In this document: one piece after another, positions 1 to 64,000 of the stretch
How positions within the stretch are numbered: the first letter of the stretch is position 1
Layout of the letters: each line of letters begins with the position of its first letter
The notes under the pieces: model-generated
Database searches by the model: none
What the model was told of the DNA's origin: nothing
What the model saw: only the letters and a program-made list of their open reading frames with translations
Translations under genes and position numbers: made by a program
DNA from: Pricia mediterranea
GTDB lineage: Bacteria > Bacteroidota > Bacteroidia > Flavobacteriales > Flavobacteriaceae
DNA length: 64,000 bases
Assembly (NCBI RefSeq): GCF_032248455.1
Contig: NZ_JAVTTP010000001.1
Coordinates: 2,726,501 to 2,790,500, forward strand
Direction: 5' to 3'

Positions 1-29
1 GTGCTAAAGCCTTTGTCCCAGAGTTTCAT
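1..29 (-). CDS. argH: Argininosuccinate lyase, N-terminal fragment
   Basis: Only the first nine codons and two bases are inside the window; the gene continues leftward past base 1. The minus strand from the ATG at 29 reads MKLWDKGFS, a start resembling flavobacterial argininosuccinate lyases. The enzyme splits argininosuccinate into arginine and fumarate, the last step of the pathway. Its position directly after argE' at the end of the arginine operon supports the call. The 174-base gap before it (30-203) holds only AT-rich sequence with short TTAGTAG-like repeats. Confidence 0.75.
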
Positions 30-203
30 GTGTGGTAGTAGTTAGTAGTTAGTACAAAGTAGTTGGTATTTTTTTCATGTTCGCTTAACGCTAGAAACCT
101 ATCTTGTTTGCTGCCGACCGGATTTTCTGTATAATCCAAACCTTTTGTGCCAGCACTTGAACTTGATGCTTGCGCTTGAACCTGTGCTTTTCCGTCTTGT
201 TTC

Positions 204-1295
204 TTATCTCTTGTTTCTTGGCTCCACCTTAAGAAACCGCTCCAAGATCCGAATATACAAATCAATTGCATCCTCGACCTCGTGCACATAGATAAATTCG
301 TCGGCGGAATGGGAACGGGTGCTGTCCCCCGGCCCTAATTTCAGGGATTGGCAGCTCAGGGCGGCTTGATCGGAAAGGGTAGGGGAACCGTAAGTTTCAC
401 GGCCCAAGGCGACACCCGCCTCTACCAAAGGATGGTCTTCGGCAATGGCCGAGGAATTCAGCCGCAGGGAACGCGGTTGCAGTTCGCAGGGGGCCTCCAA
501 TCTCAAAATATCTGCGATTTCTAGGTTGGAGTACCGGTCGTTGACGCGAACGTCTATCACCAAATCGACTTGGGCGGGCACAGCGTTGTGTTGCACGCCG
601 CCATTGATCTGGGTAACCGTCAGCTTGACTCCCCCCAAGGTTTCGGAGACTTTGTCAAAGTTGTAATTTTTGAACCAGTCAAGCACCTCGATACTATTGT
701 AGATGGGATTGTCGTCGTTCGGATGCGCCGCATGCGAGGGCGTACCCTTGACCTGTGCGTCGAAAACGACCAAACCCTTTTCCGCGATGGCCAATTGCAT
801 CAGGGTCGGCTCGCCCACGATGGCCACGTCGATTTTTGGCAGTTTGGGCAAAAGTCCGCGTAAACTGTTCTTCCCCGAACTTTCTTCCTCCATTGATGCG
901 ACCATCAACAGGTTGTGGGACAGGTTTTCTTCAAAATAAAAATGGGTGAAAGTGGCTATGAGCGATACCAGGGCTCCCCCGGCATCGTTACTGCCGAGTC
1001 CGAATAATTTTCCGTCTTCTATATGCGGGTGGAAGGGGTTCTTTGTGTAGGCGGAATTCGGGCGGACCGTATCGTGGTGGGAGTTCAGCAACAAAGTGGG
1101 TTTGCTCTCGTCAAAGTGCTTATTGACGGCATAGACGTTGTTGATTTCCCGTTGGAACGGGATGCCGAAAGTCTTGAACCAGGCTTCGATGGCATCGGCG
1201 GTCTTATCTTCCTCGGAAGAAAAAGATTGAATCGAAATCAGTTGTTTCAGCAGCTCCAGTGCCTTTTCCGTCAGTTGCTCCTTATTTGGCTTCAT
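204..1295 (-). CDS. argE: M20 family N-acyl-ornithine/citrulline deacylase (ArgE')
   Basis: This 363-residue M20 metallopeptidase should remove the acyl group from the arginine intermediate. The operon encodes an ArgF'-type transcarbamylase, so the likely substrate is N-acetyl- or N-succinyl-citrulline rather than acetylornithine; that substrate is inferred. Metal-binding motifs are visible: SHHDT around residues 72-76, the bridging aspartate in GSNDAGG near 104, and the EEE cluster near 136-138 that holds the general base. The central dimerisation domain follows (about 170-280). The ATG overlaps the argB stop by four bases (ATGA), which implies translational coupling. It is a cytoplasmic enzyme of usual family length. 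Confidence 0.9.
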   Translation of the reverse strand: MKPNKEQLTEKALELLKQLISIQSFSSEEDKTADAIEAWFKTFGIPFQREINNVYAVNKHFDESKPTLLLNSHHDTVRPNSAYTKNPFHPHIEDGKLFGLGSNDAGGALVSLIATFTHFYFEENLSHNLLMVASMEEESSGKNSLRGLLPKLPKIDVAIVGEPTLMQLAIAEKGLVVFDAQVKGTPSHAAHPNDDNPIYNSIEVLDWFKNYNFDKVSETLGGVKLTVTQINGGVQHNAVPAQVDLVIDVRVNDRYSNLEIADILRLEAPCELQPRSLRLNSSAIAEDHPLVEAGVALGRETYGSPTLSDQAALSCQSLKLGPGDSTRSHSADEFIYVHEVEDAIDLYIRILERFLKVEPRNKR

Positions 1296-2071
1296 AGGGT
1301 TAGGGTAGTATAGGGGTTTTCATTTTGGGCCAGCATTATTGTATTTCCGATACATACTTTGGCTACTCCGTTCTTCAGGGCATGAAAGCAGTTGGTCATT
1401 TTCGGAAGCATACCATCGGCGATTGTTCCCTGGTTGAGTAATTCTTGATAGATTTCGGGGTCGATGTGTTCGATTACGGAACGCTCGTCCCAAATATTTC
1501 GGAGAACCCCGTTTTTTTCAAAACAGTAGTACAGGGTGGTTTCGTACATTCCGCTTAGCCCGATGGCCAGCTCGGAGGCGATAGTGTCCGCATTGGTGTT
1601 GAGCAGCTGTCCTTTGCCGTCATGGGTCATCGCGCAGAACACGGGCGTAAGGCCTGAGCCCAAAAGTCGGGAGAGCAAATTGGCATCGACTCCGTCCACA
1701 TCGCCTGCAAACCCGTAATCGATGTCTTTCACCGGGCGTTTATGGGCTTGGATGGCATTGCCGTCCGCTCCGCTCATCCCGATGGCGTTGCACCCGTTCG
1801 CCTGTAGTTTAGCGACGATGTTTTTATTGGCCAGGCCCGCATAGACCATCGTAATGACTTCTAGGCCCGCCTTATCGGTGACGCGTCGCCCGCCTATCAT
1901 TTGGGATGCGACCCCCATTCTTTTAAAGATTTGCGTGGCCAGGTTTCCGCCCCCGTGCACCAAAATTTTAAGTCCGTCCAATTCCGAAAATAGGCTTAGG
2001 AACTTTGCGAGTTCGGACTCGTTCCCGATGACGTTTCCGCCGATTTTTATTATGGAGAGACTTGATTTCAT
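1292..2071 (-). CDS. argB: Acetylglutamate (N-acylglutamate) kinase
   Basis: This is an amino-acid kinase family protein of 259 residues that phosphorylates N-acylglutamate, the second step of arginine synthesis. The nucleotide-binding start IKIGGNVIG, the LVHGGG loop and the NTNADTIASELA segment are typical. I chose the ATG at 2071; the longer frame would need a TTG at 2083. The stop overlaps the argE' start. A 92-base gap separates it from the upstream SDR gene, wider than the 34-40 bases flanking proB. It acts in the cytoplasm between the acyltransferase and ArgC. Confidence 0.92.
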   Translation of the reverse strand: MKSSLSIIKIGGNVIGNESELAKFLSLFSELDGLKILVHGGGNLATQIFKRMGVASQMIGGRRVTDKAGLEVITMVYAGLANKNIVAKLQANGCNAIGMSGADGNAIQAHKRPVKDIDYGFAGDVDGVDANLLSRLLGSGLTPVFCAMTHDGKGQLLNTNADTIASELAIGLSGMYETTLYYCFEKNGVLRNIWDERSVIEHIDPEIYQELLNQGTIADGMLPKMTNCFHALKNGVAKVCIGNTIMLAQNENPYTTLTL

Positions 2072-2163
2072 AGCTCTTTTCAACTATTTATTGTACTGTT
2101 GGATTTCTTTTTGGGCTCCTATCTTTTATTAATGTGGATGGTTCGATCGGCGACAGATTTCGG

Positions 2164-2916
2164 TCATGCGTTCAAAATCCCCCCATCGATGGTCATGGCC
2201 GTGCCGGTAATCCAAGAGGATTCGTCCGAGGTAAGAAACAAAGCCAGTTTGGCAATATCCTCGGGAGTTCCCAATCGGTTCAGCAGGGTGTCGTTCTTGG
2301 CGTCTTCGACCGCGGTATCGGGATTTTCGAAAGCCTTGGCCGAATTCCATAAAAAGGGAGTGTCCACCGGCCCGGGACAGATGGCGTTGATTCGGATGTC
2401 CGGGGCATATTCGACCGCCATCTGTTTCATCAGAGCCACGGCCGCTGCCTTTGAGGCACAATAGGCCGGATGGTTCGGAAAGCTTTTGAATGCCGCAATG
2501 GAGCTGTTGACGACTATGGCTCCCCCTTTATTTTTTTGGATTTGCGGGATGGCGTGTTTGCACAGATAGTAAATGGCGCTCAAATTGACGTCCAAGGTCT
2601 TGTGCCATAGGGTTTCGGGAAGGTCGACCACGTTCCCCAAACCTAGTATGCCCGCATTCAGGGACATCTTATCCAGTCGGCCGAAGTTTTCTAGGGCCGT
2701 TTGTACCAACTTTTCGTTATAAGCAGGTTCGGTAATGTCCCCCGCTACGAATACGGAATTCTTCAATTGCTTTTCCAGGGCTTCTCCCCTTTCGGCATCC
2801 CGACCTGACAGGATTAATTTGGCTCCCTCTTTCGAAAAGGATTCGGCAATCGCCTTTCCCATCCCGCTGGTCGCGCCGGTAATGATACAGACCTTGTCTA
2901 TTAATTTTCGATCCAT
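2164..2916 (-). CDS. SDR family NAD(P)-dependent oxidoreductase
   Basis: This 250-residue classical short-chain dehydrogenase/reductase has the Rossmann motif TGATSGMG near the N-terminus, NAG in LNAGILG, the active-site YCASK (Tyr-x3-Lys) and the PGPV turn. The C-terminal SWITGTAMTIDGG is typical of FabG-like members. I start at the ATG at 2916 because the longer frame (to 3081) runs into the end of argF' and lacks family sequence. Gaps of 148 and 92 bases isolate it inside the arginine operon, so it may be an insertion rather than a pathway enzyme. The substrate cannot be deduced. Confidence 0.85.
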   Translation of the reverse strand: MDRKLIDKVCIITGATSGMGKAIAESFSKEGAKLILSGRDAERGEALEKQLKNSVFVAGDITEPAYNEKLVQTALENFGRLDKMSLNAGILGLGNVVDLPETLWHKTLDVNLSAIYYLCKHAIPQIQKNKGGAIVVNSSIAAFKSFPNHPAYCASKAAAVALMKQMAVEYAPDIRINAICPGPVDTPFLWNSAKAFENPDTAVEDAKNDTLLNRLGTPEDIAKLALFLTSDESSWITGTAMTIDGGILNA

Positions 2917-3064
2917 CTTAAATCTTAATTTCTTCGGATGTAATTTACATCGATTTGTCGTGAGCGTTTTTATTTCAACTGGAAAGCTATCTCCTCTGGC
3001 AAAGTTTCGGGGGTCGGCAATCAATGTTGTCACACAGGTACAGGTTTGGGACTTGCACAACGTA

Positions 3065-4087
3065 TCACCGCATGTTTTCAAGTAGCTTTTTCAGAACAAC
3101 CTGCGCGGCATAGGTCCGGTTGTTGGCCTGTTCGATGACCAATGATTGGCCGCTGTCGAGCACGGCATCTTCGACGACTACGTTCCGTCGGACCGGAAGA
3201 CAGTGCATGAACTTGGCTGCGCCGAGCTTTTCCTGGGTCATCATCCAATCTGAATTTTGATGAAGTACTTTTCCGTAGTCGGAATAGCTGCTCCAGTTCT
3301 TTGCGTACACAAAATCGGCATTCTCGCAAGCTTTTTTCTGATTGTATTCTATCGGAACGTCGCCGGTAATCTCAGGATTCAGTTCATATCCCTTGGGATG
3401 TGTGATGACGAATTCGGCGTCTTGTCGTCGCATCATCTCTACGAATGAATTCGCCACCGCGTGGGGCAAGGCCTTGGGGTGCGGGGCCCACGAAAGTACA
3501 ATTTTAGGTTTTCTACGGGCGCCGGATTGCTGTCCTTGTTCGGATTTTCCCGGTTTGTCATCCGTTTTGTTTTCTTGAGAATCCGTCTCGCGGTTCGGAC
3601 CTTGGTGCTCGGCCAGCGTAATGGCATCGGCCAGGGCCTGTAGCGGATGCCCGATCGAACTTTCCATGTTCACGACAGAAACGGAGGCATATGAGATGAA
3701 CCCGTTCAATACCTCTTCGGCTTCATCTTTCGCTTTGTCCTTCAAGCCCGCGAAGGCCCGGATGGCGACGATATCGCAATACTGCGAAACGACCTGGGCC
3801 GCTTCCTTGATATGTTCGGAGGTGCCTTGATCCATGACGGTTCCATCCCCGTATTCCAAGGCCCAACCCTCGTTGCCGAAATTCATGACCATGACCTCCA
3901 TCCCCAGGTTCATCGCCGCTTTTTGCGTGCTCAATCGGGTGCGGAGGCTGTTGTTGAAGAATAGCAGGCAAAGGGTTTTTCCCACACCCAGTTGCTTTTG
4001 GGAAGTGGGACTTCCTTTGAGTTGCCGAGCTTCCGAGACCCAGTCGGGAAGGGAATCGATATCCTGAATCGAAAAGTAATTTTTCAT
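3065..4087 (-). CDS. argF': N-acetyl/N-succinyl-ornithine carbamoyltransferase (ArgF')
   Basis: This transcarbamylase transfers carbamoyl phosphate to an N-acylated ornithine. The carbamoyl-phosphate loop reads SLRTRLST (residues 47-54) as in the Bacteroidetes ArgF' group. SIGHPLQALADA (144-155) and HCLPVRRN near the C-terminus are the other active-site signatures. At 340 residues it seems longer than usual relatives: a hydrophilic, low-complexity segment (about 162-192, rich in E, Q, K, G and S) sits between ADAITLAE and KPKIVLSWAPHP. I cannot decide acetyl versus succinyl substrate from sequence. It lies 34 bases after proB in the same operon. Confidence 0.9.
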   Translation of the reverse strand: MKNYFSIQDIDSLPDWVSEARQLKGSPTSQKQLGVGKTLCLLFFNNSLRTRLSTQKAAMNLGMEVMVMNFGNEGWALEYGDGTVMDQGTSEHIKEAAQVVSQYCDIVAIRAFAGLKDKAKDEAEEVLNGFISYASVSVVNMESSIGHPLQALADAITLAEHQGPNRETDSQENKTDDKPGKSEQGQQSGARRKPKIVLSWAPHPKALPHAVANSFVEMMRRQDAEFVITHPKGYELNPEITGDVPIEYNQKKACENADFVYAKNWSSYSDYGKVLHQNSDWMMTQEKLGAAKFMHCLPVRRNVVVEDAVLDSGQSLVIEQANNRTYAAQVVLKKLLENMR

Positions 4088-4121
4088 GGGGATGCTTTCT
4101 AATTTTAGTCGTTAGTCGTCC

Positions 4122-4949
4122 TTAGTTTTTCATTCTTTTATCCTTTTGCCCTTCTTTCGTCTTCCGTACTTTCGAAGCTGACTTCTCCTCAATTCTAGTG
4201 TGCGGACTCAAATTCTCAAGCGCATCAGCCAAAAAACCATCCTTTAATCCGTTGACCACCCAAGTCGGTATTCCTGCTTTCCGGGCGATGGTAGCAGCCT
4301 CGATTTTGGACTGCATCCCACCCGTACCGTGGGACGATTTTTTATCCCCCACTTCCCGGGCCAACGCATTGATATCGGAAATGGAAATAATAGTTTCAGG
4401 AAGCTCATCGTTCATGGAGGCTTTCGTGTAAATGCCATCGGTGTTCGTGGCAATGATCAGTAGATCGGCAAGTAAAAGTGAAGCGGTCAGGGCGGCCAGT
4501 TTATCGTTGTCGCCGAACTGGATCTCGTCCGCCGCTACCGTATCGTTTTCGTTGATAATGGGAATAAAATTGTTGTGTATCAGTACATCTATAGTGCTCT
4601 TGATGTTGGCCTTGGATTTTGCATTCTCAAAATCGGAATACGACAGCAAGCATTGGGCCGACGACAGCCCCAATTCTCGAAAACTCTCCTGAAACAATCG
4701 CATCAGATGGGGTTGTCCGATGGCCGCCAGAGCCTGCTTTACCGTAATTTCTTCCCCGTTATGTTCCAGTTTGACGAATTGTTTGGCCGCGGCAATGGCG
4801 CCTGAACTGACAATAATGAATTCATAATCGTCTTTTAGCAAGGCGACTTGGCGTCCGATATCCTCTATTTTGCCCCGAGAGATCTGATCGGTTTCACGGG
4901 TAAGGGTATTGGAGCCGATTTTTAACAATATACGTTTTCTGGTTCTCAT
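4122..4949 (-). CDS. proB: Glutamate 5-kinase without PUA domain
   Basis: This is an amino-acid kinase family protein of 275 residues that makes glutamyl-5-phosphate, the first step of proline synthesis. Visible motifs are LLKIGSNTLT at the N-terminus, VSSGAIAAA, the NENDTVA loop, FGDNDKL, and KKSSHGTGGMQSK. The C-terminal PUA domain of the enterobacterial enzyme is absent and the protein ends in a short basic tail. I start at the ATG at 4949; an upstream ATG at 4973 is possible. The partner proA, often beside proB, is not found in this window. Confidence 0.92.
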   Translation of the reverse strand: MRTRKRILLKIGSNTLTRETDQISRGKIEDIGRQVALLKDDYEFIIVSSGAIAAAKQFVKLEHNGEEITVKQALAAIGQPHLMRLFQESFRELGLSSAQCLLSYSDFENAKSKANIKSTIDVLIHNNFIPIINENDTVAADEIQFGDNDKLAALTASLLLADLLIIATNTDGIYTKASMNDELPETIISISDINALAREVGDKKSSHGTGGMQSKIEAATIARKAGIPTWVVNGLKDGFLADALENLSPHTRIEEKSASKVRKTKEGQKDKRMKN

Positions 4950-4989
4950 CGATTTCTGGTTACGGCCCTCCACGTGTACTTTTTTCGGA

Positions 4990-6153
4990 TTATTGATTCA
5001 CGTTTTGTAATTCGTTTTTCAAACCTTCGAACAAAACATCCAAATCCCGTTCCGTTACGTTCAGGGCCGGCAGTACCCGGAGCAGGTGCTTATTCTTTGC
5101 GCCCCCGGTAAACAAATGCTGGTTGTCGATGAGTCGCTTTCTCAGTTCGGCCACTTCAAAATCGAACTCCAGCCCGAGCATCAACCCCCGTCCCTTTACT
5201 TTTTTGATTTGCGGGATATCCGCTGCCAGTCCCCGAAAATAACCCTCCATTTGTTTGGCGTTTTCGATCAATCGCTCGTCTACCAAGACCTCAAGAACGG
5301 CCAGGGTGGCGGCGCAGGCCAAATGGTTGCCCCCGAAAGTGGTGCCGAGCAATCCATAGGATGCCTTGATGTCTTTGTGAATCAAGATACCTCCGACGGG
5401 AAAGCCGTTGCCCATGCCTTTTGCGATGCTTATGATATCAGGATCAATGTTGGATTCCGATTCAACCAATGCGTTGTGATGTTGAAACCCAAAGAACTTG
5501 CCGGTGCGTCCGAAACCGGATTGCACTTCGTCGGCAATCAGTACCACCTGGTTTGCATTGCAGAGTTTTTGGAGTATGCGATAAAATTCGGTGGAGGGCT
5601 CGTCGAGTCCACCGACCCCTTGAACGGCTTCAAAAATGACGGCGCACACATCGCCCTTCTCGATTTCCTTTTTTAAAGCATCGCCATCATTGAAGGGCAG
5701 AAAGGTCACTTTCTGCTGCCGGTTGATGGGGGCGTTGATTTTAGGATTGTCCGTAACCGCCACTGCGGCCGACGTACGGCCGTGAAAACTGTTGTCGAAC
5801 GCGATGACGCGGGACTTCCCCGTATGGAACGAGGCCAGTTTTAAGGCGTTCTCGTTGGCTTCGGCCCCTGAATTGCAGAGAAATAGGTTGTAGTCCCCGC
5901 ACCCCGATAGCCGGCCCAACTTTTCCGCCACCTCCGCTTGTAGGGGGTTCTTGACCGAATTGCTGTAAAAGCCGATGTTATCGAGCTGGTCTTTCAGCCG
6001 CTTTACGTATCGCGGATGTGAATGACCGATCGATATCACGGCATGCCCACCATAGAAATCGAGATATTCCTGTCCTTTATCATCAGTGACGACAATGCCC
6101 TCGGCCGATACCGGGGTCACGTCGTATAAAGGGTAAACATCGAATAATTTCAT
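4990..6153 (-). CDS. argD: Acyl-ornithine aminotransferase
   Basis: This PLP-dependent class III aminotransferase (about 387 residues) converts N-acylglutamate semialdehyde to N-acylornithine. Family signatures include GGHAVISIGHSHPR, the NSGAEANENALK phosphate-binding loop, FHGRTSAA, the LIADEVQSGFGRTG aspartate region and the lysine in SIAKGMGNGFPVGG. I start at the ATG at 6153 (MKLFDVYPLYDV), which matches family N-termini; the longer frame adds 13 doubtful residues. It sits 40 bases upstream of proB, where proA is often placed in related genomes. Confidence 0.92.
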   Translation of the reverse strand: MKLFDVYPLYDVTPVSAEGIVVTDDKGQEYLDFYGGHAVISIGHSHPRYVKRLKDQLDNIGFYSNSVKNPLQAEVAEKLGRLSGCGDYNLFLCNSGAEANENALKLASFHTGKSRVIAFDNSFHGRTSAAVAVTDNPKINAPINRQQKVTFLPFNDGDALKKEIEKGDVCAVIFEAVQGVGGLDEPSTEFYRILQKLCNANQVVLIADEVQSGFGRTGKFFGFQHHNALVESESNIDPDIISIAKGMGNGFPVGGILIHKDIKASYGLLGTTFGGNHLACAATLAVLEVLVDERLIENAKQMEGYFRGLAADIPQIKKVKGRGLMLGLEFDFEVAELRKRLIDNQHLFTGGAKNKHLLRVLPALNVTERDLDVLFEGLKNELQNVNQ

Positions 6154-6243
6154 ATTTTTAAACTTTAACCTATCAAATTTAACTTGCTCCAATCAGGCCT
6201 AACCCCTAGACTGTCACCCGCTAATTGCCCCTGCCGACTCTTT

Positions 6244-7044
6244 TCAAAGCTGCCCTTCCTGGATAAGGCTGATTTTCGCGTAAGATGCCGCTATTCCTTG
6301 TATCAATGAAGAGCTCAAGCCCTGATGCTCCATTTCGTTAAGGCCTTGAATGGTGCATCCCTTGGGGGTGGTCACCTTATCGATTTCGGCTTCCGGATGG
6401 CTGCCCGAGGCGATCAACAGGTTGGCTGCCCCGTTGCAGGTGTGCATGGCCAGCTCTTGGGCTTCCTTGGCATCAAATCCCAGTTGAATGGCCCCCTGGG
6501 TGGTGGCCCGGATCAAGCGCATCCAAAAAGCGATGCCGCTGGCGCAGATAACGGTCGCGGCCTGCATTTGGGATTCAGGAATCTCCATGGAATGTCCCAT
6601 TCTATTAAAGATGGCTTTGGCAAGGGCTACCCTTTTTTTTCCGCTTTCGTTACTACAGAGACAGGTCATGCTCTTTCCTACCGAAATCGCGGTGTTGGGC
6701 ATACTGCGGATGATGGGATGACCGTCACCGATAATGGCTTCCATTTTGGCAATGCTGAATCCGGTAATTGTGGAGATGACAAGATGTTTTTCCGTCAGTA
6801 GATCCTTGGTATTTTCTAAAAGGAACTCCAATTGACTCGGCTGCACCGCCAAGATCAAAATGTCGGAGTTTTCGACCGCCCTACGATTGTCGGAAGTGAT
6901 AGTGACATTGCCGTACTTTTCGAAATCCCTGATGTCGTCCAGGTTCCGTTTGGTCAGGTACAGGGTGGTGGCTCCGTCGGTGTTCAAGAGGCCCTTGGCG
7001 ATGGACAGTCCCAGGTTTCCGGCTCCGATGATGGCTATTTTCAT
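6244..7044 (-). CDS. proC: Pyrroline-5-carboxylate reductase
   Basis: This 266-residue NAD(P)H-dependent reductase makes the last step to proline. The N-terminal Rossmann motif MKIAIIGAGNLG fixes the ATG at 7044. RSMPNTAISVGKSMT and the C-terminal TTPKGCTIQGLNEME are strong family signatures. The longer frame to 7185 would cross a palindromic repeat in the intergenic gap and is rejected. Its place among arginine genes links proline and arginine synthesis from glutamate. Confidence 0.93.
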   Translation of the reverse strand: MKIAIIGAGNLGLSIAKGLLNTDGATTLYLTKRNLDDIRDFEKYGNVTITSDNRRAVENSDILILAVQPSQLEFLLENTKDLLTEKHLVISTITGFSIAKMEAIIGDGHPIIRSMPNTAISVGKSMTCLCSNESGKKRVALAKAIFNRMGHSMEIPESQMQAATVICASGIAFWMRLIRATTQGAIQLGFDAKEAQELAMHTCNGAANLLIASGSHPEAEIDKVTTPKGCTIQGLNEMEHQGLSSSLIQGIAASYAKISLIQEGQL

Positions 7045-7078
7045 GATTTCTGATATTAAATTTCCTTCATTCATAATT

Positions 7079-7140
7079 GCGAGCGGAGCGAAGTAATCCG
7101 TTGACATTACTGCTAGTATCAACAGATTGCTTCGTCGCTT
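7079..7140. repeat. Intergenic palindromic element between argC and proC
   Basis: An imperfect inverted repeat: GCGGAGCGAAGTAATC on the left answers GATTGCTTCGTCGC on the right, with GTTGA and TCAAC inside and a central loop around ATTACTGCTAGTA. It would form a long hairpin in the operon transcript. It looks like a dispersed intergenic element and may affect mRNA stability between argC and proC; that role is inference. Confidence 0.7.
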
Positions 7141-7208
7141 TGGCATTTTCCAAGAATCGTCACTTGATTCTGCTCCTTGCAACAACGTCCTGATTTGAAT
7201 ACTTTAGT

Positions 7209-8183
7209 CTAAAACACGCCCGCTTTCAACCGCAATCCATCGTCCTCCGGGAATCCGAACATCAGGTTCATATTTTGCACCGCTTGTCCCGATGCGCCTT
7301 TCAGCAGGTTGTCCGTTGCGGAAGTAATTAAAAGGATGTTTTTGTGCTTATGTAAGTGGATATGACAGTTGTTCGTATTCACTACTTGTTTTAAATGGAG
7401 GGGCGCTTCCGCCACGTGGGTAAAAGCGGCCTCCTTATAAAAATTGCGATAGAGTTGGATGGCATCTTCCTCGTTTCCATTGAATTTGGTGTAGGCGGTC
7501 GCGAGGATGCCCCGGGGAAAATCGCCCCGATGGGGCAGAAAATAGAGTTCCCCGATATGGGGATGCCGGGATTTCAGGACTTCCTCTATCTCCTCCAAAT
7601 GCTGATGGGTAAAGGGCTTGTACCAGCTGGCGTTGTTGTTCCGCCAGCTGAAATGCGTGGTTTCGGACGGACGAACGCCCGCCCCCGTGCTTCCGGTAAT
7701 TGCATTGATGTGGATATCGTGCTGTAGAAGTCCCGCCTGGGCCAAAGGGAGCAACGCCAACTCGATGGTCGTGGCGAAACATCCGGGATTGGCGATATGA
7801 TTCGCTTTTTGAATGTCCGATTTTTTCAGTTCGGGCAGCCCGTACACAAACTCCTTTCCTTCGAAAACGGCGTCTTCTTGCAACCGGAAATCGGTGCTGA
7901 GGTCGATGATCTTGGTGCGGTCCGAAAACTTGTTCTCCTGTAGGAACTTGGAGGAGTTGCCGTGTCCCAAACAAAGAAAAACGACGTCGACTGCCGGATT
8001 TATACCTCCCGTAAACTCCATTTCGGTAGTCCCCAACAAATCGGGATGTGCCGTGGTTACTTTCTTCCCGGCCCGGGTCGTGCTATAGACGAAATCGATT
8101 TTCGCTTGCGGATGTTGCAGCAGGATTCGGATCAATTCCCCACCAGTATAGCCCGAACCGCCTATTATTCCTACGTTGATCAT
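7209..8183 (-). CDS. argC: N-acetyl-gamma-glutamyl-phosphate reductase
   Basis: This 324-residue NADP-dependent reductase converts N-acylglutamyl phosphate to the semialdehyde. The N-terminal IIGGSGYTGGELIRIL binds the cofactor. The catalytic cysteine lies in ANPGCFATTIELAL, and the LPHRGDFPRGI region carries the active-site histidine. It is followed by a 164-base gap with a palindrome before proC and preceded by a 143-base gap with dispersed repeats after argG. The ATG start at 8183 is unambiguous. Confidence 0.94.
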   Translation of the reverse strand: MINVGIIGGSGYTGGELIRILLQHPQAKIDFVYSTTRAGKKVTTAHPDLLGTTEMEFTGGINPAVDVVFLCLGHGNSSKFLQENKFSDRTKIIDLSTDFRLQEDAVFEGKEFVYGLPELKKSDIQKANHIANPGCFATTIELALLPLAQAGLLQHDIHINAITGSTGAGVRPSETTHFSWRNNNASWYKPFTHQHLEEIEEVLKSRHPHIGELYFLPHRGDFPRGILATAYTKFNGNEEDAIQLYRNFYKEAAFTHVAEAPLHLKQVVNTNNCHIHLHKHKNILLITSATDNLLKGASGQAVQNMNLMFGFPEDDGLRLKAGVF

Positions 8184-8210
8184 GGTTGTTTATAATTCTA
8201 TTATCGTTTT

Positions 8211-8258
8211 AGGTCTCGACTGCGCCTGTCTCGGGCGAAGTCGAGAGGCTCGACCTGA
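8211..8258. repeat. Dispersed palindromic repeat (CTCGACTGCGC family)
   Basis: TCTCGACTGCGCCTGTCTC is followed by GGGCGAAGTCGAGAGG, forming partly inverted copies of a motif that recurs at 15051-15085 and 61412-61490. It lies in the argG-argC gap. It resembles short intergenic palindromes of the REP type; no function is evident. Confidence 0.55.
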
Positions 8259-8326
8259 CATTGGTTCCACTTTTTGGAACTCTGGGCCGACAAGACGGTG
8301 TATGTTCCCATTTTTCGGTGCCCAGG

Positions 8327-9532
8327 TCAATTCTTCCTTTGGGAATTAGATGACCTGTTTACATGGTTATAAATCTTCCCCGGGTTCGAGAGCAGCTTGA
8401 TAAACCCCTTGGCATCATCGGCCGTCCAGCCCTTGTTCACTTCGCCGTAGCTTCCGAACGCGGCGCTCATCAAATCGTGCTCCGATTCGATTCCGTTGAG
8501 TTCGAAGCGGTAGGGGTGTAGCGACACGAAAACATCCCCCGAAACATTCTTTTGGGTATCGGTCAAAAAGGCCTCGATGTTCCGCATGACCTCGTCCAAA
8601 TAATTCCCCTCGTGCAACAACATCCCATAGAAATTGCCCAGTTGCTCCTTTTGGAACTGCTGCCATTTACCGAGGGTATGTTTTTCCAACAAATGATGCG
8701 CTTTAATGATAATCAACGATGCCGAAGCCTCGAATCCCACCCGGCCCTTGGTGCCGATGATGGTATCCCCCACATGAATGTCGCGCCCGATGGCGTATTT
8801 TGACGCCAGGGCCTCTAATTTGATGATATTTTCTACCGGGGAGTTATTTTCCCCGTCGATGGCGACGAGCTCTCCCTTTTCGAAGGTCAATGTCACCTCT
8901 GAAGGTTCTTTTTGTTGCAATTGGCTGGGGTAGGCGGATTCCGGCAGCGGCTTCTGCGAGGTCAAGGTTTCCTCGCCGCCTACCGATGTCCCCCAGAGTC
9001 CCCTGTTGATGGAGTATTTTGCTTTTTCCCAAGCGTAATCGACCCCGTTCTCTTTGAGATACTCGATTTCGGCCTCCCGCGAAAGGGTATTGTCCCTAAT
9101 CGGGGTAATGATTTCGATCTCGGGCGCGATAATCTGGAATATCATATCGAAACGCACCTGATCGTTGCCCGCGCCCGTGCTGCCATGTGCGATATAGTTC
9201 GCTCCGATTTTTTGGGCATATTTGACGATTTCTATGGCCTGTACGATGCGCTCCGCGCTGACCGATAGGGGATAGGTGTTGTTTTTCAGCACGTTGCCGA
9301 AGATGAGGTATTTGACCACCTTCTCGTAAAAGTACTGTACGGCATCGATAGAGGTGTACGAGCTGGCGCCCAGCTGTAACGCCTTTTCTTCGATATCGGC
9401 GATTTCTTCCTTTGAGAATCCGCCCGTGTTGACGCTGACGGCATGGACCTCAAAGTCTTTTTCCTTGGATAGATATTTGGCGCAGTACGAAGTGTCGAGC
9501 CCGCCGCTGTATGCCAGTACTAGTTTTTTCAT
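8327..9532 (-). CDS. argG: Argininosuccinate synthase
   Basis: This enzyme of 401 residues joins citrulline and aspartate with ATP to form argininosuccinate. The ATP PP-loop YSGGLDTSYC sits at residues 8-17. AHGSTGAGNDQVRFD binds citrulline and aspartate, and YSINRGLWGTSVGGE is typical of the Bacteroidetes form. The ATG at 9532 is clear. It follows the GNAT gene by 72 bases near the head of the operon. Confidence 0.95.
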   Translation of the reverse strand: MKKLVLAYSGGLDTSYCAKYLSKEKDFEVHAVSVNTGGFSKEEIADIEEKALQLGASSYTSIDAVQYFYEKVVKYLIFGNVLKNNTYPLSVSAERIVQAIEIVKYAQKIGANYIAHGSTGAGNDQVRFDMIFQIIAPEIEIITPIRDNTLSREAEIEYLKENGVDYAWEKAKYSINRGLWGTSVGGEETLTSQKPLPESAYPSQLQQKEPSEVTLTFEKGELVAIDGENNSPVENIIKLEALASKYAIGRDIHVGDTIIGTKGRVGFEASASLIIIKAHHLLEKHTLGKWQQFQKEQLGNFYGMLLHEGNYLDEVMRNIEAFLTDTQKNVSGDVFVSLHPYRFELNGIESEHDLMSAAFGSYGEVNKGWTADDAKGFIKLLSNPGKIYNHVNRSSNSQRKN

Positions 9533-9604
9533 TTTTTAATATTTAGGGTTAGAATAAAGAGAAGAGAATAAAGAAAAAAACTTTTCATAGCTTATCTCTT
9601 ATCT

Positions 9605-10234
9605 CTATTCTATTTTCTTCTTCTTCCTTCGCAAAAACAAACTCTCCTTAATGCTCTTCAAGCGTTTAAAGCCTTTGCTGTCCGGTTTTTTCTTGACTTT
9701 CGATGTTGCCTTGGCCTTGGGGTCGTGCAGCATGCCCGTACACAGGCACATTTTATACTCGGTTCGAGTCAGTACGTCGAAGTTCTTGCAGGTTTGGCAG
9801 CCCTTCCAGAATTCAGGATCGTCGGTCAGTTCCGAGAAGGTGACCGGTTTATAGCCGAGTTCATAGTTCATCTTCATGACCGCCAGCCCCGTAGTGATCC
9901 CAAAAATTTTGGCATCGGGGAATTTTTCCCGTGAAAGTTCGAATATCCTTTTTTTGATTTTTTTGGCCAGGCCTTGTTTTCGGAAATCAGGGTGTACGAT
10001 CAAACCGGAATTAGCTACGAATTTTTCGTGTTCCCATACCTCGATATAGCAAAAACCGGCGAAGGCATCCCCCTCGAGGGCAATGACCGCGTTGCCGTTG
10101 CTCAGCCTTTTTCGAATGTATTCGGGGGTACGTTGTGCGATGCCCGTGCCGCGGACCTTGGCCGATTCGGCGATGGTGTCGCAGATGGTTTTGGCGTACT
10201 TAAAATGGGATTCGTTAGCAATTACGATGTCCAT
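9605..10234 (-). CDS. GNAT acyltransferase, probable N-acylglutamate synthase
   Basis: This 209-residue protein has one GNAT domain: the acyl-CoA loop is RKQGLAKK (85-92) after LIVHPDF. A C-terminal C-x2-C ... C-x-C set (Cys146, Cys149, Cys163, Cys165) may bind a metal, followed by a lysine-rich tail. It is the first structural gene of the arginine operon, and no argJ or classical argA is seen here, so it probably acylates glutamate; this is inferred from context. I start at the ATG at 10234 (MDIVIANESHF); the frame upstream to 10306 is untranslated leader. Confidence 0.85.
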   Translation of the reverse strand: MDIVIANESHFKYAKTICDTIAESAKVRGTGIAQRTPEYIRKRLSNGNAVIALEGDAFAGFCYIEVWEHEKFVANSGLIVHPDFRKQGLAKKIKKRIFELSREKFPDAKIFGITTGLAVMKMNYELGYKPVTFSELTDDPEFWKGCQTCKNFDVLTRTEYKMCLCTGMLHDPKAKATSKVKKKPDSKGFKRLKSIKESLFLRRKKKKIE

Positions 10235-10324
10235 TGCTATGGATGTTTGAAAGGAGATGAAGAAAAGTTTTTGGAGCTGTGCGGAAATGGACTCACCTAT
10301 TTCCATGAAAAGTTATACGTACCC

Positions 10325-10405
10325 TTACGGGCGACGGCGGCGAGCGAACGGACGAACTGGAGCGGGGATGCTCTTGACCATATCTATGTGATTTTGTCCT
10401 TGCAT
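10325..10405 (-). CDS. Arginine-rich leader peptide of the arg operon
   Basis: A 26-codon ORF on the minus strand begins MQGQNHIDMV and ends ARRRRP before TAA. Arginine codons occupy position 18 and four consecutive positions 22-25 (CGC CGC CGT CGC). Its ATG lies seven bases after the -7 box of the operon promoter, so the transcript would be almost leaderless. A run of codons for the pathway's end product directly upstream of its operon is the hallmark of ribosome-mediated attenuation. No clear hairpin plus T-run terminator follows before the GNAT start at 10234, so the mechanism (Rho, translation or other) is open. Confidence 0.75.
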   Translation of the reverse strand: MQGQNHIDMVKSIPAPVRPFARRRRP

Positions 10406-10412
10406 TGAATTC

Positions 10413-10442
10413 CAAATGTACAAGATTACAACGAAACTACAA
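10413..10442 (-). promoter_or_regulatory. Arginine operon promoter (Bacteroidetes type)
   Basis: On the minus strand TTG (10442-10440), a 19-base spacer and TACATTTG (10420-10413) match the Bacteroidetes consensus TTTG-N19-TAnnTTTG. It directly precedes the Arg-rich leader ORF. Confidence 0.8.
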
Positions 10443-10452
10443 CCATCGAAGC

Positions 10453-11814
10453 TCAATTTTTGTGAAAAATCGGTTTTTGCCGTTTTAGACTAAAGATTTC
10501 GTAGCCTAAAAATGCGAAAACGACCATATATTCAATGGCGATCAACCAAAGATTTTCGATAAAGTCCGAATTCGAATACGCGAAATAGCTGAGCACGACC
10601 GTGAACGACCAGACCAGGGCAAAGCGATACTCGGTAAAAACACCTAGCAAAACCAAGAAAACGATATACCAAGGATGCACGGTCGGCGATAAGAAATAAT
10701 ACAACGCCAATACCCAGAGCATGGAGGGCAGCAGTACGGCCAGCTTTTGATTGGGACGGAAAAAGGTGAATCCTAATACGGCGAGAACGATCAGTATCGG
10801 GGTAATCTTGCCGTAGGTTTTTATCAGTTCCCATGGTTTCCCGTCGAAGGCGACAGCGATTTGTTTAATGCCGTTATAGAGTCCCGCATTGAACTCAAAA
10901 TTGGAAAACCAGAGTCCGATCGACTGCGAATAGTTCCCTATAAATTCCGGGGAATAGAAGGGAAGAAGGAAGACAAGACAGATGGCCCCGACCAGCAGGT
11001 AGAACATTAGGCTCTTTTTAGGTCCTAAATGTTTAAAAAATAGCGGGAGAAACAATAGGGGCACTAATTTTACGCAGATGGACAGGGCGTAGGGCACGGC
11101 GGCCAACATCCTCTTTTTTTTGGAGATTAGGTATATGGCCCAGACGAAAAAGAACAGCATGACCCCCTCGAAGTGGAGGTTTCCCGTGAGCTCAATGATA
11201 ACAAGCGGGTTTAAAAAGTACCAGAAAATCAGATGTGGAGACCGGTTGAAGTGCTTGAGCAACTTCCTTCCGAGATACACGGTTCCGATATCCGCTAAAA
11301 TAATTGCGGTTCGCATGACCAAGATCGAACCTATGATGCTCTTTCCGCCGAGTAACGCCGCCAAGGCGAAAAGCACTTGGTTCAAAGGGGGATAGTTGCT
11401 ATAATGTTTCGGGCTGAGTTCGCCCATGCCGGTGTGCAATTCTTGGGCGTTGGGAATAATCAAATCCTTCTGTTGTATGAGTACGTCAGGTACCTCCAAA
11501 TAGGGATTGATGAAGTTGGCGACCAGGTGGCCGTCCCAAATGAACCGGTAGAAATCCTGCGAAAGGTTAGGCTCGGCCATCAGGAAGACCAGCCGAAAAA
11601 AGATGCCTATGACCAGTAAAAACTTTAGGTTCCACTTTTCAAACTGGATAATCCGCAGGCAAAGAAAGAACAGGGCCGCGAAAAGGGTAAGCAGGTTTAT
11701 AAAATCGGTGCGAACAAGATTGTAGGCAAAGGTGTAGTAAAAGAGAAGGCTCAACAGGGCCAGTGCCATGGGCACCTTATGCAGCTTTACGTATTTGGTA
11801 AGCTTCTTGGGCAT
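10453..11814 (-). CDS. GT-C type membrane glycosyltransferase (putative mannosyltransferase)
   Basis: This 453-residue polytopic protein has about ten to twelve hydrophobic segments. An acidic, aromatic motif after the early helices, NLSQDFYRFIWDG (about residues 103-115), is typical of GT-C enzymes that use polyprenyl-phosphate sugars. The conserved PTVHPWYIVF segment near the C-terminus fits the DUF2029/GT87-like group. The donor may be supplied by the DPM-like synthase at 14137. Acceptor and sugar are unknown. A TA remnant and a small ORF separate it from the other glycosyltransferases. Confidence 0.75.
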   Translation of the reverse strand: MPKKLTKYVKLHKVPMALALLSLLFYYTFAYNLVRTDFINLLTLFAALFFLCLRIIQFEKWNLKFLLVIGIFFRLVFLMAEPNLSQDFYRFIWDGHLVANFINPYLEVPDVLIQQKDLIIPNAQELHTGMGELSPKHYSNYPPLNQVLFALAALLGGKSIIGSILVMRTAIILADIGTVYLGRKLLKHFNRSPHLIFWYFLNPLVIIELTGNLHFEGVMLFFFVWAIYLISKKKRMLAAVPYALSICVKLVPLLFLPLFFKHLGPKKSLMFYLLVGAICLVFLLPFYSPEFIGNYSQSIGLWFSNFEFNAGLYNGIKQIAVAFDGKPWELIKTYGKITPILIVLAVLGFTFFRPNQKLAVLLPSMLWVLALYYFLSPTVHPWYIVFLVLLGVFTEYRFALVWSFTVVLSYFAYSNSDFIENLWLIAIEYMVVFAFLGYEIFSLKRQKPIFHKN

Positions 11815-11869
11815 TTTGTAGGCGTGAATTTCAATCGGGCTAATTTAAGGGTTTTGCCGGAATCAAAAT

Positions 11870-12083
11870 TCATTTGAAATCCTCATTTAATTTATCGGGA
11901 TAGTACCTTGTGGCAAAGACAGTAAGGACGTAAATTTTATTGGAGTCAAACCGCCGCAAGACTCTCATCCAATTTCTTGACGAAATTTGACTTTCTTCTG
12001 AAAAACCTAAGTAAAACCAAATAATCAAAGATATCGGATAGCCTTTCTTCTGCTATTTTTGCTAGAACTACTTCTCGGCCCAT
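11870..12083 (-). pseudogene. ParE/RelE-type toxin remnant
   Basis: From the ATG at 12083 the minus strand reads MGREVVLAKIAEERLSDIF..., a ParE-like N-terminus. After VKKLDESL the frame stops. In another frame SNKIYVLTVFATRYYPDKL then NEDFK to the stop at 11870 is a ParE-like C-terminus. The middle third is missing and the two halves are out of frame, so this is a deletion remnant. The start overlaps the antitoxin stop by one base (TAATG), as in an intact TA operon. Confidence 0.75.
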
Positions 12084-12304
12084 TATCGGTGTTTCGCCAT
12101 AAAGCTTTCATAGTCCGTTGTCATTCCCTCCTCAATCTGTAGGGTAGCCCCTCTGATTTCGCTTTGTTGTTCAATGGTAAGTTCGTTTCAAAAATCGATA
12201 AGTTTTTCTTTTAGGAACAACTTTCTGACCGGTTGCAATATTTCGGGATCTTCGATACTGAGTAACAATTTCACAAGTTCTATTTTTTCAGCTTGAAGAT
12301 TCAT
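12083..12304 (-). pseudogene. Antitoxin remnant paired with ParE-like toxin
   Basis: The minus strand reads MNLQAEKIELVKLLLSIED... for 38 codons, hits an in-frame TGA (12190-12188), then continues NELTIEQQSEI...YESFMAKHR to the stop. The helical, charged composition and coupling to the ParE remnant suggest the antitoxin of the module. One nonsense mutation breaks it; recoding is unlikely because the toxin is also deleted. Confidence 0.7.
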
Positions 12305-12346
12305 AGGAATGAAAATTTAGTATAGAAATAAGGTTTTTAAATTACT

Positions 12347-12553
12347 TCAAAAACCGCAAATATGCGCAGGACTGTTTAAAAAGGACTTGGTGATGGAATA
12401 GTGTTCGGTATCCTCTAGGGCAACTTCTTTCATGCTTTCGTCCGTTACTTCATAATTGGTAGCGCCGGGATTTTTGGCATGTTTTACCGCAGGGATGTCA
12501 AAGGTAAACGGATTCGTTTTGGATGCTATGCTAAGAGAGGAGAGGTAAGACAT
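12347..12553 (-). CDS. Small hypothetical protein
   Basis: A 68-codon ORF (MSYLSSLSIASKTN...) has no family I recognise and no strong ribosome binding site. It is rich in charged and polar residues and lies between the antitoxin remnant and the GT2 gene. It may be a fragment of a lost gene; its reality is doubtful. Confidence 0.3.
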   Translation of the reverse strand: MSYLSSLSIASKTNPFTFDIPAVKHAKNPGATNYEVTDESMKEVALEDTEHYSITKSFLNSPAHICGF

Positions 12554-12650
12554 GCTTTAAGTCAGATTGAATAACGTCGAGGTCTATTCGCGATGATTCC
12601 ATGCTTAAAGATAGCGATTCATAATTAATGGGAAGCTCAAATCATAAAAC

Positions 12651-14135
12651 TTAGGCCCGGGCGGTCAATGACTTGAAGAATACGAATCCGAAGCCGACGA
12701 ACAACATCAAGTGAAAGGGGAAGAGTCCGAAATCATTAAGAGGAATCGCGCTGTACATCCCGAAGAGAAAATAGAGCATCAACGCCGCTTCCAAAATCAT
12801 ATTGGGCGAAAGTTTTTTGGTCAGATACTTATTCCCTTTCCAAGAATCGGTCAGGTTGTTGAGGTTGAATTTCGGGGTACGTACAAATTCACTGCGCTTG
12901 CCCATATGGCCCTCGAGTACGGCGATGGAGTTGTGCAGCGAGAAGCCCAGTGCGACCGAGAAAAACGTAAAGAAAAGTTTGATATAGTCTACGAAGTTGT
13001 CGAAGCTGCTGCCCTGTATGCTCTTATAGGTAAACCAATAGCAAACGAAGAGAATCACCGTACTGAGCACGAAGAAGCTGAGCAAGGCAAAGACAATAGC
13101 GAACTGCGGATACAATGCTTTGATGTACAGGGCCGGAATACTCAACAACGAAACCAAAAATACACAGAGAAACATCGAGCTGTTCAACAGGTGCATCACC
13201 CCGTGAAACTTGGTCTTGAACGAAATGTTCTTGGCCGAAACGACCCTCATGACCGATTTCCGGAAGTTTTCCGCCCCACCCTTGTTCCATCGGAACTGCT
13301 GCGAACGGGCGGCGCTGATGACCACGGGCAGTTCGGCAGGTGTTTCCACATCTTCCAAATATTTGAATTTCCAATTTTTCAACTGGGCGCGGTAGCTGAG
13401 GTCGAGGTCTTCGGTCAGGGTATCGCCTTCCCAATTGCCGGCATCGAGAATACATTGCTTTCGCCAAATACCGGCCGTACCGTTAAAATTGATAAAGTGG
13501 CCCTTGGCATTGCGACCTACCTGCTCCAAGGTGAAATGCGCATCAAGGGCAAAGGCCTGGATACGGGTTAATGTAGAATAATCCCGATTGATATGTCCCC
13601 AACGGGTCTGTACCACCCCGATTTCCGGGTCCTTAAAATAGACCACCGTCTTTTTGAGCCAATCGTTGTCCGGGAGGAAGTCCGCATCGAATATGGCCAC
13701 GAATTCCCCTTTGGCCACTTCTAGGCCCTCTTTAAGGGCGCCCGCCTTAAACCCTTGCCGGTTTTCACGCCGGATATGCTGAATGTCGAGTCCCGTTTCC
13801 TGCAGTTCCCGCACCCATTTGGCGGTATCTACCACGGAGTCATCGGTGGAATCGTCGAGCACCTGGATCTCGAGCTTGCTCTTGGGGTATTCTATTTTTG
13901 CAATGTTCTCCAGCAGGCGTTGCATCACATATTCCTCGTTGTAAACGGGAAGCTGTATGGTAACATAGGGAATTTCCCGAGGGTCGAGCAGATTGAACTT
14001 GGGCGCGTCCCGGTTCCGGCGTTTGTATCCCAAGTAGTTGACCAAGAGATTCAATTGGGCCAAACTATAGAAAAAAATCAGTAACAGAGCTACGCTGTAG
14101 ATGCCAAGAATGATATAAGAAATGACTAAGCCCAT
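12651..14135 (-). CDS. Processive membrane glycosyltransferase family 2 (cellulose-synthase-like)
   Basis: This 494-residue protein has an N-terminal membrane helix (about 5-30), a GT-A catalytic domain and four or five C-terminal membrane helices. All hallmarks of processive beta-glycan synthases are present: DD at 94-95, DAD at 150-152, TED at 241-243 and QQFRW (QxxRW) at 279-283. It probably polymerises or transfers hexose across the inner membrane. There is no PilZ domain. Its ATG lies one base after the stop of the DPM-like gene, so the two form an operon. The polymer is unknown; a GH113-type mannanase nearby hints at a mannose-containing product, an inference only. Confidence 0.85.
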   Translation of the reverse strand: MGLVISYIILGIYSVALLLIFFYSLAQLNLLVNYLGYKRRNRDAPKFNLLDPREIPYVTIQLPVYNEEYVMQRLLENIAKIEYPKSKLEIQVLDDSTDDSVVDTAKWVRELQETGLDIQHIRRENRQGFKAGALKEGLEVAKGEFVAIFDADFLPDNDWLKKTVVYFKDPEIGVVQTRWGHINRDYSTLTRIQAFALDAHFTLEQVGRNAKGHFINFNGTAGIWRKQCILDAGNWEGDTLTEDLDLSYRAQLKNWKFKYLEDVETPAELPVVISAARSQQFRWNKGGAENFRKSVMRVVSAKNISFKTKFHGVMHLLNSSMFLCVFLVSLLSIPALYIKALYPQFAIVFALLSFFVLSTVILFVCYWFTYKSIQGSSFDNFVDYIKLFFTFFSVALGFSLHNSIAVLEGHMGKRSEFVRTPKFNLNNLTDSWKGNKYLTKKLSPNMILEAALMLYFLFGMYSAIPLNDFGLFPFHLMLFVGFGFVFFKSLTARA

Positions 14136-14136
14136 A

Positions 14137-14847
14137 TTACTTTATGCTGTATTTGAAAATCCAACCTAAGATTTTAATGCCCGCAAAGATACTACCTTTT
14201 ACGGTACCGGACACTTTAGAAACTCCGATTCTTTTTTTGTAACGCACTGGTACTTCGGTGTATGCCAATTTCTTTCGGAGGGCCTTTAGCTGCATTTCCA
14301 CGGTCCAACCGTAGGTTTTGTCCTCCATCCCTAACAATAATAACTTATCATATCGTATGGCCCGAAACGGTCCGAGGTCGGTAAATCTCGCCCCAAAGAA
14401 CAAGTTCATTAATGAAGTCGCCAACCAATTGCCGAAGATTTGCTGTGGCGTCATGCTTCCTTTTTCCCTGAGTCTCTTTTCCCGTGCCCCGATGACCAAA
14501 TCTTTGCCGTCATCTAGGATGGGGGCGACCACCTTGTCGAGTTCTTCGGGGTAATCGGAATAGTCTCCGTCGATAAATACGATGATATCGGGGGATTTGG
14601 ATTGTTTGGCAACATAATCCATTCCCTTGAGGCAGGCATATCCGTAGCCTTTTCTTTCTTCAGAAAGTACGGTAGCCCCTGCCGCCCTGGCATTTTTGAC
14701 GGTGTTGTCGGAAGAGTTGTTGTTGACGACTATGATCTCCGAAACGGAATCGGGAATATCCTTTACGACCTCGGCAATAGAATCGGCTTCGTTAAATGCG
14801 GGGATAATAACCTTGATGTCAGGGTTACTTTCAAATGTTTTGGTCAT
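14137..14847 (-). CDS. Polyprenyl-phosphate hexose synthase-like glycosyltransferase family 2 (DPM1-like)
   Basis: This 236-residue GT-A protein carries VIIPAFNEADSI at the N-terminus, VVNNNSSDNT, and the metal-binding FIDGDYSDYPEE (DGD). It resembles dolichyl/polyprenyl-phosphate mannose or glucose synthases. There is no C-terminal membrane anchor; the end is a hydrophobic, basic stretch. It probably charges a polyprenyl phosphate used by a GT-C enzyme, perhaps the one at 10453. It is translationally coupled to the GT2 gene downstream. Confidence 0.85.
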   Translation of the reverse strand: MTKTFESNPDIKVIIPAFNEADSIAEVVKDIPDSVSEIIVVNNNSSDNTVKNARAAGATVLSEERKGYGYACLKGMDYVAKQSKSPDIIVFIDGDYSDYPEELDKVVAPILDDGKDLVIGAREKRLREKGSMTPQQIFGNWLATSLMNLFFGARFTDLGPFRAIRYDKLLLLGMEDKTYGWTVEMQLKALRKKLAYTEVPVRYKKRIGVSKVSGTVKGSIFAGIKILGWIFKYSIK

Positions 14848-14974
14848 TGCCTACTAGCTGATCAGCGATTTTGGTGTGCAAAACTAATGAAACCGCAGTA
14901 ATCTTCTAGCTTAAAGGTTTCAATCATTGAAATTACCGGATGCCGGGGTCCTAAATGAACCGATCAATTTGAGT

Positions 14975-15123
14975 TAATGTCCCGTCGAGTACTTCGACAG
15001 CGCTCAGCACAGGCAGGCAGTAGACATTTTGGTTTGACCTTTTTACTGTACCTTGACTGCGCTCGGTAGAACCGCTCAAGGTGACAAATATGCTTTTATG
15101 CTTCTAAGCAGATAAGCATAAAA
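14975..15123. repeat. Cluster of intergenic palindromes
   Basis: The gap between the GT2 operon and the polyferredoxin gene contains GTCGAGTACTTCGACAGCG (from about 14985), then CCTTGACTGCGCTCGG ... CCGCTCAAGG (15051-15081), and a perfect 10-bp inverted repeat TTTTATGCTT/AAGCATAAAA (15094-15103 and 15114-15123). The first two resemble dispersed flavobacterial intergenic elements. No ORF is supported here. Confidence 0.5.
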
Positions 15124-15176
15124 TCTGTTGCTTAGAATGAGCGTTAGGCGAGTTAAGGAATTTTTATCCGTTTTAA

Positions 15177-15379
15177 GAGACTGTTTTGAATTATGTCAAT
15201 TATTTTTTTGGGCCGGCGGATCATCTGGCTCCTTGTTCATATGCCAAAGCGTTGGTTTTTCTCTGCGGCCCTGTCGTTAAAATTCTTGACCGTAGCTACG
15301 GCTGTGCCAAAAAACGTTTCCTAAACTGCATCAAAAATGGCGTATAAAAATTCTCATCGCACATTTCGAAACAGTCTCG
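15177..15379. repeat. Approx. 200-bp segment bounded by imperfect inverted repeats
   Basis: The left end reads GAGACTGTTTTGAATTATG and the right end, on the other strand, GAGACTGTTTCGAAATGTG, so about 16 of 19 bases match as terminal inverted repeats. The 165-base interior has no coding potential that I recognise. It could be a MITE-like element or the scar of an insertion sequence. Confidence 0.5.
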
Positions 15380-15428
15380 AGGGATGCCGTGCCTAGGGTG
15401 TTATTGGTCGTTTACGGATTTATTTCCG

Positions 15429-17324
15429 TTACTTGCGATTAACCAGTTCCATTAGGTTTACATCGTTGCCAAGCAAAATTTCGTTGCCGTCGATTCGGTT
15501 TTCCAAAGGTCCGTTCTCCAGTTTAAGTACGCCCCTGGGGCAGACTGCCGAGCAGATACCGCAGCCCACGCAGCTCGAGCGCACGATATTCTCGCCTTTC
15601 TGGGCGTAGGCACGTACATCGATACCCATTTCGCAATAGGTGGAGCAGTTGCCGCAGGAAATGCACTGTCCGCCGTTGGTCGTAATCCGGAACTTGGAGA
15701 GCAACCGCTGCTGAAAACCGAGGATGGCGGCCATGGGGCATCCAAACCGGCACCAGACCCGGTTGCCGAAAATGGGGTAGAAACCGACCCCGATGACGCC
15801 CGAAAACACGGCCCCGATCAAAAATCCGTAGAATTGGTTCAGTTTATAGGCCTGGAAAAAGAATAGCTTTCCGGGACTGCTAAAGTAGGTAAAGAGCAGA
15901 ATTCCGACGACCACGGTGAAATATCCGATGGCGCCGTAACGCGCATCCTTGGCCAATTCCTCGCGTCTAAAAAGCAGGGCCCAGGCAAAAATCAGGGTCA
16001 GGACCAGTATCACGCTCCATATAAAAAACTCTTTGGAAATCAGGGAATTATCATACTGCTTCACCGCACTGTTTTTTTCTACCGTAAAAGAGGTGCCGTT
16101 CGTTGACGTAAGTTCAGCTGTCTGTCCGCTCTCCATGCGGTGCAGGGCTGCTTGGTTGTCCGCTTTCGAAACTATCCCATATTTTATCGTTATGTCTTTG
16201 GTGTTCTCGATCGTAGGAGGGGCTCCACTAGCGTCGTCATGAAGGAAGACGACACTTTTGGCCCCGGCTTCCTGTGCCGCCATGATGCGTTCCCCGATGG
16301 GTTTCCCTTCCGGTTCGCTAATGACTACCATTTGGTCTTCGAGGTTGCTCCATTTTGAAATGGATTCCGATTCGTTTCCCCTTAAGTATGAAAATACCAC
16401 CGCAGTAGTCATAATGGTCACAAATACCAGCACGCTATGTATGACCCATCGTTCTACTTTCCAGGCGAACATGCGTTTGTCGCTCAGATGCCGAAATGGG
16501 TCACCGGCGGTTTCTGCAAGTCCCCCGCAACCGCAGACCCAACTGCAGTACCAGCGTTTTCCATATTTATAGGTGAGGATGGGGGTGATGACGAAAATGG
16601 ACAATATCCCGAATATGAGCATTAGCAGGCCCAAGTTGCCCGAACTCAAGAATTCATTCAGCTTATAGCCGGCAAACAGGTCATAGTTCAGGGGCCAGAT
16701 ATTTTTTAGATCGTAATAGGGTTGGTTCAGGCGGACCAAGATTTCGGGGATGATAAAGGCAAAGCTCAATTGAAAGAACATGACCGATATCGTACGCAGT
16801 AACTCGTAGCGGTTGTGGCGGTATTTCCAGATGAACTTAATGCCAAAGGCTAAGATGGCCATAGTATATAGGGTGCCATAAAGGAACCATTGGCTGGCCG
16901 GGTTACCGCTTAAAAATTGGCTCAAGGGGTCGAACAAGGCAATGACCCCTCGATTGTCGCCATCCTGGACTAGACCGAGATATTCCGGAAACCAATACAG
17001 CACGACGTAAAAAAGGGTCAGCCCGATTCCCAGGATCCATCCCCAAAACCCTCTTGACGTCAACGACTTGAAATAGACGCCGTCGTTTTTTATACCCTCG
17101 TGCCGGTGCAGGTACTCCGCCCCGGCGAACCAGATAGTGCCGGTCGCGATGGCCGCGAGGGACAAGGTCAACCAGAGGGATTTGTTCGGAAAATCGACGT
17201 TGAAAAGGGCCAAAAGCATAATGCCAAGCCCCACAAGCCCGATAAAGGTCGCGATTTTCTGTTGAACGTTCAGGGCCTTGGGCGGTTCGCCCGTGAGGGA
17301 CATGTTGCGTTGTAGGGTGCTCAT
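15429..17324 (-). CDS. Membrane polyferredoxin (NapH/NosR-like 4Fe-4S protein) with PA-like insert
   Basis: This 631-residue protein has about nine membrane helices. Two classical 4Fe-4S clusters sit at the C-terminus: Cys554, 557, 560, 564 and Cys585, 588, 591, 595. Two membrane-edge cysteine motifs, CSWVCGCGG (260-268) and CRFGCP (525-530), are typical of the NapH/NosR/CcoG-like group. Between helices a soluble segment (about 317-430) contains GERIMAAQEAGAKSVVFLHD and a later IVSKADN, resembling a protease-associated (PA) domain. It probably moves electrons between the membrane and soluble partners. The neighbouring FAD oxidoreductase, 106 bases upstream, is a likely partner. Confidence 0.8.
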   Translation of the reverse strand: MSTLQRNMSLTGEPPKALNVQQKIATFIGLVGLGIMLLALFNVDFPNKSLWLTLSLAAIATGTIWFAGAEYLHRHEGIKNDGVYFKSLTSRGFWGWILGIGLTLFYVVLYWFPEYLGLVQDGDNRGVIALFDPLSQFLSGNPASQWFLYGTLYTMAILAFGIKFIWKYRHNRYELLRTISVMFFQLSFAFIIPEILVRLNQPYYDLKNIWPLNYDLFAGYKLNEFLSSGNLGLLMLIFGILSIFVITPILTYKYGKRWYCSWVCGCGGLAETAGDPFRHLSDKRMFAWKVERWVIHSVLVFVTIMTTAVVFSYLRGNESESISKWSNLEDQMVVISEPEGKPIGERIMAAQEAGAKSVVFLHDDASGAPPTIENTKDITIKYGIVSKADNQAALHRMESGQTAELTSTNGTSFTVEKNSAVKQYDNSLISKEFFIWSVILVLTLIFAWALLFRREELAKDARYGAIGYFTVVVGILLFTYFSSPGKLFFFQAYKLNQFYGFLIGAVFSGVIGVGFYPIFGNRVWCRFGCPMAAILGFQQRLLSKFRITTNGGQCISCGNCSTYCEMGIDVRAYAQKGENIVRSSCVGCGICSAVCPRGVLKLENGPLENRIDGNEILLGNDVNLMELVNRK

Positions 17325-17430
17325 TTTTTTATTATTTTGCTCGATAATCGAGATTAAATGCTCCTGGGTTTAGCTTGGCATATTCAAGTCGTTTTCTTAT
17401 GTATGCCTCGTGGGCTTTTCCCGAGGTTGT

Positions 17431-18777
17431 TTACAGACTTAAAATCCGTTTCCAGCTTCTCTTTTTCGGGCGGATGTTCGTGTTGAACTCCTGGTTGAAC
17501 TGCTTTACGATCTCCGGTTCATACTTATCATAAAACTCGGGATCGAAATTGGCATCCCTTAAATATTCCATAACATAGGTGATACTGCGATCTTCGGTCA
17601 GCCACCGGTCCACTATCCCGTGACGCAACCGGATGCCGAAGGTATTGATGCCCAATAACTTTTGATCGTCCTTGTTGTATGCCATGGTAATGCATTTGGT
17701 GTCATCGTTATGTTTCCAGTGAAAATGGACCTCGTAGTCCTTTTTGCGTTCTTCGGGGAATACCCAGCCGTAAGTCTGATACTCGATATCGAAAAACTTG
17801 GCGCTGTTGAACCAATGCCCCGGTTGGTATTCGAGGGGATTATTGCAAATGGTCTGCGCCAAGGCCTCGCCCATCATCCTTCCCGTGTACCAGACTGCCT
17901 CAACAGGCGGGCGATTGCCGATCGGTTCGCGCTGCTGGGCGCAGTCGCCGATGGCATAAACATCCTTGATATTGGTCTCGAGCCGGCGGTTGACCAGTAC
18001 ACCTCGGTCGGTCTCGATACTGCTATCCTTTAAAAATGCCACCTTCGGTTTAACTCCCGTGGTGATGCCCACGACCTTGCACGGAATTTCCTCTCCGGTT
18101 TCCTTGACCGTTACACCGCGTACTTTTCCGTTGTCATCGGATAAAATTTTGTCCAGATTCAGATTGTGGCGCAGGTCCACGCCGTGCGATTTGATATGGC
18201 GGGAAATCATTTTTGCCTCTCCGATGGGCAGTACATTGTTCCAAAAGGCATCCTCCCGAACCAATAGGGTGACCTCAATGTTGCGGGTACGCAGCATTTC
18301 GGCCATCTCCACCCCGATCAGGCCCCCGCCCACAATCACGGCCTTGGGACAGACCTTATTGTTCGGGGCGTTTTCTTCCAGTTTTTCTAGGTCCTGTTTG
18401 GTGACCAGACCCTGTACGCCATCCAAATCGAGACCCTCCCAACCAAAGGTATTGGTTAGCGATCCCGTAGCGATTACCAGTTTATCATAGGCGATGCTAC
18501 CCCCATTAGAAAAATAAAGGGACTTGGTATCGGTATCGACACGATTGACATAGGCGTTAATCAGTTCCAACCGGTTTTTCCTCCAAAACCAATCTTCATA
18601 AGGTTTGATATCGGTCCATCTCATATGGCCCATATACACATACATGAGAGCGGTACGGGAAAAGAAATGATCGGTTTCTGAAGAGATGATCGAAATGCGT
18701 CTATCGGAAAGCTTTCGAATATGTCTCGCCGCCGTAATTCCCGCAATTCCGTTTCCGATGATGACGACATGTTCCAT
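17431..18777 (-). CDS. FAD/NAD(P)-dependent oxidoreductase
   Basis: This 448-residue two-dinucleotide-binding flavoprotein has an FAD motif IIGNGIAGITAARHI at the start, an NAD(P) motif AVIVGGGLIGVEMAEML near residue 150, and the second FAD segment VYAIGDCAQ near 285. It resembles rubredoxin/ferredoxin reductases and NirB-type reductase modules. No extra iron-sulfur motif is seen. It is cotranscribed with the polyferredoxin and probably feeds it electrons from NAD(P)H; this is inferred. A perfect TAATTTTG box at 18811-18804 upstream may be its promoter, but no good -33 element is visible. Confidence 0.85.
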   Translation of the reverse strand: MEHVVIIGNGIAGITAARHIRKLSDRRISIISSETDHFFSRTALMYVYMGHMRWTDIKPYEDWFWRKNRLELINAYVNRVDTDTKSLYFSNGGSIAYDKLVIATGSLTNTFGWEGLDLDGVQGLVTKQDLEKLEENAPNNKVCPKAVIVGGGLIGVEMAEMLRTRNIEVTLLVREDAFWNNVLPIGEAKMISRHIKSHGVDLRHNLNLDKILSDDNGKVRGVTVKETGEEIPCKVVGITTGVKPKVAFLKDSSIETDRGVLVNRRLETNIKDVYAIGDCAQQREPIGNRPPVEAVWYTGRMMGEALAQTICNNPLEYQPGHWFNSAKFFDIEYQTYGWVFPEERKKDYEVHFHWKHNDDTKCITMAYNKDDQKLLGINTFGIRLRHGIVDRWLTEDRSITYVMEYLRDANFDPEFYDKYEPEIVKQFNQEFNTNIRPKKRSWKRILSL

Positions 18778-18965
18778 ATCTGTTCCGATGTTGATCCGTT
18801 TGTCAAAATTAAAGGTAAGAACTTAATGTAAGGCATCCATTTAAAAGGGATTTAAATTTTGGTTCGCCTTTGATTCAAATTCGGAAATGTTACCGTGGAC
18901 GCCGAATCCTCGGGTTTACTAAGAAATACACCTGGCTAGCACTACGCGCTTGGGCCTGGCACCTA

Positions 18966-18995
18966 TTTATATCAGACAAATAAGCATTATTTTTG
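18966..18995 (+). promoter_or_regulatory. Promoter of the GH113 gene
   Basis: TTTA (18966-18969), an 18-base spacer and TATTTTTG (18988-18995) match the Bacteroidetes promoter form. The gene starts 75 bases downstream. Confidence 0.55.
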
Positions 18996-19070
18996 AGTTT
19001 TGGTTTCATTCAAACCGTTCCGTCATAGGATGGAGGGATTAGGCTGGACCAATGCTTTACCTGTAGAAAA

Positions 19071-20072
19071 ATGAAGAAGTTTGGATGGTTTTTGCTGTGC
19101 CTGATACCCATTTGCCTGCTTGGTCAGTCCTCCGAAAAGATCAACGGGATAAGCTTTGTGGCTTCTCGCGAAGGAGTTGCCCAAGAACATGTGGCCGAAG
19201 TGATCGACTTGAACGCCAACTACGCCGCGATTATGCCTTTCGGGTTTATACGGGATATCAACTCCCCCGTAATCATCTTCAACACCGACCGGCAGTGGTT
19301 CGGCGAGACCAAGGAAGGAGCCATGCAATACATCAAACTCCTCCATGATAATGGTATAAAGACCATGGTCAAGCCGCAAATTTGGATTTGGAAAGGGGAG
19401 TTCACCGGGCGCCTGACAATGCATACCGAGGCGGATTGGAAGATTCTGGAGGATTCGTATGAGGACTTCATCATGACTTACGCCAATATGGCCGCGGACG
19501 CCGGTTCGGAACTGTTCTGTGTGGGCACCGAGTTGGCGCGTTTCGTACAACTACGTCCCGATTACTGGCACCGGCTTATCGCCAAGATTCGGACTGTCTA
19601 TTCGGGAAAGTTGACCTATGCCGCCAATTGGGACGAGTACGACAGGATTCCTTTTTGGGAGGATCTCGACTATATCGGTATCGATGCCTATTTTCCCCTT
19701 TCCGAAGAAAAAACGCCTTCCGTTGCCCAATTGAAAGCCGGATGGCAAGAACATAAAGACCGTATTAAAGCGCTATACAGCACCTGCGAAAAACCGGTGC
19801 TTTTTACCGAATATGGCTACCGAAGCACGGACCAGACCGCTTGGAAGCCTTGGCTGGTCGACCGGCACGAAGAACCGGTCAATCTGACCGCACAGGAGAA
19901 CGCCACCCGAGCGATCTTAGAGGAATTCTGGCCCGAATCATGGTTTGCGGGAGGGTATGTTTGGAAATGGTTTATAGACCACAAGCAGTCCGGCGGCGAA
20001 AGGGATAATCGGTTCACGCCCCAGAACAAGCCGGCGGAAGAGGTTCTTCGGGATTTCTACAGGCGATATTAG
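19071..20072 (+). CDS. GH113-like glycoside hydrolase (putative beta-mannanase)
   Basis: This 333-residue protein has a signal peptide (MKKFGWFLLCLIPICLLGQ) and a TIM-barrel body. CVGTELARF (around residue 150) and LFTEYGYRS (around 245) carry the two glutamates expected as acid/base and nucleophile. VKPQIWIWKGEF and the C-terminal GGYVWKWFIDH segment fit GH113-related hydrolases. It is secreted or periplasmic. The divergent FAD/polyferredoxin pair and the nearby glycosyltransferases suggest a link with a surface glycan, not proven. Confidence 0.8.
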   Translation: MKKFGWFLLCLIPICLLGQSSEKINGISFVASREGVAQEHVAEVIDLNANYAAIMPFGFIRDINSPVIIFNTDRQWFGETKEGAMQYIKLLHDNGIKTMVKPQIWIWKGEFTGRLTMHTEADWKILEDSYEDFIMTYANMAADAGSELFCVGTELARFVQLRPDYWHRLIAKIRTVYSGKLTYAANWDEYDRIPFWEDLDYIGIDAYFPLSEEKTPSVAQLKAGWQEHKDRIKALYSTCEKPVLFTEYGYRSTDQTAWKPWLVDRHEEPVNLTAQENATRAILEEFWPESWFAGGYVWKWFIDHKQSGGERDNRFTPQNKPAEEVLRDFYRRY

Positions 20073-20215
20073 CCAAAAAGCTGCCGTGGCAAATTGCTCT
20101 GGATTAGCCCTCGCTATTTGTGGGTAGATTGACGGCCTATATTTTTTCGATCAGCTGTGCGGACGTCTTGAGATCAATCGTTCACAACCCTATATTCCCG
20201 GCGGGGGACTTATCT

Positions 20216-21571
20216 TTAAATCCCCAGTACTACCTTGGCAATCGAAAAGTAGATTAGAATCCCGAAAATATCGTTGCCTGTCGTAATGAACGGCCCTGTA
20301 GCCAATGCGGGATCCACGCCCCGTGCATCCAGGAAAATGGGAATAAATGTACCGATAAGGGCCGCAATAATGATGACGGTTATCAGGGCTATACATAGGG
20401 TAGCCGATACCAAATAAGTCGTGTGAAAGGCAAAATGGCTGATAAGCAATACAATTATGGCGATGACCGCGCCGTTGATCAGGCCTAATGCAAATTCCTT
20501 TAATAGACGATTGAGAATTTCGCCCTTGACCGTATCGTTCGCCAGGCCCTGCACCATAATCGCCGAAGACTGTACCCCGACATTGCCTGCCGTAGCCTGG
20601 ATCAGCGGTACAAAGATCAGCAGAATGGGAAATTCAGACATTACCGTCTGAAAACTGCTGATGATGCTCGCCGCCCCGATACCGCCGAACATGCCGATGA
20701 TCAACCAGGGCAAACGTGCCCTGGTCAGTTTCCAAATGTTGTCATGGGCCTCTACGTCCTGAGAAATACCGGCCGCCATCTGATAGTCCTTTTCGGCCTC
20801 TTCCCTAATAACATCTACGATATCGTCGATAGTGATCCTTCCTACGAGCCGTCCAATTTCATCGACGACGGGAATCGCCTCCAAGTCGTACTTGCTCATG
20901 ATCCGGGCCACTTCCTCGGGTTTTTCGTTAACCCCCACTCGGTCCACCTTGGGAATATAGATATCCTTGATGTGGGTAGTGGTCGAAGTGGTCAACAGAT
21001 CTTTTAACGACAGGCGTCCCTTTAGTTTATTCTCGGCATCAACGACATAGATCGAATGTACACGGGTGACGTTCTCGGCCTGGGCGCGCATTTCCTTGAC
21101 ACAGGTCAGCACGTTCCAGTCTTCCTTGACTTTCACAAGTTCCTTGGCCATGAGTCCCCCCGCCGTATACTCGTCATAGCGGAGCAGGTCGACGATATCC
21201 TTGGCATGTTCCCGATCCTCGATTTCCGAAATGACCTCTTGAATGATTTCATTGGGAAGTTCGCCCACGATGTCGGCCGCATCATCGGTATCGAGTTCGT
21301 CCAGCTCCCCGGCGATTTCCTTGGCGGAAAGGTTGTTCAAGATGGCCTCTCTAATATCTTCATCGAGCTCGGTGAGCACCTCCGAGGTCATATCGCTCTC
21401 GAGCAACTTGATGATATAGGTAGCTTCTTCTTGGTCGAGCTCATCGATAATCTCCGCCACATCGGCATAGTGCAGCTCGTCCATCAAGGCGACCAAAGCG
21501 GTATCCTTTTGGTTTTCGATCAGCTCTTCGATCTCGGCTACGAGCTCTTCTGTCAGTTTGAACGGGGTCAT
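20216..21571 (-). CDS. mgtE: Magnesium transporter MgtE
   Basis: This 451-residue protein has the full MgtE order: an N-terminal superhelical domain of acidic helices (about 1-130), two CBS domains (about 130-255) and five membrane helices carrying the Mg2+ path (ATAGNVGVQSSAIMVQGLA, then GPFITTGNDIFGILIYF). The cytosolic domain closes the channel when Mg2+ is high. It has its own promoter and is convergent with the GH113 gene. Confidence 0.94.
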   Translation of the reverse strand: MTPFKLTEELVAEIEELIENQKDTALVALMDELHYADVAEIIDELDQEEATYIIKLLESDMTSEVLTELDEDIREAILNNLSAKEIAGELDELDTDDAADIVGELPNEIIQEVISEIEDREHAKDIVDLLRYDEYTAGGLMAKELVKVKEDWNVLTCVKEMRAQAENVTRVHSIYVVDAENKLKGRLSLKDLLTTSTTTHIKDIYIPKVDRVGVNEKPEEVARIMSKYDLEAIPVVDEIGRLVGRITIDDIVDVIREEAEKDYQMAAGISQDVEAHDNIWKLTRARLPWLIIGMFGGIGAASIISSFQTVMSEFPILLIFVPLIQATAGNVGVQSSAIMVQGLANDTVKGEILNRLLKEFALGLINGAVIAIIVLLISHFAFHTTYLVSATLCIALITVIIIAALIGTFIPIFLDARGVDPALATGPFITTGNDIFGILIYFSIAKVVLGI

Positions 21572-21603
21572 ACGCTGGTCTGAGGAGTTTTGTCCAAATT
21601 TTG

Positions 21604-21633
21604 CAAAGGTAGCGCAAAGCTGCCTGCCTACAA
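21604..21633 (-). promoter_or_regulatory. mgtE promoter
   Basis: On the minus strand TTG (21633-21631), 19 bases and TACCTTTG (21611-21604) match the Bacteroidetes consensus, 32 bases before the mgtE ATG. Confidence 0.7.
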
Positions 21634-21710
21634 GGTATCGCTAGAAAAGTTTATGGGTTAATAAATGGATGATTGAGGGTCCGAAGTACGAAAACTGGCC
21701 AAAACAGATC

Positions 21711-22574
21711 TTAATGGTCTTCCTCGATTTTTTTTGTCAAATGGATAAAATCCTTAACACGTAGCTGCTCGGGACGTAGTTCAAAGAGGGTGTCTTCCCT
21801 CAATATATCCGACAGATTAAAAGATTTCAGACTATTTCGGATGGTCTTTCGACGATGGTTAAAGGCGGCCTTTACGACCCTGAAGAACAGTTTTTCGTCG
21901 CAGGGCAATGTAAAATCAGGCTTTCGCACCAGACGTAGTACCCCTGACTGTACCTTCGGTGGGGGATCGAATACTTCTGGGGGTACCGTAAAAAGGTATT
22001 CGGCATCGTAGAAGGCCTGTACGAGAACGGACAGGATGCCGTAGGCCTTACTGCCTTCTTGTTCGCAAATGCGCTGTGCCACTTCTTTTTGGAACATTCC
22101 CGAAAATTCGGGCACCCGATTGCGCATTTCCAGCATTTTAAACACGATTTGGGTCGAAATGTTGTAGGGGAAGTTCCCCGTAATGGCAAAGGGTTCCTGA
22201 CCGAAGAGACGGAACAGATCGTAATTTAAAAAATCGGCTTCGATGACCTGAAAAGAGCCTGGACCCTGCATTGCTTTTGCATGTTGCAGGGGGAAGCTTT
22301 CGTTCAAATATTCGATTGAAGCCGCATCGAGGTCCATGGCGACCAGATCGATATCCCGAAGAAGCAGATGCTTAGTAAGTACGCCCGTGCCGGGACCAAT
22401 TTCGATAACGTTTCTGTAGCCGTTAAATGAAAGGGTTTCCGAAATCTGTTGGGCGATAACTTCATCCTTAAGGAAATGTTGGCCTAAGTGTTTTTTAGCT
22501 TTGACCGGACTCTTATCAAGCTGCAAATTTTTTCGTTTGTCATATGATTTTCCTTTTTTACGCTTTTTCGCCAT
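21711..22574 (-). CDS. rsmA: 16S rRNA (adenine(1518)-N(6)/adenine(1519)-N(6))-dimethyltransferase
   Basis: This 287-residue KsgA/RsmA family methyltransferase begins with a lysine-rich stretch, then [14 protein letters not shown], the family start. The SAM site [16 protein letters not shown] and the catalytic NFPYNIS motif are present. It dimethylates two adenines in helix 45 during small-subunit maturation. It lies four bases after DUF4286, in a TPR-DUF4286-rsmA operon. Confidence 0.95.
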
Positions 22575-22578
22575 ACCT

Positions 22579-22890
22579 TCAATGTTCGCTTACTATTTTC
22601 ATCTCTGTTCGAAAGGAAACAAATTTATTCGGAAAGCGTTTTACGGCATCGTTCCGCAATCGCTCGGCATCTTCAGTGTAGTACTTTTGCAGCGTCTCTT
22701 TGTCAATGGTGGTATATTGCACCGAATAGGTAATGCCGCCCATCTCCTCGTCGATCAGGACCTTACTCATTTTTGCGTTCAAAAACTTACCTGTGGATAG
22801 TACGTCGGGAATATGGGTTTCCCTCATCCAAGATAACCATTCGCTATGAACGGAGGCATCGATGTTCGTCGTTACGTTATAGATTATCAT
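22579..22890 (-). CDS. DUF4286 family protein
   Basis: This 103-residue soluble protein begins [19 protein letters not shown], typical of DUF4286, with the [17 protein letters not shown] segment in the middle. The family commonly accompanies rsmA in Bacteroidetes but has no known function. It is probably translated from the same mRNA as its neighbours (5 and 4 base gaps). Confidence 0.85.
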
Positions 22891-22895
22891 ACTTT

Positions 22896-24683
22896 TTAGT
22901 TGATACTATCACCTCTTAGGACCCTGAAATTTTTCCGCGCCTGTGGAAAATAATAACTGTCCTGATAATTATAGATGATTTTCTCGTATTCGGCCTTGGC
23001 TTTTTCTGGTTCATCGAATACTTTTCTGTACAGCTCGCCCAAAGCGAAATGAGCATCGTCGGCCAGAATACCGTTCGCGTAGAATTCCGTTATCTTGCGA
23101 TAGTTGAACTCGGCGGCCTCATAGTCTTTTACCTCCTCCAGTAGTTCGGCCTGTTTGAGAAGGGCTTCGTCCTCGATTTTTTCGCCCTTGTGATCTTGGA
23201 GTATGACATCGAGCTCCGCTATGGCGTCCTTAGTCTTGTTCTGATAGGCCAAGAGATCGGCACGGGCGTATTTTTTAAGGGCGGTCTGGGTGGAATCTTC
23301 GAACGAATTATCGGATATCAATAGGCTCAACTGCATCGCGTCGTTGGCCATCAGTTGTGAGGTCGAGCTTCTCAGTACTTTCAACTGGGTCAGGGCCCAA
23401 TCGAAATCCCCTTTGTAAAAACTGGTCTGCGCTACCTTGAAGCGCGCGTTCTGTCCCAACACATCGTTTTTGAGATTCTTTTGCACCTGGGAAAAATAGA
23501 TCAAGGCCTGGTTGAATTTTTTATCATAGACGAGAATGTCGCCCAAGGCCAATTTTACAAAAGCGTTCACCCGGGTGTTCAACGGCAGGTCAAGGCTTTT
23601 TTTAAGGATGTCGATAGCCGGTTTGGGCGTATCCCGTTCGAAAGCGAGAAAGTTGGCATAGGCGACCTGTAGCTGTAAGGTTCGATTCTTGTACCCGTGC
23701 ATGGCCATCAGTTCGTCGAATTGTTTTTGAACCTTGTCGCGAACCTTGTCATCGGCATCCAGTAATTGGATGTCGATCAGGTTCAACCGGGCGTCCAGTC
23801 TTGTAATTTCGTCGCCGCTGTTATCGGCAATATATTCGAAAATTTCGCGGGCGGTTTCCGTATCGCCGTCATCCAATGCCAAGACGCCCAGCCCGTTAAT
23901 GCGCTGGATCGATGGCGCATCCATACGTTTGTAGAGGGCCTTTTCTTGACGAAAGGCGCTGTCGTACTGTTTTTGCTGCACGAAGAGCCAGCTGAGGAGT
24001 TCGTTCCAAAGCAGATTGGGGTTCTTCTGGACATTTTTCAGGAGTACCCGTTTAAAAAGCAGGTTGTTTTCGTTTTCTGGATCCGCCGTTATGAAGTCGT
24101 CGATCTGTCGCAGCACGTTCGATCTTGAGGTCTTGCCTTCACTGACGAGGTTGAGGTACGATACGTACATTTTCTCGATATCGCCTTGTTCCCCGTAGAT
24201 ACGGGCCATTTGATAGTTGTAGTCCAATTGCGGATTCAGCTCCATGGCTTTAGTGTAGGCCTTAAGGGCCCAATCCAACAAGACATATTTTTGAAAGCGA
24301 TAGCCGGTGCCGTATCCGAAATTGGGATTCTCGTCGATTTTCGCGATGGCCCGTTCATAGTATTCCATGGCCTTGTCGGGCATATCCTGCAAGGTGTAAT
24401 TATAGCCCAGTTCGATAAGCAGGGTCGGATAGGCATTGCCTGCATCTATTTTATCTTGGAGGAAGTTCTGGGCATCCGCATAGCGTTCGAGTTGTTGGTA
24501 GGTAGCGACCAGGCTTTCCGCATAATCCGTTCTCCGCGGGTTTTTATCGACCAATTTCTCGTAGAAGACCACGGCCTTTTCATAATCGCCGTCATCGAAA
24601 TATTGCTGCGCAAGAAAGTCCTCTTGGGCAAGAAGCCCTCCAAAAGACAGCAGTAAGGATAAAAAAAGGATGATTTTGCGCAT
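22896..24683 (-). CDS. Tetratricopeptide repeat protein, exported
   Basis: This 595-residue protein starts with a signal peptide (MRKIILFLSLLLSFGGLLAQ), which decides for the ATG at 24683 rather than 24716. The remainder is almost wholly TPR-like helical pairs, including AVVFYEKLVDKNPRRTDYAE and KAMEYYERAIAKIDENPNFG. It probably acts as a periplasmic scaffold. Specific partners are unknown. Confidence 0.85.
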   Translation of the reverse strand: MRKIILFLSLLLSFGGLLAQEDFLAQQYFDDGDYEKAVVFYEKLVDKNPRRTDYAESLVATYQQLERYADAQNFLQDKIDAGNAYPTLLIELGYNYTLQDMPDKAMEYYERAIAKIDENPNFGYGTGYRFQKYVLLDWALKAYTKAMELNPQLDYNYQMARIYGEQGDIEKMYVSYLNLVSEGKTSRSNVLRQIDDFITADPENENNLLFKRVLLKNVQKNPNLLWNELLSWLFVQQKQYDSAFRQEKALYKRMDAPSIQRINGLGVLALDDGDTETAREIFEYIADNSGDEITRLDARLNLIDIQLLDADDKVRDKVQKQFDELMAMHGYKNRTLQLQVAYANFLAFERDTPKPAIDILKKSLDLPLNTRVNAFVKLALGDILVYDKKFNQALIYFSQVQKNLKNDVLGQNARFKVAQTSFYKGDFDWALTQLKVLRSSTSQLMANDAMQLSLLISDNSFEDSTQTALKKYARADLLAYQNKTKDAIAELDVILQDHKGEKIEDEALLKQAELLEEVKDYEAAEFNYRKITEFYANGILADDAHFALGELYRKVFDEPEKAKAEYEKIIYNYQDSYYFPQARKNFRVLRGDSIN

Positions 24684-24834
24684 GGAAATTCTATTGCAGT
24701 ACCTTGCTTCGTTCATAAAGTATTTTATCTCAATGGAAGCATCAAATCACCGAGCTGATTTAAAATATCATAAAAAGCCTTCCTAACAAAGTTAAGGATT
24801 AATTTTTCGGCGAAGACCTACCGCGTTATCAAGC

Positions 24835-26106
24835 TTACGAAATGACATCAAACCCGCAATACGGTATCAAGACCTCGGGAATGCGAATACCATCTGCGGT
24901 CTGATAGTTCTCCAAGATGGCCGCCAAAACGCGTGGCAGTGCCAAGGCGCTTCCGTTGAGGGTGTGGGCCAAACGGGTCTTGCCGTCTTTATCCCTATAG
25001 CGTAATTTTAAACGGTTGGATTGATAGGTTTCAAAATTGGAGACAGAGCTGATTTCTAGCCAACGATCTTGTGCCGTGCTGAACACCTCGAAATCGTAGG
25101 TCAGTGCAGCGGTAAAACCCAGGTCGCCCCCGCAAAGTCGGAGAATGCGATAGGGGAGTTGCAATTCGCGAAGTAGGATCTTGACATGTTCGACCATTTC
25201 GTCCAAGGCGGCGTACGACCGATCGGGATGCTCTATCCTGACGATTTCGACCTTGTCAAACTGGTGCAGGCGGTTCAGGCCGCGGACATCGGCACCGTAG
25301 CTACCGGCCTCCCTTCGAAAACAGGGTGTATAGGACGTATAGCGCAAGGGGAAGGCATCGGCCTCCAATAGTTCGTCCCTGAACATATTCGTCACGGGCA
25401 CTTCCCCGGTTGGGATCAGGTGCAGGTTATCATCCTGGATATAGTACATTTGGCCCTCTTTGTCCGGCAGCTGACCTGTACCCAGGCCCGAAGCCTCGTT
25501 GACCAGGTGCGGTACCTGCACCTCGGTGTAGCCCGCAGCGGTATTCCTGTCCAAAAAATAGTTGATCAACGCACGCTGCAGCCGGGCCCCTTTTCCTTTG
25601 TAAACAGGAAACCCCGCGCCCGTGATCTTGACCCCAAGCTCGAGGTCGATGATGTCTAATTTTTTGGCTAGTTCCCAGTGGGGCAGGGCATCGGCGTCGA
25701 GCACAGGGATATCGCCTTCTTTGAAGGTCTCCTCATTATCGGCTTCGGAATTCCCAGCCGGCACGGAGCCGTGGGGTACATTGGGAATCTGATAGAGCAG
25801 ATTTTGCAAGGCGTCGGCGGTCGAATTCAGTTCTCCGCCCAGTTTTTTGGATGCTTCTTTCAGGCCTCCCGTTTTTTGTTTTAGGACCTCGGCCTCCTGA
25901 TATTTCCCATTTTTGTAGAGCGCGCCGATATCCTTTGACAGTTTGTTGCTTTCCGCCAAGGTGTTGTCCATCTTCGTCTGGGTCGCGCGGCGTTTTTCAT
26001 CCAACTTGATGGCCTTGGTAATCATCGGAGCCGCATCGATGTTCCGTTTTTCCAGAGCTTCGATTATGGCGTCTTTATTCTCGCGTATGGCTTGTAACTG
26101 TAACAT
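24835..26106 (-). CDS. serS: Seryl-tRNA synthetase
   Basis: This class II synthetase of 423 residues has an N-terminal coiled-coil arm (about 1-110) that grips tRNA-Ser and a catalytic core with motif 2 (TPCFRREAGSYG) and motif 3 (NGSALALPRVLAAILEN). I start at the ATG at 26106 (MLQLQAIREN). A TAAATTTG box at 26133-26126 may be its -7 element. No T-box or other leader was seen. Confidence 0.95.
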   Translation of the reverse strand: MLQLQAIRENKDAIIEALEKRNIDAAPMITKAIKLDEKRRATQTKMDNTLAESNKLSKDIGALYKNGKYQEAEVLKQKTGGLKEASKKLGGELNSTADALQNLLYQIPNVPHGSVPAGNSEADNEETFKEGDIPVLDADALPHWELAKKLDIIDLELGVKITGAGFPVYKGKGARLQRALINYFLDRNTAAGYTEVQVPHLVNEASGLGTGQLPDKEGQMYYIQDDNLHLIPTGEVPVTNMFRDELLEADAFPLRYTSYTPCFRREAGSYGADVRGLNRLHQFDKVEIVRIEHPDRSYAALDEMVEHVKILLRELQLPYRILRLCGGDLGFTAALTYDFEVFSTAQDRWLEISSVSNFETYQSNRLKLRYRDKDGKTRLAHTLNGSALALPRVLAAILENYQTADGIRIPEVLIPYCGFDVIS

Positions 26107-26253
26107 GTTTCCCAATTATTTACGGCAAATTTAAGGGAATCATTCGATGAACTTGTTTAAAAACCAATACTTTTACTTTACACAATTTAAAACCTTTAAC
26201 CAGTGTGGTTTTGAACATTTTGCCCTAAGCATTGCGAATGTCAATGCCGTAGG

Positions 26254-27069
26254 CTATAACCTATCGATCAATTCCCTGAACAGCTTTACCATTTTGGGCT
26301 CCGCTTTCTCCGCAACGGAGAGAATGGATTGAATATTGGCCGGTTCCAGATTATCTGGATTGCAGATGTCCGTCAGCACGGATACGGCGACTACCGGCAG
26401 TTTCAAATGGTTGGCGACGATGACTTCGGGTACGGTACTCATTCCGACGGCGTCGGCCCCTATTATTTTAAGCATGCGATACTCGGCCTTGGTCTCTAAT
26501 TGTGGCCCGACAACGGATGCATAGACCCCCTGTTGTAAGGTTATATTTTCTTCTTTAGCGATTTCAACGATTTTTTCGCGCATGCCAACATCATAGGGCT
26601 CGGCCATATCGGTAAACCGTGTACCGAACTTTGCCACATTTTTAAAGGCAAGCGGCGAACCACCCTGCAAGTTGATGTGGTCTTCGATGAGCATCAGGTC
26701 GCCAAGACCGAAATCGAGATTGACGGCACCGGACGCATTACTGATGAACAGTTTTTTAATGCCCAGCTGGTGCATGACACGAACCGGATAGGTGACATCC
26801 AAAAAATCATAGCCTTCATAAAGGTGGAAACGGCCTTGCATGACCACGGTTTTCTTGCCTTGCAAGGTGCCGTAAATCAGCTTTCCGGAATGGAATTCCA
26901 CCGTCGCCAAAGGGAAAAAGGGAATGTGGTTGTAGTGTGCCACAATAGGGTCTTCAATGGCATCGGCGAGTTTTCCAAGCCCGGTGCCAAGAACAATCCC
27001 GATCTCGGGCATGTCAAATCCCTTTTCATGAAGGTACGCTGTCGATTCGTTGAGCTGTTTTTTTGTCAT
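26254..27069 (-). CDS. Purine nucleoside phosphorylase
   Basis: This 271-residue PNP/MTAP family protein performs phosphorolysis of purine nucleosides. GIVLGTGLGKLAD binds phosphate, MQGRFHLYEGY carries the phosphate-site histidine, and VVGPQLETKAEYRML with GMSTVPEV is the substrate region. The base-site loop reads TDICNPDNL; an asparagine there fits 6-oxopurines rather than methylthioadenosine. It lies among unrelated leftward genes. Confidence 0.92.
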   Translation of the reverse strand: MTKKQLNESTAYLHEKGFDMPEIGIVLGTGLGKLADAIEDPIVAHYNHIPFFPLATVEFHSGKLIYGTLQGKKTVVMQGRFHLYEGYDFLDVTYPVRVMHQLGIKKLFISNASGAVNLDFGLGDLMLIEDHINLQGGSPLAFKNVAKFGTRFTDMAEPYDVGMREKIVEIAKEENITLQQGVYASVVGPQLETKAEYRMLKIIGADAVGMSTVPEVIVANHLKLPVVAVSVLTDICNPDNLEPANIQSILSVAEKAEPKMVKLFRELIDRL

Positions 27070-27122
27070 TATCCAGTATTTTGTTACCCCCTTTCAGTGC
27101 GCTGCGTGGGATTGTTTCGTGT

Positions 27123-27785
27123 TTAAAAAAAATGCCGAAAGGCCTCCTGATCTCTAATATCCTTATAAACGTCGATATCGTTCTTTTCGTCTAAAATAGC
27201 AAGATTTTCATCTTCGAGATGCCTTAGGGTGTCTTCCAAAACAGTTTCCGAACTCCATTTTTTGTTCGTGAACAGTTCGGGCCTGAAACTTTTCATGCCC
27301 ATTAGGTAGTAGCCGCCATCCTCTGCGGGGCCGATTACGAAGTCATTTTCTTTAAGCTGGGCGAAGGCATTTTCGAGATCCTTACGGCTGAGATCGAACA
27401 TATCGCTTCCGATGATGACGATCCGCTCGTAGCCCGATGCAAAACCTTCTTGAAAGGCATTGGCCATTCGCACGCCCAAATCCTGACCTTTTTGGAGCTT
27501 TTTATCGTAATAGGCCTCATCCCAAATGTCATTGTCCCAAATTTCCTCGGAATACCAGACCTGTTTGGCCGCATTCAGGTTTCTGGTGATGGATGCCGTA
27601 TGCTGCAATAGGAATCTATAAATATCCAAGGCCGTTTCGTCGCCCACCGTCTCCGCAAGCCGGGTCTTGCACTTGCCCAGCTCCGGATTGCGGGTGAAAA
27701 TAAGCAGTAGGTCCTTTGAGGATGCCAGCGTAAAATGAATGGTCTTCTTGTCGTGTTTGTGTTGTTTCTGATTGATAATGCCCAT
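27123..27785 (-). CDS. TIGR04282/DUF2064 family glycosyltransferase-like protein
   Basis: This 220-residue protein has the GT-A-like DUF2064 fold: LLIFTRNPELGKCKTRLAETVGDETAL near the N-terminus, VIIGSDMFDLS, and PAEDGGYYLMGM. Members are annotated as arsenosugar-type glycosyltransferases, but the function here is unproven. The ATG at 27785 gives a 20-residue polar extension before the domain, so a later start is possible. Confidence 0.8.
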   Translation of the reverse strand: MGIINQKQHKHDKKTIHFTLASSKDLLLIFTRNPELGKCKTRLAETVGDETALDIYRFLLQHTASITRNLNAAKQVWYSEEIWDNDIWDEAYYDKKLQKGQDLGVRMANAFQEGFASGYERIVIIGSDMFDLSRKDLENAFAQLKENDFVIGPAEDGGYYLMGMKSFRPELFTNKKWSSETVLEDTLRHLEDENLAILDEKNDIDVYKDIRDQEAFRHFF

Positions 27786-27805
27786 GTGTAAGTGAGTTTA
27801 TGGGT

Positions 27806-29185
27806 TTATAGGTTTATGGAGAAGCGCGCAAAGGTATATCGAGCGCCGGCCCGTTCTGCCATCTCTCGTGCCAAAGTTTCCAAATCGATGCCCATGTTTT
27901 CTTTGTTGATCCGGAGTACTTCTGTCCTCAGGTCTTTGGGAAGGCCTGTAAATCCATTTTTTGCCCCTAGAATCATTCCCGCGACGGCGGCAACGGTATC
28001 ATTGTCACGCCCGTAGTTGACGATAAACTGCATGGTTTTTTCGAAATCCCCTTCGCCGAACTGCAACGCGGTAATCAGTATCTGCCAAATTTCCCCCGCA
28101 TGGAAGGCAATGGCTTTTTTGTCGTTTTCCAGCAATCGATACAGCGATTCTTGGTATATCCAATCCCGTTGGGTGCCCGGGAATCCCTTGGGGATTTTGA
28201 AGTCCATAGCACCCGAAGGGTACAAGGTATTCGAAGTGCTTATCGAATCCGCCCCACCCGAAGAATCTGATATGGCCAAGGCATCGTTTACAATTACGTT
28301 TTTTACGGTTAGTACGTTTTTGACCGAGGCATCGGCAACGGAATAGGCGATTCGCCCGACCAACCTACTGTCTTGGAAGCCTACCGGATCTACGAAAATG
28401 GCAATGTCGATAATAGAATCCATGTTCTGGGTACGCAACGCCATATGGGTCATGGCCGAGACCAGGGCAGAGATATCCTTGGCGTAGCCGATGTCGAAAA
28501 TGGAATGGTCGTAGGCAAGCTTGTACGAAGCTTTGGGAGTGGGACTCACCAGCCCGAACATGGGAGTGTATAGCTGTCCGGCACATGACATCTCGCCGCC
28601 GTAGAACCGGCTCAATGCCCTTTGGTACGCAACTGGGTCTTCTCCATAGGCCATGGCGACCCTTGCCCACTCCTTCATCCAGTCGATTTTTTCGATCTGG
28701 GCATCCAGAATATCGGGGTCCAATACGGATTCGCCCGTCGATAGGCCTTGGGTCAGGGAGGTGTAATACGCTGAGATAAAACCGGCAAAATCCTCAGGAT
28801 TCCATTCCCCACGGTACTGGCTCAGGTACTTTGTCATGACGTATTTCCAACGGGTATCGTCTGTAGTGGCCCCGGCTGTAAGATTATGGTCCCATGTGCC
28901 TTCCGGCGACCGTTCGCGAACGGCGGGGGTCAGGCCGGTAATATAGCCGTATTTGAGCCGTATGTCGTTTCGATGCCACATTTCGGTCGAGGCTCCCATC
29001 GCATCACCGATGGCGGAGCCGACCAAGGCGCCTAGCACCTTATCGTAGTATACTTCTTTAGACAGTTGAAGGCTCTCTTTGACGTAGCCGGTTTGTTTTG
29101 GGGTAGGAATGTTGATGTCAGTAATCCCCTCCTTGCAGGAGAGCGTTACCAAAAGTATGAAAAGCAAAAAATGGTAATGTTTCAA
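27806..29185 (-). CDS. ADP-ribosylglycohydrolase family lipoprotein
   Basis: This 459-residue protein has a lipoprotein signal with lipobox cysteine at residue 17 (VTLSC), so it should be membrane-anchored in the periplasm or outer membrane. The hydrolase core shows GSAIGDAMGASTE, TDDTRW (metal-binding TDDT type) and GRDNDTVAAVAGMILGA near the C-terminus. The start is a TTG at 29185, since a TAG lies just upstream in frame. Export of this fold is unusual; the substrate is unknown. Confidence 0.85.
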   Translation of the reverse strand: MKHYHFLLFILLVTLSCKEGITDINIPTPKQTGYVKESLQLSKEVYYDKVLGALVGSAIGDAMGASTEMWHRNDIRLKYGYITGLTPAVRERSPEGTWDHNLTAGATTDDTRWKYVMTKYLSQYRGEWNPEDFAGFISAYYTSLTQGLSTGESVLDPDILDAQIEKIDWMKEWARVAMAYGEDPVAYQRALSRFYGGEMSCAGQLYTPMFGLVSPTPKASYKLAYDHSIFDIGYAKDISALVSAMTHMALRTQNMDSIIDIAIFVDPVGFQDSRLVGRIAYSVADASVKNVLTVKNVIVNDALAISDSSGGADSISTSNTLYPSGAMDFKIPKGFPGTQRDWIYQESLYRLLENDKKAIAFHAGEIWQILITALQFGEGDFEKTMQFIVNYGRDNDTVAAVAGMILGAKNGFTGLPKDLRTEVLRINKENMGIDLETLAREMAERAGARYTFARFSINL

Positions 29186-29394
29186 AATAAGCTACGTAAA
29201 TAGTTGAATCTATAATGATGTAATTAAGGGAATTACCGGTCGGCCGTTCCGCGCTGCATCACCTATGAACGTCCTGCGTTGCTTTGCATCCGATTTACGA
29301 CTAGGTTTCCCAAGGTGGGGATGCTGGCCTGATGGGGTAAATCTGCCACATACGTGGTACTCTAGATAGGCAATACTGGAAATTCCGAGGTCCG

Positions 29395-30366
29395 TCACCC
29401 CAAAATAAGGGTACGTGCCTTTTTCAACAGCCTCCGTTTTTCTTCAAGGCTGCGGTCGAGGGGCAGTTGTGCCAGGCCGATCAATCGGCGGATAATTTCA
29501 ATGCCCGCCACTTGATCCATCAGTTTCTTGTCCGCATCGCCTTGGTATTTTTCATGAATTTGGTTTAAAGGCTCTTTTTTACCGGTGACCATAATGAGGT
29601 GTGCCGCCATAATGCCCAAGTCGAACTCCGCAAAACCGGGAAAGGCGAATTCGGGGTCGATAATGTAGAGGTTATCACCTTCGGTCATCCAGCTTCCGGG
29701 GTAATAATCACCGTGCAGCAAGGTCTTTCCGGGGGATAAATATTTTTTTCCGATTCGGTTCACTATTGATTTTAAGGCGGTATCCGTTTTAAATGGTATT
29801 GAAAGATCTTGCAGTCCGGGGTGCACATCATCCAGATTAAAATCGTTACGCTCTTGAAAGGGAAGGACGAAAATATGTTGATGGTTCAAGCGGCGCATTT
29901 CAAGGTTGTCGGGAAAACCATCGTCTATATCTTTTTTGTGGATAAGACCCAGTATAAAAACCAACCGGTCTAATTCCTTCGCCGGGATGCGCCTTTTTTG
30001 ATAGAGGGATACCATATCCTCACAATGCCCCAGATCTTCGAGAAGCAGCAAGTTTTCTTCGGAGTCAAAACCTAGGATGTTCGGAATATGTGCATTTACC
30101 GCGATATCGCCCACGGCCTGGTAAAAATTCTTTTCTACCACAATACGTTCGACCGGGGCCTCAACATCCGGATATTTACCCACATAGGGCCGCGACTGTT
30201 TAAGCACGAACGAACGTCGGTCGGTCACTATCCGAAGTACGACGTTCATGTTCCCTTCCCCAGGCTTTTCAATGGCAGTTATGCGCTCTTCGGAGTCGAG
30301 CCATTCCCGACGATGGAGGTAAGATTGCAGATCCGGCAACGGCGTTGAAGTATCTATTGCTGTCAA
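29395..30366 (-). CDS. Phosphotransferase, APH/methylthioribose-kinase-like
   Basis: This 323-residue protein-kinase-like small-molecule kinase has GEGNMNVVLRI and SFVLKQSRPYVGKYP (ATP-binding lysine) in the N-lobe, LLHGDYYPGSWM as catalytic loop, and IIDPEFAFPGFAEFDLG as the metal-binding DxE/DFG equivalent. These resemble methylthioribose kinase more than aminoglycoside kinases. The start appears to be TTG at 30366; no in-frame ATG lies between the upstream stop and the domain. Substrate unknown. Confidence 0.7.
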   Translation of the reverse strand: MTAIDTSTPLPDLQSYLHRREWLDSEERITAIEKPGEGNMNVVLRIVTDRRSFVLKQSRPYVGKYPDVEAPVERIVVEKNFYQAVGDIAVNAHIPNILGFDSEENLLLLEDLGHCEDMVSLYQKRRIPAKELDRLVFILGLIHKKDIDDGFPDNLEMRRLNHQHIFVLPFQERNDFNLDDVHPGLQDLSIPFKTDTALKSIVNRIGKKYLSPGKTLLHGDYYPGSWMTEGDNLYIIDPEFAFPGFAEFDLGIMAAHLIMVTGKKEPLNQIHEKYQGDADKKLMDQVAGIEIIRRLIGLAQLPLDRSLEEKRRLLKKARTLILG

Positions 30367-30400
30367 AACAGGGATTTTTATGCAAGATACTGGTTAAAAC

Positions 30401-30429
30401 AAAAAAATCCTTACGCTGCGTAAGGATTT
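30401..30429 (-). terminator. Rho-independent terminator after tRNA-Phe
   Basis: AAATCCTTAC (30405-30414) pairs with GTAAGGATTT (30420-30429). On the minus strand it is followed by a T-run (complement of 30401-30407). It sits between the tRNA and the phosphotransferase gene. Confidence 0.85.
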
Positions 30430-30433
30430 CTTG

Positions 30434-30506
30434 TGGTGCCTCCAGGAATCGAACCAGGGACACATGGATTTTCAGTCCATTGCTCTACCAACTGAGCTAA
30501 GGCACC
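30434..30506 (-). tRNA. tRNA-Phe (GAA)
   Basis: The minus strand folds into a full 73-base cloverleaf: acceptor GGTGCCT/AGGCACC, D arm GCTC-AGTTGGTA-GAGC, anticodon stem ATGGA/TCCAT with loop CTGAAAA (anticodon GAA), and T arm CCTGG-TTCGATT-CCTGG. The 3' CCA is not encoded. A terminator follows. Confidence 0.97.
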
Positions 30507-30606
30507 ATCCCGGTAAGGGGCTGCAAATATAATTTCAATTTTAGTATATCCAAACAAATTGCGGAAAAAAGGTGCTTGTTTTTATTCGTTTTTGAATCTT
30601 TGTGCT

Positions 30607-31335
30607 ATGAACCTAATCATAGATGCCGGGAATCGATCGGTCAAGCTGGCCGTTTTCAAGCAGCGAAAGCTGATATTCCATCAAAATATCAAGACCGAAC
30701 ATATAGCTAGGCAGGTTAAGGAAATCTGTGACCATTATCCCGAAATAGAACGGAGTATCATATCTTCCGTAGGAAGCCTGGACCGCAAGACCATTGCGGT
30801 ATTGGCCGTTTTCGGCGACGTGTACGAGTTGAGCCATCTGTCGAAAGTCCCCTTTAAGAATTCGTATCTCACCCCCGAAACCCTGGGTCTGGACCGAATC
30901 GCGTTGGCCGCATCGGCCTTTTATTTCAATCCTAAGGGGAACACGTTGGTCATCGATGCCGGCACCTGTGTGACTTACGATATGGTCAACGATTACGGGG
31001 AATACTTAGGTGGGGGCATCTCTCCAGGGCTGCATATGCGCTACAGGGCATTGCACGAACAGACCGCGAAACTGCCCCTGCTCGAACCTGAGGGGTTCAA
31101 GGATTTTATCGGTAACTCTACCGAGACCTGCATTCATACTGGGGTAGTGAACGGGATCACTTTGGAGATTGACGCGGTAATCGACCAATATCGGTCACGC
31201 TTTACAGATTTAACAGTTATTTTAACAGGCGGCGATGCCCAATTTTTGTCAAAGCGGCTAAAAAATACCATATTTGCGGATTCCAAATTTCTGCTGGAAG
31301 GTTTAAATTATCTGTTGGAATACAATAAATTTTAA
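30607..31335 (+). CDS. coaX: Type III pantothenate kinase
   Basis: This 242-residue ASKHA-fold kinase phosphorylates pantothenate, the first step of coenzyme A synthesis. Motifs include MNLIIDAGNRSVKLAVF at the start, LGLDRIALAASA, NTLVIDAGTCVTYDMV and VILTGGDAQFL. I start at the ATG at 30607, where the IIDAGN phosphate loop begins; the upstream extension to 30559 has no family match. It heads a rightward block of envelope genes. Confidence 0.93.
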   Translation: MNLIIDAGNRSVKLAVFKQRKLIFHQNIKTEHIARQVKEICDHYPEIERSIISSVGSLDRKTIAVLAVFGDVYELSHLSKVPFKNSYLTPETLGLDRIALAASAFYFNPKGNTLVIDAGTCVTYDMVNDYGEYLGGGISPGLHMRYRALHEQTAKLPLLEPEGFKDFIGNSTETCIHTGVVNGITLEIDAVIDQYRSRFTDLTVILTGGDAQFLSKRLKNTIFADSKFLLEGLNYLLEYNKF

Positions 31336-31444
31336 AAATGCAGGTCCTTCCCGTCGCCTCGGGCAAAATGCCGGTTTTTATTCTAGGAAATTCGGGAGAC
31401 AACCGGTCTAAGCCCGGCTGCCAGGCTAAAATCAAAGCGATTAA

Positions 31445-32734
31445 ATGATCAGAAAAATAGGTTTTGTTATCGCGTGTCTAATCTGCGTTCCGGGTATGTA
31501 TGCCCAAGATGGTTCGACTTCTCCGTATTCTTACTTTGGTCTGGGCGATATTCGGGAATCAAGCACGGTCGAAAATCAGATGATGGGCGGGATAGGGATG
31601 TACGCCGATAGCATCCATATTAGCTTGAACAATCCTGCGGCCTATGGTAAACTAGGGGTGCAGGTCAGGGATAACTTCAGTCTGACCACCTATACAGCGG
31701 GTATTTCGCATAAACAGGTGCGCTATAAATCCTATGGAGAAGAACAGAGCAGTTCCATTACCAACTTAGATTATCTAGCGCTGGGGGTAAGCCTCAAAAA
31801 AGGACTCGGGGTGGGTTTCGGGATACGGCCGTACACCTCCGTTGGCTACAATTTTGAGACATTGGACGGTGTTGAGGGCGCAAGAACGTTGAACAGGTAC
31901 TCCGGAAAAGGAGGCCTGAATAAGGTCTTTGCTTCAGTAGGGTATGAAATTGTGAAAAACCTGAGCCTTGGGGTAACTGTCAATTATAACTTCGGGACGC
32001 TGGAAAGAGAGGTTATTCAAGGCAGGGAGAATGTGCAATTCGATTCGAGGGACAAAAAGTCTTCAAGAATCGACGGTGTCGATTTGAATTACGCTGCAAA
32101 CTATACCCCCGCAATCAACGATACCCATACCCTTTACACGTCACTTCGCATTAATACCCAGGCTAATCTATCGGCGCGAAATACTCAAGAGACGGGTTCT
32201 TATTCCCTTGCTACGGGCCAGGACATTAGTGTTAATCAGGTCGACCTTGAAAGCATGGGCCTAAAGGAGACTGGAGTGAAAATCCCGACTACCACGACCC
32301 TAGGTCTTGGTTATGGCGAGAACATGAAGTGGTTCTTGGGCATCGAATACAGCTTCCAGAAATTAAGCGATCTCTCGAACGAATTTTTAGAATTCGAGAA
32401 TTTGGTATATGATAACGCCACAACCATTGCCCTGGGCGGGTTTTATACCCCTGATCGAAACTCTTTTGAGAGCTATTTTAAAAGAATGACCTACCGGGCA
32501 GGCTTTCGTTACGGTGAAACGGGGATGATCGTCAACAGTAAGCATATCAAAAATCTTGGCATAACTTTTGGAGTAGGTCTACCCCTTGGCAATTATCCCT
32601 CAAATCTCAATCTTGGATTCGAGCTGGGTAGAACGGGAACTTCTGCGGGCAATCTTGTAGAAGAGAGTTACTTTAAAGTCAATGTCGGTCTCTCGTTAAA
32701 CGACCAATGGTTTCAAAAGCGAAAGATTAATTAA
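31445..32734 (+). CDS. Outer-membrane beta-barrel protein, exported
   Basis: This 429-residue protein has a signal peptide (MIRKIGFVIACLICVPGMYAQ) followed by SPYSYFGLGDIRESS and alternating hydrophobic/aromatic strands to the end. Its pattern resembles FadL/PorV-like outer-membrane barrels of Bacteroidetes. It sits between coaX and a TPR gene upstream of lptC, an arrangement that recurs in Flavobacteriaceae. The ligand is unknown. Confidence 0.75.
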   Translation: MIRKIGFVIACLICVPGMYAQDGSTSPYSYFGLGDIRESSTVENQMMGGIGMYADSIHISLNNPAAYGKLGVQVRDNFSLTTYTAGISHKQVRYKSYGEEQSSSITNLDYLALGVSLKKGLGVGFGIRPYTSVGYNFETLDGVEGARTLNRYSGKGGLNKVFASVGYEIVKNLSLGVTVNYNFGTLEREVIQGRENVQFDSRDKKSSRIDGVDLNYAANYTPAINDTHTLYTSLRINTQANLSARNTQETGSYSLATGQDISVNQVDLESMGLKETGVKIPTTTTLGLGYGENMKWFLGIEYSFQKLSDLSNEFLEFENLVYDNATTIALGGFYTPDRNSFESYFKRMTYRAGFRYGETGMIVNSKHIKNLGITFGVGLPLGNYPSNLNLGFELGRTGTSAGNLVEESYFKVNVGLSLNDQWFQKRKIN

Positions 32735-32939
32735 AGAGAATATCCTTACCGATTTTATCGAAATGGCTTGGATATTGACAGGTTATTGATCGATTTACGT
32801 ACAAATATTGTCTTTAAACGGTCAATTTCTAATTTTACTATGGTTCTCTTGGCAAAAAATTAGTACATTGACCCCCTTGGAACGACGCGCCTTCGATTGC
32901 CATCGGAGCAAACTTTAAAACAAAACAAAAATTGAAAAA

Positions 32940-34310
32940 ATGAAAACTAAGATCTACGTCACTGCTATTCTTTTTTTAGGAGCTATGGCCATAGGTACAG
33001 CCCAGGCCCAGAACCAAGAATGTATGACCAACCTATCTATCTACGTTGAGCATGCGAAAGTCAAAAATTATGAAGCGGCCTACACCCCGTGGAAAATGGT
33101 TTACGATAACTGTCCTGATATTAACAAAGCGAACTTTATTTATGGAGAGCGGATTATAAAGGATAAAATCGAAAAGTCGTCCGGGGCGGAGAAAGATAAA
33201 TACATTCAAGATTTACTGACGTTGTACGATAACAGTGCCAAAAATTTCCCGGAAAAGTATACGCCAGCCGTTGTAGCGATCGATAAGGCCTTGCTCATGT
33301 ATGAGAATAAAATGGGTTCGGATGCTGAAATCTATGAAATACTTAAAGAGGCCTATGAGAAAGATCCCAAAAACTTTAAGAATCCTAGGGCACTTTACCT
33401 TTATTTTTCCAGCTTGGTGGATCTTCATAAGGGGGGCAACAAAGAGTTACAGGAGGTTTTCGATGTGTATGACAACGTCACCGAAAAAATAGAGGAAGAG
33501 AATAAGAAGCTTACCGATATAATAACAAATTTATTGCCCAAAGATTCTACTGGTACGATTACTTCCAAGGAGAAACGAAAGTTAAAGATTGCCACTACCA
33601 ATTCCGAATCCTACGGAAAAATCGCCGGAAGTGTCGATTCCAAGTTGGGAGCCCTTGCCGATTGTGATAATCTTATTCCATTATACGAAAAGAGTTTTGA
33701 GGAGAAAAAGGGCGATATCAAATGGGTAAAGCGGGCCGTAGGTCGAATGTTCAGCAAAGAATGTACCGACGACCCCTTGTTTAGGAAGCTTTTCGAAGCG
33801 CAGTTGGCTTTGGAGCCTTCGGCTCAAGCGTATATGTACGGTGGATTGCTGAAGCAAAAATCGGGCGATAACAATGCCGCCCTCGAAGATTTCAACAAAG
33901 CCGTGGAGCTGGAAACCGATTCTTACAAGCGATCCAACATCCTGTACAAAATTGCTACCATTGTTCGCAAAACGAGCAAGTCGCAAGCTAGAAGCTACGC
34001 ACGACAAGCGATCAAGGCCGATGCCGCTAACGGAAAGGCCTATTTGTTGATTGCCAATTTATATGCTACCAGTGCAAATGATTGCGGCAGTACACCGTTC
34101 GAAAAGCGTTCGCTGTATTGGAAAGCAGCAGAGATGGCCCGTCAGGCAGGCCGTGTAGATCCAGCGCTAAGCTCGAACGCCAATCAGTCCGCCGCCAGTT
34201 ATTCGGCGAAAGCCCCCTCGAAGACCGACATTTTTAATTCGGGCATGGCCGGAAAGAAAATAAGTTTTGATTGCTGGGTAGGCGGTAGCGTTACCGTTCC
34301 CAATATCTAG
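32940..34310 (+). CDS. Exported tetratricopeptide repeat protein
   Basis: This 456-residue protein begins with a signal peptide ending in AIGTAQAQ. The body contains helical TPR-like pairs, clearest at AYMYGGLLKQKSGDNNAALEDF and the following AVELETD segment, and a charged coiled stretch around residues 180-200. It ends two bases before the lptC start, so the two are cotranscribed. It is probably periplasmic. Confidence 0.82.
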   Translation: MKTKIYVTAILFLGAMAIGTAQAQNQECMTNLSIYVEHAKVKNYEAAYTPWKMVYDNCPDINKANFIYGERIIKDKIEKSSGAEKDKYIQDLLTLYDNSAKNFPEKYTPAVVAIDKALLMYENKMGSDAEIYEILKEAYEKDPKNFKNPRALYLYFSSLVDLHKGGNKELQEVFDVYDNVTEKIEEENKKLTDIITNLLPKDSTGTITSKEKRKLKIATTNSESYGKIAGSVDSKLGALADCDNLIPLYEKSFEEKKGDIKWVKRAVGRMFSKECTDDPLFRKLFEAQLALEPSAQAYMYGGLLKQKSGDNNAALEDFNKAVELETDSYKRSNILYKIATIVRKTSKSQARSYARQAIKADAANGKAYLLIANLYATSANDCGSTPFEKRSLYWKAAEMARQAGRVDPALSSNANQSAASYSAKAPSKTDIFNSGMAGKKISFDCWVGGSVTVPNI

Positions 34311-34311
34311 A

Positions 34312-34917
34312 ATGTACGAGAAAGAGATATATCGTTTAACAAGTATTGCCATGACCGTTGTTATGGCAATACTTTTTTTATCCTGTGACGACACATACAA
34401 AAGATCTGGGGAAGAAAAAGTGCCAATGATCTATCCTGTGGGTATCGCCGAAGACTTTACTTTTACCTATACCGAGGCGAAAACGGGTCTGGAAAGCGAG
34501 GATTCGACCTCCACCAAAGTCGTAGCCGTATTAACGAGTCCCCTACGGAAAGATTACACGAACCTGAATTTTGGGTACCAGACGTTTCCAGACGGACTCG
34601 TGGTCGATTTTTTCGATGATGAGGGCCGCAAGAATATTATAAAGGCCGATTTTGGCATTATTTATTCCGCTACGAATGTAATAGATTTGCAAGGCAATGT
34701 GGTCATAGAAACCCATGATGGTAAAATTATGGAAACGGACCAAGTGTATTGGGACCAAGATCACGATTGGGTCTTTACCCAAGAAGCGTTTAAATATACG
34801 AATCCGGAAGACGGTTCGGTGATGTTCGGAACCGGGATGGATTTTAAACAAGAGCCTTATTTCTTCAGCGCCCATAAAACCAACGGCCTAATGAGTATCA
34901 AAGAAGAATCACAATGA
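34312..34917 (+). CDS. lptC: LPS export system protein LptC
   Basis: This 201-residue lipoprotein-type LptC has a signal with lipobox cysteine at residue 25 (LFLSCDD). The beta-jellyroll region contains DFTFTYTEAKTGL, FPDGLVVDFFDDEGR and GNVVIETHDGKIMETDQVYWD, typical of LptC/LptA. It would pass LPS from LptBFG to LptA. A terminator-like hairpin lies inside its signal-peptide codons. Its stop overlaps the next gene by four bases. Confidence 0.88.
   Translation: MYEKEIYRLTSIAMTVVMAILFLSCDDTYKRSGEEKVPMIYPVGIAEDFTFTYTEAKTGLESEDSTSTKVVAVLTSPLRKDYTNLNFGYQTFPDGLVVDFFDDEGRKNIIKADFGIIYSATNVIDLQGNVVIETHDGKIMETDQVYWDQDHDWVFTQEAFKYTNPEDGSVMFGTGMDFKQEPYFFSAHKTNGLMSIKEESQ
34342..34379 (+). terminator. 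Terminator-like hairpin inside lptC
   Basis: AGTATTGCCAT (34342-34352) pairs perfectly with ATGGCAATACT (34363-34373) across a 10-base loop, and the T at 34373 begins a run of seven T. This is a textbook intrinsic terminator on the sense strand, 30 bases into the lptC coding sequence. Confidence 0.7.
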
Positions 34918-35117
34918 TCAGAATATTAAGATATACCGAATATCTGTACCTCGCTGTCTTTTTTTTCTCCCTATATCGTATTTACACCGATTGGAATCTC
35001 GACCGGCAGAATGCCTATTTGTTCGTGTTTTTTGCGCTAGTATCAATCGGGATGTTCTTTTTTCGAAGAAACTACCGAAAGAAGTTCGAACAGCGCAAAC
35101 GCGATAACGAACGCTGA
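34914..35117 (+). CDS. Small membrane protein
   Basis: A 67-residue protein with two predicted membrane helices (YLYLAVFFFSLYRIY and AYLFVFFALVSIGMFFF) and a basic C-terminus. The ATG overlaps the lptC stop (ATGA). It is consistently placed between lptC and the CNNM gene here, which supports a real gene, but no function is known. Confidence 0.75.
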   Translation: MIRILRYTEYLYLAVFFFSLYRIYTDWNLDRQNAYLFVFFALVSIGMFFFRRNYRKKFEQRKRDNER

Positions 35118-35133
35118 TTAACACCCGCTGGTT

Positions 35134-36423
35134 TTGGAAGCGACCCTACTGATTATTGTTCTAGCCCTACTTTTTTCGGCCTTTTTTTCCGGCATGGAGA
35201 TCGCCTTTATTTCTGCGAATAAAATCCATATAGAAATAGAAAAAAAGCAAGAGGGTTTTCTGGCCAAGGTGCTAGCCCGATTGACCAAAAAACCATCCAA
35301 GTTCATTGCCACCATGCTCATCGGCAATAATATCGCCCTAGTCATCTACGGATTGTTTATGGGTGATCTGCTGATGCAGTGGTTTCAGGGCATGTTACCG
35401 GCCTCGAACCGTTTAACGGCCCTTGTCCTGACCGATTTCAGTCTCCTGACCCAAACGATTATTTCGACCCTTATTATACTGCTCACTGCAGAATTTTTGC
35501 CCAAAGTGCTTTTTCAGATTTATTCGAACCGACTCTTGAAATTCTTGGCGATTCCCGCCTATTTGTTTTATCTGATTTTTTCGGGCATCTCCGATTTTGT
35601 GATATGGGTATCCGATTTTATCCTGAAATTCTTTTTTAAGACCGACGGCGACGAGGTGCAGCTATCCTTTAGTAAAATTGAGCTTGGCGATTACATCACA
35701 GAGCAGATGGAGACCGTGGAAGAGGAAGACGAGGTAGATTCCGAAATACAGATTTTTAAAAAGGCTTTGGAGTTTTCTGCAGTCAAGGCAAGAGAGGTGA
35801 TGGTGCCCAGAACGGAAATCAGTGCGGTCGAAATCCATGAGACACCCAAAAACTTGGCGAAACTGTTCTCCGAGACCGGTTTGTCGAAAATTTTGGTGTA
35901 TCAGAATACCATCGACAACGTTATCGGATACGTGCACTCGTACGAGCTCTTTAAGAAACCGAGCAGCATTAAAAGTATTCTTTTACCAGTGGAGTTGGTA
36001 CCGGAAACCATGTTAATTCAAGAGATTCTCAACGTATTGACAAAAAAAAGTAAGAGTATCGCCGTGGTGTTGGATGAGTATGGTGGCACTTCCGGTCTGA
36101 TGACAGTAGAGGATATTGTTGAGGAATTATTCGGGGAAATTGAGGACGAGCACGACACTACCGACCTTATTGAAGAGAAGGTAGATGAAAATACCTATCG
36201 GCTTTCTGCTAGGTTGGAGGTCGATTATCTGAACGAGACCTACAAATTCGAACTGCCGGAAAGCGATGAGTATGAGACCCTGAGCGGACTCATCGTAAAC
36301 GAAGGGGGTGAGATTCCCGAGCGTGATTCCGAAATACGTATCGGTAACGTTCTGTTCACCATACTCGAAGTTTCCGGTACGAAAATTGATTTGGTATCCT
36401 TGCGAATTCTGGGGAAGGAGTAG
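35134..36423 (+). CDS. CNNM-domain/CBS-pair transporter-like protein (HlyC/CorC family)
   Basis: This 429-residue protein has a CNNM (DUF21) membrane domain (about 1-190; SAFFSGMEIAFISANKI and GNNIALVIYG), a CBS pair (about 210-340; MVPRTEISAVE and VVLDEYGGTSGLMTVEDIVEELFGEIEDEHD) and a C-terminal CorC_HlyC domain. Such proteins are linked to Mg2+ efflux. The first codon is a TTG at 35134; the first ATG lies within the first helix, so TTG is preferred. GldE is a relative, but gld neighbours are absent here. Confidence 0.88.
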   Translation: MEATLLIIVLALLFSAFFSGMEIAFISANKIHIEIEKKQEGFLAKVLARLTKKPSKFIATMLIGNNIALVIYGLFMGDLLMQWFQGMLPASNRLTALVLTDFSLLTQTIISTLIILLTAEFLPKVLFQIYSNRLLKFLAIPAYLFYLIFSGISDFVIWVSDFILKFFFKTDGDEVQLSFSKIELGDYITEQMETVEEEDEVDSEIQIFKKALEFSAVKAREVMVPRTEISAVEIHETPKNLAKLFSETGLSKILVYQNTIDNVIGYVHSYELFKKPSSIKSILLPVELVPETMLIQEILNVLTKKSKSIAVVLDEYGGTSGLMTVEDIVEELFGEIEDEHDTTDLIEEKVDENTYRLSARLEVDYLNETYKFELPESDEYETLSGLIVNEGGEIPERDSEIRIGNVLFTILEVSGTKIDLVSLRILGKE

Positions 36424-36526
36424 AATGCCATCAACTTGCGGCTTACGCCAAGTTTAAACCGTAGTGCAGTTTCTGCCTTGACAGATGATTTTTAGGTTTG
36501 TGTCGAAATGCGTTAAGTACAAAGCC

Positions 36527-36557
36527 TTTACTAATTCAAAAGAAAAGCCTAATTTTG
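36527..36557 (+). promoter_or_regulatory. Promoter of the PpiD-like gene
   Basis: TTTA (36527-36530), 19 bases and TAATTTTG (36550-36557) match the Bacteroidetes promoter. The coding sequence starts 27 bases later. Confidence 0.65.
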
Positions 36558-36583
36558 CAAACTGATTTAAAAAAAGTCAATCA

Positions 36584-38704
36584 ATGGCCATTTTAGAGAG
36601 TATACGAAAACAGACGACCATCTTGATTCTTATTATCGGACTGGCGCTGTTCGCCTTTGTGATTTCCGGTGTCTTTACCAGCGGTGATCTCGGTGGGGGC
36701 AAAGTGGGGTCTAGCATCGCAGAAATAAACGGGGAAGAGATTTCCATCGATGGGTTCCGAGAGAAGGTTGATATTGCCTCGCGGAATTCCGGTCCGAATG
36801 CATCTACCATGCAAACGGTTAATCAGGTATGGGACCAAGAGGTGCGCAACACGATCATGGAACAGCAACTCGAACATTTAGGATTGAATATCGAGCAGGA
36901 CCAGATTATGAACTATATCGGTACGATTCCCGGCTACTCACAAAATCCTCAATTTCAGAACGAGAACGGCGTTTTCGATCCGAACAAATTTCGTGCGTTT
37001 ATCGCCGATATCAAGGTGAACCAACCCGCACAGTATCAATTTTGGTTGCAGAACGAAGCCTCGATCATTCAAAGTGCCAAGCAACAGGCTTACTTTAACC
37101 TCGTCAAGGCAGGCGTCGGAGCTACCCTAAAAGAGGGCGAGCTCGACTATCGTTTGGCCAACGACAAAATAAATATCAGGTACGTACGTGTTCCCTACAC
37201 TTCGATTCCCGATAGCTCGATCAACGTTTCCAAAAGTGAGATCCGCAGCTATATCGAGACGCATAAAGATGATTTCAAACAAGATGCCGCGCGTGATATA
37301 CAATTTGTCTATTTTGAAGAAAAGCCATCCCCGGAGGATGAAAATGCGGTAAAGACCGCCCTTGCCGAGGTAATGGACGACAGGGTCGAATACAATGAAG
37401 CCACCGATACCAACGATACCTTGGCCGGCTTTCGAAACACTAACGATATGGCCGCCTTCCTCGACCGGAATTCCGACATCAAGCTCGACACCATCTACAA
37501 GGAGAAAAACCAACTGCCGACCAAATTTGCCGATACCTTGATGGATCTAAAGGTAGGCGAGATATTCGGTCCCTATCGGGATGGAGATTACTACAAAATC
37601 TCCAAGATGATGGATAGAAAGTCCAATGGATCCGTCAAGGCCAGCCATATTTTGATTGGATATGAGGGCGCGGAAAGGGCAAATCCCGACGTGACAAGAA
37701 CCAAGGAAGAAGCGGAAGCCGAAGCTAAACGACTATTGAGGGAAGCGCGTGATAAAGACACCCAGTTCGTGGAACTGGCAAGAGACAATTCCGACGGACC
37801 CTCCGCACCTAACGGAGGTGATTTGGGCTATTTTCAAGAAGGAAGAATGGTACCGGAGTTCAGTGATTTTGCCTTTCAAAACCCGGTGGGGACTATCGGA
37901 ATGGTGGAGACCGATTTCGGCTTTCATATTATCAAGGTCGACGATAAGCGTGATATCGTGCAAATAGCCAATTTGGCACGGGAAATCGAACCCTCCGAGG
38001 GTACTATCAATAAGCTTTTTACCGATGCCACCCAGTTCGAGATGGAATCAATATCCTCAGATGAGGCCTTTTCCGATTTGGCCAAGGATAAAGAGTACAC
38101 GGTGCGTCCCGTAAATAAAATCAACCCTACCGATGAAAACCTGCCCGGACTATCGTCACAGCGTAGTATCGTAAAATGGGCGTTTGAAGAGGATACGGAC
38201 GTTGGAGACATCAAACGTTTCGATCTGACCAGAGGCTACGCCGTGGTACAGTTGACCAAGAAATATGAAGAGGGATTGATGTCCGTTGAGGATGCCTCGG
38301 CAACGGTCTTGCCTAAACTTAGAAAGGAAAGGAAGGCGGATCAGATCATTTCCGAGAACGAAGGGAAATCGATAGAAGAAATCGCAAAGGATAATAACCT
38401 TAGCACCTCCACGGCTTCGGCGTTGACCGTGAAATCACCCACAATCCCCGGGGCCGGATCTGAGCCGGCGGTGGTCGGGGCAGCCTTTGCTATGAAGAAA
38501 GACGATACTTCCGAGCTGATAGAAGGGAATACCGGCGTCTTCAAGTTTACCGTGACCGGTAAGGTTCCGGCTCCAACACTGGATAATTATAGCACCTACG
38601 CCAATTCGGTCAAAAATTCTAGAGAGGCGCAAGTAAGTACAGAAGTGTACAATGCCTTGAAGCAGGCTTCAGAAATCGAGGATAACCGCGCTGTATTTTA
38701 TTAA
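36584..38704 (+). CDS. PpiD-like peptidylprolyl isomerase (SurA_N plus parvulin)
   Basis: This 706-residue protein has one N-terminal membrane helix (TTILILIIGLALFAFVISG), a SurA_N-like chaperone region (about 40-220) and a parvulin rotamase domain (VKASHILIGYEGAE through GTIGMVETDFGFHIIKVDDK, about 345-450), then a second divergent segment. It should assist outer-membrane protein folding from the periplasmic face of the inner membrane. It has its own promoter downstream of the CNNM gene. Confidence 0.9.
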   Translation: MAILESIRKQTTILILIIGLALFAFVISGVFTSGDLGGGKVGSSIAEINGEEISIDGFREKVDIASRNSGPNASTMQTVNQVWDQEVRNTIMEQQLEHLGLNIEQDQIMNYIGTIPGYSQNPQFQNENGVFDPNKFRAFIADIKVNQPAQYQFWLQNEASIIQSAKQQAYFNLVKAGVGATLKEGELDYRLANDKINIRYVRVPYTSIPDSSINVSKSEIRSYIETHKDDFKQDAARDIQFVYFEEKPSPEDENAVKTALAEVMDDRVEYNEATDTNDTLAGFRNTNDMAAFLDRNSDIKLDTIYKEKNQLPTKFADTLMDLKVGEIFGPYRDGDYYKISKMMDRKSNGSVKASHILIGYEGAERANPDVTRTKEEAEAEAKRLLREARDKDTQFVELARDNSDGPSAPNGGDLGYFQEGRMVPEFSDFAFQNPVGTIGMVETDFGFHIIKVDDKRDIVQIANLAREIEPSEGTINKLFTDATQFEMESISSDEAFSDLAKDKEYTVRPVNKINPTDENLPGLSSQRSIVKWAFEEDTDVGDIKRFDLTRGYAVVQLTKKYEEGLMSVEDASATVLPKLRKERKADQIISENEGKSIEEIAKDNNLSTSTASALTVKSPTIPGAGSEPAVVGAAFAMKKDDTSELIEGNTGVFKFTVTGKVPAPTLDNYSTYANSVKNSREAQVSTEVYNALKQASEIEDNRAVFY

Positions 38705-38931
38705 TGGGGTGTCGAATAGTTTTTTGAAAAAACGGAAATCGTTCACCGGTTAACTGGTTGTTGGCTCCGTTGCACTTAAAACCGTTAGGGGGTATGCTAG
38801 GCAGTAAGCATTCCTAGGAATCTGCGGGCAGACCGGCTCGAATTCGTTCTACACTGCAGCTCGGCGTTATTTCTTTTGGTAGTCGAACTCCAGTCCCGTT
38901 CCTCTGAATCTGGTCCGAAACGACTCCCTCA

Positions 38932-39975
38932 TCACGATCGCTTGTTCGCCAATACCATTTCCGAATACGGCACTGCGGTATCATACCCCATTTGTTTAAA
39001 ATACGAAGGGGTATCGGCACCTCCGGTCACCAGGATAAAATCCCCCCCCCATGCCCCCAGGCTTTTTATAGCACCGTTAAAATCAGGAAATAGCGATTGC
39101 TTGACCGTTGGTATCTGGAGGCTTCGCGAAAGAATTTTTTCATGTTCCCCGATTAGGGATTCAAAATCCGAAAGGCGGGTACATCGAACTGTTTTCTTGG
39201 TGATTTCCGATACGCGGTCTATCAGCTCGGTCTTATCAAATTGCCGCTTCCGGTAGGTAGCGATTCCTTCCCTGCTGTTCTGTTTTTTATTTAGATGGAT
39301 GAAGTACAGCCGATCGTTAAATATGGGATGGAAATTTACGACCTCCACTTTGGGCTCTCCTTTATGAACCTTATACAGAATAGGATGGTCGTTCCGGGCG
39401 CAGGCAATGTCGTATCCACTTCCGGAAAAGGCGTTCCACAACAGGCGATAGGCATCGACTTCGGCCCATTGGGCCACATTGTTGATTAAAGTAGAGGACG
39501 AGCCCAATCCCCAATCCCGCGGAAAGGTCATTTGGGTCGCTACGGCATATCCCTTCAAACCGCGAAGAAATCGAGGATTTAGTTTCTTTGCCTCCCTTAT
39601 AATTTTAGCCAATGTTTGATAGATTGTCTGTATCTCGGGCGATTTTTCATGGGCATTACCGCCTGTTTCCGAATCGGGGTCGGATTCGACTTGATGCATA
39701 GCACCGTCGGCCGAGAAGAAACTTGGGGCTTCGGGGGCGTGGTCGAAGTGCGATAGGTCAAAGCTGGCCTGGAACCAGATGTTTCCATTTTCATCCCGGC
39801 TTTTCCATTGTAGTTCGCGTTCCGGGATTTCTGTTACTGTCAGCGATTGTCCGTATTGGGTCGGGACTGCTAGGGCCAAAGCACCGTCAAGTACGGCGTA
39901 TTCGCCCGTAAGCAGTAATTTTCCGTTGCTGTAGAAAGATGTTCTCAATCGTTGTCCAGAATAAGCTGAAGGCAT
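38932..39975 (-). CDS. GYDIA family GHMP kinase
   Basis: This 347-residue GHMP kinase has KLLLTGEYAVLDGALALAVP at the start, the ATP loop DWGLGSSSTLINNVAQW and the defining SGSGYDIACA motif. Family members accompany mevalonate genes in Bacteroidetes and may act as mevalonate or phosphomevalonate kinase; the exact reaction is inferred from the neighbouring HMG-CoA reductase. The decayed TA sequence upstream overlaps its first codons (39945-39975) on the same strand in another frame. Confidence 0.87.
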   Translation of the reverse strand: MPSAYSGQRLRTSFYSNGKLLLTGEYAVLDGALALAVPTQYGQSLTVTEIPERELQWKSRDENGNIWFQASFDLSHFDHAPEAPSFFSADGAMHQVESDPDSETGGNAHEKSPEIQTIYQTLAKIIREAKKLNPRFLRGLKGYAVATQMTFPRDWGLGSSSTLINNVAQWAEVDAYRLLWNAFSGSGYDIACARNDHPILYKVHKGEPKVEVVNFHPIFNDRLYFIHLNKKQNSREGIATYRKRQFDKTELIDRVSEITKKTVRCTRLSDFESLIGEHEKILSRSLQIPTVKQSLFPDFNGAIKSLGAWGGDFILVTGGADTPSYFKQMGYDTAVPYSEMVLANKRS

Positions 39976-40237
39976 CCTGAGTTGTAATTTTCGATAAAAT
40001 CTAAGATTCGATTTTTCCTCTGCAGTAAAAATTCAGCCAAATCGTTGATCGTCATATTACCCGTCCTATGCCAAATGACTTTCGGGGGAAACCCATAAAT
40101 CGTACTCCAGATCAAAAAAATCACTATCGAATGTGACAATAGTATATCCTTTTGATTTTGCAAAATCCCATATTTTTTTGTCAGAAAAGTCAGTAAGTCC
40201 TAGTTCTTTGGTCTGTGAGGCCTGGGAATACAGGGGA
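39945..40237 (-). pseudogene. DUF5615 (PIN-like) toxin remnant
   Basis: The minus strand encodes LGLTDFSDKKIWDFAKSKG followed by YTIVTFDSDFFDLEYDL, the DUF5615 core. The reading then shifts by one base to YGFPPKVIWHRTGN, TINDLAEFLLQRKNR and ILDFIENYNSGCLQLI, its C-terminus. The toxin N-terminus is missing. One deletion and one frameshift make it non-functional. Confidence 0.75.
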
Positions 40238-40367
40238 GTTCATTCTTTTCCATCCCATTGGTCAGCCAATTCATGACGTCGTATACCGATATCCGGGTAC
40301 CCTTCAGGATGCGCCTTCCAAATCTCTTCGAAGGATCTATTTCGATATATCTCTCTATATTTTGCAT
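40200..40367 (-). pseudogene. DUF433 antitoxin remnant
   Basis: From the ATG at 40367 the protein reads MQNIERYIEIDPSKRFGRRI, then LKGTRISVYDVMNWLTNGM, a typical DUF433 N-terminus. It then runs out of family sequence and stops at 40200, inside the DUF5615 remnant. A deletion probably joined the two halves of the TA pair. Confidence 0.78.
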
Positions 40368-40436
40368 ACCATAATCATCCGATTAGAGTAAAGATACAAA
40401 AATGACCCGATCAAATCACGGCATGTCTGGCTGGTC

Positions 40437-41756
40437 CTATCCTTTTCTAAGTTTCTCAAAGGCCCCGACCACCGCACTGTGAGTGGCGACATTTTTCTTG
40501 AAATGTTCGATTAGGGTGTTTTTCTCTGCTCGAGTGGCTCCCAGTTGATTGAGAATGTTCAATAAATGCATTTTCATATGGCCTTCTTGAATGCCCGTGG
40601 TTACCAGGGAGCGTACTGCCGCGAAATTCTGTGCGAGGCCCGCTACGGCTATGATCTGCATCAATTTTTCGGCGGAGGGGTTTCCCAGGATGTCAAGCGA
40701 AAGTTTCGCGAGCGGGTGCAAGCTGGTCAATCCGCCGATCGTGCCGATGGCCAGGGGCAACTCGATCCAGAACTTGAAGTTACCGTCCTCGATTTTCGCA
40801 TGGGTAAGGCTGGTATATTTCCCATCTTTGGCGGCGTAGGCATGTACGCCGGCTTCTACCGCCCTAAAATCGTTGCCCGTGGCGAGCACGACGGCATCGA
40901 CACCGTTCATAATGCCTTTATTATGGGTAACGGCGCGGTGGGGCGAAGCATTGGCAATTTTCACGGCCTGGACCATCTTATGGGCGAAGACCTCGGAAGA
41001 AATGGCGTCACCCCCGTTCAGTTGCTCGATGGGGCAATTGACTTCGGCCCGCACCAAGCAGTTGGGCACGTAATTTGAAAGGATGGACATGACCACCTCT
41101 AAGTTTTTTTCTTCGGAAGAAAAATCCGAAAATTTCTTGGCACCTTCTGTAAGGGTGGTTGCAAACTGTTCTAAACAGGAGTTGATGAAGTTGGCGCCCA
41201 TGGCATCTACGGTCTCAAAAGTGCAATGCAGCTGATAGTAGTTGGCCAGGGCGTCGGTCTTTTTCCGTAGTTCGATACCGGTAATACCTCCGCCACGTCG
41301 CTGCATGTTTTTAGTAAGGGGCTCAGCATCCGAGTGTAGTTTTGGCTTTATTTCCTTAAAGAAAGATTCTAATTTCTTGGGATTGCCCCGATAGATAAAG
41401 TGTACCTGTCCGATTTTTTCTGTACTCGATACCGAGGACTTGAATCCGCCGCGGTTCAACCAAAATTTGGCGGCTTTGCTGGCGGCCGCCACTACGGAAC
41501 TTTCCTCGATGGCCATGGGAATGGCGTACAAACGTCCGTTGATAAGAAAATTAGGGGCAATCCCGTAAGGCAGGTAATAATTGGTGAGCGTGTTTTCGAT
41601 AAACTCGTCGTGCAGGCGTTGTACGGAGCGGTCGGGGTTCCAGTACCGCTTCAGGACCTTCTTGACGGCTTCTGGGTCGTCGGTGTAATTGGTGGTGATC
41701 CAATCCAGTTTTTCCTCCTTGGTCAGTTTCGAGAATCCCTCGATGGGTTTGGTCAT
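40437..41756 (-). CDS. mvaA: Hydroxymethylglutaryl-CoA reductase, class II (degradative type)
   Basis: This 439-residue enzyme interconverts HMG-CoA and mevalonate. The catalytic glutamate lies in PMAIEESSVVAAAS, the lysine in VTHNKGIMNGVDAVV, the aspartate in VLATGNDFRAVEAG, and the histidine in EGHMKMHLLNIL. I start at the ATG at 41756 (MTKPIEGFSKL). It sits with the GYDIA kinase, supporting isoprenoid synthesis by the mevalonate route. Confidence 0.92.
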   Translation of the reverse strand: MTKPIEGFSKLTKEEKLDWITTNYTDDPEAVKKVLKRYWNPDRSVQRLHDEFIENTLTNYYLPYGIAPNFLINGRLYAIPMAIEESSVVAAASKAAKFWLNRGGFKSSVSSTEKIGQVHFIYRGNPKKLESFFKEIKPKLHSDAEPLTKNMQRRGGGITGIELRKKTDALANYYQLHCTFETVDAMGANFINSCLEQFATTLTEGAKKFSDFSSEEKNLEVVMSILSNYVPNCLVRAEVNCPIEQLNGGDAISSEVFAHKMVQAVKIANASPHRAVTHNKGIMNGVDAVVLATGNDFRAVEAGVHAYAAKDGKYTSLTHAKIEDGNFKFWIELPLAIGTIGGLTSLHPLAKLSLDILGNPSAEKLMQIIAVAGLAQNFAAVRSLVTTGIQEGHMKMHLLNILNQLGATRAEKNTLIEHFKKNVATHSAVVGAFEKLRKG

Positions 41757-41963
41757 ATAGTAACATTTCAAGGGATAAAGATAATGATTATGGCCTTTCA
41801 ATGGGTGCGACCATCTAAAGGCGAGGCTCTATTCCGGAAATCCCCGACGCACAGGTGTGCATTGCGTAGCGGGTGTAGGGCGGGAACAATGTGAAATTTT
41901 TCGGGATGTAAGCTATCATATTGTCAAATTTATCACTAAACTTGAATCTATTTTTACCATCCT

Positions 41964-44129
41964 ATGAAAAAATCAACACTGCTCTTGTTTCTGTTCATCG
42001 GAATGCTCTCCGCCATCCATGCCCAGAACCAACCGATTACCGTTGAAGAAATTTACAGTGGCGAATTCCGTACCGAAGGTTTGGACGCCCTACGATCGCT
42101 AAAGAACGGAAAGCAGTATACCGTTTTGAATTTCGATCGTTCAGCCGGTACCAGCAGCATCGATAAATACGATTACGCTACCTTAGAAAAGGTGGGCAGT
42201 GTTGTCAGTTCCTCCGATCTGCCAGAGATCGATAATTTTTCATCTTATAAGTTTAGCGACGATGAATCGAAACTACTCTTGGCTACGGAGGTCGAATCCA
42301 TCTTCAGGCGCTCCACTTTGGGTATTTTCTACGTATATGATGTCGAAATGAAGGCGCTGACCCGAATATCCGAGGGCAAAATTCGTGAACCTGCCCTTTC
42401 CCCGGATGGACAACAAGTGGCCTACGTCGCCGAAAACAATCTGTATCTCTTCGACATCGCATCAGGCGAGACTATGCAGATTACCACCGACGGGGTAAAG
42501 AACAGGATTATTAATGGGGTGACCGACTGGGTGTATGAAGAGGAGTTCGCCTTTGTTCGGGCCTTCGCCTGGAACGCCGACGGAACCAAGATCGCTTTTC
42601 TGCGCTTCGACGAATCCGATGTGCCCGAGTTTTCGATGGATGTGTACGGCGAGAACCTGTATCCCTCCCAAGAAGTTTTCAAATATCCCAAAGCGGGCGA
42701 GAATAATTCCTTGGTAAGCTTGCATCTCTTTGACCTGGCCTCCGAAAATACTGTTAAGATAGATCTAGGAAATCCCTATTACATCCCTCGGATACAATGG
42801 ATGAACCACCCCGACCACCTGAGCGTACAGACCCTGAACCGGCATCAGAACGCCCTGAAACTGCATGCGGTAGACACTAAGGATAATTCGGTAAGGCTCT
42901 TGCACGAGGAGAAGGACGAAGCCTACGTGGATGTCACCGATGACCTGACCTTTTTGGCCGACGACAGCTTTATATGGACTAGCGAAAAGGACGGCTACAA
43001 CCACATTTACCTCTACGACCAAGAGGGCGAGCTGATGAACCGGATTACTAAAGGACCCTGGGAGGTGACCCGCTATTTCGGCTACGACCAGAAAGAGGAC
43101 AAGGTTTACTACCAATCCACTGAGAACGGTTCCATTAACCGCGGGGTGTACAGCGTCGAGAGCGATGGGCAACAAAAAAAGGCCCTGGCGGCCGAAGAGG
43201 GCACCAATTCGGCGGATTTCAGTGCCGATTTCACCTATTTTATCAATACCTATTCAAGTGCGACCACCCCGCCGGTCTACACCCTGCACAAAGCCTTGAA
43301 CGGCAAGCAGCTCAAGGAAATCAAGAACAATCAGGCCTTGCTCACGAAATTAAAGGATTATCAATTCAGTCCCAAGGAATTTTCTACGATAGCCATCAAC
43401 GGCAACGACTTGAACATGTACATGATCAAACCGATCGATTTTGACCCCTCCAAGGAATATCCCTTATTGATGTACCAGTATAGCGGTCCCGGTTCACAGA
43501 GCGTGGCCAACCAATGGTTTAACGCCCGCGATTATTGGCACGAGACCTTGGCGGCCAAGGGGTATGTCATCGCCTGTGTCGATGGAAGGGGCACCGGTTT
43601 TAAGGGGCGGGATTTTAAGAAGGTGACCTACCTCAACCTTGTGAAATATGAAACCGAAGACCAGATCGCGGCCGCCGAAAAGCTGAGCGAACTATCCTAT
43701 ATTGACGAAGAGCGTACCGGGATTTGGGGCTGGAGCTTCGGCGGGCACATGGCGACCAATTCCATTTTAAAGGGCAACGACGTCTTTGAAGTGGCCATTG
43801 CGGTCGCCCCGGTAACCTCGTGGCGTTTTTACGACACCATCTACACCGAGCGTTTTATGCGGACGCCCGAGGAGAATCCCGCGGGGTATGATGAAAATTC
43901 GCCCTTTAACTACCCCGAATTATTGAAAGGAAAGTATTTGCTGATACACGGTTCGGGTGACGACAACGTACACGTGCAGAATTCCATGCGGATGATAGAA
44001 GCCTTGGTACAAGCCAACAAACCCTTCGATTGGGCCATCTATCCCGATAAGAACCACGGGATTTATGGTGGCATGACACGGGTGCACCTATTCAATAAAA
44101 TGAGCCGCTTCATCACCGAAAATCTTTAA
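41964..44129 (+). CDS. Dipeptidyl-peptidase IV-like S9 family peptidase
   Basis: This 721-residue exported protease has a signal peptide (MKKSTLLLFLFIGMLSAIHAQ), a DPP-IV beta-propeller domain (about 90-450, with the EEE-type VYEEEFAFVRAF motif that binds the substrate N-terminus) and an alpha/beta-hydrolase domain. The nucleophile is Ser591 in GWSFGG; the aspartate is in GSGDDNVHVQ and the histidine in DKNHGIYGG. It should release N-terminal dipeptides. The POT transporter 18 bases downstream could import them. Confidence 0.93.
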   Translation: MKKSTLLLFLFIGMLSAIHAQNQPITVEEIYSGEFRTEGLDALRSLKNGKQYTVLNFDRSAGTSSIDKYDYATLEKVGSVVSSSDLPEIDNFSSYKFSDDESKLLLATEVESIFRRSTLGIFYVYDVEMKALTRISEGKIREPALSPDGQQVAYVAENNLYLFDIASGETMQITTDGVKNRIINGVTDWVYEEEFAFVRAFAWNADGTKIAFLRFDESDVPEFSMDVYGENLYPSQEVFKYPKAGENNSLVSLHLFDLASENTVKIDLGNPYYIPRIQWMNHPDHLSVQTLNRHQNALKLHAVDTKDNSVRLLHEEKDEAYVDVTDDLTFLADDSFIWTSEKDGYNHIYLYDQEGELMNRITKGPWEVTRYFGYDQKEDKVYYQSTENGSINRGVYSVESDGQQKKALAAEEGTNSADFSADFTYFINTYSSATTPPVYTLHKALNGKQLKEIKNNQALLTKLKDYQFSPKEFSTIAINGNDLNMYMIKPIDFDPSKEYPLLMYQYSGPGSQSVANQWFNARDYWHETLAAKGYVIACVDGRGTGFKGRDFKKVTYLNLVKYETEDQIAAAEKLSELSYIDEERTGIWGWSFGGHMATNSILKGNDVFEVAIAVAPVTSWRFYDTIYTERFMRTPEENPAGYDENSPFNYPELLKGKYLLIHGSGDDNVHVQNSMRMIEALVQANKPFDWAIYPDKNHGIYGGMTRVHLFNKMSRFITENL

Positions 44130-44147
44130 AAAATCCCCAAAAAAATT

Positions 44148-45713
44148 ATGGCGACCACGACAAAACCAGCCCACGAGAAAGAACTGTTTGGACACCCGGT
44201 AGGACTTTACGTTCTCTTTTTGACCGAAATGTGGGAGCGGTTCTCGTACTACGGTATGCGAGGGATATTGGTGTTGTACCTAACGGCAAGGACAGTAGGT
44301 GACAACCCAGGCTTGGGCTGGTTAGATGCCGAAGCGCTTTCGTTGTACGGTTGGTACACTATGCTGGTTTATGTGGCTTCCATTCCCGGAGGTATCATCG
44401 CCGATAAATTAATTGGTCAGAAGAAATCCGTTATGTACGGCGGATTTCTCTTGGTGGCGGGACACGGCGTACTTTCAATTGAGCAAATGTGGGCATTTTA
44501 TACCGGGCTTATCTTGATTATCCTGGGGGTAGGCCTTCTAAAACCGAACGTATCGACCTTGGTAGGGGGGCTTTACAAACCGGGTGACGAACGCCGGGAC
44601 AAGGGGTTTTCCATTTTTTACATCGGAATCAACGTAGGGGCGGCCTTAGCGGCCTTGTCGGTGGCCGTGGTTGCCGATATCTATGGATGGCATGCCGGTT
44701 TTGGCCTTGCTGCGGTCGGGATGGTGCTCGGACAGGTCATCTATATCTCGGGACAAAAGTTCCTTACCCAAGTGGGCAACAAACCGGAGTATAGGCCCGA
44801 CGATATCGACAATGTATCTATCGGTGAGATTTTTAAAAAGCAGTTTTCCAAGACTACCCCAATGATCGCTACCATTATTCTAGCGGTTGTATCGACACTT
44901 GTCGCTTGGTTCTTTATCGACGACCAAAAAATCGCCTACATAATGTTCTTTTTGTTTCTATCGCTGGTGGTGGGTATGATGATAACAATCTACGAGGGAC
45001 TACGGTCGAAGGTGGAAAAAGATAGGTATTTGGTACTCCTGCTATCCTTTATTATCGTAATTGTTTTTTGGGGTGCTTTCGAACAGGCTGGTGGTTTGAT
45101 GAACTTGTACGCCGAGAATAGAACGGACCGTTTTATTTTTGGATATGAGATACCCGCGGCGGCCTTTCAGTTCTTCAATCCCTTTTATATCATCGTGCTG
45201 GCCGTGCCGATCGCCAATTTTTGGCTGTGGTGGAAGCACAGGGGAAAAGAGGCCTCCTCGTTGTTCAAAATGGCCAATGGGGTCATTATTATGGGTCTCG
45301 GATTCGTATTCATGGTTTTTGCCTCCATGCAGTACGAGGCCCTAGGGAAATCGGCAATGTACTGGTTGGCCTTGGCCTATCTGTTCCATACGACCGGGGA
45401 ACTTTGCGCTTCTCCCGTAGCCCTATCCTTTATTACGAAACTGGCCCCGGTCAGATATGGGGCCCTGATGATGGGCGTATATTTTGCGGCAACCGGGCTT
45501 GGTAACAAGGTCGCCGGTCTTATCGGGGAATCTGCCGCAGCGGCGGGCGAGCTTAAAATTTTCGCCGGGATCACCATCTTCTGTGTGATTTTCGGTCTGC
45601 TGGTCATCGCGATGTTAAAACCCCTGAAGAGGTTGACCCACGGGGCGGAGGTCAATCCAGATATCAAGGAGGATGACAATAAAGGTCCCGAATTGGCAGA
45701 TCATCAAGCCTAG
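44148..45713 (+). CDS. POT family proton-dependent oligopeptide transporter
   Basis: This 521-residue MFS protein has about 14 helices. The POT signature EMWERFSYYGMRGIL (ExxERF) opens helix 1, and GVGLLKPNVSTLVG with FSIFYIGINVGA marks helices 4-5. It should import di- and tripeptides with protons. Its position directly after a secreted DPP-IV makes a peptide degradation and uptake pair. Confidence 0.94.
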   Translation: MATTTKPAHEKELFGHPVGLYVLFLTEMWERFSYYGMRGILVLYLTARTVGDNPGLGWLDAEALSLYGWYTMLVYVASIPGGIIADKLIGQKKSVMYGGFLLVAGHGVLSIEQMWAFYTGLILIILGVGLLKPNVSTLVGGLYKPGDERRDKGFSIFYIGINVGAALAALSVAVVADIYGWHAGFGLAAVGMVLGQVIYISGQKFLTQVGNKPEYRPDDIDNVSIGEIFKKQFSKTTPMIATIILAVVSTLVAWFFIDDQKIAYIMFFLFLSLVVGMMITIYEGLRSKVEKDRYLVLLLSFIIVIVFWGAFEQAGGLMNLYAENRTDRFIFGYEIPAAAFQFFNPFYIIVLAVPIANFWLWWKHRGKEASSLFKMANGVIIMGLGFVFMVFASMQYEALGKSAMYWLALAYLFHTTGELCASPVALSFITKLAPVRYGALMMGVYFAATGLGNKVAGLIGESAAAAGELKIFAGITIFCVIFGLLVIAMLKPLKRLTHGAEVNPDIKEDDNKGPELADHQA

Positions 45714-45892
45714 TTCTTGGTCGGACCAATTCGAGGTTCCTTACCCTCCCTTTGCAAATGTACGTAACCTTGCCATGCATCCTTTGTGAAGAAGATACTC
45801 AATTCTGAGGATTGTTGAGGTCCCTTTTCCACCCTATCCCCGGCTTTCAATTGTTGTGGGATTCGTAGAATCTGGTCGTATTTATCGTTCAA
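45710..45892 (-). CDS. Small hypothetical protein downstream of comEC
   Basis: A 60-codon ORF (MNDKYDQILRI...) overlaps the comEC end by 11 bases and the POT stop by four. Composition is polar and plausible, and it fills the gap exactly, but I recognise no family. It may be a real small gene or chance. Confidence 0.4.
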   Translation of the reverse strand: MNDKYDQILRIPQQLKAGDRVEKGPQQSSELSIFFTKDAWQGYVHLQREGKEPRIGPTKN

Positions 45893-47921
45893 AATAAAAC
45901 GCCCCCATTTCCCCGGTATAATGAAATGGCATTTTTCTTCTCGAACAAGTCAGTTTCCAGCGTTCAATATAGCTGCGGTAGTTACTGCCGTCAGCTATTA
46001 TCTTTTTCGGCCGCAGGGAATCGATCAGTCTTTGCAGGTTCAGTCGAGGTGACCCGGTCAGCAGCACATAATCCGGCCGGAGGTTTTCCTTCGGATAGAC
46101 TCCTAAACTGTCAATGACCAATAGCTTTTTACCACGGAACCGGTACGCATTTTTAAAGGATTCACGTGTTAGCGAGATTGTTCGTTCGGCAATGCGATAA
46201 TCCCTCATTAGGCGTTCAAGTCTTGGTGCATTGTTAGTCATTGCCCATACGTGTGCGCCGGATTGATGTATAAGGCCGGAATTTTTTGTTTGGTGGGCAA
46301 CGAACAGCGATTGTTTTTGACGGGTCTGATAGGAAGCGTTAAAAAGCCATAACTGGAACCCGATTATGGCCAGGAAAAGGGCAATTGCTTTTTTGAAGTT
46401 CGGTTTGGCAAGGAAAAACACTCCGAAAATGAGGATGGCGTATGCCAATAGAAGCTGTACAATATCGAAGGCAATATCCCGGAATACGAAGTCCTCCTGC
46501 CGGGCCACCCAGCCGACGAGGGAGTTCATCCAGCGGATCATGGAGTCGTACACGGTAACCAGAACATCGGGCAGCCGGTTTAACAGGGCCAAGAAGATAA
46601 CAAGGATTCCCGTTCCCAAAATGAGTCCCAATGCCGGCACGATAACTAGGTTCGAGATAAAGAAGAGTCCCGGAAACTGGTGAAAATAGAACAAGCTTAT
46701 CGGCAAGACTCCCAATTGGGCCGCAAGGCTCACGGAAAGTAACTGCCAAAAGTAACGTAACACTTTGTTTTTCGGATTCCACAGCCGTTGCAGTAGGGGA
46801 AATAACCAGACAATGGCAAACACAGCGGCATAGCTCATCTGAAAGCCAACTTGAAACAAGAGCATCGGATCGATGACCAGGAGTATAGTGAACATTGATA
46901 GGGCCAACACATTGAACGTGTTGCCCGGCCGGTTGAGGTGTAGGGCATAGGCCACGAACGAGAACATGGTCACCGCCCGTACTACGGATGGTGAAAGTCC
47001 CGCCAAGAACGCAAAGCCCCAAAGCAGGGCGACAATGAGCATCAATTTTAGCGGTTTTCCCCAAGGCAGGCGCTCCAAAGGTTGTAGCAGGAACCGCAAC
47101 AGCAGCAGGATGATACCGATATGCAATCCAGAGACCGCCAACATATGTACCGCTCCGGCATTCTTGTAGTTCTCATAGGTCTCTGGCGAAATATCGTTGC
47201 GCTGCCCGAGCAGAAGGGCCTGAATGATGCCCAGTTCCTCTTCTCCGAAGTCGGCCTCCTTGAGTTTGTCGATGATGTATTGACGGAAAGAAGCGGCTAT
47301 TCCGTACACGGTCGATCGGGAATCTGGCAAGACCGTATGATTGTGCTCCTGCAGGCGCATGCGATCCCTAACGTCCAGACCGCTCATATATTTTCGGTAG
47401 TCGAACTGATGCGGATTCACCGGCGGCGATATCGGGTCAATGTCGGCATAGACCAGAAGTTCGTCATCTACCCGCAACTTGTTGGGCGTAGGATGTAAGG
47501 AAAAGCTAAGCAACAGTTTTCCTGAAGCCTTTCTATTCTCTAAACGTACAACCTCGGCGATATAGCGGTCTGAAAAGGAGGTGGATTTAAGGACTTTATC
47601 CACTTTGAGCCGCCAAAGTCGGTTCCCGGTACTGTTTAAATGCGAATAATGCCCCGGCCGGTTGTTGGAATCCGTCAACGAGACGGCCATGACCCCGATG
47701 GTGATGGTGGTCAGGGCTACCAGAATACCGAAGGTCAGCACGTGCTTCGTGCTTCCCAAGGCAGCTCGTTTATCCTGATAAAGCAGGTATGCGAGAAAGC
47801 TTAAAAGAAAGATGACCAAAACAACTGGGAGGGCGACCTCCGGCCGGAAATATTTTCCCGCTAAAATTCCCAAGACCAGTAGTAGGGTCAATTTGATGGG
47901 AATGAATCGCAGCAGGTTCAT
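45882..47921 (-). CDS. comEC: ComEC/Rec2 family competence protein
   Basis: This 679-residue polytopic protein starts with membrane helices, an OB-like DUF4131 region (about 30-180) and the Competence domain with LLGQRNDISPETYENYKNAG, HMLAVSGLHIGI and LSPSVVRAVTMFS. The C-terminus holds a shortened metallo-hydrolase-like segment (YVLLTGSPRLNLQRLIDSL) lacking obvious metal ligands. It probably forms the inner-membrane channel for incoming single-stranded DNA. Confidence 0.9.
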   Translation of the reverse strand: MNLLRFIPIKLTLLLVLGILAGKYFRPEVALPVVLVIFLLSFLAYLLYQDKRAALGSTKHVLTFGILVALTTITIGVMAVSLTDSNNRPGHYSHLNSTGNRLWRLKVDKVLKSTSFSDRYIAEVVRLENRKASGKLLLSFSLHPTPNKLRVDDELLVYADIDPISPPVNPHQFDYRKYMSGLDVRDRMRLQEHNHTVLPDSRSTVYGIAASFRQYIIDKLKEADFGEEELGIIQALLLGQRNDISPETYENYKNAGAVHMLAVSGLHIGIILLLLRFLLQPLERLPWGKPLKLMLIVALLWGFAFLAGLSPSVVRAVTMFSFVAYALHLNRPGNTFNVLALSMFTILLVIDPMLLFQVGFQMSYAAVFAIVWLFPLLQRLWNPKNKVLRYFWQLLSVSLAAQLGVLPISLFYFHQFPGLFFISNLVIVPALGLILGTGILVIFLALLNRLPDVLVTVYDSMIRWMNSLVGWVARQEDFVFRDIAFDIVQLLLAYAILIFGVFFLAKPNFKKAIALFLAIIGFQLWLFNASYQTRQKQSLFVAHQTKNSGLIHQSGAHVWAMTNNAPRLERLMRDYRIAERTISLTRESFKNAYRFRGKKLLVIDSLGVYPKENLRPDYVLLTGSPRLNLQRLIDSLRPKKIIADGSNYRSYIERWKLTCSRRKMPFHYTGEMGAFYFER

Positions 47922-48055
47922 TTTGGTTCAATGTTTCAACGAAGTAATGTATCGATGTAGCGATGTTACAAGGTAATGAATTGAAAATGTGGGGAATCGA
48001 AAATGGGATAATAATCGTTGAAGTGTCGGGGTTTGAAGATGTGCCGATCGTCAGG

Positions 48056-48607
48056 TTATAGCACCCGGGTGGCCCTAACAAAGGCGCTGTTCCAATAGCC
48101 TTCGCGAAGTGAAGAGACAATGACGCCCCGTGATGTCGAGGAATGTATGAACTTGATTTCGTTGTTCTCGGTAGAAACGACCATGCCGACGTGGTTGATA
48201 CGTTTTCCGCGTTTGCTGGTCTTGAAGAACAACAGGTCGCCCTTCATGACATCGTCCAACCGTATCCGTTTGCCTTTTTCCGCCATTTGGTACGACACTC
48301 GGGGCAGGGGTACATCGTTTTCACCGAAGGCCACATATAGCAGTCCCGAACAATCCATGCCCCGCTTGGTCATGCCGCCATATTTATAGCGAACGCCCGA
48401 AAACTGAAGGGCACTCCCGATAACGTTATCGGCTTTCGTACGTTTCGGAACGGAAGTTTTGTGGGAAGCAGTCGTGCCCCTGGCCGGTCGCGTATCCGGT
48501 TTGGCCGCGACGGACACTTTTCGCGTTTTGTTAAACGTAGCTTTCTTTTTTGACCCGCAGGAAAGCAGGAGGAAAAACAGTAGTATGTAGGAAAGTATCC
48601 GCAGCAT
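48056..48607 (-). CDS. NlpC/P60 (C40) peptidase lipoprotein
   Basis: This 183-residue protein has a lipoprotein signal with cysteine at residue 17 (FLLLSC), which supports the ATG at 48607. The C40 domain has the catalytic cysteine in GMDCSGLLYVAF and the histidine in INHVGMVVS. It probably cleaves peptidoglycan stem peptides. Confidence 0.9.
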   Translation of the reverse strand: MLRILSYILLFFLLLSCGSKKKATFNKTRKVSVAAKPDTRPARGTTASHKTSVPKRTKADNVIGSALQFSGVRYKYGGMTKRGMDCSGLLYVAFGENDVPLPRVSYQMAEKGKRIRLDDVMKGDLLFFKTSKRGKRINHVGMVVSTENNEIKFIHSSTSRGVIVSSLREGYWNSAFVRATRVL

Positions 48608-48868
48608 CCAAGATGTCTTAGGGCTCTTGGAAATCAAAATTAAACAAATTAATCGAGATTGGGTTCGGACAGGCGTGACGGCTTGGCTTTCGGCGTAAGA
48701 CCCTTGATCGATTACTGCTGGAAGGGAAAGCTGCCCACAGACGGACCAACATAAAGTTCGTCCCGGTCACTGTAAACTTTATTACCCCTTTTTTGCACTA
48801 TTGAAACCCGTGTAAATTCCCTTTATGGTCTAGCATCCCCAGAGCGTGTTATCGCAAGGGCTGCCGGG

Positions 48869-49993
48869 CTATCTGGTATTATGGGCACTGTTGTAAATAA
48901 GCTCCGCCGTTTTCTCGCTGGCCCCGGATCCCCCTAGTTTTTGTTCCAGCTCATCGTAGGCTTTGAGCTGGGCCTGACGGGCCGGACCATCGAGAATTTT
49001 AAACAGGGCTATTTCAAGATTGTTCGCAGTGAGCTCATTTTGGATCAGTTCGGTGACCACCTCTTCGTCCATGATGAGGTTGACCAACGAAATATAATCC
49101 AGCGTTACGATACGTTTGGCGATTTGGTACGACAGCCAGTTCGCCCGGTAGCACACTACTTGCGGAACCTTAAAAATGGCGGTTTCCAAGGTGGCCGTTC
49201 CACTAGTCACCAATGCGGCATGCGATACGCTCAACAGGTCATAGGTTTTGTTATGTACAAAACTGACGTTGGGGTCGGATAAAAATGCCTGGTAGAATTC
49301 ACGATCCAGGCTCGGGGCCCCTCCGATCACGAACTCATAATTGGTGAAATCGCCGATGATCGAAAGCATGATATCCAGCATTTTCTGCACTTCTTGCTTA
49401 CGGCTGCCCGGCAAAAGGGCTATGATGGGTTTTTGGGGATGGAGTTGATGCTTCTTTCGGAAACGATCGGAATTCACCGGCTTTCGGTCTCCAATCGCAT
49501 CGATCAAGGGATGTCCCACAAAATGCACGGGAAAATCGTGCTTCCCTTCATAAAACTCCTTTTCAAAAGGAAGGATGACGTACATAGCATCGATATCGCG
49601 TTTGATATCCTTGATACGGCTTTCACGGGAGGCCCAAATCTGAGGAGAGATATAGTAATTGGTCGTAAAACCCTTTTCTTTGGCCCATTTGGCGATGCGC
49701 AGGTTAAAGCCTGAAAAGTCGATGAAAACAATGACGTCGGGATGGTATTCGCTAATATCCCGCTTGCAGTAGTTGATGTTTTTCGAAATCTTCCGAAGGT
49801 TGAGCAGCACTTCAAAAAACCCCATAAAGGCCATCTCCCGGTAGTGTTTGGCCAAGGCGGCGCCGGCTTGCTCCATCAGGTCCCCGCCCCAGCAGCGGAT
49901 ATCGGCATCCGCGTCCTTGGCCCTTAGGGCCTTGATGAGGTTCGAACCGTGCAGGTCGCCCGACGCTTCCCCGGATATGATATAGTACTTCAT
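48869..49993 (-). CDS. lpxB: Lipid-A-disaccharide synthase
   Basis: This 374-residue GT19 enzyme condenses UDP-diacylglucosamine with lipid X. MKYYIISGEASGDLHGSNLIKAL is the family start; FIDFSGFNLRIAKWAK, ALLPGSRKQEVQKML and TSGTATLETAI are conserved. It is a peripheral inner-membrane enzyme of lipid A synthesis. The gap downstream (48608-48868) holds no gene. Confidence 0.95.
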   Translation of the reverse strand: MKYYIISGEASGDLHGSNLIKALRAKDADADIRCWGGDLMEQAGAALAKHYREMAFMGFFEVLLNLRKISKNINYCKRDISEYHPDVIVFIDFSGFNLRIAKWAKEKGFTTNYYISPQIWASRESRIKDIKRDIDAMYVILPFEKEFYEGKHDFPVHFVGHPLIDAIGDRKPVNSDRFRKKHQLHPQKPIIALLPGSRKQEVQKMLDIMLSIIGDFTNYEFVIGGAPSLDREFYQAFLSDPNVSFVHNKTYDLLSVSHAALVTSGTATLETAIFKVPQVVCYRANWLSYQIAKRIVTLDYISLVNLIMDEEVVTELIQNELTANNLEIALFKILDGPARQAQLKAYDELEQKLGGSGASEKTAELIYNSAHNTR

Positions 49994-50167
49994 GTCAAGT
50001 TCAAGTTCACGTAGAACAGCATATTCAAAGGAAGATAGCTGTTTTTAGGGATTTTTTGACTGAACAAGGCTGCATCTGCTGCAACTTTGACTGGTCTATC
50101 TTCTAAAGCGAATCTTTTTTCCATAGGTGAGATTTTTTGCCCTTGTACCTGTATTTGTGTTCGACAT

Positions 50168-50452
50168 TTAAAAAACCTTGTAGTACAAAATCACCAGCGC
50201 CGTTAAAATCGTGGCGATGAGCACTCCTTTTGCCCGTTGGTCCCGCCTTATCTTTAAAAATCCGAAAAAGGCGATAAGGTTCAAGATGGCACCAAGGGCC
50301 AGGAGGCTACCGATATATCCTTGTTTTATAGCGGCCTCGAACGTCTCTACAATGCCAAAGTCCGAGAACAATAAAATGTACAGCAGGGTTCCGATACTGT
50401 TTGCAATGATACCTACTAAGAAGCCGATCAGAAGTTCTTTTTTTACATCCAT
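50168..50452 (-). CDS. Hypothetical membrane protein
   Basis: A 94-residue protein with three predicted membrane helices (ELLIGFLVGIIANSIGTLLYILL, YIGSLLALGAILNLIAFFGFL and GVLIATILTALVILYYKVF). No family is recognised. It lies between surE and lpxB on the same strand. The gap 50453-50715 upstream holds no gene that I can support. Confidence 0.7.
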   Translation of the reverse strand: MDVKKELLIGFLVGIIANSIGTLLYILLFSDFGIVETFEAAIKQGYIGSLLALGAILNLIAFFGFLKIRRDQRAKGVLIATILTALVILYYKVF

Positions 50453-50715
50453 AAAAATTATTATGCTTATCCGTTTGGAGACCTAGACCCGAAATAGGAC
50501 TTTAAGACTTGGGACGAAGGACTTAAAATTCTTGATCAGGTAGCTTATTCCATGTAAAATCCAAGAGTCTTACGCCTTCGGTCTTACCGGCTTATTTCTT
50601 TAACTATTGGATAATTCGGCGGAGCATTAAAATCATTTGATTGCCCGCACTGTCGTTGTCTCCGAAAGTTACGGTTTTAATCCTTTCTCCCGTGCAAACG
50701 CGTTCTGCCCTGTTC

Positions 50716-51483
50716 TTAAAGCTCCCATTCGTTCAGCTGTTGAACGGCATGGTACGCGGTCAGGTCGAATTGGGTCGGTACAACCGAGATATAGTTTTTG
50801 GCCAGGGCCCACTCATCGGTATCCTCGCCATTGTCTAAAAGCTCAAATTCTCCCGTAAGCCAGTAGTAATCCTTTCCAGAGGGACTCTGGCGTTTGTCGA
50901 ATTTCTCGCGCCAATTGGCACGGGCCTGGCGGCAGACCTTGATGCCCTTTAATTCCGTTTCCGAAACATTTGGGATGTTGACGTTCAATATCACCCCGTT
51001 GGGAATGCCTTTCTCCAGTGATTCGGCTACAATTCTCTTGATGGCGGCTTCCGCAGGTTTAAAATCCGCTCCCCAGGCATGGTCGCAAAGGGAGAAGCCT
51101 ATTGCGGGTATGCCTTCGATACCTGCTTCTATGGCCGCACTCATGGTTCCGGAATAGATGACGTTGATAGAGGCGTTCGAACCGTGGTTGATTCCGCTGA
51201 CACAGAGATCAGGTTTTCTATCCAACAATTCGCGCATGGCGAGTTTGACACAATCGGCCGGGGTACCACTGCAGCTATATTCCTTTTGGGCGCCCTCATC
51301 GACGGACATTTGGTTCAGAAACAGCGTGTCGTCGACCGTGATCGCATGCCCCTTGCCCGATTGCGGGCTATCGGGTGCCACTACTACAATATCACCGAAG
51401 TCTTTCAGGTAACGGATCAGGTGTCGCAAACCCGGTGCGGTTATGCCGTCATCGTTGGTTACCAATATCAAAGGTTTCGCCAT
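50716..51483 (-). CDS. surE: 5'/3'-nucleotidase SurE
   Basis: This 255-residue metallophosphatase hydrolyses nucleoside monophosphates. LVTNDDGITAPGL supplies the metal-binding Asp pair, and VSGINHGSN the metal-binding asparagine. GTVQ-like phosphate contacts fall in YSCSGTPADCV. A TACTTTTG box at 51509-51502 upstream is a likely -7 element. Confidence 0.94.
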   Translation of the reverse strand: MAKPLILVTNDDGITAPGLRHLIRYLKDFGDIVVVAPDSPQSGKGHAITVDDTLFLNQMSVDEGAQKEYSCSGTPADCVKLAMRELLDRKPDLCVSGINHGSNASINVIYSGTMSAAIEAGIEGIPAIGFSLCDHAWGADFKPAEAAIKRIVAESLEKGIPNGVILNVNIPNVSETELKGIKVCRQARANWREKFDKRQSPSGKDYYWLTGEFELLDNGEDTDEWALAKNYISVVPTQFDLTAYHAVQQLNEWEL

Positions 51484-51720
51484 TGTTTATAATTTATAGC
51501 GCAAAAGTACGTTTTACAAAAGAACTAGTCGGCAAAAGAAAATTCCATATCCAATTGTCCCTATAATCAATGGGAACCGCAGGTCCGTTTAACAAAAAAT
51601 TAATGCCACGGTCAAGGGGTGGCATGGTTTTTTCTGTACCTTAGAGGTTTGTATATAGTATGGCTAGCATCGATTAGGTTACCGTGTTGGTTTTGTAATA
51701 AAAAATAAAAAATAAAATTG

Positions 51721-53901
51721 ATGAAAAGGAATTTAGCCTATGTACTTGTTGTAATGCTCATCTCCGTTGCCTCCTGCAGCTTTACCAACAAGTCTTTTGA
51801 AAATGACGACAAGGATAAATTATTGTTGGATCTGATTACCTACGTGCTCGAAAAAGGCCATTATGAGCCCAAGGATATCGACGACGACTTCTCCGTAGGT
51901 TTATTCGAGGATTTTATCGATGTCATCGATCCCACCAAGCGGTATTTCCTGGCGGAGGATATCAAGGAATTCGAACAGTTCAAGTATCAGCTCGACGATC
52001 AAATAAAAAATACCGATATAAGCTTCTTCAATTTGGTTTACGATCGGTTGATGACGAGGATGAGCGAGGCAAGGGATATCTATAAGGAAGTACTTGACAC
52101 CCCCTTCGATTACAGTGCCAAGGAAAGCATCGATATCGATTATGAGAATTTACCCTTTGCGGCCTCCAAGGAGGACCTGAAGGAGCGTTGGAGACAGCAG
52201 TTGAAATACGCCACTCTGGGTACCTATGATGCCAAAGTGAGGCAGGTCGGGAAAGAAGACGAAACCGAGAAATCGCTTAAAAACGACGATGTCGTAGAGA
52301 AAGTCGTCAAAGAAGGTGTAGAAGAGCCCGAAGAACCGATGACCCCGGAAGAAGCGGAAGTCTCTGCCCGGAAATCGACTAGAAAGACATTGGATGAATT
52401 TTTCGATTTTGTAGGCGATCTCGAACGCAAAGATTGGTTCGTACAGTACATCAATACCCTAGTGGACGAATTCGATCCGCATACCTATTATTTTGCGCCG
52501 GAGGATAAAGAGAAGTTCGATATGAGCATGTCGGGCAAATTCGAGGGGATTGGCGCGCGATTGCAGAAAAAACCGGGCGGTGCCAAAATAGTGGATATCA
52601 TATCCGGAGGCCCCGTGTGGCGCGACGGTCAGTTAGAAGTTGGCGATGAAATACTCAAAGTCGGACAAGAAGACGAAGAGCCGATCAATATCGTAGGTAT
52701 GCGCCTCGACGATGCCATTAAATTGATCAAGGGTCCCGAAGGCACAGAAGTGAAACTGACCGTGCGTAAAATCGATGGCTCCATGGAGACCGTCGCCCTG
52801 ACCCGTGACGTGGTCGAGCTGGAGGAATCTTTTGCCAAGTCGGCCAGTATCATTAAAGAGGACCAGAAATTCGGACTTATCAACCTTCCCAAATTCTATG
52901 TGGATTTTGATGATTACACCGAGCGCAATGCGGCCACGGATGTAGCCAAAGAAGTAGAGCGCCTAAAGGAGGCAGGGGCCGAGGGTCTTATTCTTGATTT
53001 GCGAGATAATGGCGGTGGATCTTTGAAGACAGTGGTCGAAATGGCCGGACTGTTCATTAAGGACGGCCCCATAGTACAGGTCCGCTCTTCCGGAAAAGGA
53101 AAGGATGTTTACGACGATAAAGACGAGCGCATCCAGTGGGACGGTCCACTTGTGATACTCGTCAACGAGCTCTCCGCTTCCGCCAGCGAAATTTTGGCAG
53201 CGGCCATGCAAGACTACAAAAGAGGAATCGTTATCGGAAGTCAGCACACTTTCGGAAAGGGAACGGTACAAAATGTTATTCCCTTGGAAAATATTGTCCG
53301 CAGCAACGACCATGGCGATTTGGGTGCCATAAAGCTAACGACCCAAAAATTCTATCGGATCAACGGGGGTTCGACCCAGCTCGAAGGGGTCAGGAGCGAT
53401 GTCGTAGTGCCGGACAAGTACAGCTATATCGATCTGGGGGAGCGGGACCAGGCCAATCCGCTGCAGTGGGATAAGATTTCCGCCGCCAACTACACCCCTT
53501 GGGACGGTTATATCGACTACGACCGTACCGTTGCCAACAGTGAAAGAAGGATGGCCGATAACCCCCAGATCAAGCTGATCGAAGAAAACGCCAAATGGTT
53601 AAAATCGAAACAAGATGAAACGATAATTCCCTTGAATTACGAAACGTATAAAAAGGAAGAGGAAAAGGCCAAGAAGAAGTCCGAATACTTTAAGACCATC
53701 AACGAGTACGATTCCAAGTTGACTTTTGAATCCCTCAAGTACGAAGAGGACCTCTTTGTCAAAGATTCGGTATTACGCGAAAAACGCGACCGTTGGCACA
53801 AGAATCTCGCCAAGGACGTCTATGTCGAAGAAGCCGTCAACGTGCTACAAGATTTAAGGAACAACAGTTTGGAGCAGGGCAAATTGGCGGTCAAGGATTA
53901 A
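51721..53901 (+). CDS. prc: Carboxy-terminal (tail-specific) protease Prc, lipoprotein
   Basis: This 726-residue periplasmic S41 protease has a lipoprotein-type signal (MKRNLAYVLVVMLISVASC), a helical N-terminal region, a PDZ domain (about 245-355), the S41 catalytic domain and a DUF3340-like C-terminus. The Ser-Lys dyad falls in ELSASASEI (485-489) and TFGKGTVQ (Lys513). I use the ATG at 51721; a TTG directly precedes it. It degrades proteins from the C-terminus. Confidence 0.93.
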   Translation: MKRNLAYVLVVMLISVASCSFTNKSFENDDKDKLLLDLITYVLEKGHYEPKDIDDDFSVGLFEDFIDVIDPTKRYFLAEDIKEFEQFKYQLDDQIKNTDISFFNLVYDRLMTRMSEARDIYKEVLDTPFDYSAKESIDIDYENLPFAASKEDLKERWRQQLKYATLGTYDAKVRQVGKEDETEKSLKNDDVVEKVVKEGVEEPEEPMTPEEAEVSARKSTRKTLDEFFDFVGDLERKDWFVQYINTLVDEFDPHTYYFAPEDKEKFDMSMSGKFEGIGARLQKKPGGAKIVDIISGGPVWRDGQLEVGDEILKVGQEDEEPINIVGMRLDDAIKLIKGPEGTEVKLTVRKIDGSMETVALTRDVVELEESFAKSASIIKEDQKFGLINLPKFYVDFDDYTERNAATDVAKEVERLKEAGAEGLILDLRDNGGGSLKTVVEMAGLFIKDGPIVQVRSSGKGKDVYDDKDERIQWDGPLVILVNELSASASEILAAAMQDYKRGIVIGSQHTFGKGTVQNVIPLENIVRSNDHGDLGAIKLTTQKFYRINGGSTQLEGVRSDVVVPDKYSYIDLGERDQANPLQWDKISAANYTPWDGYIDYDRTVANSERRMADNPQIKLIEENAKWLKSKQDETIIPLNYETYKKEEEKAKKKSEYFKTINEYDSKLTFESLKYEEDLFVKDSVLREKRDRWHKNLAKDVYVEEAVNVLQDLRNNSLEQGKLAVKD

Positions 53902-53970
53902 AGTCCCGTGTTGGGCAGTCGTCTAGAAAAGCTCTGGATAAAACCTGATACGGAGATATCATGCAAACTT

Positions 53971-54006
53971 GAAAAACCCTGACACGCAGCTGTCGGGGTT
54001 TTTTGT
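53971..54006 (+). terminator. Rho-independent terminator after prc
   Basis: AAAAACCCTGACA pairs with TGTCGGGGTTTTT across the loop CGCAGC, followed by TT and a T-rich end. It closes the prc unit and separates the core genome from the accessory island. Confidence 0.85.
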
Positions 54007-54110
54007 TGACAAGCTTTAGATTGATCCAAATCATTGAAATAGTGTCGGTGTCTGAATTTTGGCTATTTTTAGAAAGACAATGGTGTTAATTAATAGTCTA
54101 TCCTTAAACT

Positions 54111-54512
54111 ATGAAAGCAAATGATGTTAGATGGAAGCAACGCTTTTCAAACTTCGAGAGGTCATTGAATTTTTTGAAGGATGCCTTGGCCATTGAAAAG
54201 CCCGACATCGTTCAAAAAGCGGGATTGATCCAGTTCTTTGAAATGAGTTTTGAACTGTCTTGGAAGGTGATGAAGGATTATTTGCAAGAACAGGGGTTTT
54301 CAGAGCTGCGTTTTCCACGGGAAACCATTAAGATGGCTTTTGAGTCCGATTTGATTAGTGATGGCCATACTTGGCTCGAAGCATTGAAAAACAGGAACCT
54401 GACCTCGCATACCTATGATGAGGAAATAGCGGATAAAGTAGTTGCGTTGATTCGAAATTCGTACTATGGTTTATTAGAGGACCTGTCGATAAAACTAAAA
54501 TCAGAACTATGA
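54111..54512 (+). CDS. hepT: HepT-like HEPN toxin (HI0074 family)
   Basis: This 133-residue helical protein belongs to the HI0074/HepT group. The catalytic RNase motif is intact: Arg95-N-L-T-S-His100-T-Tyr102, that is R-x4-H-x-Y. In studied MntA/HepT modules the antitoxin adds AMP to this tyrosine. The four-base overlap with the nucleotidyltransferase gene and the gene order fit a functional pair. It opens the accessory island next to CRISPR-Cas. Confidence 0.85.
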   Translation: MKANDVRWKQRFSNFERSLNFLKDALAIEKPDIVQKAGLIQFFEMSFELSWKVMKDYLQEQGFSELRFPRETIKMAFESDLISDGHTWLEALKNRNLTSHTYDEEIADKVVALIRNSYYGLLEDLSIKLKSEL

Positions 54513-54868
54513 AGTTCGGTCTAAGGAGAGAAGATATCGTTGAAATAAAGAAGGCCTTAAAACAGTTTCCCGATATTGAAGAGGGCATCGTCTTCGGCAG
54601 TCGTGCTATGGGAAACCAGAGAAGGGGCAGCGATGTCGATATCGCCCTCAAAGGCTCTAAAATCACTTTTGATACGGTAACGAAAGTAGCCGGCATTCTA
54701 AATGAAGACACCTTAATGCCCTATCGTTTCGATGTTCTGGGCTATGACACCTTGAAGAATAAAGCGTTAGCTAATCATATAGATAGGGTAGGGCAGATGT
54801 TGTACCGAAGTGGCGGCGGAGAGACGAAGCATGTATTTCCGGTATCGTCCCACGGCAGTAAAGAGTAG
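54509..54868 (+). CDS. mntA: MntA-like minimal nucleotidyltransferase antitoxin
   Basis: This 119-residue minimal nucleotidyltransferase has the signature G30-S31-x10-D42-x-D44 (FGSRAMGN ... GSDVDIAL), which binds ATP and metal. In the known system it AMPylates the HepT tyrosine and neutralises the toxin. It is translated from an ATGA overlap with hepT. Confidence 0.87.
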   Translation: MKFGLRREDIVEIKKALKQFPDIEEGIVFGSRAMGNQRRGSDVDIALKGSKITFDTVTKVAGILNEDTLMPYRFDVLGYDTLKNKALANHIDRVGQMLYRSGGGETKHVFPVSSHGSKE

Positions 54869-54880
54869 AGTACATTACTT

Positions 54881-55486
54881 ATGGCATATGTTTTTAAAAT
54901 AAAATTGAAAGGTTCTTCACAACCTCCTATTTGGAGAAAGATAAAGATTCACGAGTCGGCTACCTTTCTCGAACTACACTGGGTAATTCAAAAGACCTTC
55001 GGATGGCACAACTCTCACCTGCACCAATTTTCTCCCGGCGGTTGGACCGGTACCCCAATCTTGCAGGAAGACCTCGGAATCGAATACTTCGACCAAGAGC
55101 CTTTTAGCGACTCCGAGACCTGGCCCCATGGCGAATACTATCATTGTGCGAAGATCAAATTAAATCAGTATTTCCATTCCCCGAAACAGATGATAACGTA
55201 TATCTATGATTTTGGAGACGATTGGGAGCATACCATTGAATTGATAGAGATTACGGACGATAAGATACTACGTCCCGTGTGCCTTACTGGAAAAGGACGG
55301 ACCCCAATGGAAGACTGTGGCGGCATGTGGGGATATTACGAGATGGTCAAGGCCATCAACAATCCCAAACACCCAGAGCACGGGGAATTTATGGAGTGGG
55401 TGGACTTTGAAAAAGGCCAGAAATGGGATGTGAACGCCTTTAACCTAGAGGAGGTACAAGAGCGGTTGCGGGCGATGAGGAAATGA
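54881..55486 (+). CDS. Plasmid pRiA4b ORF-3 family protein
   Basis: This 201-residue soluble protein matches the pRiA4b ORF-3-like family: YVFKIKLKGSSQPPIWRKI at the start, the HWVIQKTFGWHNSHLHQF middle, YIYDFGDDWEHTIELI, and CLTGKGRTPMEDCGGMWGY near the end. The family occurs on plasmids and mobile elements, but its role is unknown. It begins 12 bases after mntA and may be cotranscribed. Confidence 0.85.
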   Translation: MAYVFKIKLKGSSQPPIWRKIKIHESATFLELHWVIQKTFGWHNSHLHQFSPGGWTGTPILQEDLGIEYFDQEPFSDSETWPHGEYYHCAKIKLNQYFHSPKQMITYIYDFGDDWEHTIELIEITDDKILRPVCLTGKGRTPMEDCGGMWGYYEMVKAINNPKHPEHGEFMEWVDFEKGQKWDVNAFNLEEVQERLRAMRK

Positions 55487-55514
55487 GAAGATAAGGAGAC
55501 AAAAAACTAAAAGA

Positions 55515-55734
55515 GTTGTAACGATTTGGCCTGTACGGTTCAACTGCTGGGAAGCGTACTCCAAGACAACAAGAATATCGTCTTGGGTCAATTCGGGGAA
55601 ATCGTCTAAGATTTCTTATTGGCCCATACCGCAGCGAGATACCCTAGATTGTCACCTACCGTAATGCGAAGATTGCGGATATAGGATTGGCCGGAGCGTT
55701 TTCCCTTAGTTGTTGTAATGAGGTTTGCTTTCAT
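55515..55734 (-). pseudogene. DUF433 antitoxin remnant
   Basis: From the ATG at 55734 the minus strand reads MKANLITTTKGKRSGQSYIR then NLRITVGDNLGYLAAVWANK before a frame break. One base later the DUF433 C-terminus continues as EILDDFPELTQDDILVVLEY then ASQQLNRTGQIVTT. The N-terminal third is also atypical. It is a frameshifted antitoxin on the strand opposite cas9; no partner toxin is present. Confidence 0.7.
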
Positions 55735-55925
55735 GATACCGAAGATAATCAATTTCTATCGGGCCGATTAATACTCAATTTGTCGTACTACAAGAATCAT
55801 CGCCATATTTGGTTTTGCCCTGTCAAAAATAACAGACGAAGGACTTCGACTATTTAACATTTTTTTATATATTAGAGTGCTCAATTAATTTCTTATTGAG
55901 CGTACCCTCAGGATTTGAACACTGG
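55735..55925. other. cas9 upstream region with hairpin
   Basis: No gene is seen. A perfect 7-bp inverted repeat GCTCAAT/ATTGAGC lies at 55879-55885 and 55895-55901. A weak promoter-like TTCG-N19-TATATTAG (about 55847-55877) precedes it on the plus strand and could drive cas9, which would make the tracrRNA antisense to the cas9 5' untranslated region. This is tentative. Confidence 0.3.
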
Positions 55926-55931
55926 TATAAA

Positions 55932-56014
55932 AATGAAAAAGCGACCCCACAACAAGTGCGGGCCGCTTTAAATGTTTTCACAACGGAATAATCCTTATTG
56001 TGAATTGCTTTCAG
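55932..56014 (-). ncRNA. tracrRNA of the type II-C system
   Basis: On the minus strand the RNA would begin CTGAAAGCAATTCACAA (56014-55998), an exact 17-base complement of the first part of the crRNA-strand repeat. It continues TAAGGATTATTCCGTTGTGA and ends in a GC-rich hairpin, AAAGCGGCCCGCAC pairing with GTGGGGTCGCTTT, followed by T5-CA-T5. Anti-repeat, nexus-like stem (GGA-TTAT-TCC) and intrinsic terminator are the expected tracrRNA parts. The RNA is about 80 bases long and divergent from cas9. Confidence 0.88.
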
Positions 56015-56018
56015 GATA

Positions 56019-56050
56019 TAAAGTTAAAAACAAACCAATAACTAACCAAA
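56019..56050 (-). promoter_or_regulatory. tracrRNA promoter
   Basis: On the minus strand TTTG (56050-56047), exactly 20 bases, then TAACTTTA (56026-56019), seven of eight with TAnnTTTG if the last base is relaxed. Transcription would start at about the first base of the anti-repeat. Confidence 0.7.
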
Positions 56051-56061
56051 AAACATTACCA

Positions 56062-59000
56062 ATGAAACGAGTTTTAGGACTTGATTTGGGCACAAATTCC
56101 ATAGGATGGGCCCTTACAAACTATGATTTTGTTAAAAAAGAAGGTGAGATACTTGGTATGGGAAGCAGGATTATCCCAATGGACGCCAAGCAAATGAGCG
56201 ATTTCAGTACTGGTCAATCCATTTCCGCAACAGCCGAACGAACTGCTGCGCGATCCATGCGACGCCTTTATCAACGAAACAAGCTACGTAGAGAACGTTT
56301 GCATCGCGTTCTGAACATTCTTGGTTTTTTACCGGAACATTACGCCGAGGATATCGATTTTGATAAACGTTTCGGGCAGTTCAAAAAAGGAACCGAACCG
56401 AAACTGGCCTACAGGAAAGACGATGATGGCAAGTACCACTTCATTTTCCAGAAGGCTTTTAATGAAATGGTGAATGAGTTCAAGGCAGTAGATCAGGATA
56501 TAGAAATGCCTTATGACTGGACTTTGTATTATTTACGAAAAAAGGCATTATCTAAAAAGATTTCAAAGGAAGAATTGGCATGGGTGCTGCTTAATTTTAA
56601 CCAGAAAAGAGGGTATTATCAATCCCGGGATGAAAATTTGGATGGAGATGCGAACAAGTTAGAAGAGTTCCATAGATTAAAAGTAGTGAGCGTTGAAAAG
56701 AGTGATGAGGCGAAAAACGGAGTCTGGTACAACGTCAACCTCAATAATGACTGGATGTACCGTCGTAAAAGCAAAGAACCATTATATGAATGGGAAGGTA
56801 AATACAAGGAATTTATTGTAACTACTACACTTGACGGAAAAGGGAATCCAAAAAAAGATAAGGAAGGTCACATAAAACGAAGTTTCCGTGCTGTAGATTC
56901 GGAAAAAGACTGGATTGCCATTAAAAAGAAAACTGAAAATGATATCGCCGATTCCGGTAAAATGATCGGAGAATACATCTATGACACCCTTTTACGTAAA
57001 CCTGATCAAAAGATTCGAGGTAAGTTGATAAAAACCATTGACCGCAAGCTCTACAAAAAGGAGCTTAATAAAATTTTGGATATTCAACGGCAATACCACA
57101 CTGAGTTACAGAATAAAGTCTTATACACCAAAAGCATCAATGAACTATACCGCCACAACGAGGCCCATAAAGCAAACATTTCAGATAAGGGGTTCAAATA
57201 CCTTTTCGTAGAAGACATACTTTTCTATCAAAGACCATTAAAAAGTAAAAAATCAACCATCTCCAATTGCCCTTTCGAAAGTCGCACCTATTTAAAAGAC
57301 GGCGAAAAGGTAAATCAAGCCTTGAAATGTATTTCAAAATCGCACCCGTTATACCAAGAGTTTCGCATTTGGCAGTTCATCCATAACCTTCGAATCTATC
57401 AACGGGAAGCTATCGAAGATGGAAATCCCGTATTGGATCATGATGTTACCCGCTCATTCTTACAAGATGAAAACGACTACCTGGCTTTGTACGATTTTTT
57501 GAACCAACGTAAAGAAATAGGACAAAAAATCCTTTTAAGAAATCTCGGACTAAATGAGAAGGAATACCGTTGGAATTACGTAGAGGACAAGAACTATCCC
57601 TGTAATGAACTAAGGGCTGAAATTAAAACACGCTTGGCCAAAATCAAGGGCATACAACCTTCAGATTTTTTAAATGATGATTTTATCTTCAGACTCTGGC
57701 ACATTATATACTCCGTTCGCGACCGCAAACAATACGAAAAAGCTTTGGAAACCTTTGGAAAGAAAAATGGCTTGGATTCCAAAGCTTTTATGGAAGTCTT
57801 CATTAAATTGAAACCCTTCGATAGTGCGTATGGTTCCTATTCCGAAAAAGCGATAAAGAAACTGTTGCCGTTGATGCGTCGCGGGCAATATTGGAAAGAG
57901 GCCGAAATCCCCGAACCGACGAAATCGCGAATCGATTCAATTATGGAACGCTTAGATGCCATTGGTCGAGATCACGAACAGATTGAGAAGGTTTCAGACG
58001 ATGACATTCCAAAACCACTTCTAAAAAGTTTTGCAAAAGCGGAACATCCATATCAAGGACTCAATACCTACCAAGCCAGTTACGTGGTCTATGGTCGCCA
58101 TGCGGAGGTCAGTGAAATTGTTCGGTGGACAAATCCAAAGGACATCTCAAAATACTTGGAAAGTTTCCGGCAACACAGCCTGCGGAATCCCGTAGTTGAA
58201 CAAGTCGTAACCGAAACCTTACGGGTCGTACGTGACATCTGGAAGCATTATGGAAATGGCAAGGAAGATTTTTTTGACGAAATACATGTAGAGCTGGGCC
58301 GCGAGATGAAAAACTCGGCCGATGTACGTAAAAAAATTACGGAATCTATCAACCAAAACACGAATACTAACGAGCGCATCAAAAACATCTTACAGGAATT
58401 GATGGATGACAGCGATATTCAAGGAAGCGTTCGGCCTTATTCCAAAGGACATCAAGAAATTCTAAAACTTTACGAAGAAGGGGTCTATGCCCAATCCCCA
58501 GAAAAGTACAATGATGTAGATCTGGAAGAGATTGAAACAATTCGAGCCAAGGTTTCCCCATCCAAATCCGAAATCAATCGCTATAAACTTTGGTTGCAGC
58601 AAGGATACTTGTCTCCCTATACCGGCGAACCCATCCCCTTAAGCAAATTGTTTACACCCGATTATGAGGTAGAGCACGTCATTCCGCGTTCTCGTCATTT
58701 CGATGACTCAATGAGTAACAAGGTGATCTGCGAAGCTGCCATCAATCCCTATCCATATAAAGGAAACAAAACCGCCTATAGATTCATCAAGGATCGTGGA
58801 GGAAGCATTGTCCCCGAACTTTCCCTGAACGGCAAGCAGGTCAAAATTTTCTCCAAGGAAGATTATGAGAGCCATTGCAAGACATATTTCAAAGACAATA
58901 AGAAAAAGCTGGAATTTTTATTGAGTGAAGATGTTCCCGAAGGTTTTATCAACCGCCAAATGAACGACAGCCGTTATATCAGCAAGGTAATCAAAGGTTT

Positions 59001-60507
59001 GTTGAGCAATGTCGTTCGCGTAGATGGAGAGCAGGAGGCAACTTCTAAAAACCTAGTCCCGGTAGTGGGCAGGATTACCAGTGAGCTAAAACAGGATTGG
59101 GGCCTAAACGATGTATGGAACGATTTGCTGACCCCGCGGTTCGAGCGGATGAACGAACTGACCGATTCCAGCGACTTTCGATTTGAGACCACCGACGGAC
59201 ACGGCAATACCTATATGGTCAATACTGTACCTGATGAACTGGCCAAAGGCTTTACCAAAAAACGGCTGGATCATAGACACCACGCCTTGGATGCGTTGGT
59301 AATTGCCTGTACCACGAAGGACCATACCAATTATGTCACCTCCTTGAACACCAAAAGGAAGAATTTCAGCCTTGTCTCCAAATTGAGAGAAGTACAGAAA
59401 AAAACCGTATCAGACCGGAGAAATGGAGGCACACGAAATATTACCGTTGCCAAAGGCTATCACAAACCGTGGTCCGGTTTTACATTGGATGCCAAACAGG
59501 CTTTGGAAACCACCGTCGTTAGCTTTAAACAGAACAAACGAGTTATCAATCGAGCTACCAATAAGTATCGGAAATGGAAAAGAGTTGAAGGGAAACTAAA
59601 AAAGGTTCAGGTGGACCAAAAAGGTCAAAACTGGGCTATAAGAAAATCACTTCATAAAGCTACTTATTTCGGTAAGATTAACGGAGTGGATACCCCAAAA
59701 GGTAAAATCGCAACTGCGGGCCGGATAGCGTTGGAAGATTTAACAACCCGTAAAAAACTGGAATCCATTACGGATACCGGCATTCAAAAGATTCTGAACA
59801 ATCATTTGAGAAATTATATTGATGAAAAGGGAAAAGAACGTTTTGATTTGGCCTTTAGTCCAGATGGAATCGATGAGTTGAACCAAAACATCCAGAAGTT
59901 GAATGACGGAAAGCCACACCAACCGATTTATAAGGTGAGGACCTATGAGGTTGGTTCGAAGTTTCCCCTTGGCGATACCGGTAACAATGATACTAAATTT
60001 GTGGAGGCGGACGACGGCACCAATCTTTTCTTCAATATCTATTGGAATGAAAAAAAAGAACGACGGAACTATGAAACCGTACCGTTGAACGAGGTGGTCG
60101 CCCATCAAAAGGCGGTTGCAGCGCTACCAAAAGAAGAGCGAACCGAAGCTCCTACGAATCCAGACCTGGGTAAATTTTTATTCTCACTTTCCCCATCAGA
60201 TTTAGTGTATGTGCCGACAGATGAGGAAATTAATAATCCGGGTTTATTAGAATTTAGAAATCTAGCCCTCGAACAAAGAAATAGAATATTTCGAGTGAAT
60301 GATTTTTCAAGAACTTGTTATTTCACACCTAATAGTCACGCTATAGCTATCTCACCAAAAGAAGTTGATTTAAGGAGAAACTCAAAAACTGGTAAAGTAT
60401 CTGGTAGCTTCGATAACAAAACTGCGAGCTTTAAGGGTAACCAAATAAAGGATATTTGCTGGAAGCTTTCCGTTGATCGTTTAGGAAATCTAAAACGTAT
60501 AGGATGA
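56062..60507 (+). CDS. cas9: CRISPR-associated endonuclease Cas9, type II-C (large Bacteroidetes form)
   Basis: This 1481-residue RNA-guided nuclease has RuvC-I RVLGLDLGTNSIGWAL with Asp8, then the arginine-rich bridge helix (TAARSMRRLYQRNKLRRERL), a large REC lobe, RuvC-II EIHVELGRE with Glu744, HNH DYEVEHVIPRS with His872, and RuvC-III LDHRHHALDALV with His1074 and Asp1077. All catalytic residues are intact. I start at the ATG at 56062; the longer frame to 55972 crosses the tracrRNA. It is much larger than the roughly 1000-residue Neisseria and Campylobacter II-C enzymes, as is usual in Bacteroidetes. Its stop overlaps cas1 by four bases. No csn2 or cas4 is present. Confidence 0.97.
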   Translation: MKRVLGLDLGTNSIGWALTNYDFVKKEGEILGMGSRIIPMDAKQMSDFSTGQSISATAERTAARSMRRLYQRNKLRRERLHRVLNILGFLPEHYAEDIDFDKRFGQFKKGTEPKLAYRKDDDGKYHFIFQKAFNEMVNEFKAVDQDIEMPYDWTLYYLRKKALSKKISKEELAWVLLNFNQKRGYYQSRDENLDGDANKLEEFHRLKVVSVEKSDEAKNGVWYNVNLNNDWMYRRKSKEPLYEWEGKYKEFIVTTTLDGKGNPKKDKEGHIKRSFRAVDSEKDWIAIKKKTENDIADSGKMIGEYIYDTLLRKPDQKIRGKLIKTIDRKLYKKELNKILDIQRQYHTELQNKVLYTKSINELYRHNEAHKANISDKGFKYLFVEDILFYQRPLKSKKSTISNCPFESRTYLKDGEKVNQALKCISKSHPLYQEFRIWQFIHNLRIYQREAIEDGNPVLDHDVTRSFLQDENDYLALYDFLNQRKEIGQKILLRNLGLNEKEYRWNYVEDKNYPCNELRAEIKTRLAKIKGIQPSDFLNDDFIFRLWHIIYSVRDRKQYEKALETFGKKNGLDSKAFMEVFIKLKPFDSAYGSYSEKAIKKLLPLMRRGQYWKEAEIPEPTKSRIDSIMERLDAIGRDHEQIEKVSDDDIPKPLLKSFAKAEHPYQGLNTYQASYVVYGRHAEVSEIVRWTNPKDISKYLESFRQHSLRNPVVEQVVTETLRVVRDIWKHYGNGKEDFFDEIHVELGREMKNSADVRKKITESINQNTNTNERIKNILQELMDDSDIQGSVRPYSKGHQEILKLYEEGVYAQSPEKYNDVDLEEIETIRAKVSPSKSEINRYKLWLQQGYLSPYTGEPIPLSKLFTPDYEVEHVIPRSRHFDDSMSNKVICEAAINPYPYKGNKTAYRFIKDRGGSIVPELSLNGKQVKIFSKEDYESHCKTYFKDNKKKLEFLLSEDVPEGFINRQMNDSRYISKVIKGLLSNVVRVDGEQEATSKNLVPVVGRITSELKQDWGLNDVWNDLLTPRFERMNELTDSSDFRFETTDGHGNTYMVNTVPDELAKGFTKKRLDHRHHALDALVIACTTKDHTNYVTSLNTKRKNFSLVSKLREVQKKTVSDRRNGGTRNITVAKGYHKPWSGFTLDAKQALETTVVSFKQNKRVINRATNKYRKWKRVEGKLKKVQVDQKGQNWAIRKSLHKATYFGKINGVDTPKGKIATAGRIALEDLTTRKKLESITDTGIQKILNNHLRNYIDEKGKERFDLAFSPDGIDELNQNIQKLNDGKPHQPIYKVRTYEVGSKFPLGDTGNNDTKFVEADDGTNLFFNIYWNEKKERRNYETVPLNEVVAHQKAVAALPKEERTEAPTNPDLGKFLFSLSPSDLVYVPTDEEINNPGLLEFRNLALEQRNRIFRVNDFSRTCYFTPNSHAIAISPKEVDLRRNSKTGKVSGSFDNKTASFKGNQIKDICWKLSVDRLGNLKRIG

Positions 60508-61403
60508 TAAAGCGTACCCTCTTTTTTGGTAATCCGGCTTATCTGAGCACCAAAAACGAGCAGTTGGTAGTCAATTTCCCTGAGGAAGACAAAAGGGAAG
60601 CGACCATACCAATCGAAGATTTAGGCTATGTGGTACTGGAAGACCCTCAGATTACCATTACAAATGGACTATTGCGGAAGTTGGTGCAGAACAAAACGGC
60701 GGTTATTACTTGCGATAGTCAACATTTACCTTGCTCATTGTTGCAGCCGTTGGTAGGCCACACAGAGCAGACCGAACGGATAAGGCATCAGCTAAACGCT
60801 AGCCAACCTTTAAAAAAGAACCTATGGCAGCAAACGATCGAGGCGAAGATTCATAACCAGGCCAATCATTTATTGCGACGGGAAAAGAATGCGCTGAAAC
60901 TCAAACGCTGGGCCAAAGAGGTGAAAAGCGGCGATACCGGCAATCACGAAGCGATTGCCGCGGCCTATTATTTTCAGAATCTTTTCGATGCGATTGAAGG
61001 CTTTAGCCGAAACCAAAAGGGAGTTCCGCCAAACAACCTGCTCAATTATGGTTATGCCGTTTTGCGGGCTGTTACGGCAAGGGCACTAATCAGTAGCGGG
61101 ATGCTGCCCACGGTCGGCATCTATCACCGGAACAAATACAACCCCTTTTGCTTGGCCGATGACATCATGGAGGCCTATCGACCCTATGTTGATGCGATGG
61201 TGTATGAAATTTCGGAAACCGAACCGGAAATCGACGAACTGAATCAGAATATTAAAGCCCAATTGCTGACCATACCGGCCATGGACGTTTTTATTGATGG
61301 AAAATGGAGTCCGTTGATGATTGCTATGAGTCGAACGACCAGCAGTTTGTACGATTGTTTTTTAGGGAGTAGCCGTAAAATTTTATATCCGGAGTTTGAA
61401 TAA
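60504..61403 (+). CDS. cas1: CRISPR-associated endonuclease Cas1 (type II)
   Basis: This 299-residue integrase starts MIKRTLFFGNPAYLS and has the metal-binding core across GVPPNNLLNYGYAVLRAVTA and VGIYHRNKYNPFCLADDIME, which supplies the Glu, His and Asp/Glu ligands. With Cas2 it inserts new spacers at the leader end of the array. It is translationally coupled to cas9 (ATGA). Confidence 0.96.
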   Translation: MIKRTLFFGNPAYLSTKNEQLVVNFPEEDKREATIPIEDLGYVVLEDPQITITNGLLRKLVQNKTAVITCDSQHLPCSLLQPLVGHTEQTERIRHQLNASQPLKKNLWQQTIEAKIHNQANHLLRREKNALKLKRWAKEVKSGDTGNHEAIAAAYYFQNLFDAIEGFSRNQKGVPPNNLLNYGYAVLRAVTARALISSGMLPTVGIYHRNKYNPFCLADDIMEAYRPYVDAMVYEISETEPEIDELNQNIKAQLLTIPAMDVFIDGKWSPLMIAMSRTTSSLYDCFLGSSRKILYPEFE

Positions 61404-61838
<435 letters not shown>

Positions 61839-61978
61839 TACTCATTTTATTCGCAGTCCGTTGCGACATTGGCTTATCAAATCGGCATAGAATGGTCAAG
61901 TTCAGAAAAACAAAAATGATATTTTCGTATTATTTTGTCCAGTTTAGAACGATTATTTTTAATTGTGACAAACCCTGT

Positions 61979-62016
61979 AAAAAACAGGATACCAGCCTTT
62001 TAGAGAGGGTATCCTG
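61979..62016 (-). terminator. Terminator of the CRISPR array transcript
   Basis: On the minus strand CAGGATACC (62016-62008) pairs with GGTATCCTG (61993-61985), nine perfect base pairs, followed by six T (61984-61979). The first arm uses the last four bases of the final repeat. It ends leftward transcription of the array before cas2. Confidence 0.85.
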
Positions 62017-64000
62017 TGAATAGTCCTAAAATTAGGGTTTCTGAAAGCAATTCACAACGATAAGGAACATACTTAGGCTTATGGCTTGCCTGTGAATAGT
62101 CCTAAAATTAGGGTTTCTGAAAGCAATTCACAACTGGAATCCCGGACGGCCTTGTCCGCTTTTTCCTGTGAATAGTCCTAAAATTAGGGTTTCTGAAAGC
62201 AATTCACAACTGCGGGAACTGCTTTGCGGTTATACCCCATCCTGTGAATAGTCCTAAAATTAGGGTTTCTGAAAGCAATTCACAACTTCTTTCTATGAAT
62301 TCGATAAAGCCCCATTCCTGTGAATAGTCCTAAAATTAGGGTTTCTGAAAGCAATTCACAACTTCACAGTATTTATTGCACAAGGTTCGCACCTGTGAAT
62401 AGTCCTAAAATTAGGGTTTCTGAAAGCAATTCACAACTGTAAAATCTAAAGACATAATTTTAATTTACCTGTGAATAGTCCTAAAATTAGGGTTTCTGAA
62501 AGCAATTCACAACCCATTGCCGTCCTTAGCGCACCGACTTAACCTGTGAATAGTCCTAAAATTAGGGTTTCTGAAAGCAATTCACAACGAAAACGGCCAG
62601 AGAGAACCGAAAGCGTATCCTGTGAATAGTCCTAAAATTAGGGTTTCTGAAAGCAATTCACAACAGCGAGTACATATGGAACATGGGCGATAGTCCTGTG
62701 AATAGTCCTAAAATTAGGGTTTCTGAAAGCAATTCACAACAAAAAAACAAAGAGCGTAAAACAAATGATTCCTGTGAATAGTCCTAAAATTAGGGTTTCT
62801 GAAAGCAATTCACAACAGCGGGATTGCCCACCCTCTTAACAGCGTGCCTGTGAATAGTCCTAAAATTAGGGTTTCTGAAAGCAATTCACAACAAAACGCG
62901 ATTTGCTCCGAGTTATCCCATTCCTGTGAATAGTCCTAAAATTAGGGTTTCTGAAAGCAATTCACAACTATTCGGGGGAATTTTTCGAGAATGAAAACCC
63001 TGTGAATAGTCCTAAAATTAGGGTTTCTGAAAGCAATTCACAACACTAAACGAAGGCGAGATAATCCTAAACAGCCTGTGAATAGTCCTAAAATTAGGGT
63101 TTCTGAAAGCAATTCACAACTTTTAATCTGGGACAATAACAACCCAAGAACCTGTGAATAGTCCTAAAATTAGGGTTTCTGAAAGCAATTCACAACTATG
63201 TTTGTTGTAGAACCTATAATTCTACACCTGTGAATAGTCCTAAAATTAGGGTTTCTGAAAGCAATTCACAACAGCGAAAGTGATGTGAGGTTACCGTAGA
63301 ATCCTGTGAATAGTCCTAAAATTAGGGTTTCTGAAAGCAATTCACAACCATACCTCTTTGTTGAATAACATGAAAACCCCTGTGAATAGTCCTAAAATTA
63401 GGGTTTCTGAAAGCAATTCACAACCCCAGCATCAAATGCAAGTTCGGCCACTTTCCTGTGAATAGTCCTAAAATTAGGGTTTCTGAAAGCAATTCACAAC
63501 CTCGCTTCATGTCTATGGTAAAAGAAAATCCCTGTGAATAGTCCTAAAATTAGGGTTTCTGAAAGCAATTCACAACACTTGCCGGCGCCTTAATAATTTC
63601 CGGTTTCCTGTGAATAGTCCTAAAATTAGGGTTTCTGAAAGCAATTCACAACCGGTTCGTAGTTGTGTGGTATACCCATCTTCCTGTGAATAGTCCTAAA
63701 ATTAGGGTTTCTGAAAGCAATTCACAACTGATGTCTCCATAACTTTTTGCATTAGGCCCTGTGAATAGTCCTAAAATTAGGGTTTCTGAAAGCAATTCAC
63801 AACTTTATCGCCTCGCGGATGAAGTTCGAGACCCTGTGAATAGTCCTAAAATTAGGGTTTCTGAAAGCAATTCACAACTGCTATCGATGTTTTCCTCTAA
63901 CGCCTTGGCCTGTGAATAGTCCTAAAATTAGGGTTTCTGAAAGCAATTCACAACCTTCGTCCTTAATCTGAATACTCTTCAAAACCTGTGAATAGTCCTA
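62013..64000 (-). CRISPR. Type II-C CRISPR array, 26 full repeats plus one partial
   Basis: The 46-bp repeat runs from CCTGTGAATAGTCCTAAAAT to GAAAGCAATTCACAAC on the plus strand; I see no variation among the copies. Starts are at 62013, 62089, 62165, 62241, 62317, 62392, 62468, 62543 and so on; the last (63985) is cut by the window end. Spacers are 30 bases, four of them 29. Ends of the repeat are inverted (TGTGAAT/ATTCACA). The anti-repeat and the terminator show that the crRNA strand is the minus strand, so each crRNA is spacer followed by GTTGTGAATTGCTTTCAG. The leader is beyond the window. Confidence 0.99.

What the first reader, a model, noticed from the sequence alone, without database searches (positions are those of the whole stretch)
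10325..10442. Arg-Arg-Arg-Arg leader peptide at a nearly leaderless promoter controls the arg operon
A perfect TTG-N19-TACATTTG promoter is followed within seven bases by a 26-codon ORF with four consecutive Arg codons (CGC CGC CGT CGC) just before Pro and stop, 90 bases upstream of the first arginine gene. This is the layout of a ribosome-mediated attenuator for the pathway's end product. No canonical terminator hairpin with a T-run follows, so the switch may work by Rho or by translation. Arginine attenuation of this kind is uncommon compared with ArgR repression.
Basis: partly seen in the sequence, partly recalled or inferred. Interest (0 to 1): 0.85.

Follow-up and report, generated by a model that had tools for sequence, protein, structure and literature searches.

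The report
Arginine-codon leader of the arg operon
A tiny arginine-rich reading frame with conserved RNA hairpins sits in front of the arginine-making genes of this marine bacterium and its relatives, and probably lets the cell sense arginine shortage through stalled ribosomes, although the usual terminator that would read the signal out is missing.

Summary
On the minus strand a 26-codon ORF (10405-10325, MQGQNHIDMVKSIPAPVRPFARRRRP*) starts 7 nt after a TACATTTG box and ends 90 nt before a ten-gene cluster (GNAT-argG-argC-proC-argD-proB-argF'-SDR-argB-argE). A covariance model of its 3' half matches 98 of 100 further Flavobacteriaceae GNAT upstream regions (82 of these trained it, 16 of the other 18 match) and 80 of 80 close named relatives. 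Arg codons are concentrated in the one open frame and are 86% CGC/CGT; the rest of the peptide shows little amino-acid selection, which favours codon sensing over an arrest peptide. Three hairpins accompany it: P0 inside the ORF, P1 spanning the stop codon, and P2, whose stem covaries and whose loop (GG-UGNGU-CC) is nearly invariant. No Rfam family matches. ArgR was not found (0 of 60 genomes). Trp and probably his leaders in the same genome are followed by terminators; the arg leader is not, and no convincing alternative pairing was found. It resembles Salmonella speF orf34 more than textbook attenuation. The readout (Rho, RNA decay or a P2-binding factor) is unresolved, and no arginine response has been measured. 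New variant of a known kind.

The parts
10413..10442 (-). Bacteroidetes-type promoter, TTG 10442-10440, N19, TACATTTG 10420-10413
   Evidence: Sequence. TAnnTTTG as the sigma-A -7 box: PMC9723704 passage.
10325..10405 (-). Leader ORF, 26 codons plus TAA, MQGQNHIDMVKSIPAPVRPFARRRRP*
   Evidence: Frame test: 375 Arg codons and no stop in this frame against 80 and 45 Arg codons, 22 and 61 stops in the others, 118 loci. No Pfam match.
10331..10342 (-). Four Arg codons CGC CGC CGT CGC, the presumed sensing codons
   Evidence: 482 of 559 Arg codons in 123 leaders are CGC or CGT, against 72 of 184 in 11 window genes.
10360..10373 (-). P0 hairpin GAGC-AUCCCC-GCUC inside the ORF
   Evidence: Weak here taken alone (shuffle p 0.6); over 118 loci 83 best stems end 23-33 nt before the last Arg codon, 24.5 expected (range chosen).
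10320..10333 (-). P1 hairpin CGCCC-GUAA-GGGUA; the stop codon lies in its loop; its outermost pair is open here
   Evidence: Model R2 match 10344-10281, 69.8 bits; P1 is nearly invariant, one pair with a two-sided change in A4.
10283..10304 (-). P2 hairpin GGAAAU-A-GG-UGAGU-CC-AUUUCC with nearly invariant apical part
   Evidence: All six fitted stem pairs have two-sided changes; inner pair G-C in 88 and A-U in 4 of 92; G61, T63, G64 and G66 of alignment A4 invariant in 92 of 92.
10235..10282 (-). G-poor spacer between P2 and GNAT, possible site of the readout
   Evidence: 122 loci: A 43%, T 35%, C 15%, G 7%; five or more T in the 10 nt after P2 in 13 of 122.
9605..10234 (-). GNAT acetyltransferase gene, first of the cluster
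   Evidence: Pfam Acetyltransf_1 28.6 bits; NCBIfam gives no name above cut-off.
204..9532 (-). argG, argC, proC, argD, proB, N-acetyl/succinylornithine-type carbamoyltransferase, SDR, argB, argE
   Evidence: argG, argC and argD follow GNAT in 80 of 80 relatives, proC in 73 of 80.

Best explanation
It is a cis-acting leader that senses charged tRNA-Arg through ribosome speed. A short, nearly leaderless ORF is translated as the transcript emerges. When arginine is short the ribosome stalls on the CGC/CGT codons, covers P1, and the operon is expressed. When arginine is plentiful the ribosome passes and leaves at or just after P1, P1 refolds next to P2, and expression of the arg cluster is cut. 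Shown from sequence: the ORF, its frame, the Arg codons, the hairpins, their place before the arg genes, no ArgR found, no intrinsic terminator. Inferred: the stalling, its direction, and the readout. Likeliest readouts: Rho-dependent termination in the G-poor spacer (about 0.35), RNA decay (0.25), a dedicated P2-binding protein acting otherwise (0.2), other (0.2).
For: Model matches 98 of 100 GNAT upstream loci (R1, trained only on 30 other loci, matched 87 of the 90 it was given at E up to 0.05) and 80 of 80 named ones. Frame-specific Arg codons, CGY preference, Arg 35% and Lys 1% of the last 12 residues before the terminal Pro (leaders chosen for Arg-rich tails). Substitutions 1395/1406/1498 at codon positions 1/2/3, so little peptide selection. 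P2 covariation. arg genes downstream in 80 of 80. ArgR domain 0 of 60 and 0 of 25 genomes, with positive controls. A trp leader with WWW and a terminator in the same genome shows that this organism uses such leaders.
Against: No expression data. No terminator and no clear alternative pairing, so the switch itself is not visible. P2 is not reached by the ribosome that reads the leader (inferred from usual footprints), so its part is unexplained. The fold of the single sequence is unremarkable (z -0.84). Eleven loci of genus g127 keep GNAT without the element, and L139 and L144 do not match.
Confidence: 0.75

Rival explanations
1. Arginine-sensing arrest peptide: the nascent ...RRRRP* chain stalls the ribosome when free arginine is high (as tryptophan does with TnaC or arginine with the fungal attenuator peptide; both recalled), and the stalled ribosome changes the fate of the RNA.
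For: 105 of 123 picked leaders end in RRP*, and Pro before a stop is known from TnaC (recalled).
Against: Little amino-acid selection upstream of the end; Arg positions vary; in some loci the stop moves downstream (RRPLGA*, RRPLRA*); the fixed end is also explained by P1.
Confidence: 0.1
2. The conserved thing is a metabolite- or protein-binding RNA (P1 and P2), and the ORF is only a translated passenger or a timing device.
For: P2 has an almost invariant apical part and lies beyond the ORF.
Against: The frame is open and Arg-rich upstream of P1, where no such structure demands it; CGY preference.
Confidence: 0.12
3. Chance ORF in front of an arg operon that is controlled by something else.
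For: Single-sequence folding is unremarkable (z -0.84), and 11 loci of one genus do without it.
Against: Conservation, frame and covariation.
Confidence: 0.01

Closest known systems
Salmonella speF leader orf34 (PMC6386406; outline, abstract and passages seen)
   Same: Short ORF with consecutive Arg codons that senses arginine; no rho-independent terminator found in that leader; a hairpin next to the stop codon takes part.
   Different: Controls an ornithine decarboxylase, not arginine synthesis; DUF2618 peptide, which Pfam does not find in four leaders tested here; readout by Rho, RNase G and ribosome-site masking is proven there and only guessed here.
Terminator-type attenuators of trp and his operons
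   Same: Leader ORF with codons of the end product before the biosynthetic genes; a trp leader (WWW) and a probable his leader (HH) occur in this very genome.
   Different: Those are followed by a hairpin and U-tract; the arg leader is not, and no antiterminator-like pairing is evident.
Leader-peptide attenuation suggested for Flavobacterium psychrophilum amino-acid operons (PMC9723704; passages)
   Same: Same family and the same general idea.
   Different: The passages name no arginine operon and describe no element; its supplement could not be read.
ArgR repression
   Same: Same pathway and end product.
   Different: A DNA-binding protein; its C-terminal domain was not found here.

Membership tests
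Leader-peptide (ribosome-mediated) regulation, broad kind | Short ORF rich in codons of the end product, before the genes for that product | tested here: met
Leader-peptide (ribosome-mediated) regulation, broad kind | Expression depends on translation of the ORF and on arginine supply | not testable with these tools
   Needs a reporter or ribosome profiling.
Terminator-type attenuator (his/trp type) | Intrinsic terminator between leader and first gene | tested here: not met
   None on this strand; five or more T in the 10 nt after P2 in only 13 of 122 loci. trp and his regions of the same genome have one.
Terminator-type attenuator (his/trp type) | Mutually exclusive hairpins | tested here: inconclusive
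   13 region pairs in 117 loci: z between -2.4 and +2.3 over 20 permutations; the most favourable are Arg codons with GNAT start (-2.4), with the spacer (-2.3) and with P2 (-1.9). P1 and P2 loop do not covary.
speF orf34 type | Consecutive Arg codons and no intrinsic terminator | tested here: met
speF orf34 type | DUF2618 peptide | tested here: not met
   No Pfam match for four leaders, E up to 10.
speF orf34 type | Rho and RNase G readout | not testable with these tools
   Needs bicyclomycin and decay assays.
Arrest peptide (TnaC type) | Peptide sequence conserved beyond the codons | tested here: not met
   Even spread of changes over codon positions; only the structured end is fixed.
ArgR regulon | ArgR (PF02863) in the genome | tested here: not met
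   0 of 60 and 0 of 25 genomes, both with this one; controls ring in 8 of 14, Bacteroides ihuae among them.
Rfam 15 families | Match to a covariance model | tested here: not met
   At gathering scores only a tRNA in the window; at E up to 5 two snoRNA chance matches on the other strand of 10200-10450.

The most novel reading that the evidence does not exclude
A class of leader, widespread in Flavobacteriaceae, in which ribosome stalling on Arg (perhaps also Pro) codons is read out not by a terminator but by a conserved recognition hairpin (P2: bulged A and GG-UGNGU-CC) that recruits an unknown factor to terminate, antiterminate or degrade the transcript of a ten-gene cluster, in bacteria where ArgR was not found.
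Probability: 0.35. Interest if true: 0.8.

Novelty: new variant of a known kind. Interest (0 to 1): 0.64.

Why it matters
It offers an answer to how Flavobacteriaceae without a recognisable ArgR control arginine synthesis, gives a covariance model that finds the element before most of the arg clusters sampled, and singles out a conserved hairpin that should be bound by something unknown. A trp leader with an ordinary terminator lies in the same genome, so two readouts could be compared in one organism.

Tried and rejected
Shine-Dalgarno mimicry by the P2 loop (AGGUG and UCCA against a recalled Bacteroidetes 16S 3' end): dropped, because the inner GG/CC changes to GA/UC in a compensatory way (4 of 92), which would break it. 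The 16S was not fetched.

Kissing of the P2 loop GGUG with CGCC of P1: no covariation; three loci have P1 GCAC with an unchanged loop, three have a changed loop with unchanged P1, and one has GATG with a partly aligned P1.

P2 pairing with the GNAT start (GUCCAUU with AAUGGAC): possible here, but most of the 30 nearest loci have other bases after the ATG, and P2 with the GNAT region is slightly worse than permuted (z 2.3).

Other copies of the loop: RGGTGHGTCCR has five matches in the genome, the arg site among them. The other four do not fold into the same hairpin; two of them were checked for genes and lie within long ORFs, two were not. A match to GGTGAGTCCA at C1:921764 lies within a long ORF of the other strand.

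Model hits outside the family (L172-L175) look like coding sequence (read by eye). These tallies (30 of 395 genomes of the order; 20 of 395 of the phylum, four of them false) scored only 13 candidates per genome, so they are lower bounds.

Link between leader Pro codons and proC: not significant (68 loci with, 4 without; Fisher p 0.15, Mann-Whitney p 0.22; eight of 80 loci dropped for lack of a usable tail). No boxA-like word after P2.

Limits of the sample: the 130 GNAT loci, the window's own among them, come from the better-scoring part of 199 GNAT-positive genomes of 299, so frequencies lean to nearer relatives. The 123 of 130 Arg-rich ORFs were picked by Arg content. A3 and A4 were fitted to the P1/P2 structure; A3 holds some chance matches; A4 used 92 sources, eight of A3's 100 left out. 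The 80 named loci are the closest of 390 relatives and include some of the same genomes as the unnamed set.

Full report
What is there. The minus strand of 10442-10234 carries a Bacteroidetes-type promoter (TTG-N19-TACATTTG), a 26-codon ORF beginning 7 nt after the -7 box, and 90 nt after its stop the start of a GNAT gene. Downstream, on the same strand, lie argG, argC, proC, argD, proB, an N-acetyl- or succinylornithine-type carbamoyltransferase gene, an SDR, argB and argE (named from NCBIfam matches, several below the curated cut-off). That they form one transcript is inferred. The GNAT has only a superfamily assignment. The window is probably from Pricia: handle G080, called same genus, has the contig length and coordinates of Pricia antarctica DSM 23421.

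Conservation. GNAT relatives occur in 199 of 299 genomes of the family. I read 130 upstream regions: 30 loci, one of them the window's own, and 100 stretches, all from the better-scoring hits. In the first 30, 30 of 30 hold CGCCCGTA(A/G)GGGT and a short ORF ending RRP or RPRP at that place. Model R1, made from these 30, was run on 90 of the other 100 and matched 87 at E up to 0.05; L089 was weak (E 2), L139 matched only elsewhere by chance, L144 not at all. Model R2, made from 92 sequences, matches 98 of the 100 at E up to 0.1, all but L139 and L144; 82 of the 100 were in its training, and of the 18 that were not, 16 match. L139 and L144 still have short ORFs with Arg runs.

It is a reading frame. 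In the 12 codons before the last CGC of 118 loci the leader frame holds 375 Arg codons and no stop; the other two hold 80 and 45 Arg codons and 22 and 61 stops. Of 559 Arg codons in 123 picked leaders 482 are CGC or CGT, against 72 of 184 in 11 window genes. In 121 leaders Arg is 35%, Pro 12% and Lys 1% of the last 12 residues before the terminal Pro; the Arg figure is raised by the way the ORFs were picked. Away from the end, changes fall 1395/1406/1498 on codon positions 1/2/3 (192 pairs among 75 leaders), so little amino-acid selection is visible. That fits codon sensing better than an arrest peptide.

It is a structured RNA. On A4 (92 sequences) 96.6% of 1003 cells pair; 97 cells are changed on both sides, against 23.9 in shuffles (0 of 500 reach it) and at most 23 in slid versions; the number of pairs with such a change, 7, is reached by 9 of 500 shuffles. 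The larger A3, with some chance matches, gives 121 against 28.6. Nearly all of this comes from P2, where six of six fitted pairs change on both sides; in P1 one of five does, and its outermost pair is open in 22 of 92. In this genome that pair is open too. Divergent P1 sequences that still pair (CGCAC-GUAA-GUGCG, ACGCCC-AUUA-GGGCGU) were seen by eye. The inner P2 pair, not part of the fitted structure, is G-C in 88 and A-U in 4, never broken. P0, inside the ORF, is weak in single sequences (21 of 119 at p up to 0.05), but 83 of 118 best stems end 23-33 nt before the last Arg codon, 24.5 expected; that range was set. The fold of the single leader is unremarkable (z -0.84), and RNAalifold on the first 30 shows P1 and P2 only.

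What is not there. No Rfam family matches. No terminator-like site lies on this strand, and only 13 of 122 loci have five or more T in the 10 nt after P2. In the same genome trpE is preceded by MIKNTVHTWWWNNFRYAS* and hisG by MINSSAHHRFYTIAQAR* (picked by eye from the ORFs; the his start and promoter are uncertain), each followed by a hairpin and T-rich stretch. Thirteen region pairs of the arg leader, in 117 loci, were compared with permuted pairs: z lay between -2.4 and +2.3, the most favourable being the Arg codons with the GNAT start (-2.4), the spacer (-2.3) and P2 (-1.9), and the leader with the P1-P2 spacer (-2.0); the control, P2 arms, went from -3.58 to -6.37 kcal/mol with sd 0.16. 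I read this as no clear alternative pairing, though a weak one is not excluded. The ArgR C-terminal domain was not found in 60 relatives nor in 25 selected genomes, both sets with this genome, while 8 of 14 controls ring.

Where it is missing. In genus g127 (unnamed; perhaps Flavobacterium, a guess from its weight in the samples) none of 11 GNAT loci from 10 genomes has a match at E up to 0.01 within about 1.5 kb. L193, of another family of the order, has an Arg-run ORF (RRRPVRV*) and two hairpins with a different loop, read by eye.

The genes behind it. argG, argC and argD follow GNAT in 80 of 80 relatives examined, proC in 73 of 80; in 20 of these read over 14 kb, the carbamoyltransferase gene and argB follow in 20 and argE in 19.

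How it probably works. A ribosome reading the CGY codons covers P1 but does not reach P2, and P0 would lie just behind it (inferred from usual footprints). Slow reading keeps P1 open, fast reading lets it form. P2's nearly invariant apical part asks for another partner. The spacer after P2 is G-poor, with C about twice G, which suits Rho loading but also an ordinary unstructured start region. Salmonella speF orf34 is the nearest precedent: Arg codons, no terminator, readout by Rho, RNase G and ribosome-site masking (PMC6386406, abstract and passages). I put codon sensing at about 0.75 and any single readout at no more than 0.35.

Print. Nine searches (open-access full texts, lists capped, for example 20 of 131) listed no paper whose title or shown abstract describes an arginine leader peptide in Bacteroidota. 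PMC9723704 reports clues of leader-peptide attenuation before amino-acid operons of F. psychrophilum (passages); PMC7366714 suspects such ORFs in Bacteroides (passages). In PMC8632094 the terms searched gave only a carA and an hflX motif of other phyla (passages), and PMC2965389 holds none of the terms arginine, Bacteroidetes, Flavobacteri or argG. Supplements were not readable, so the arg element may already be listed there.

Noticed in passing
L280 (G000:C1, upstream of the trpE-like gene at 974027-974464 plus): A trp leader ORF, MIKNTVHTWWWNNFRYAS*, 5 nt after TATATTTG, followed by a hairpin with T-rich tail: a terminator-type attenuator in the same genome.
   Followed up: partly
L279 (G000:C2, upstream of hisG at 156600-157064 minus): A probable his leader ORF, MINSSAHHRFYTIAQAR*, followed by a strong terminator hairpin with seven T. 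Its promoter and start are uncertain.
   Followed up: partly
window 6244-7050 and 4122-4973: proC and proB sit inside the arg cluster, and Pro is 12% of the last 12 leader residues besides the usual terminal Pro. Joint sensing of Arg and Pro is possible; the test was not significant.
   Followed up: partly
window 10306-10235: An in-frame ATG at 10306, at the foot of P2, would lengthen the GNAT gene by 24 codons; 10234 fits the relatives better, and annotation from 10306 would hide the element inside a gene.
   Followed up: no
L189, L190, L192, L196, upstream of GNAT: Loci without the leader show AT-rich palindromes such as AGATAAAATATCT near the gene start (by eye), perhaps operators of another regulator; no ArgR domain was found in their genomes.
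   Followed up: no
L139, L144: Arg-run leaders ending RRRRCRE* and RRRIRE* with different downstream hairpins; not matched by the model.
   Followed up: no
window 10237-10215 and the loci: GCAAUG at the GNAT start and AUUGC five codons on could pair in many of the 30 nearest loci (by eye).
   Followed up: no
window 10282-10257 and 120 loci: After P2 the sequence runs pyrimidine-rich (about 6 nt), A-rich (about 8 nt), then T-rich, with little G.
   Followed up: no
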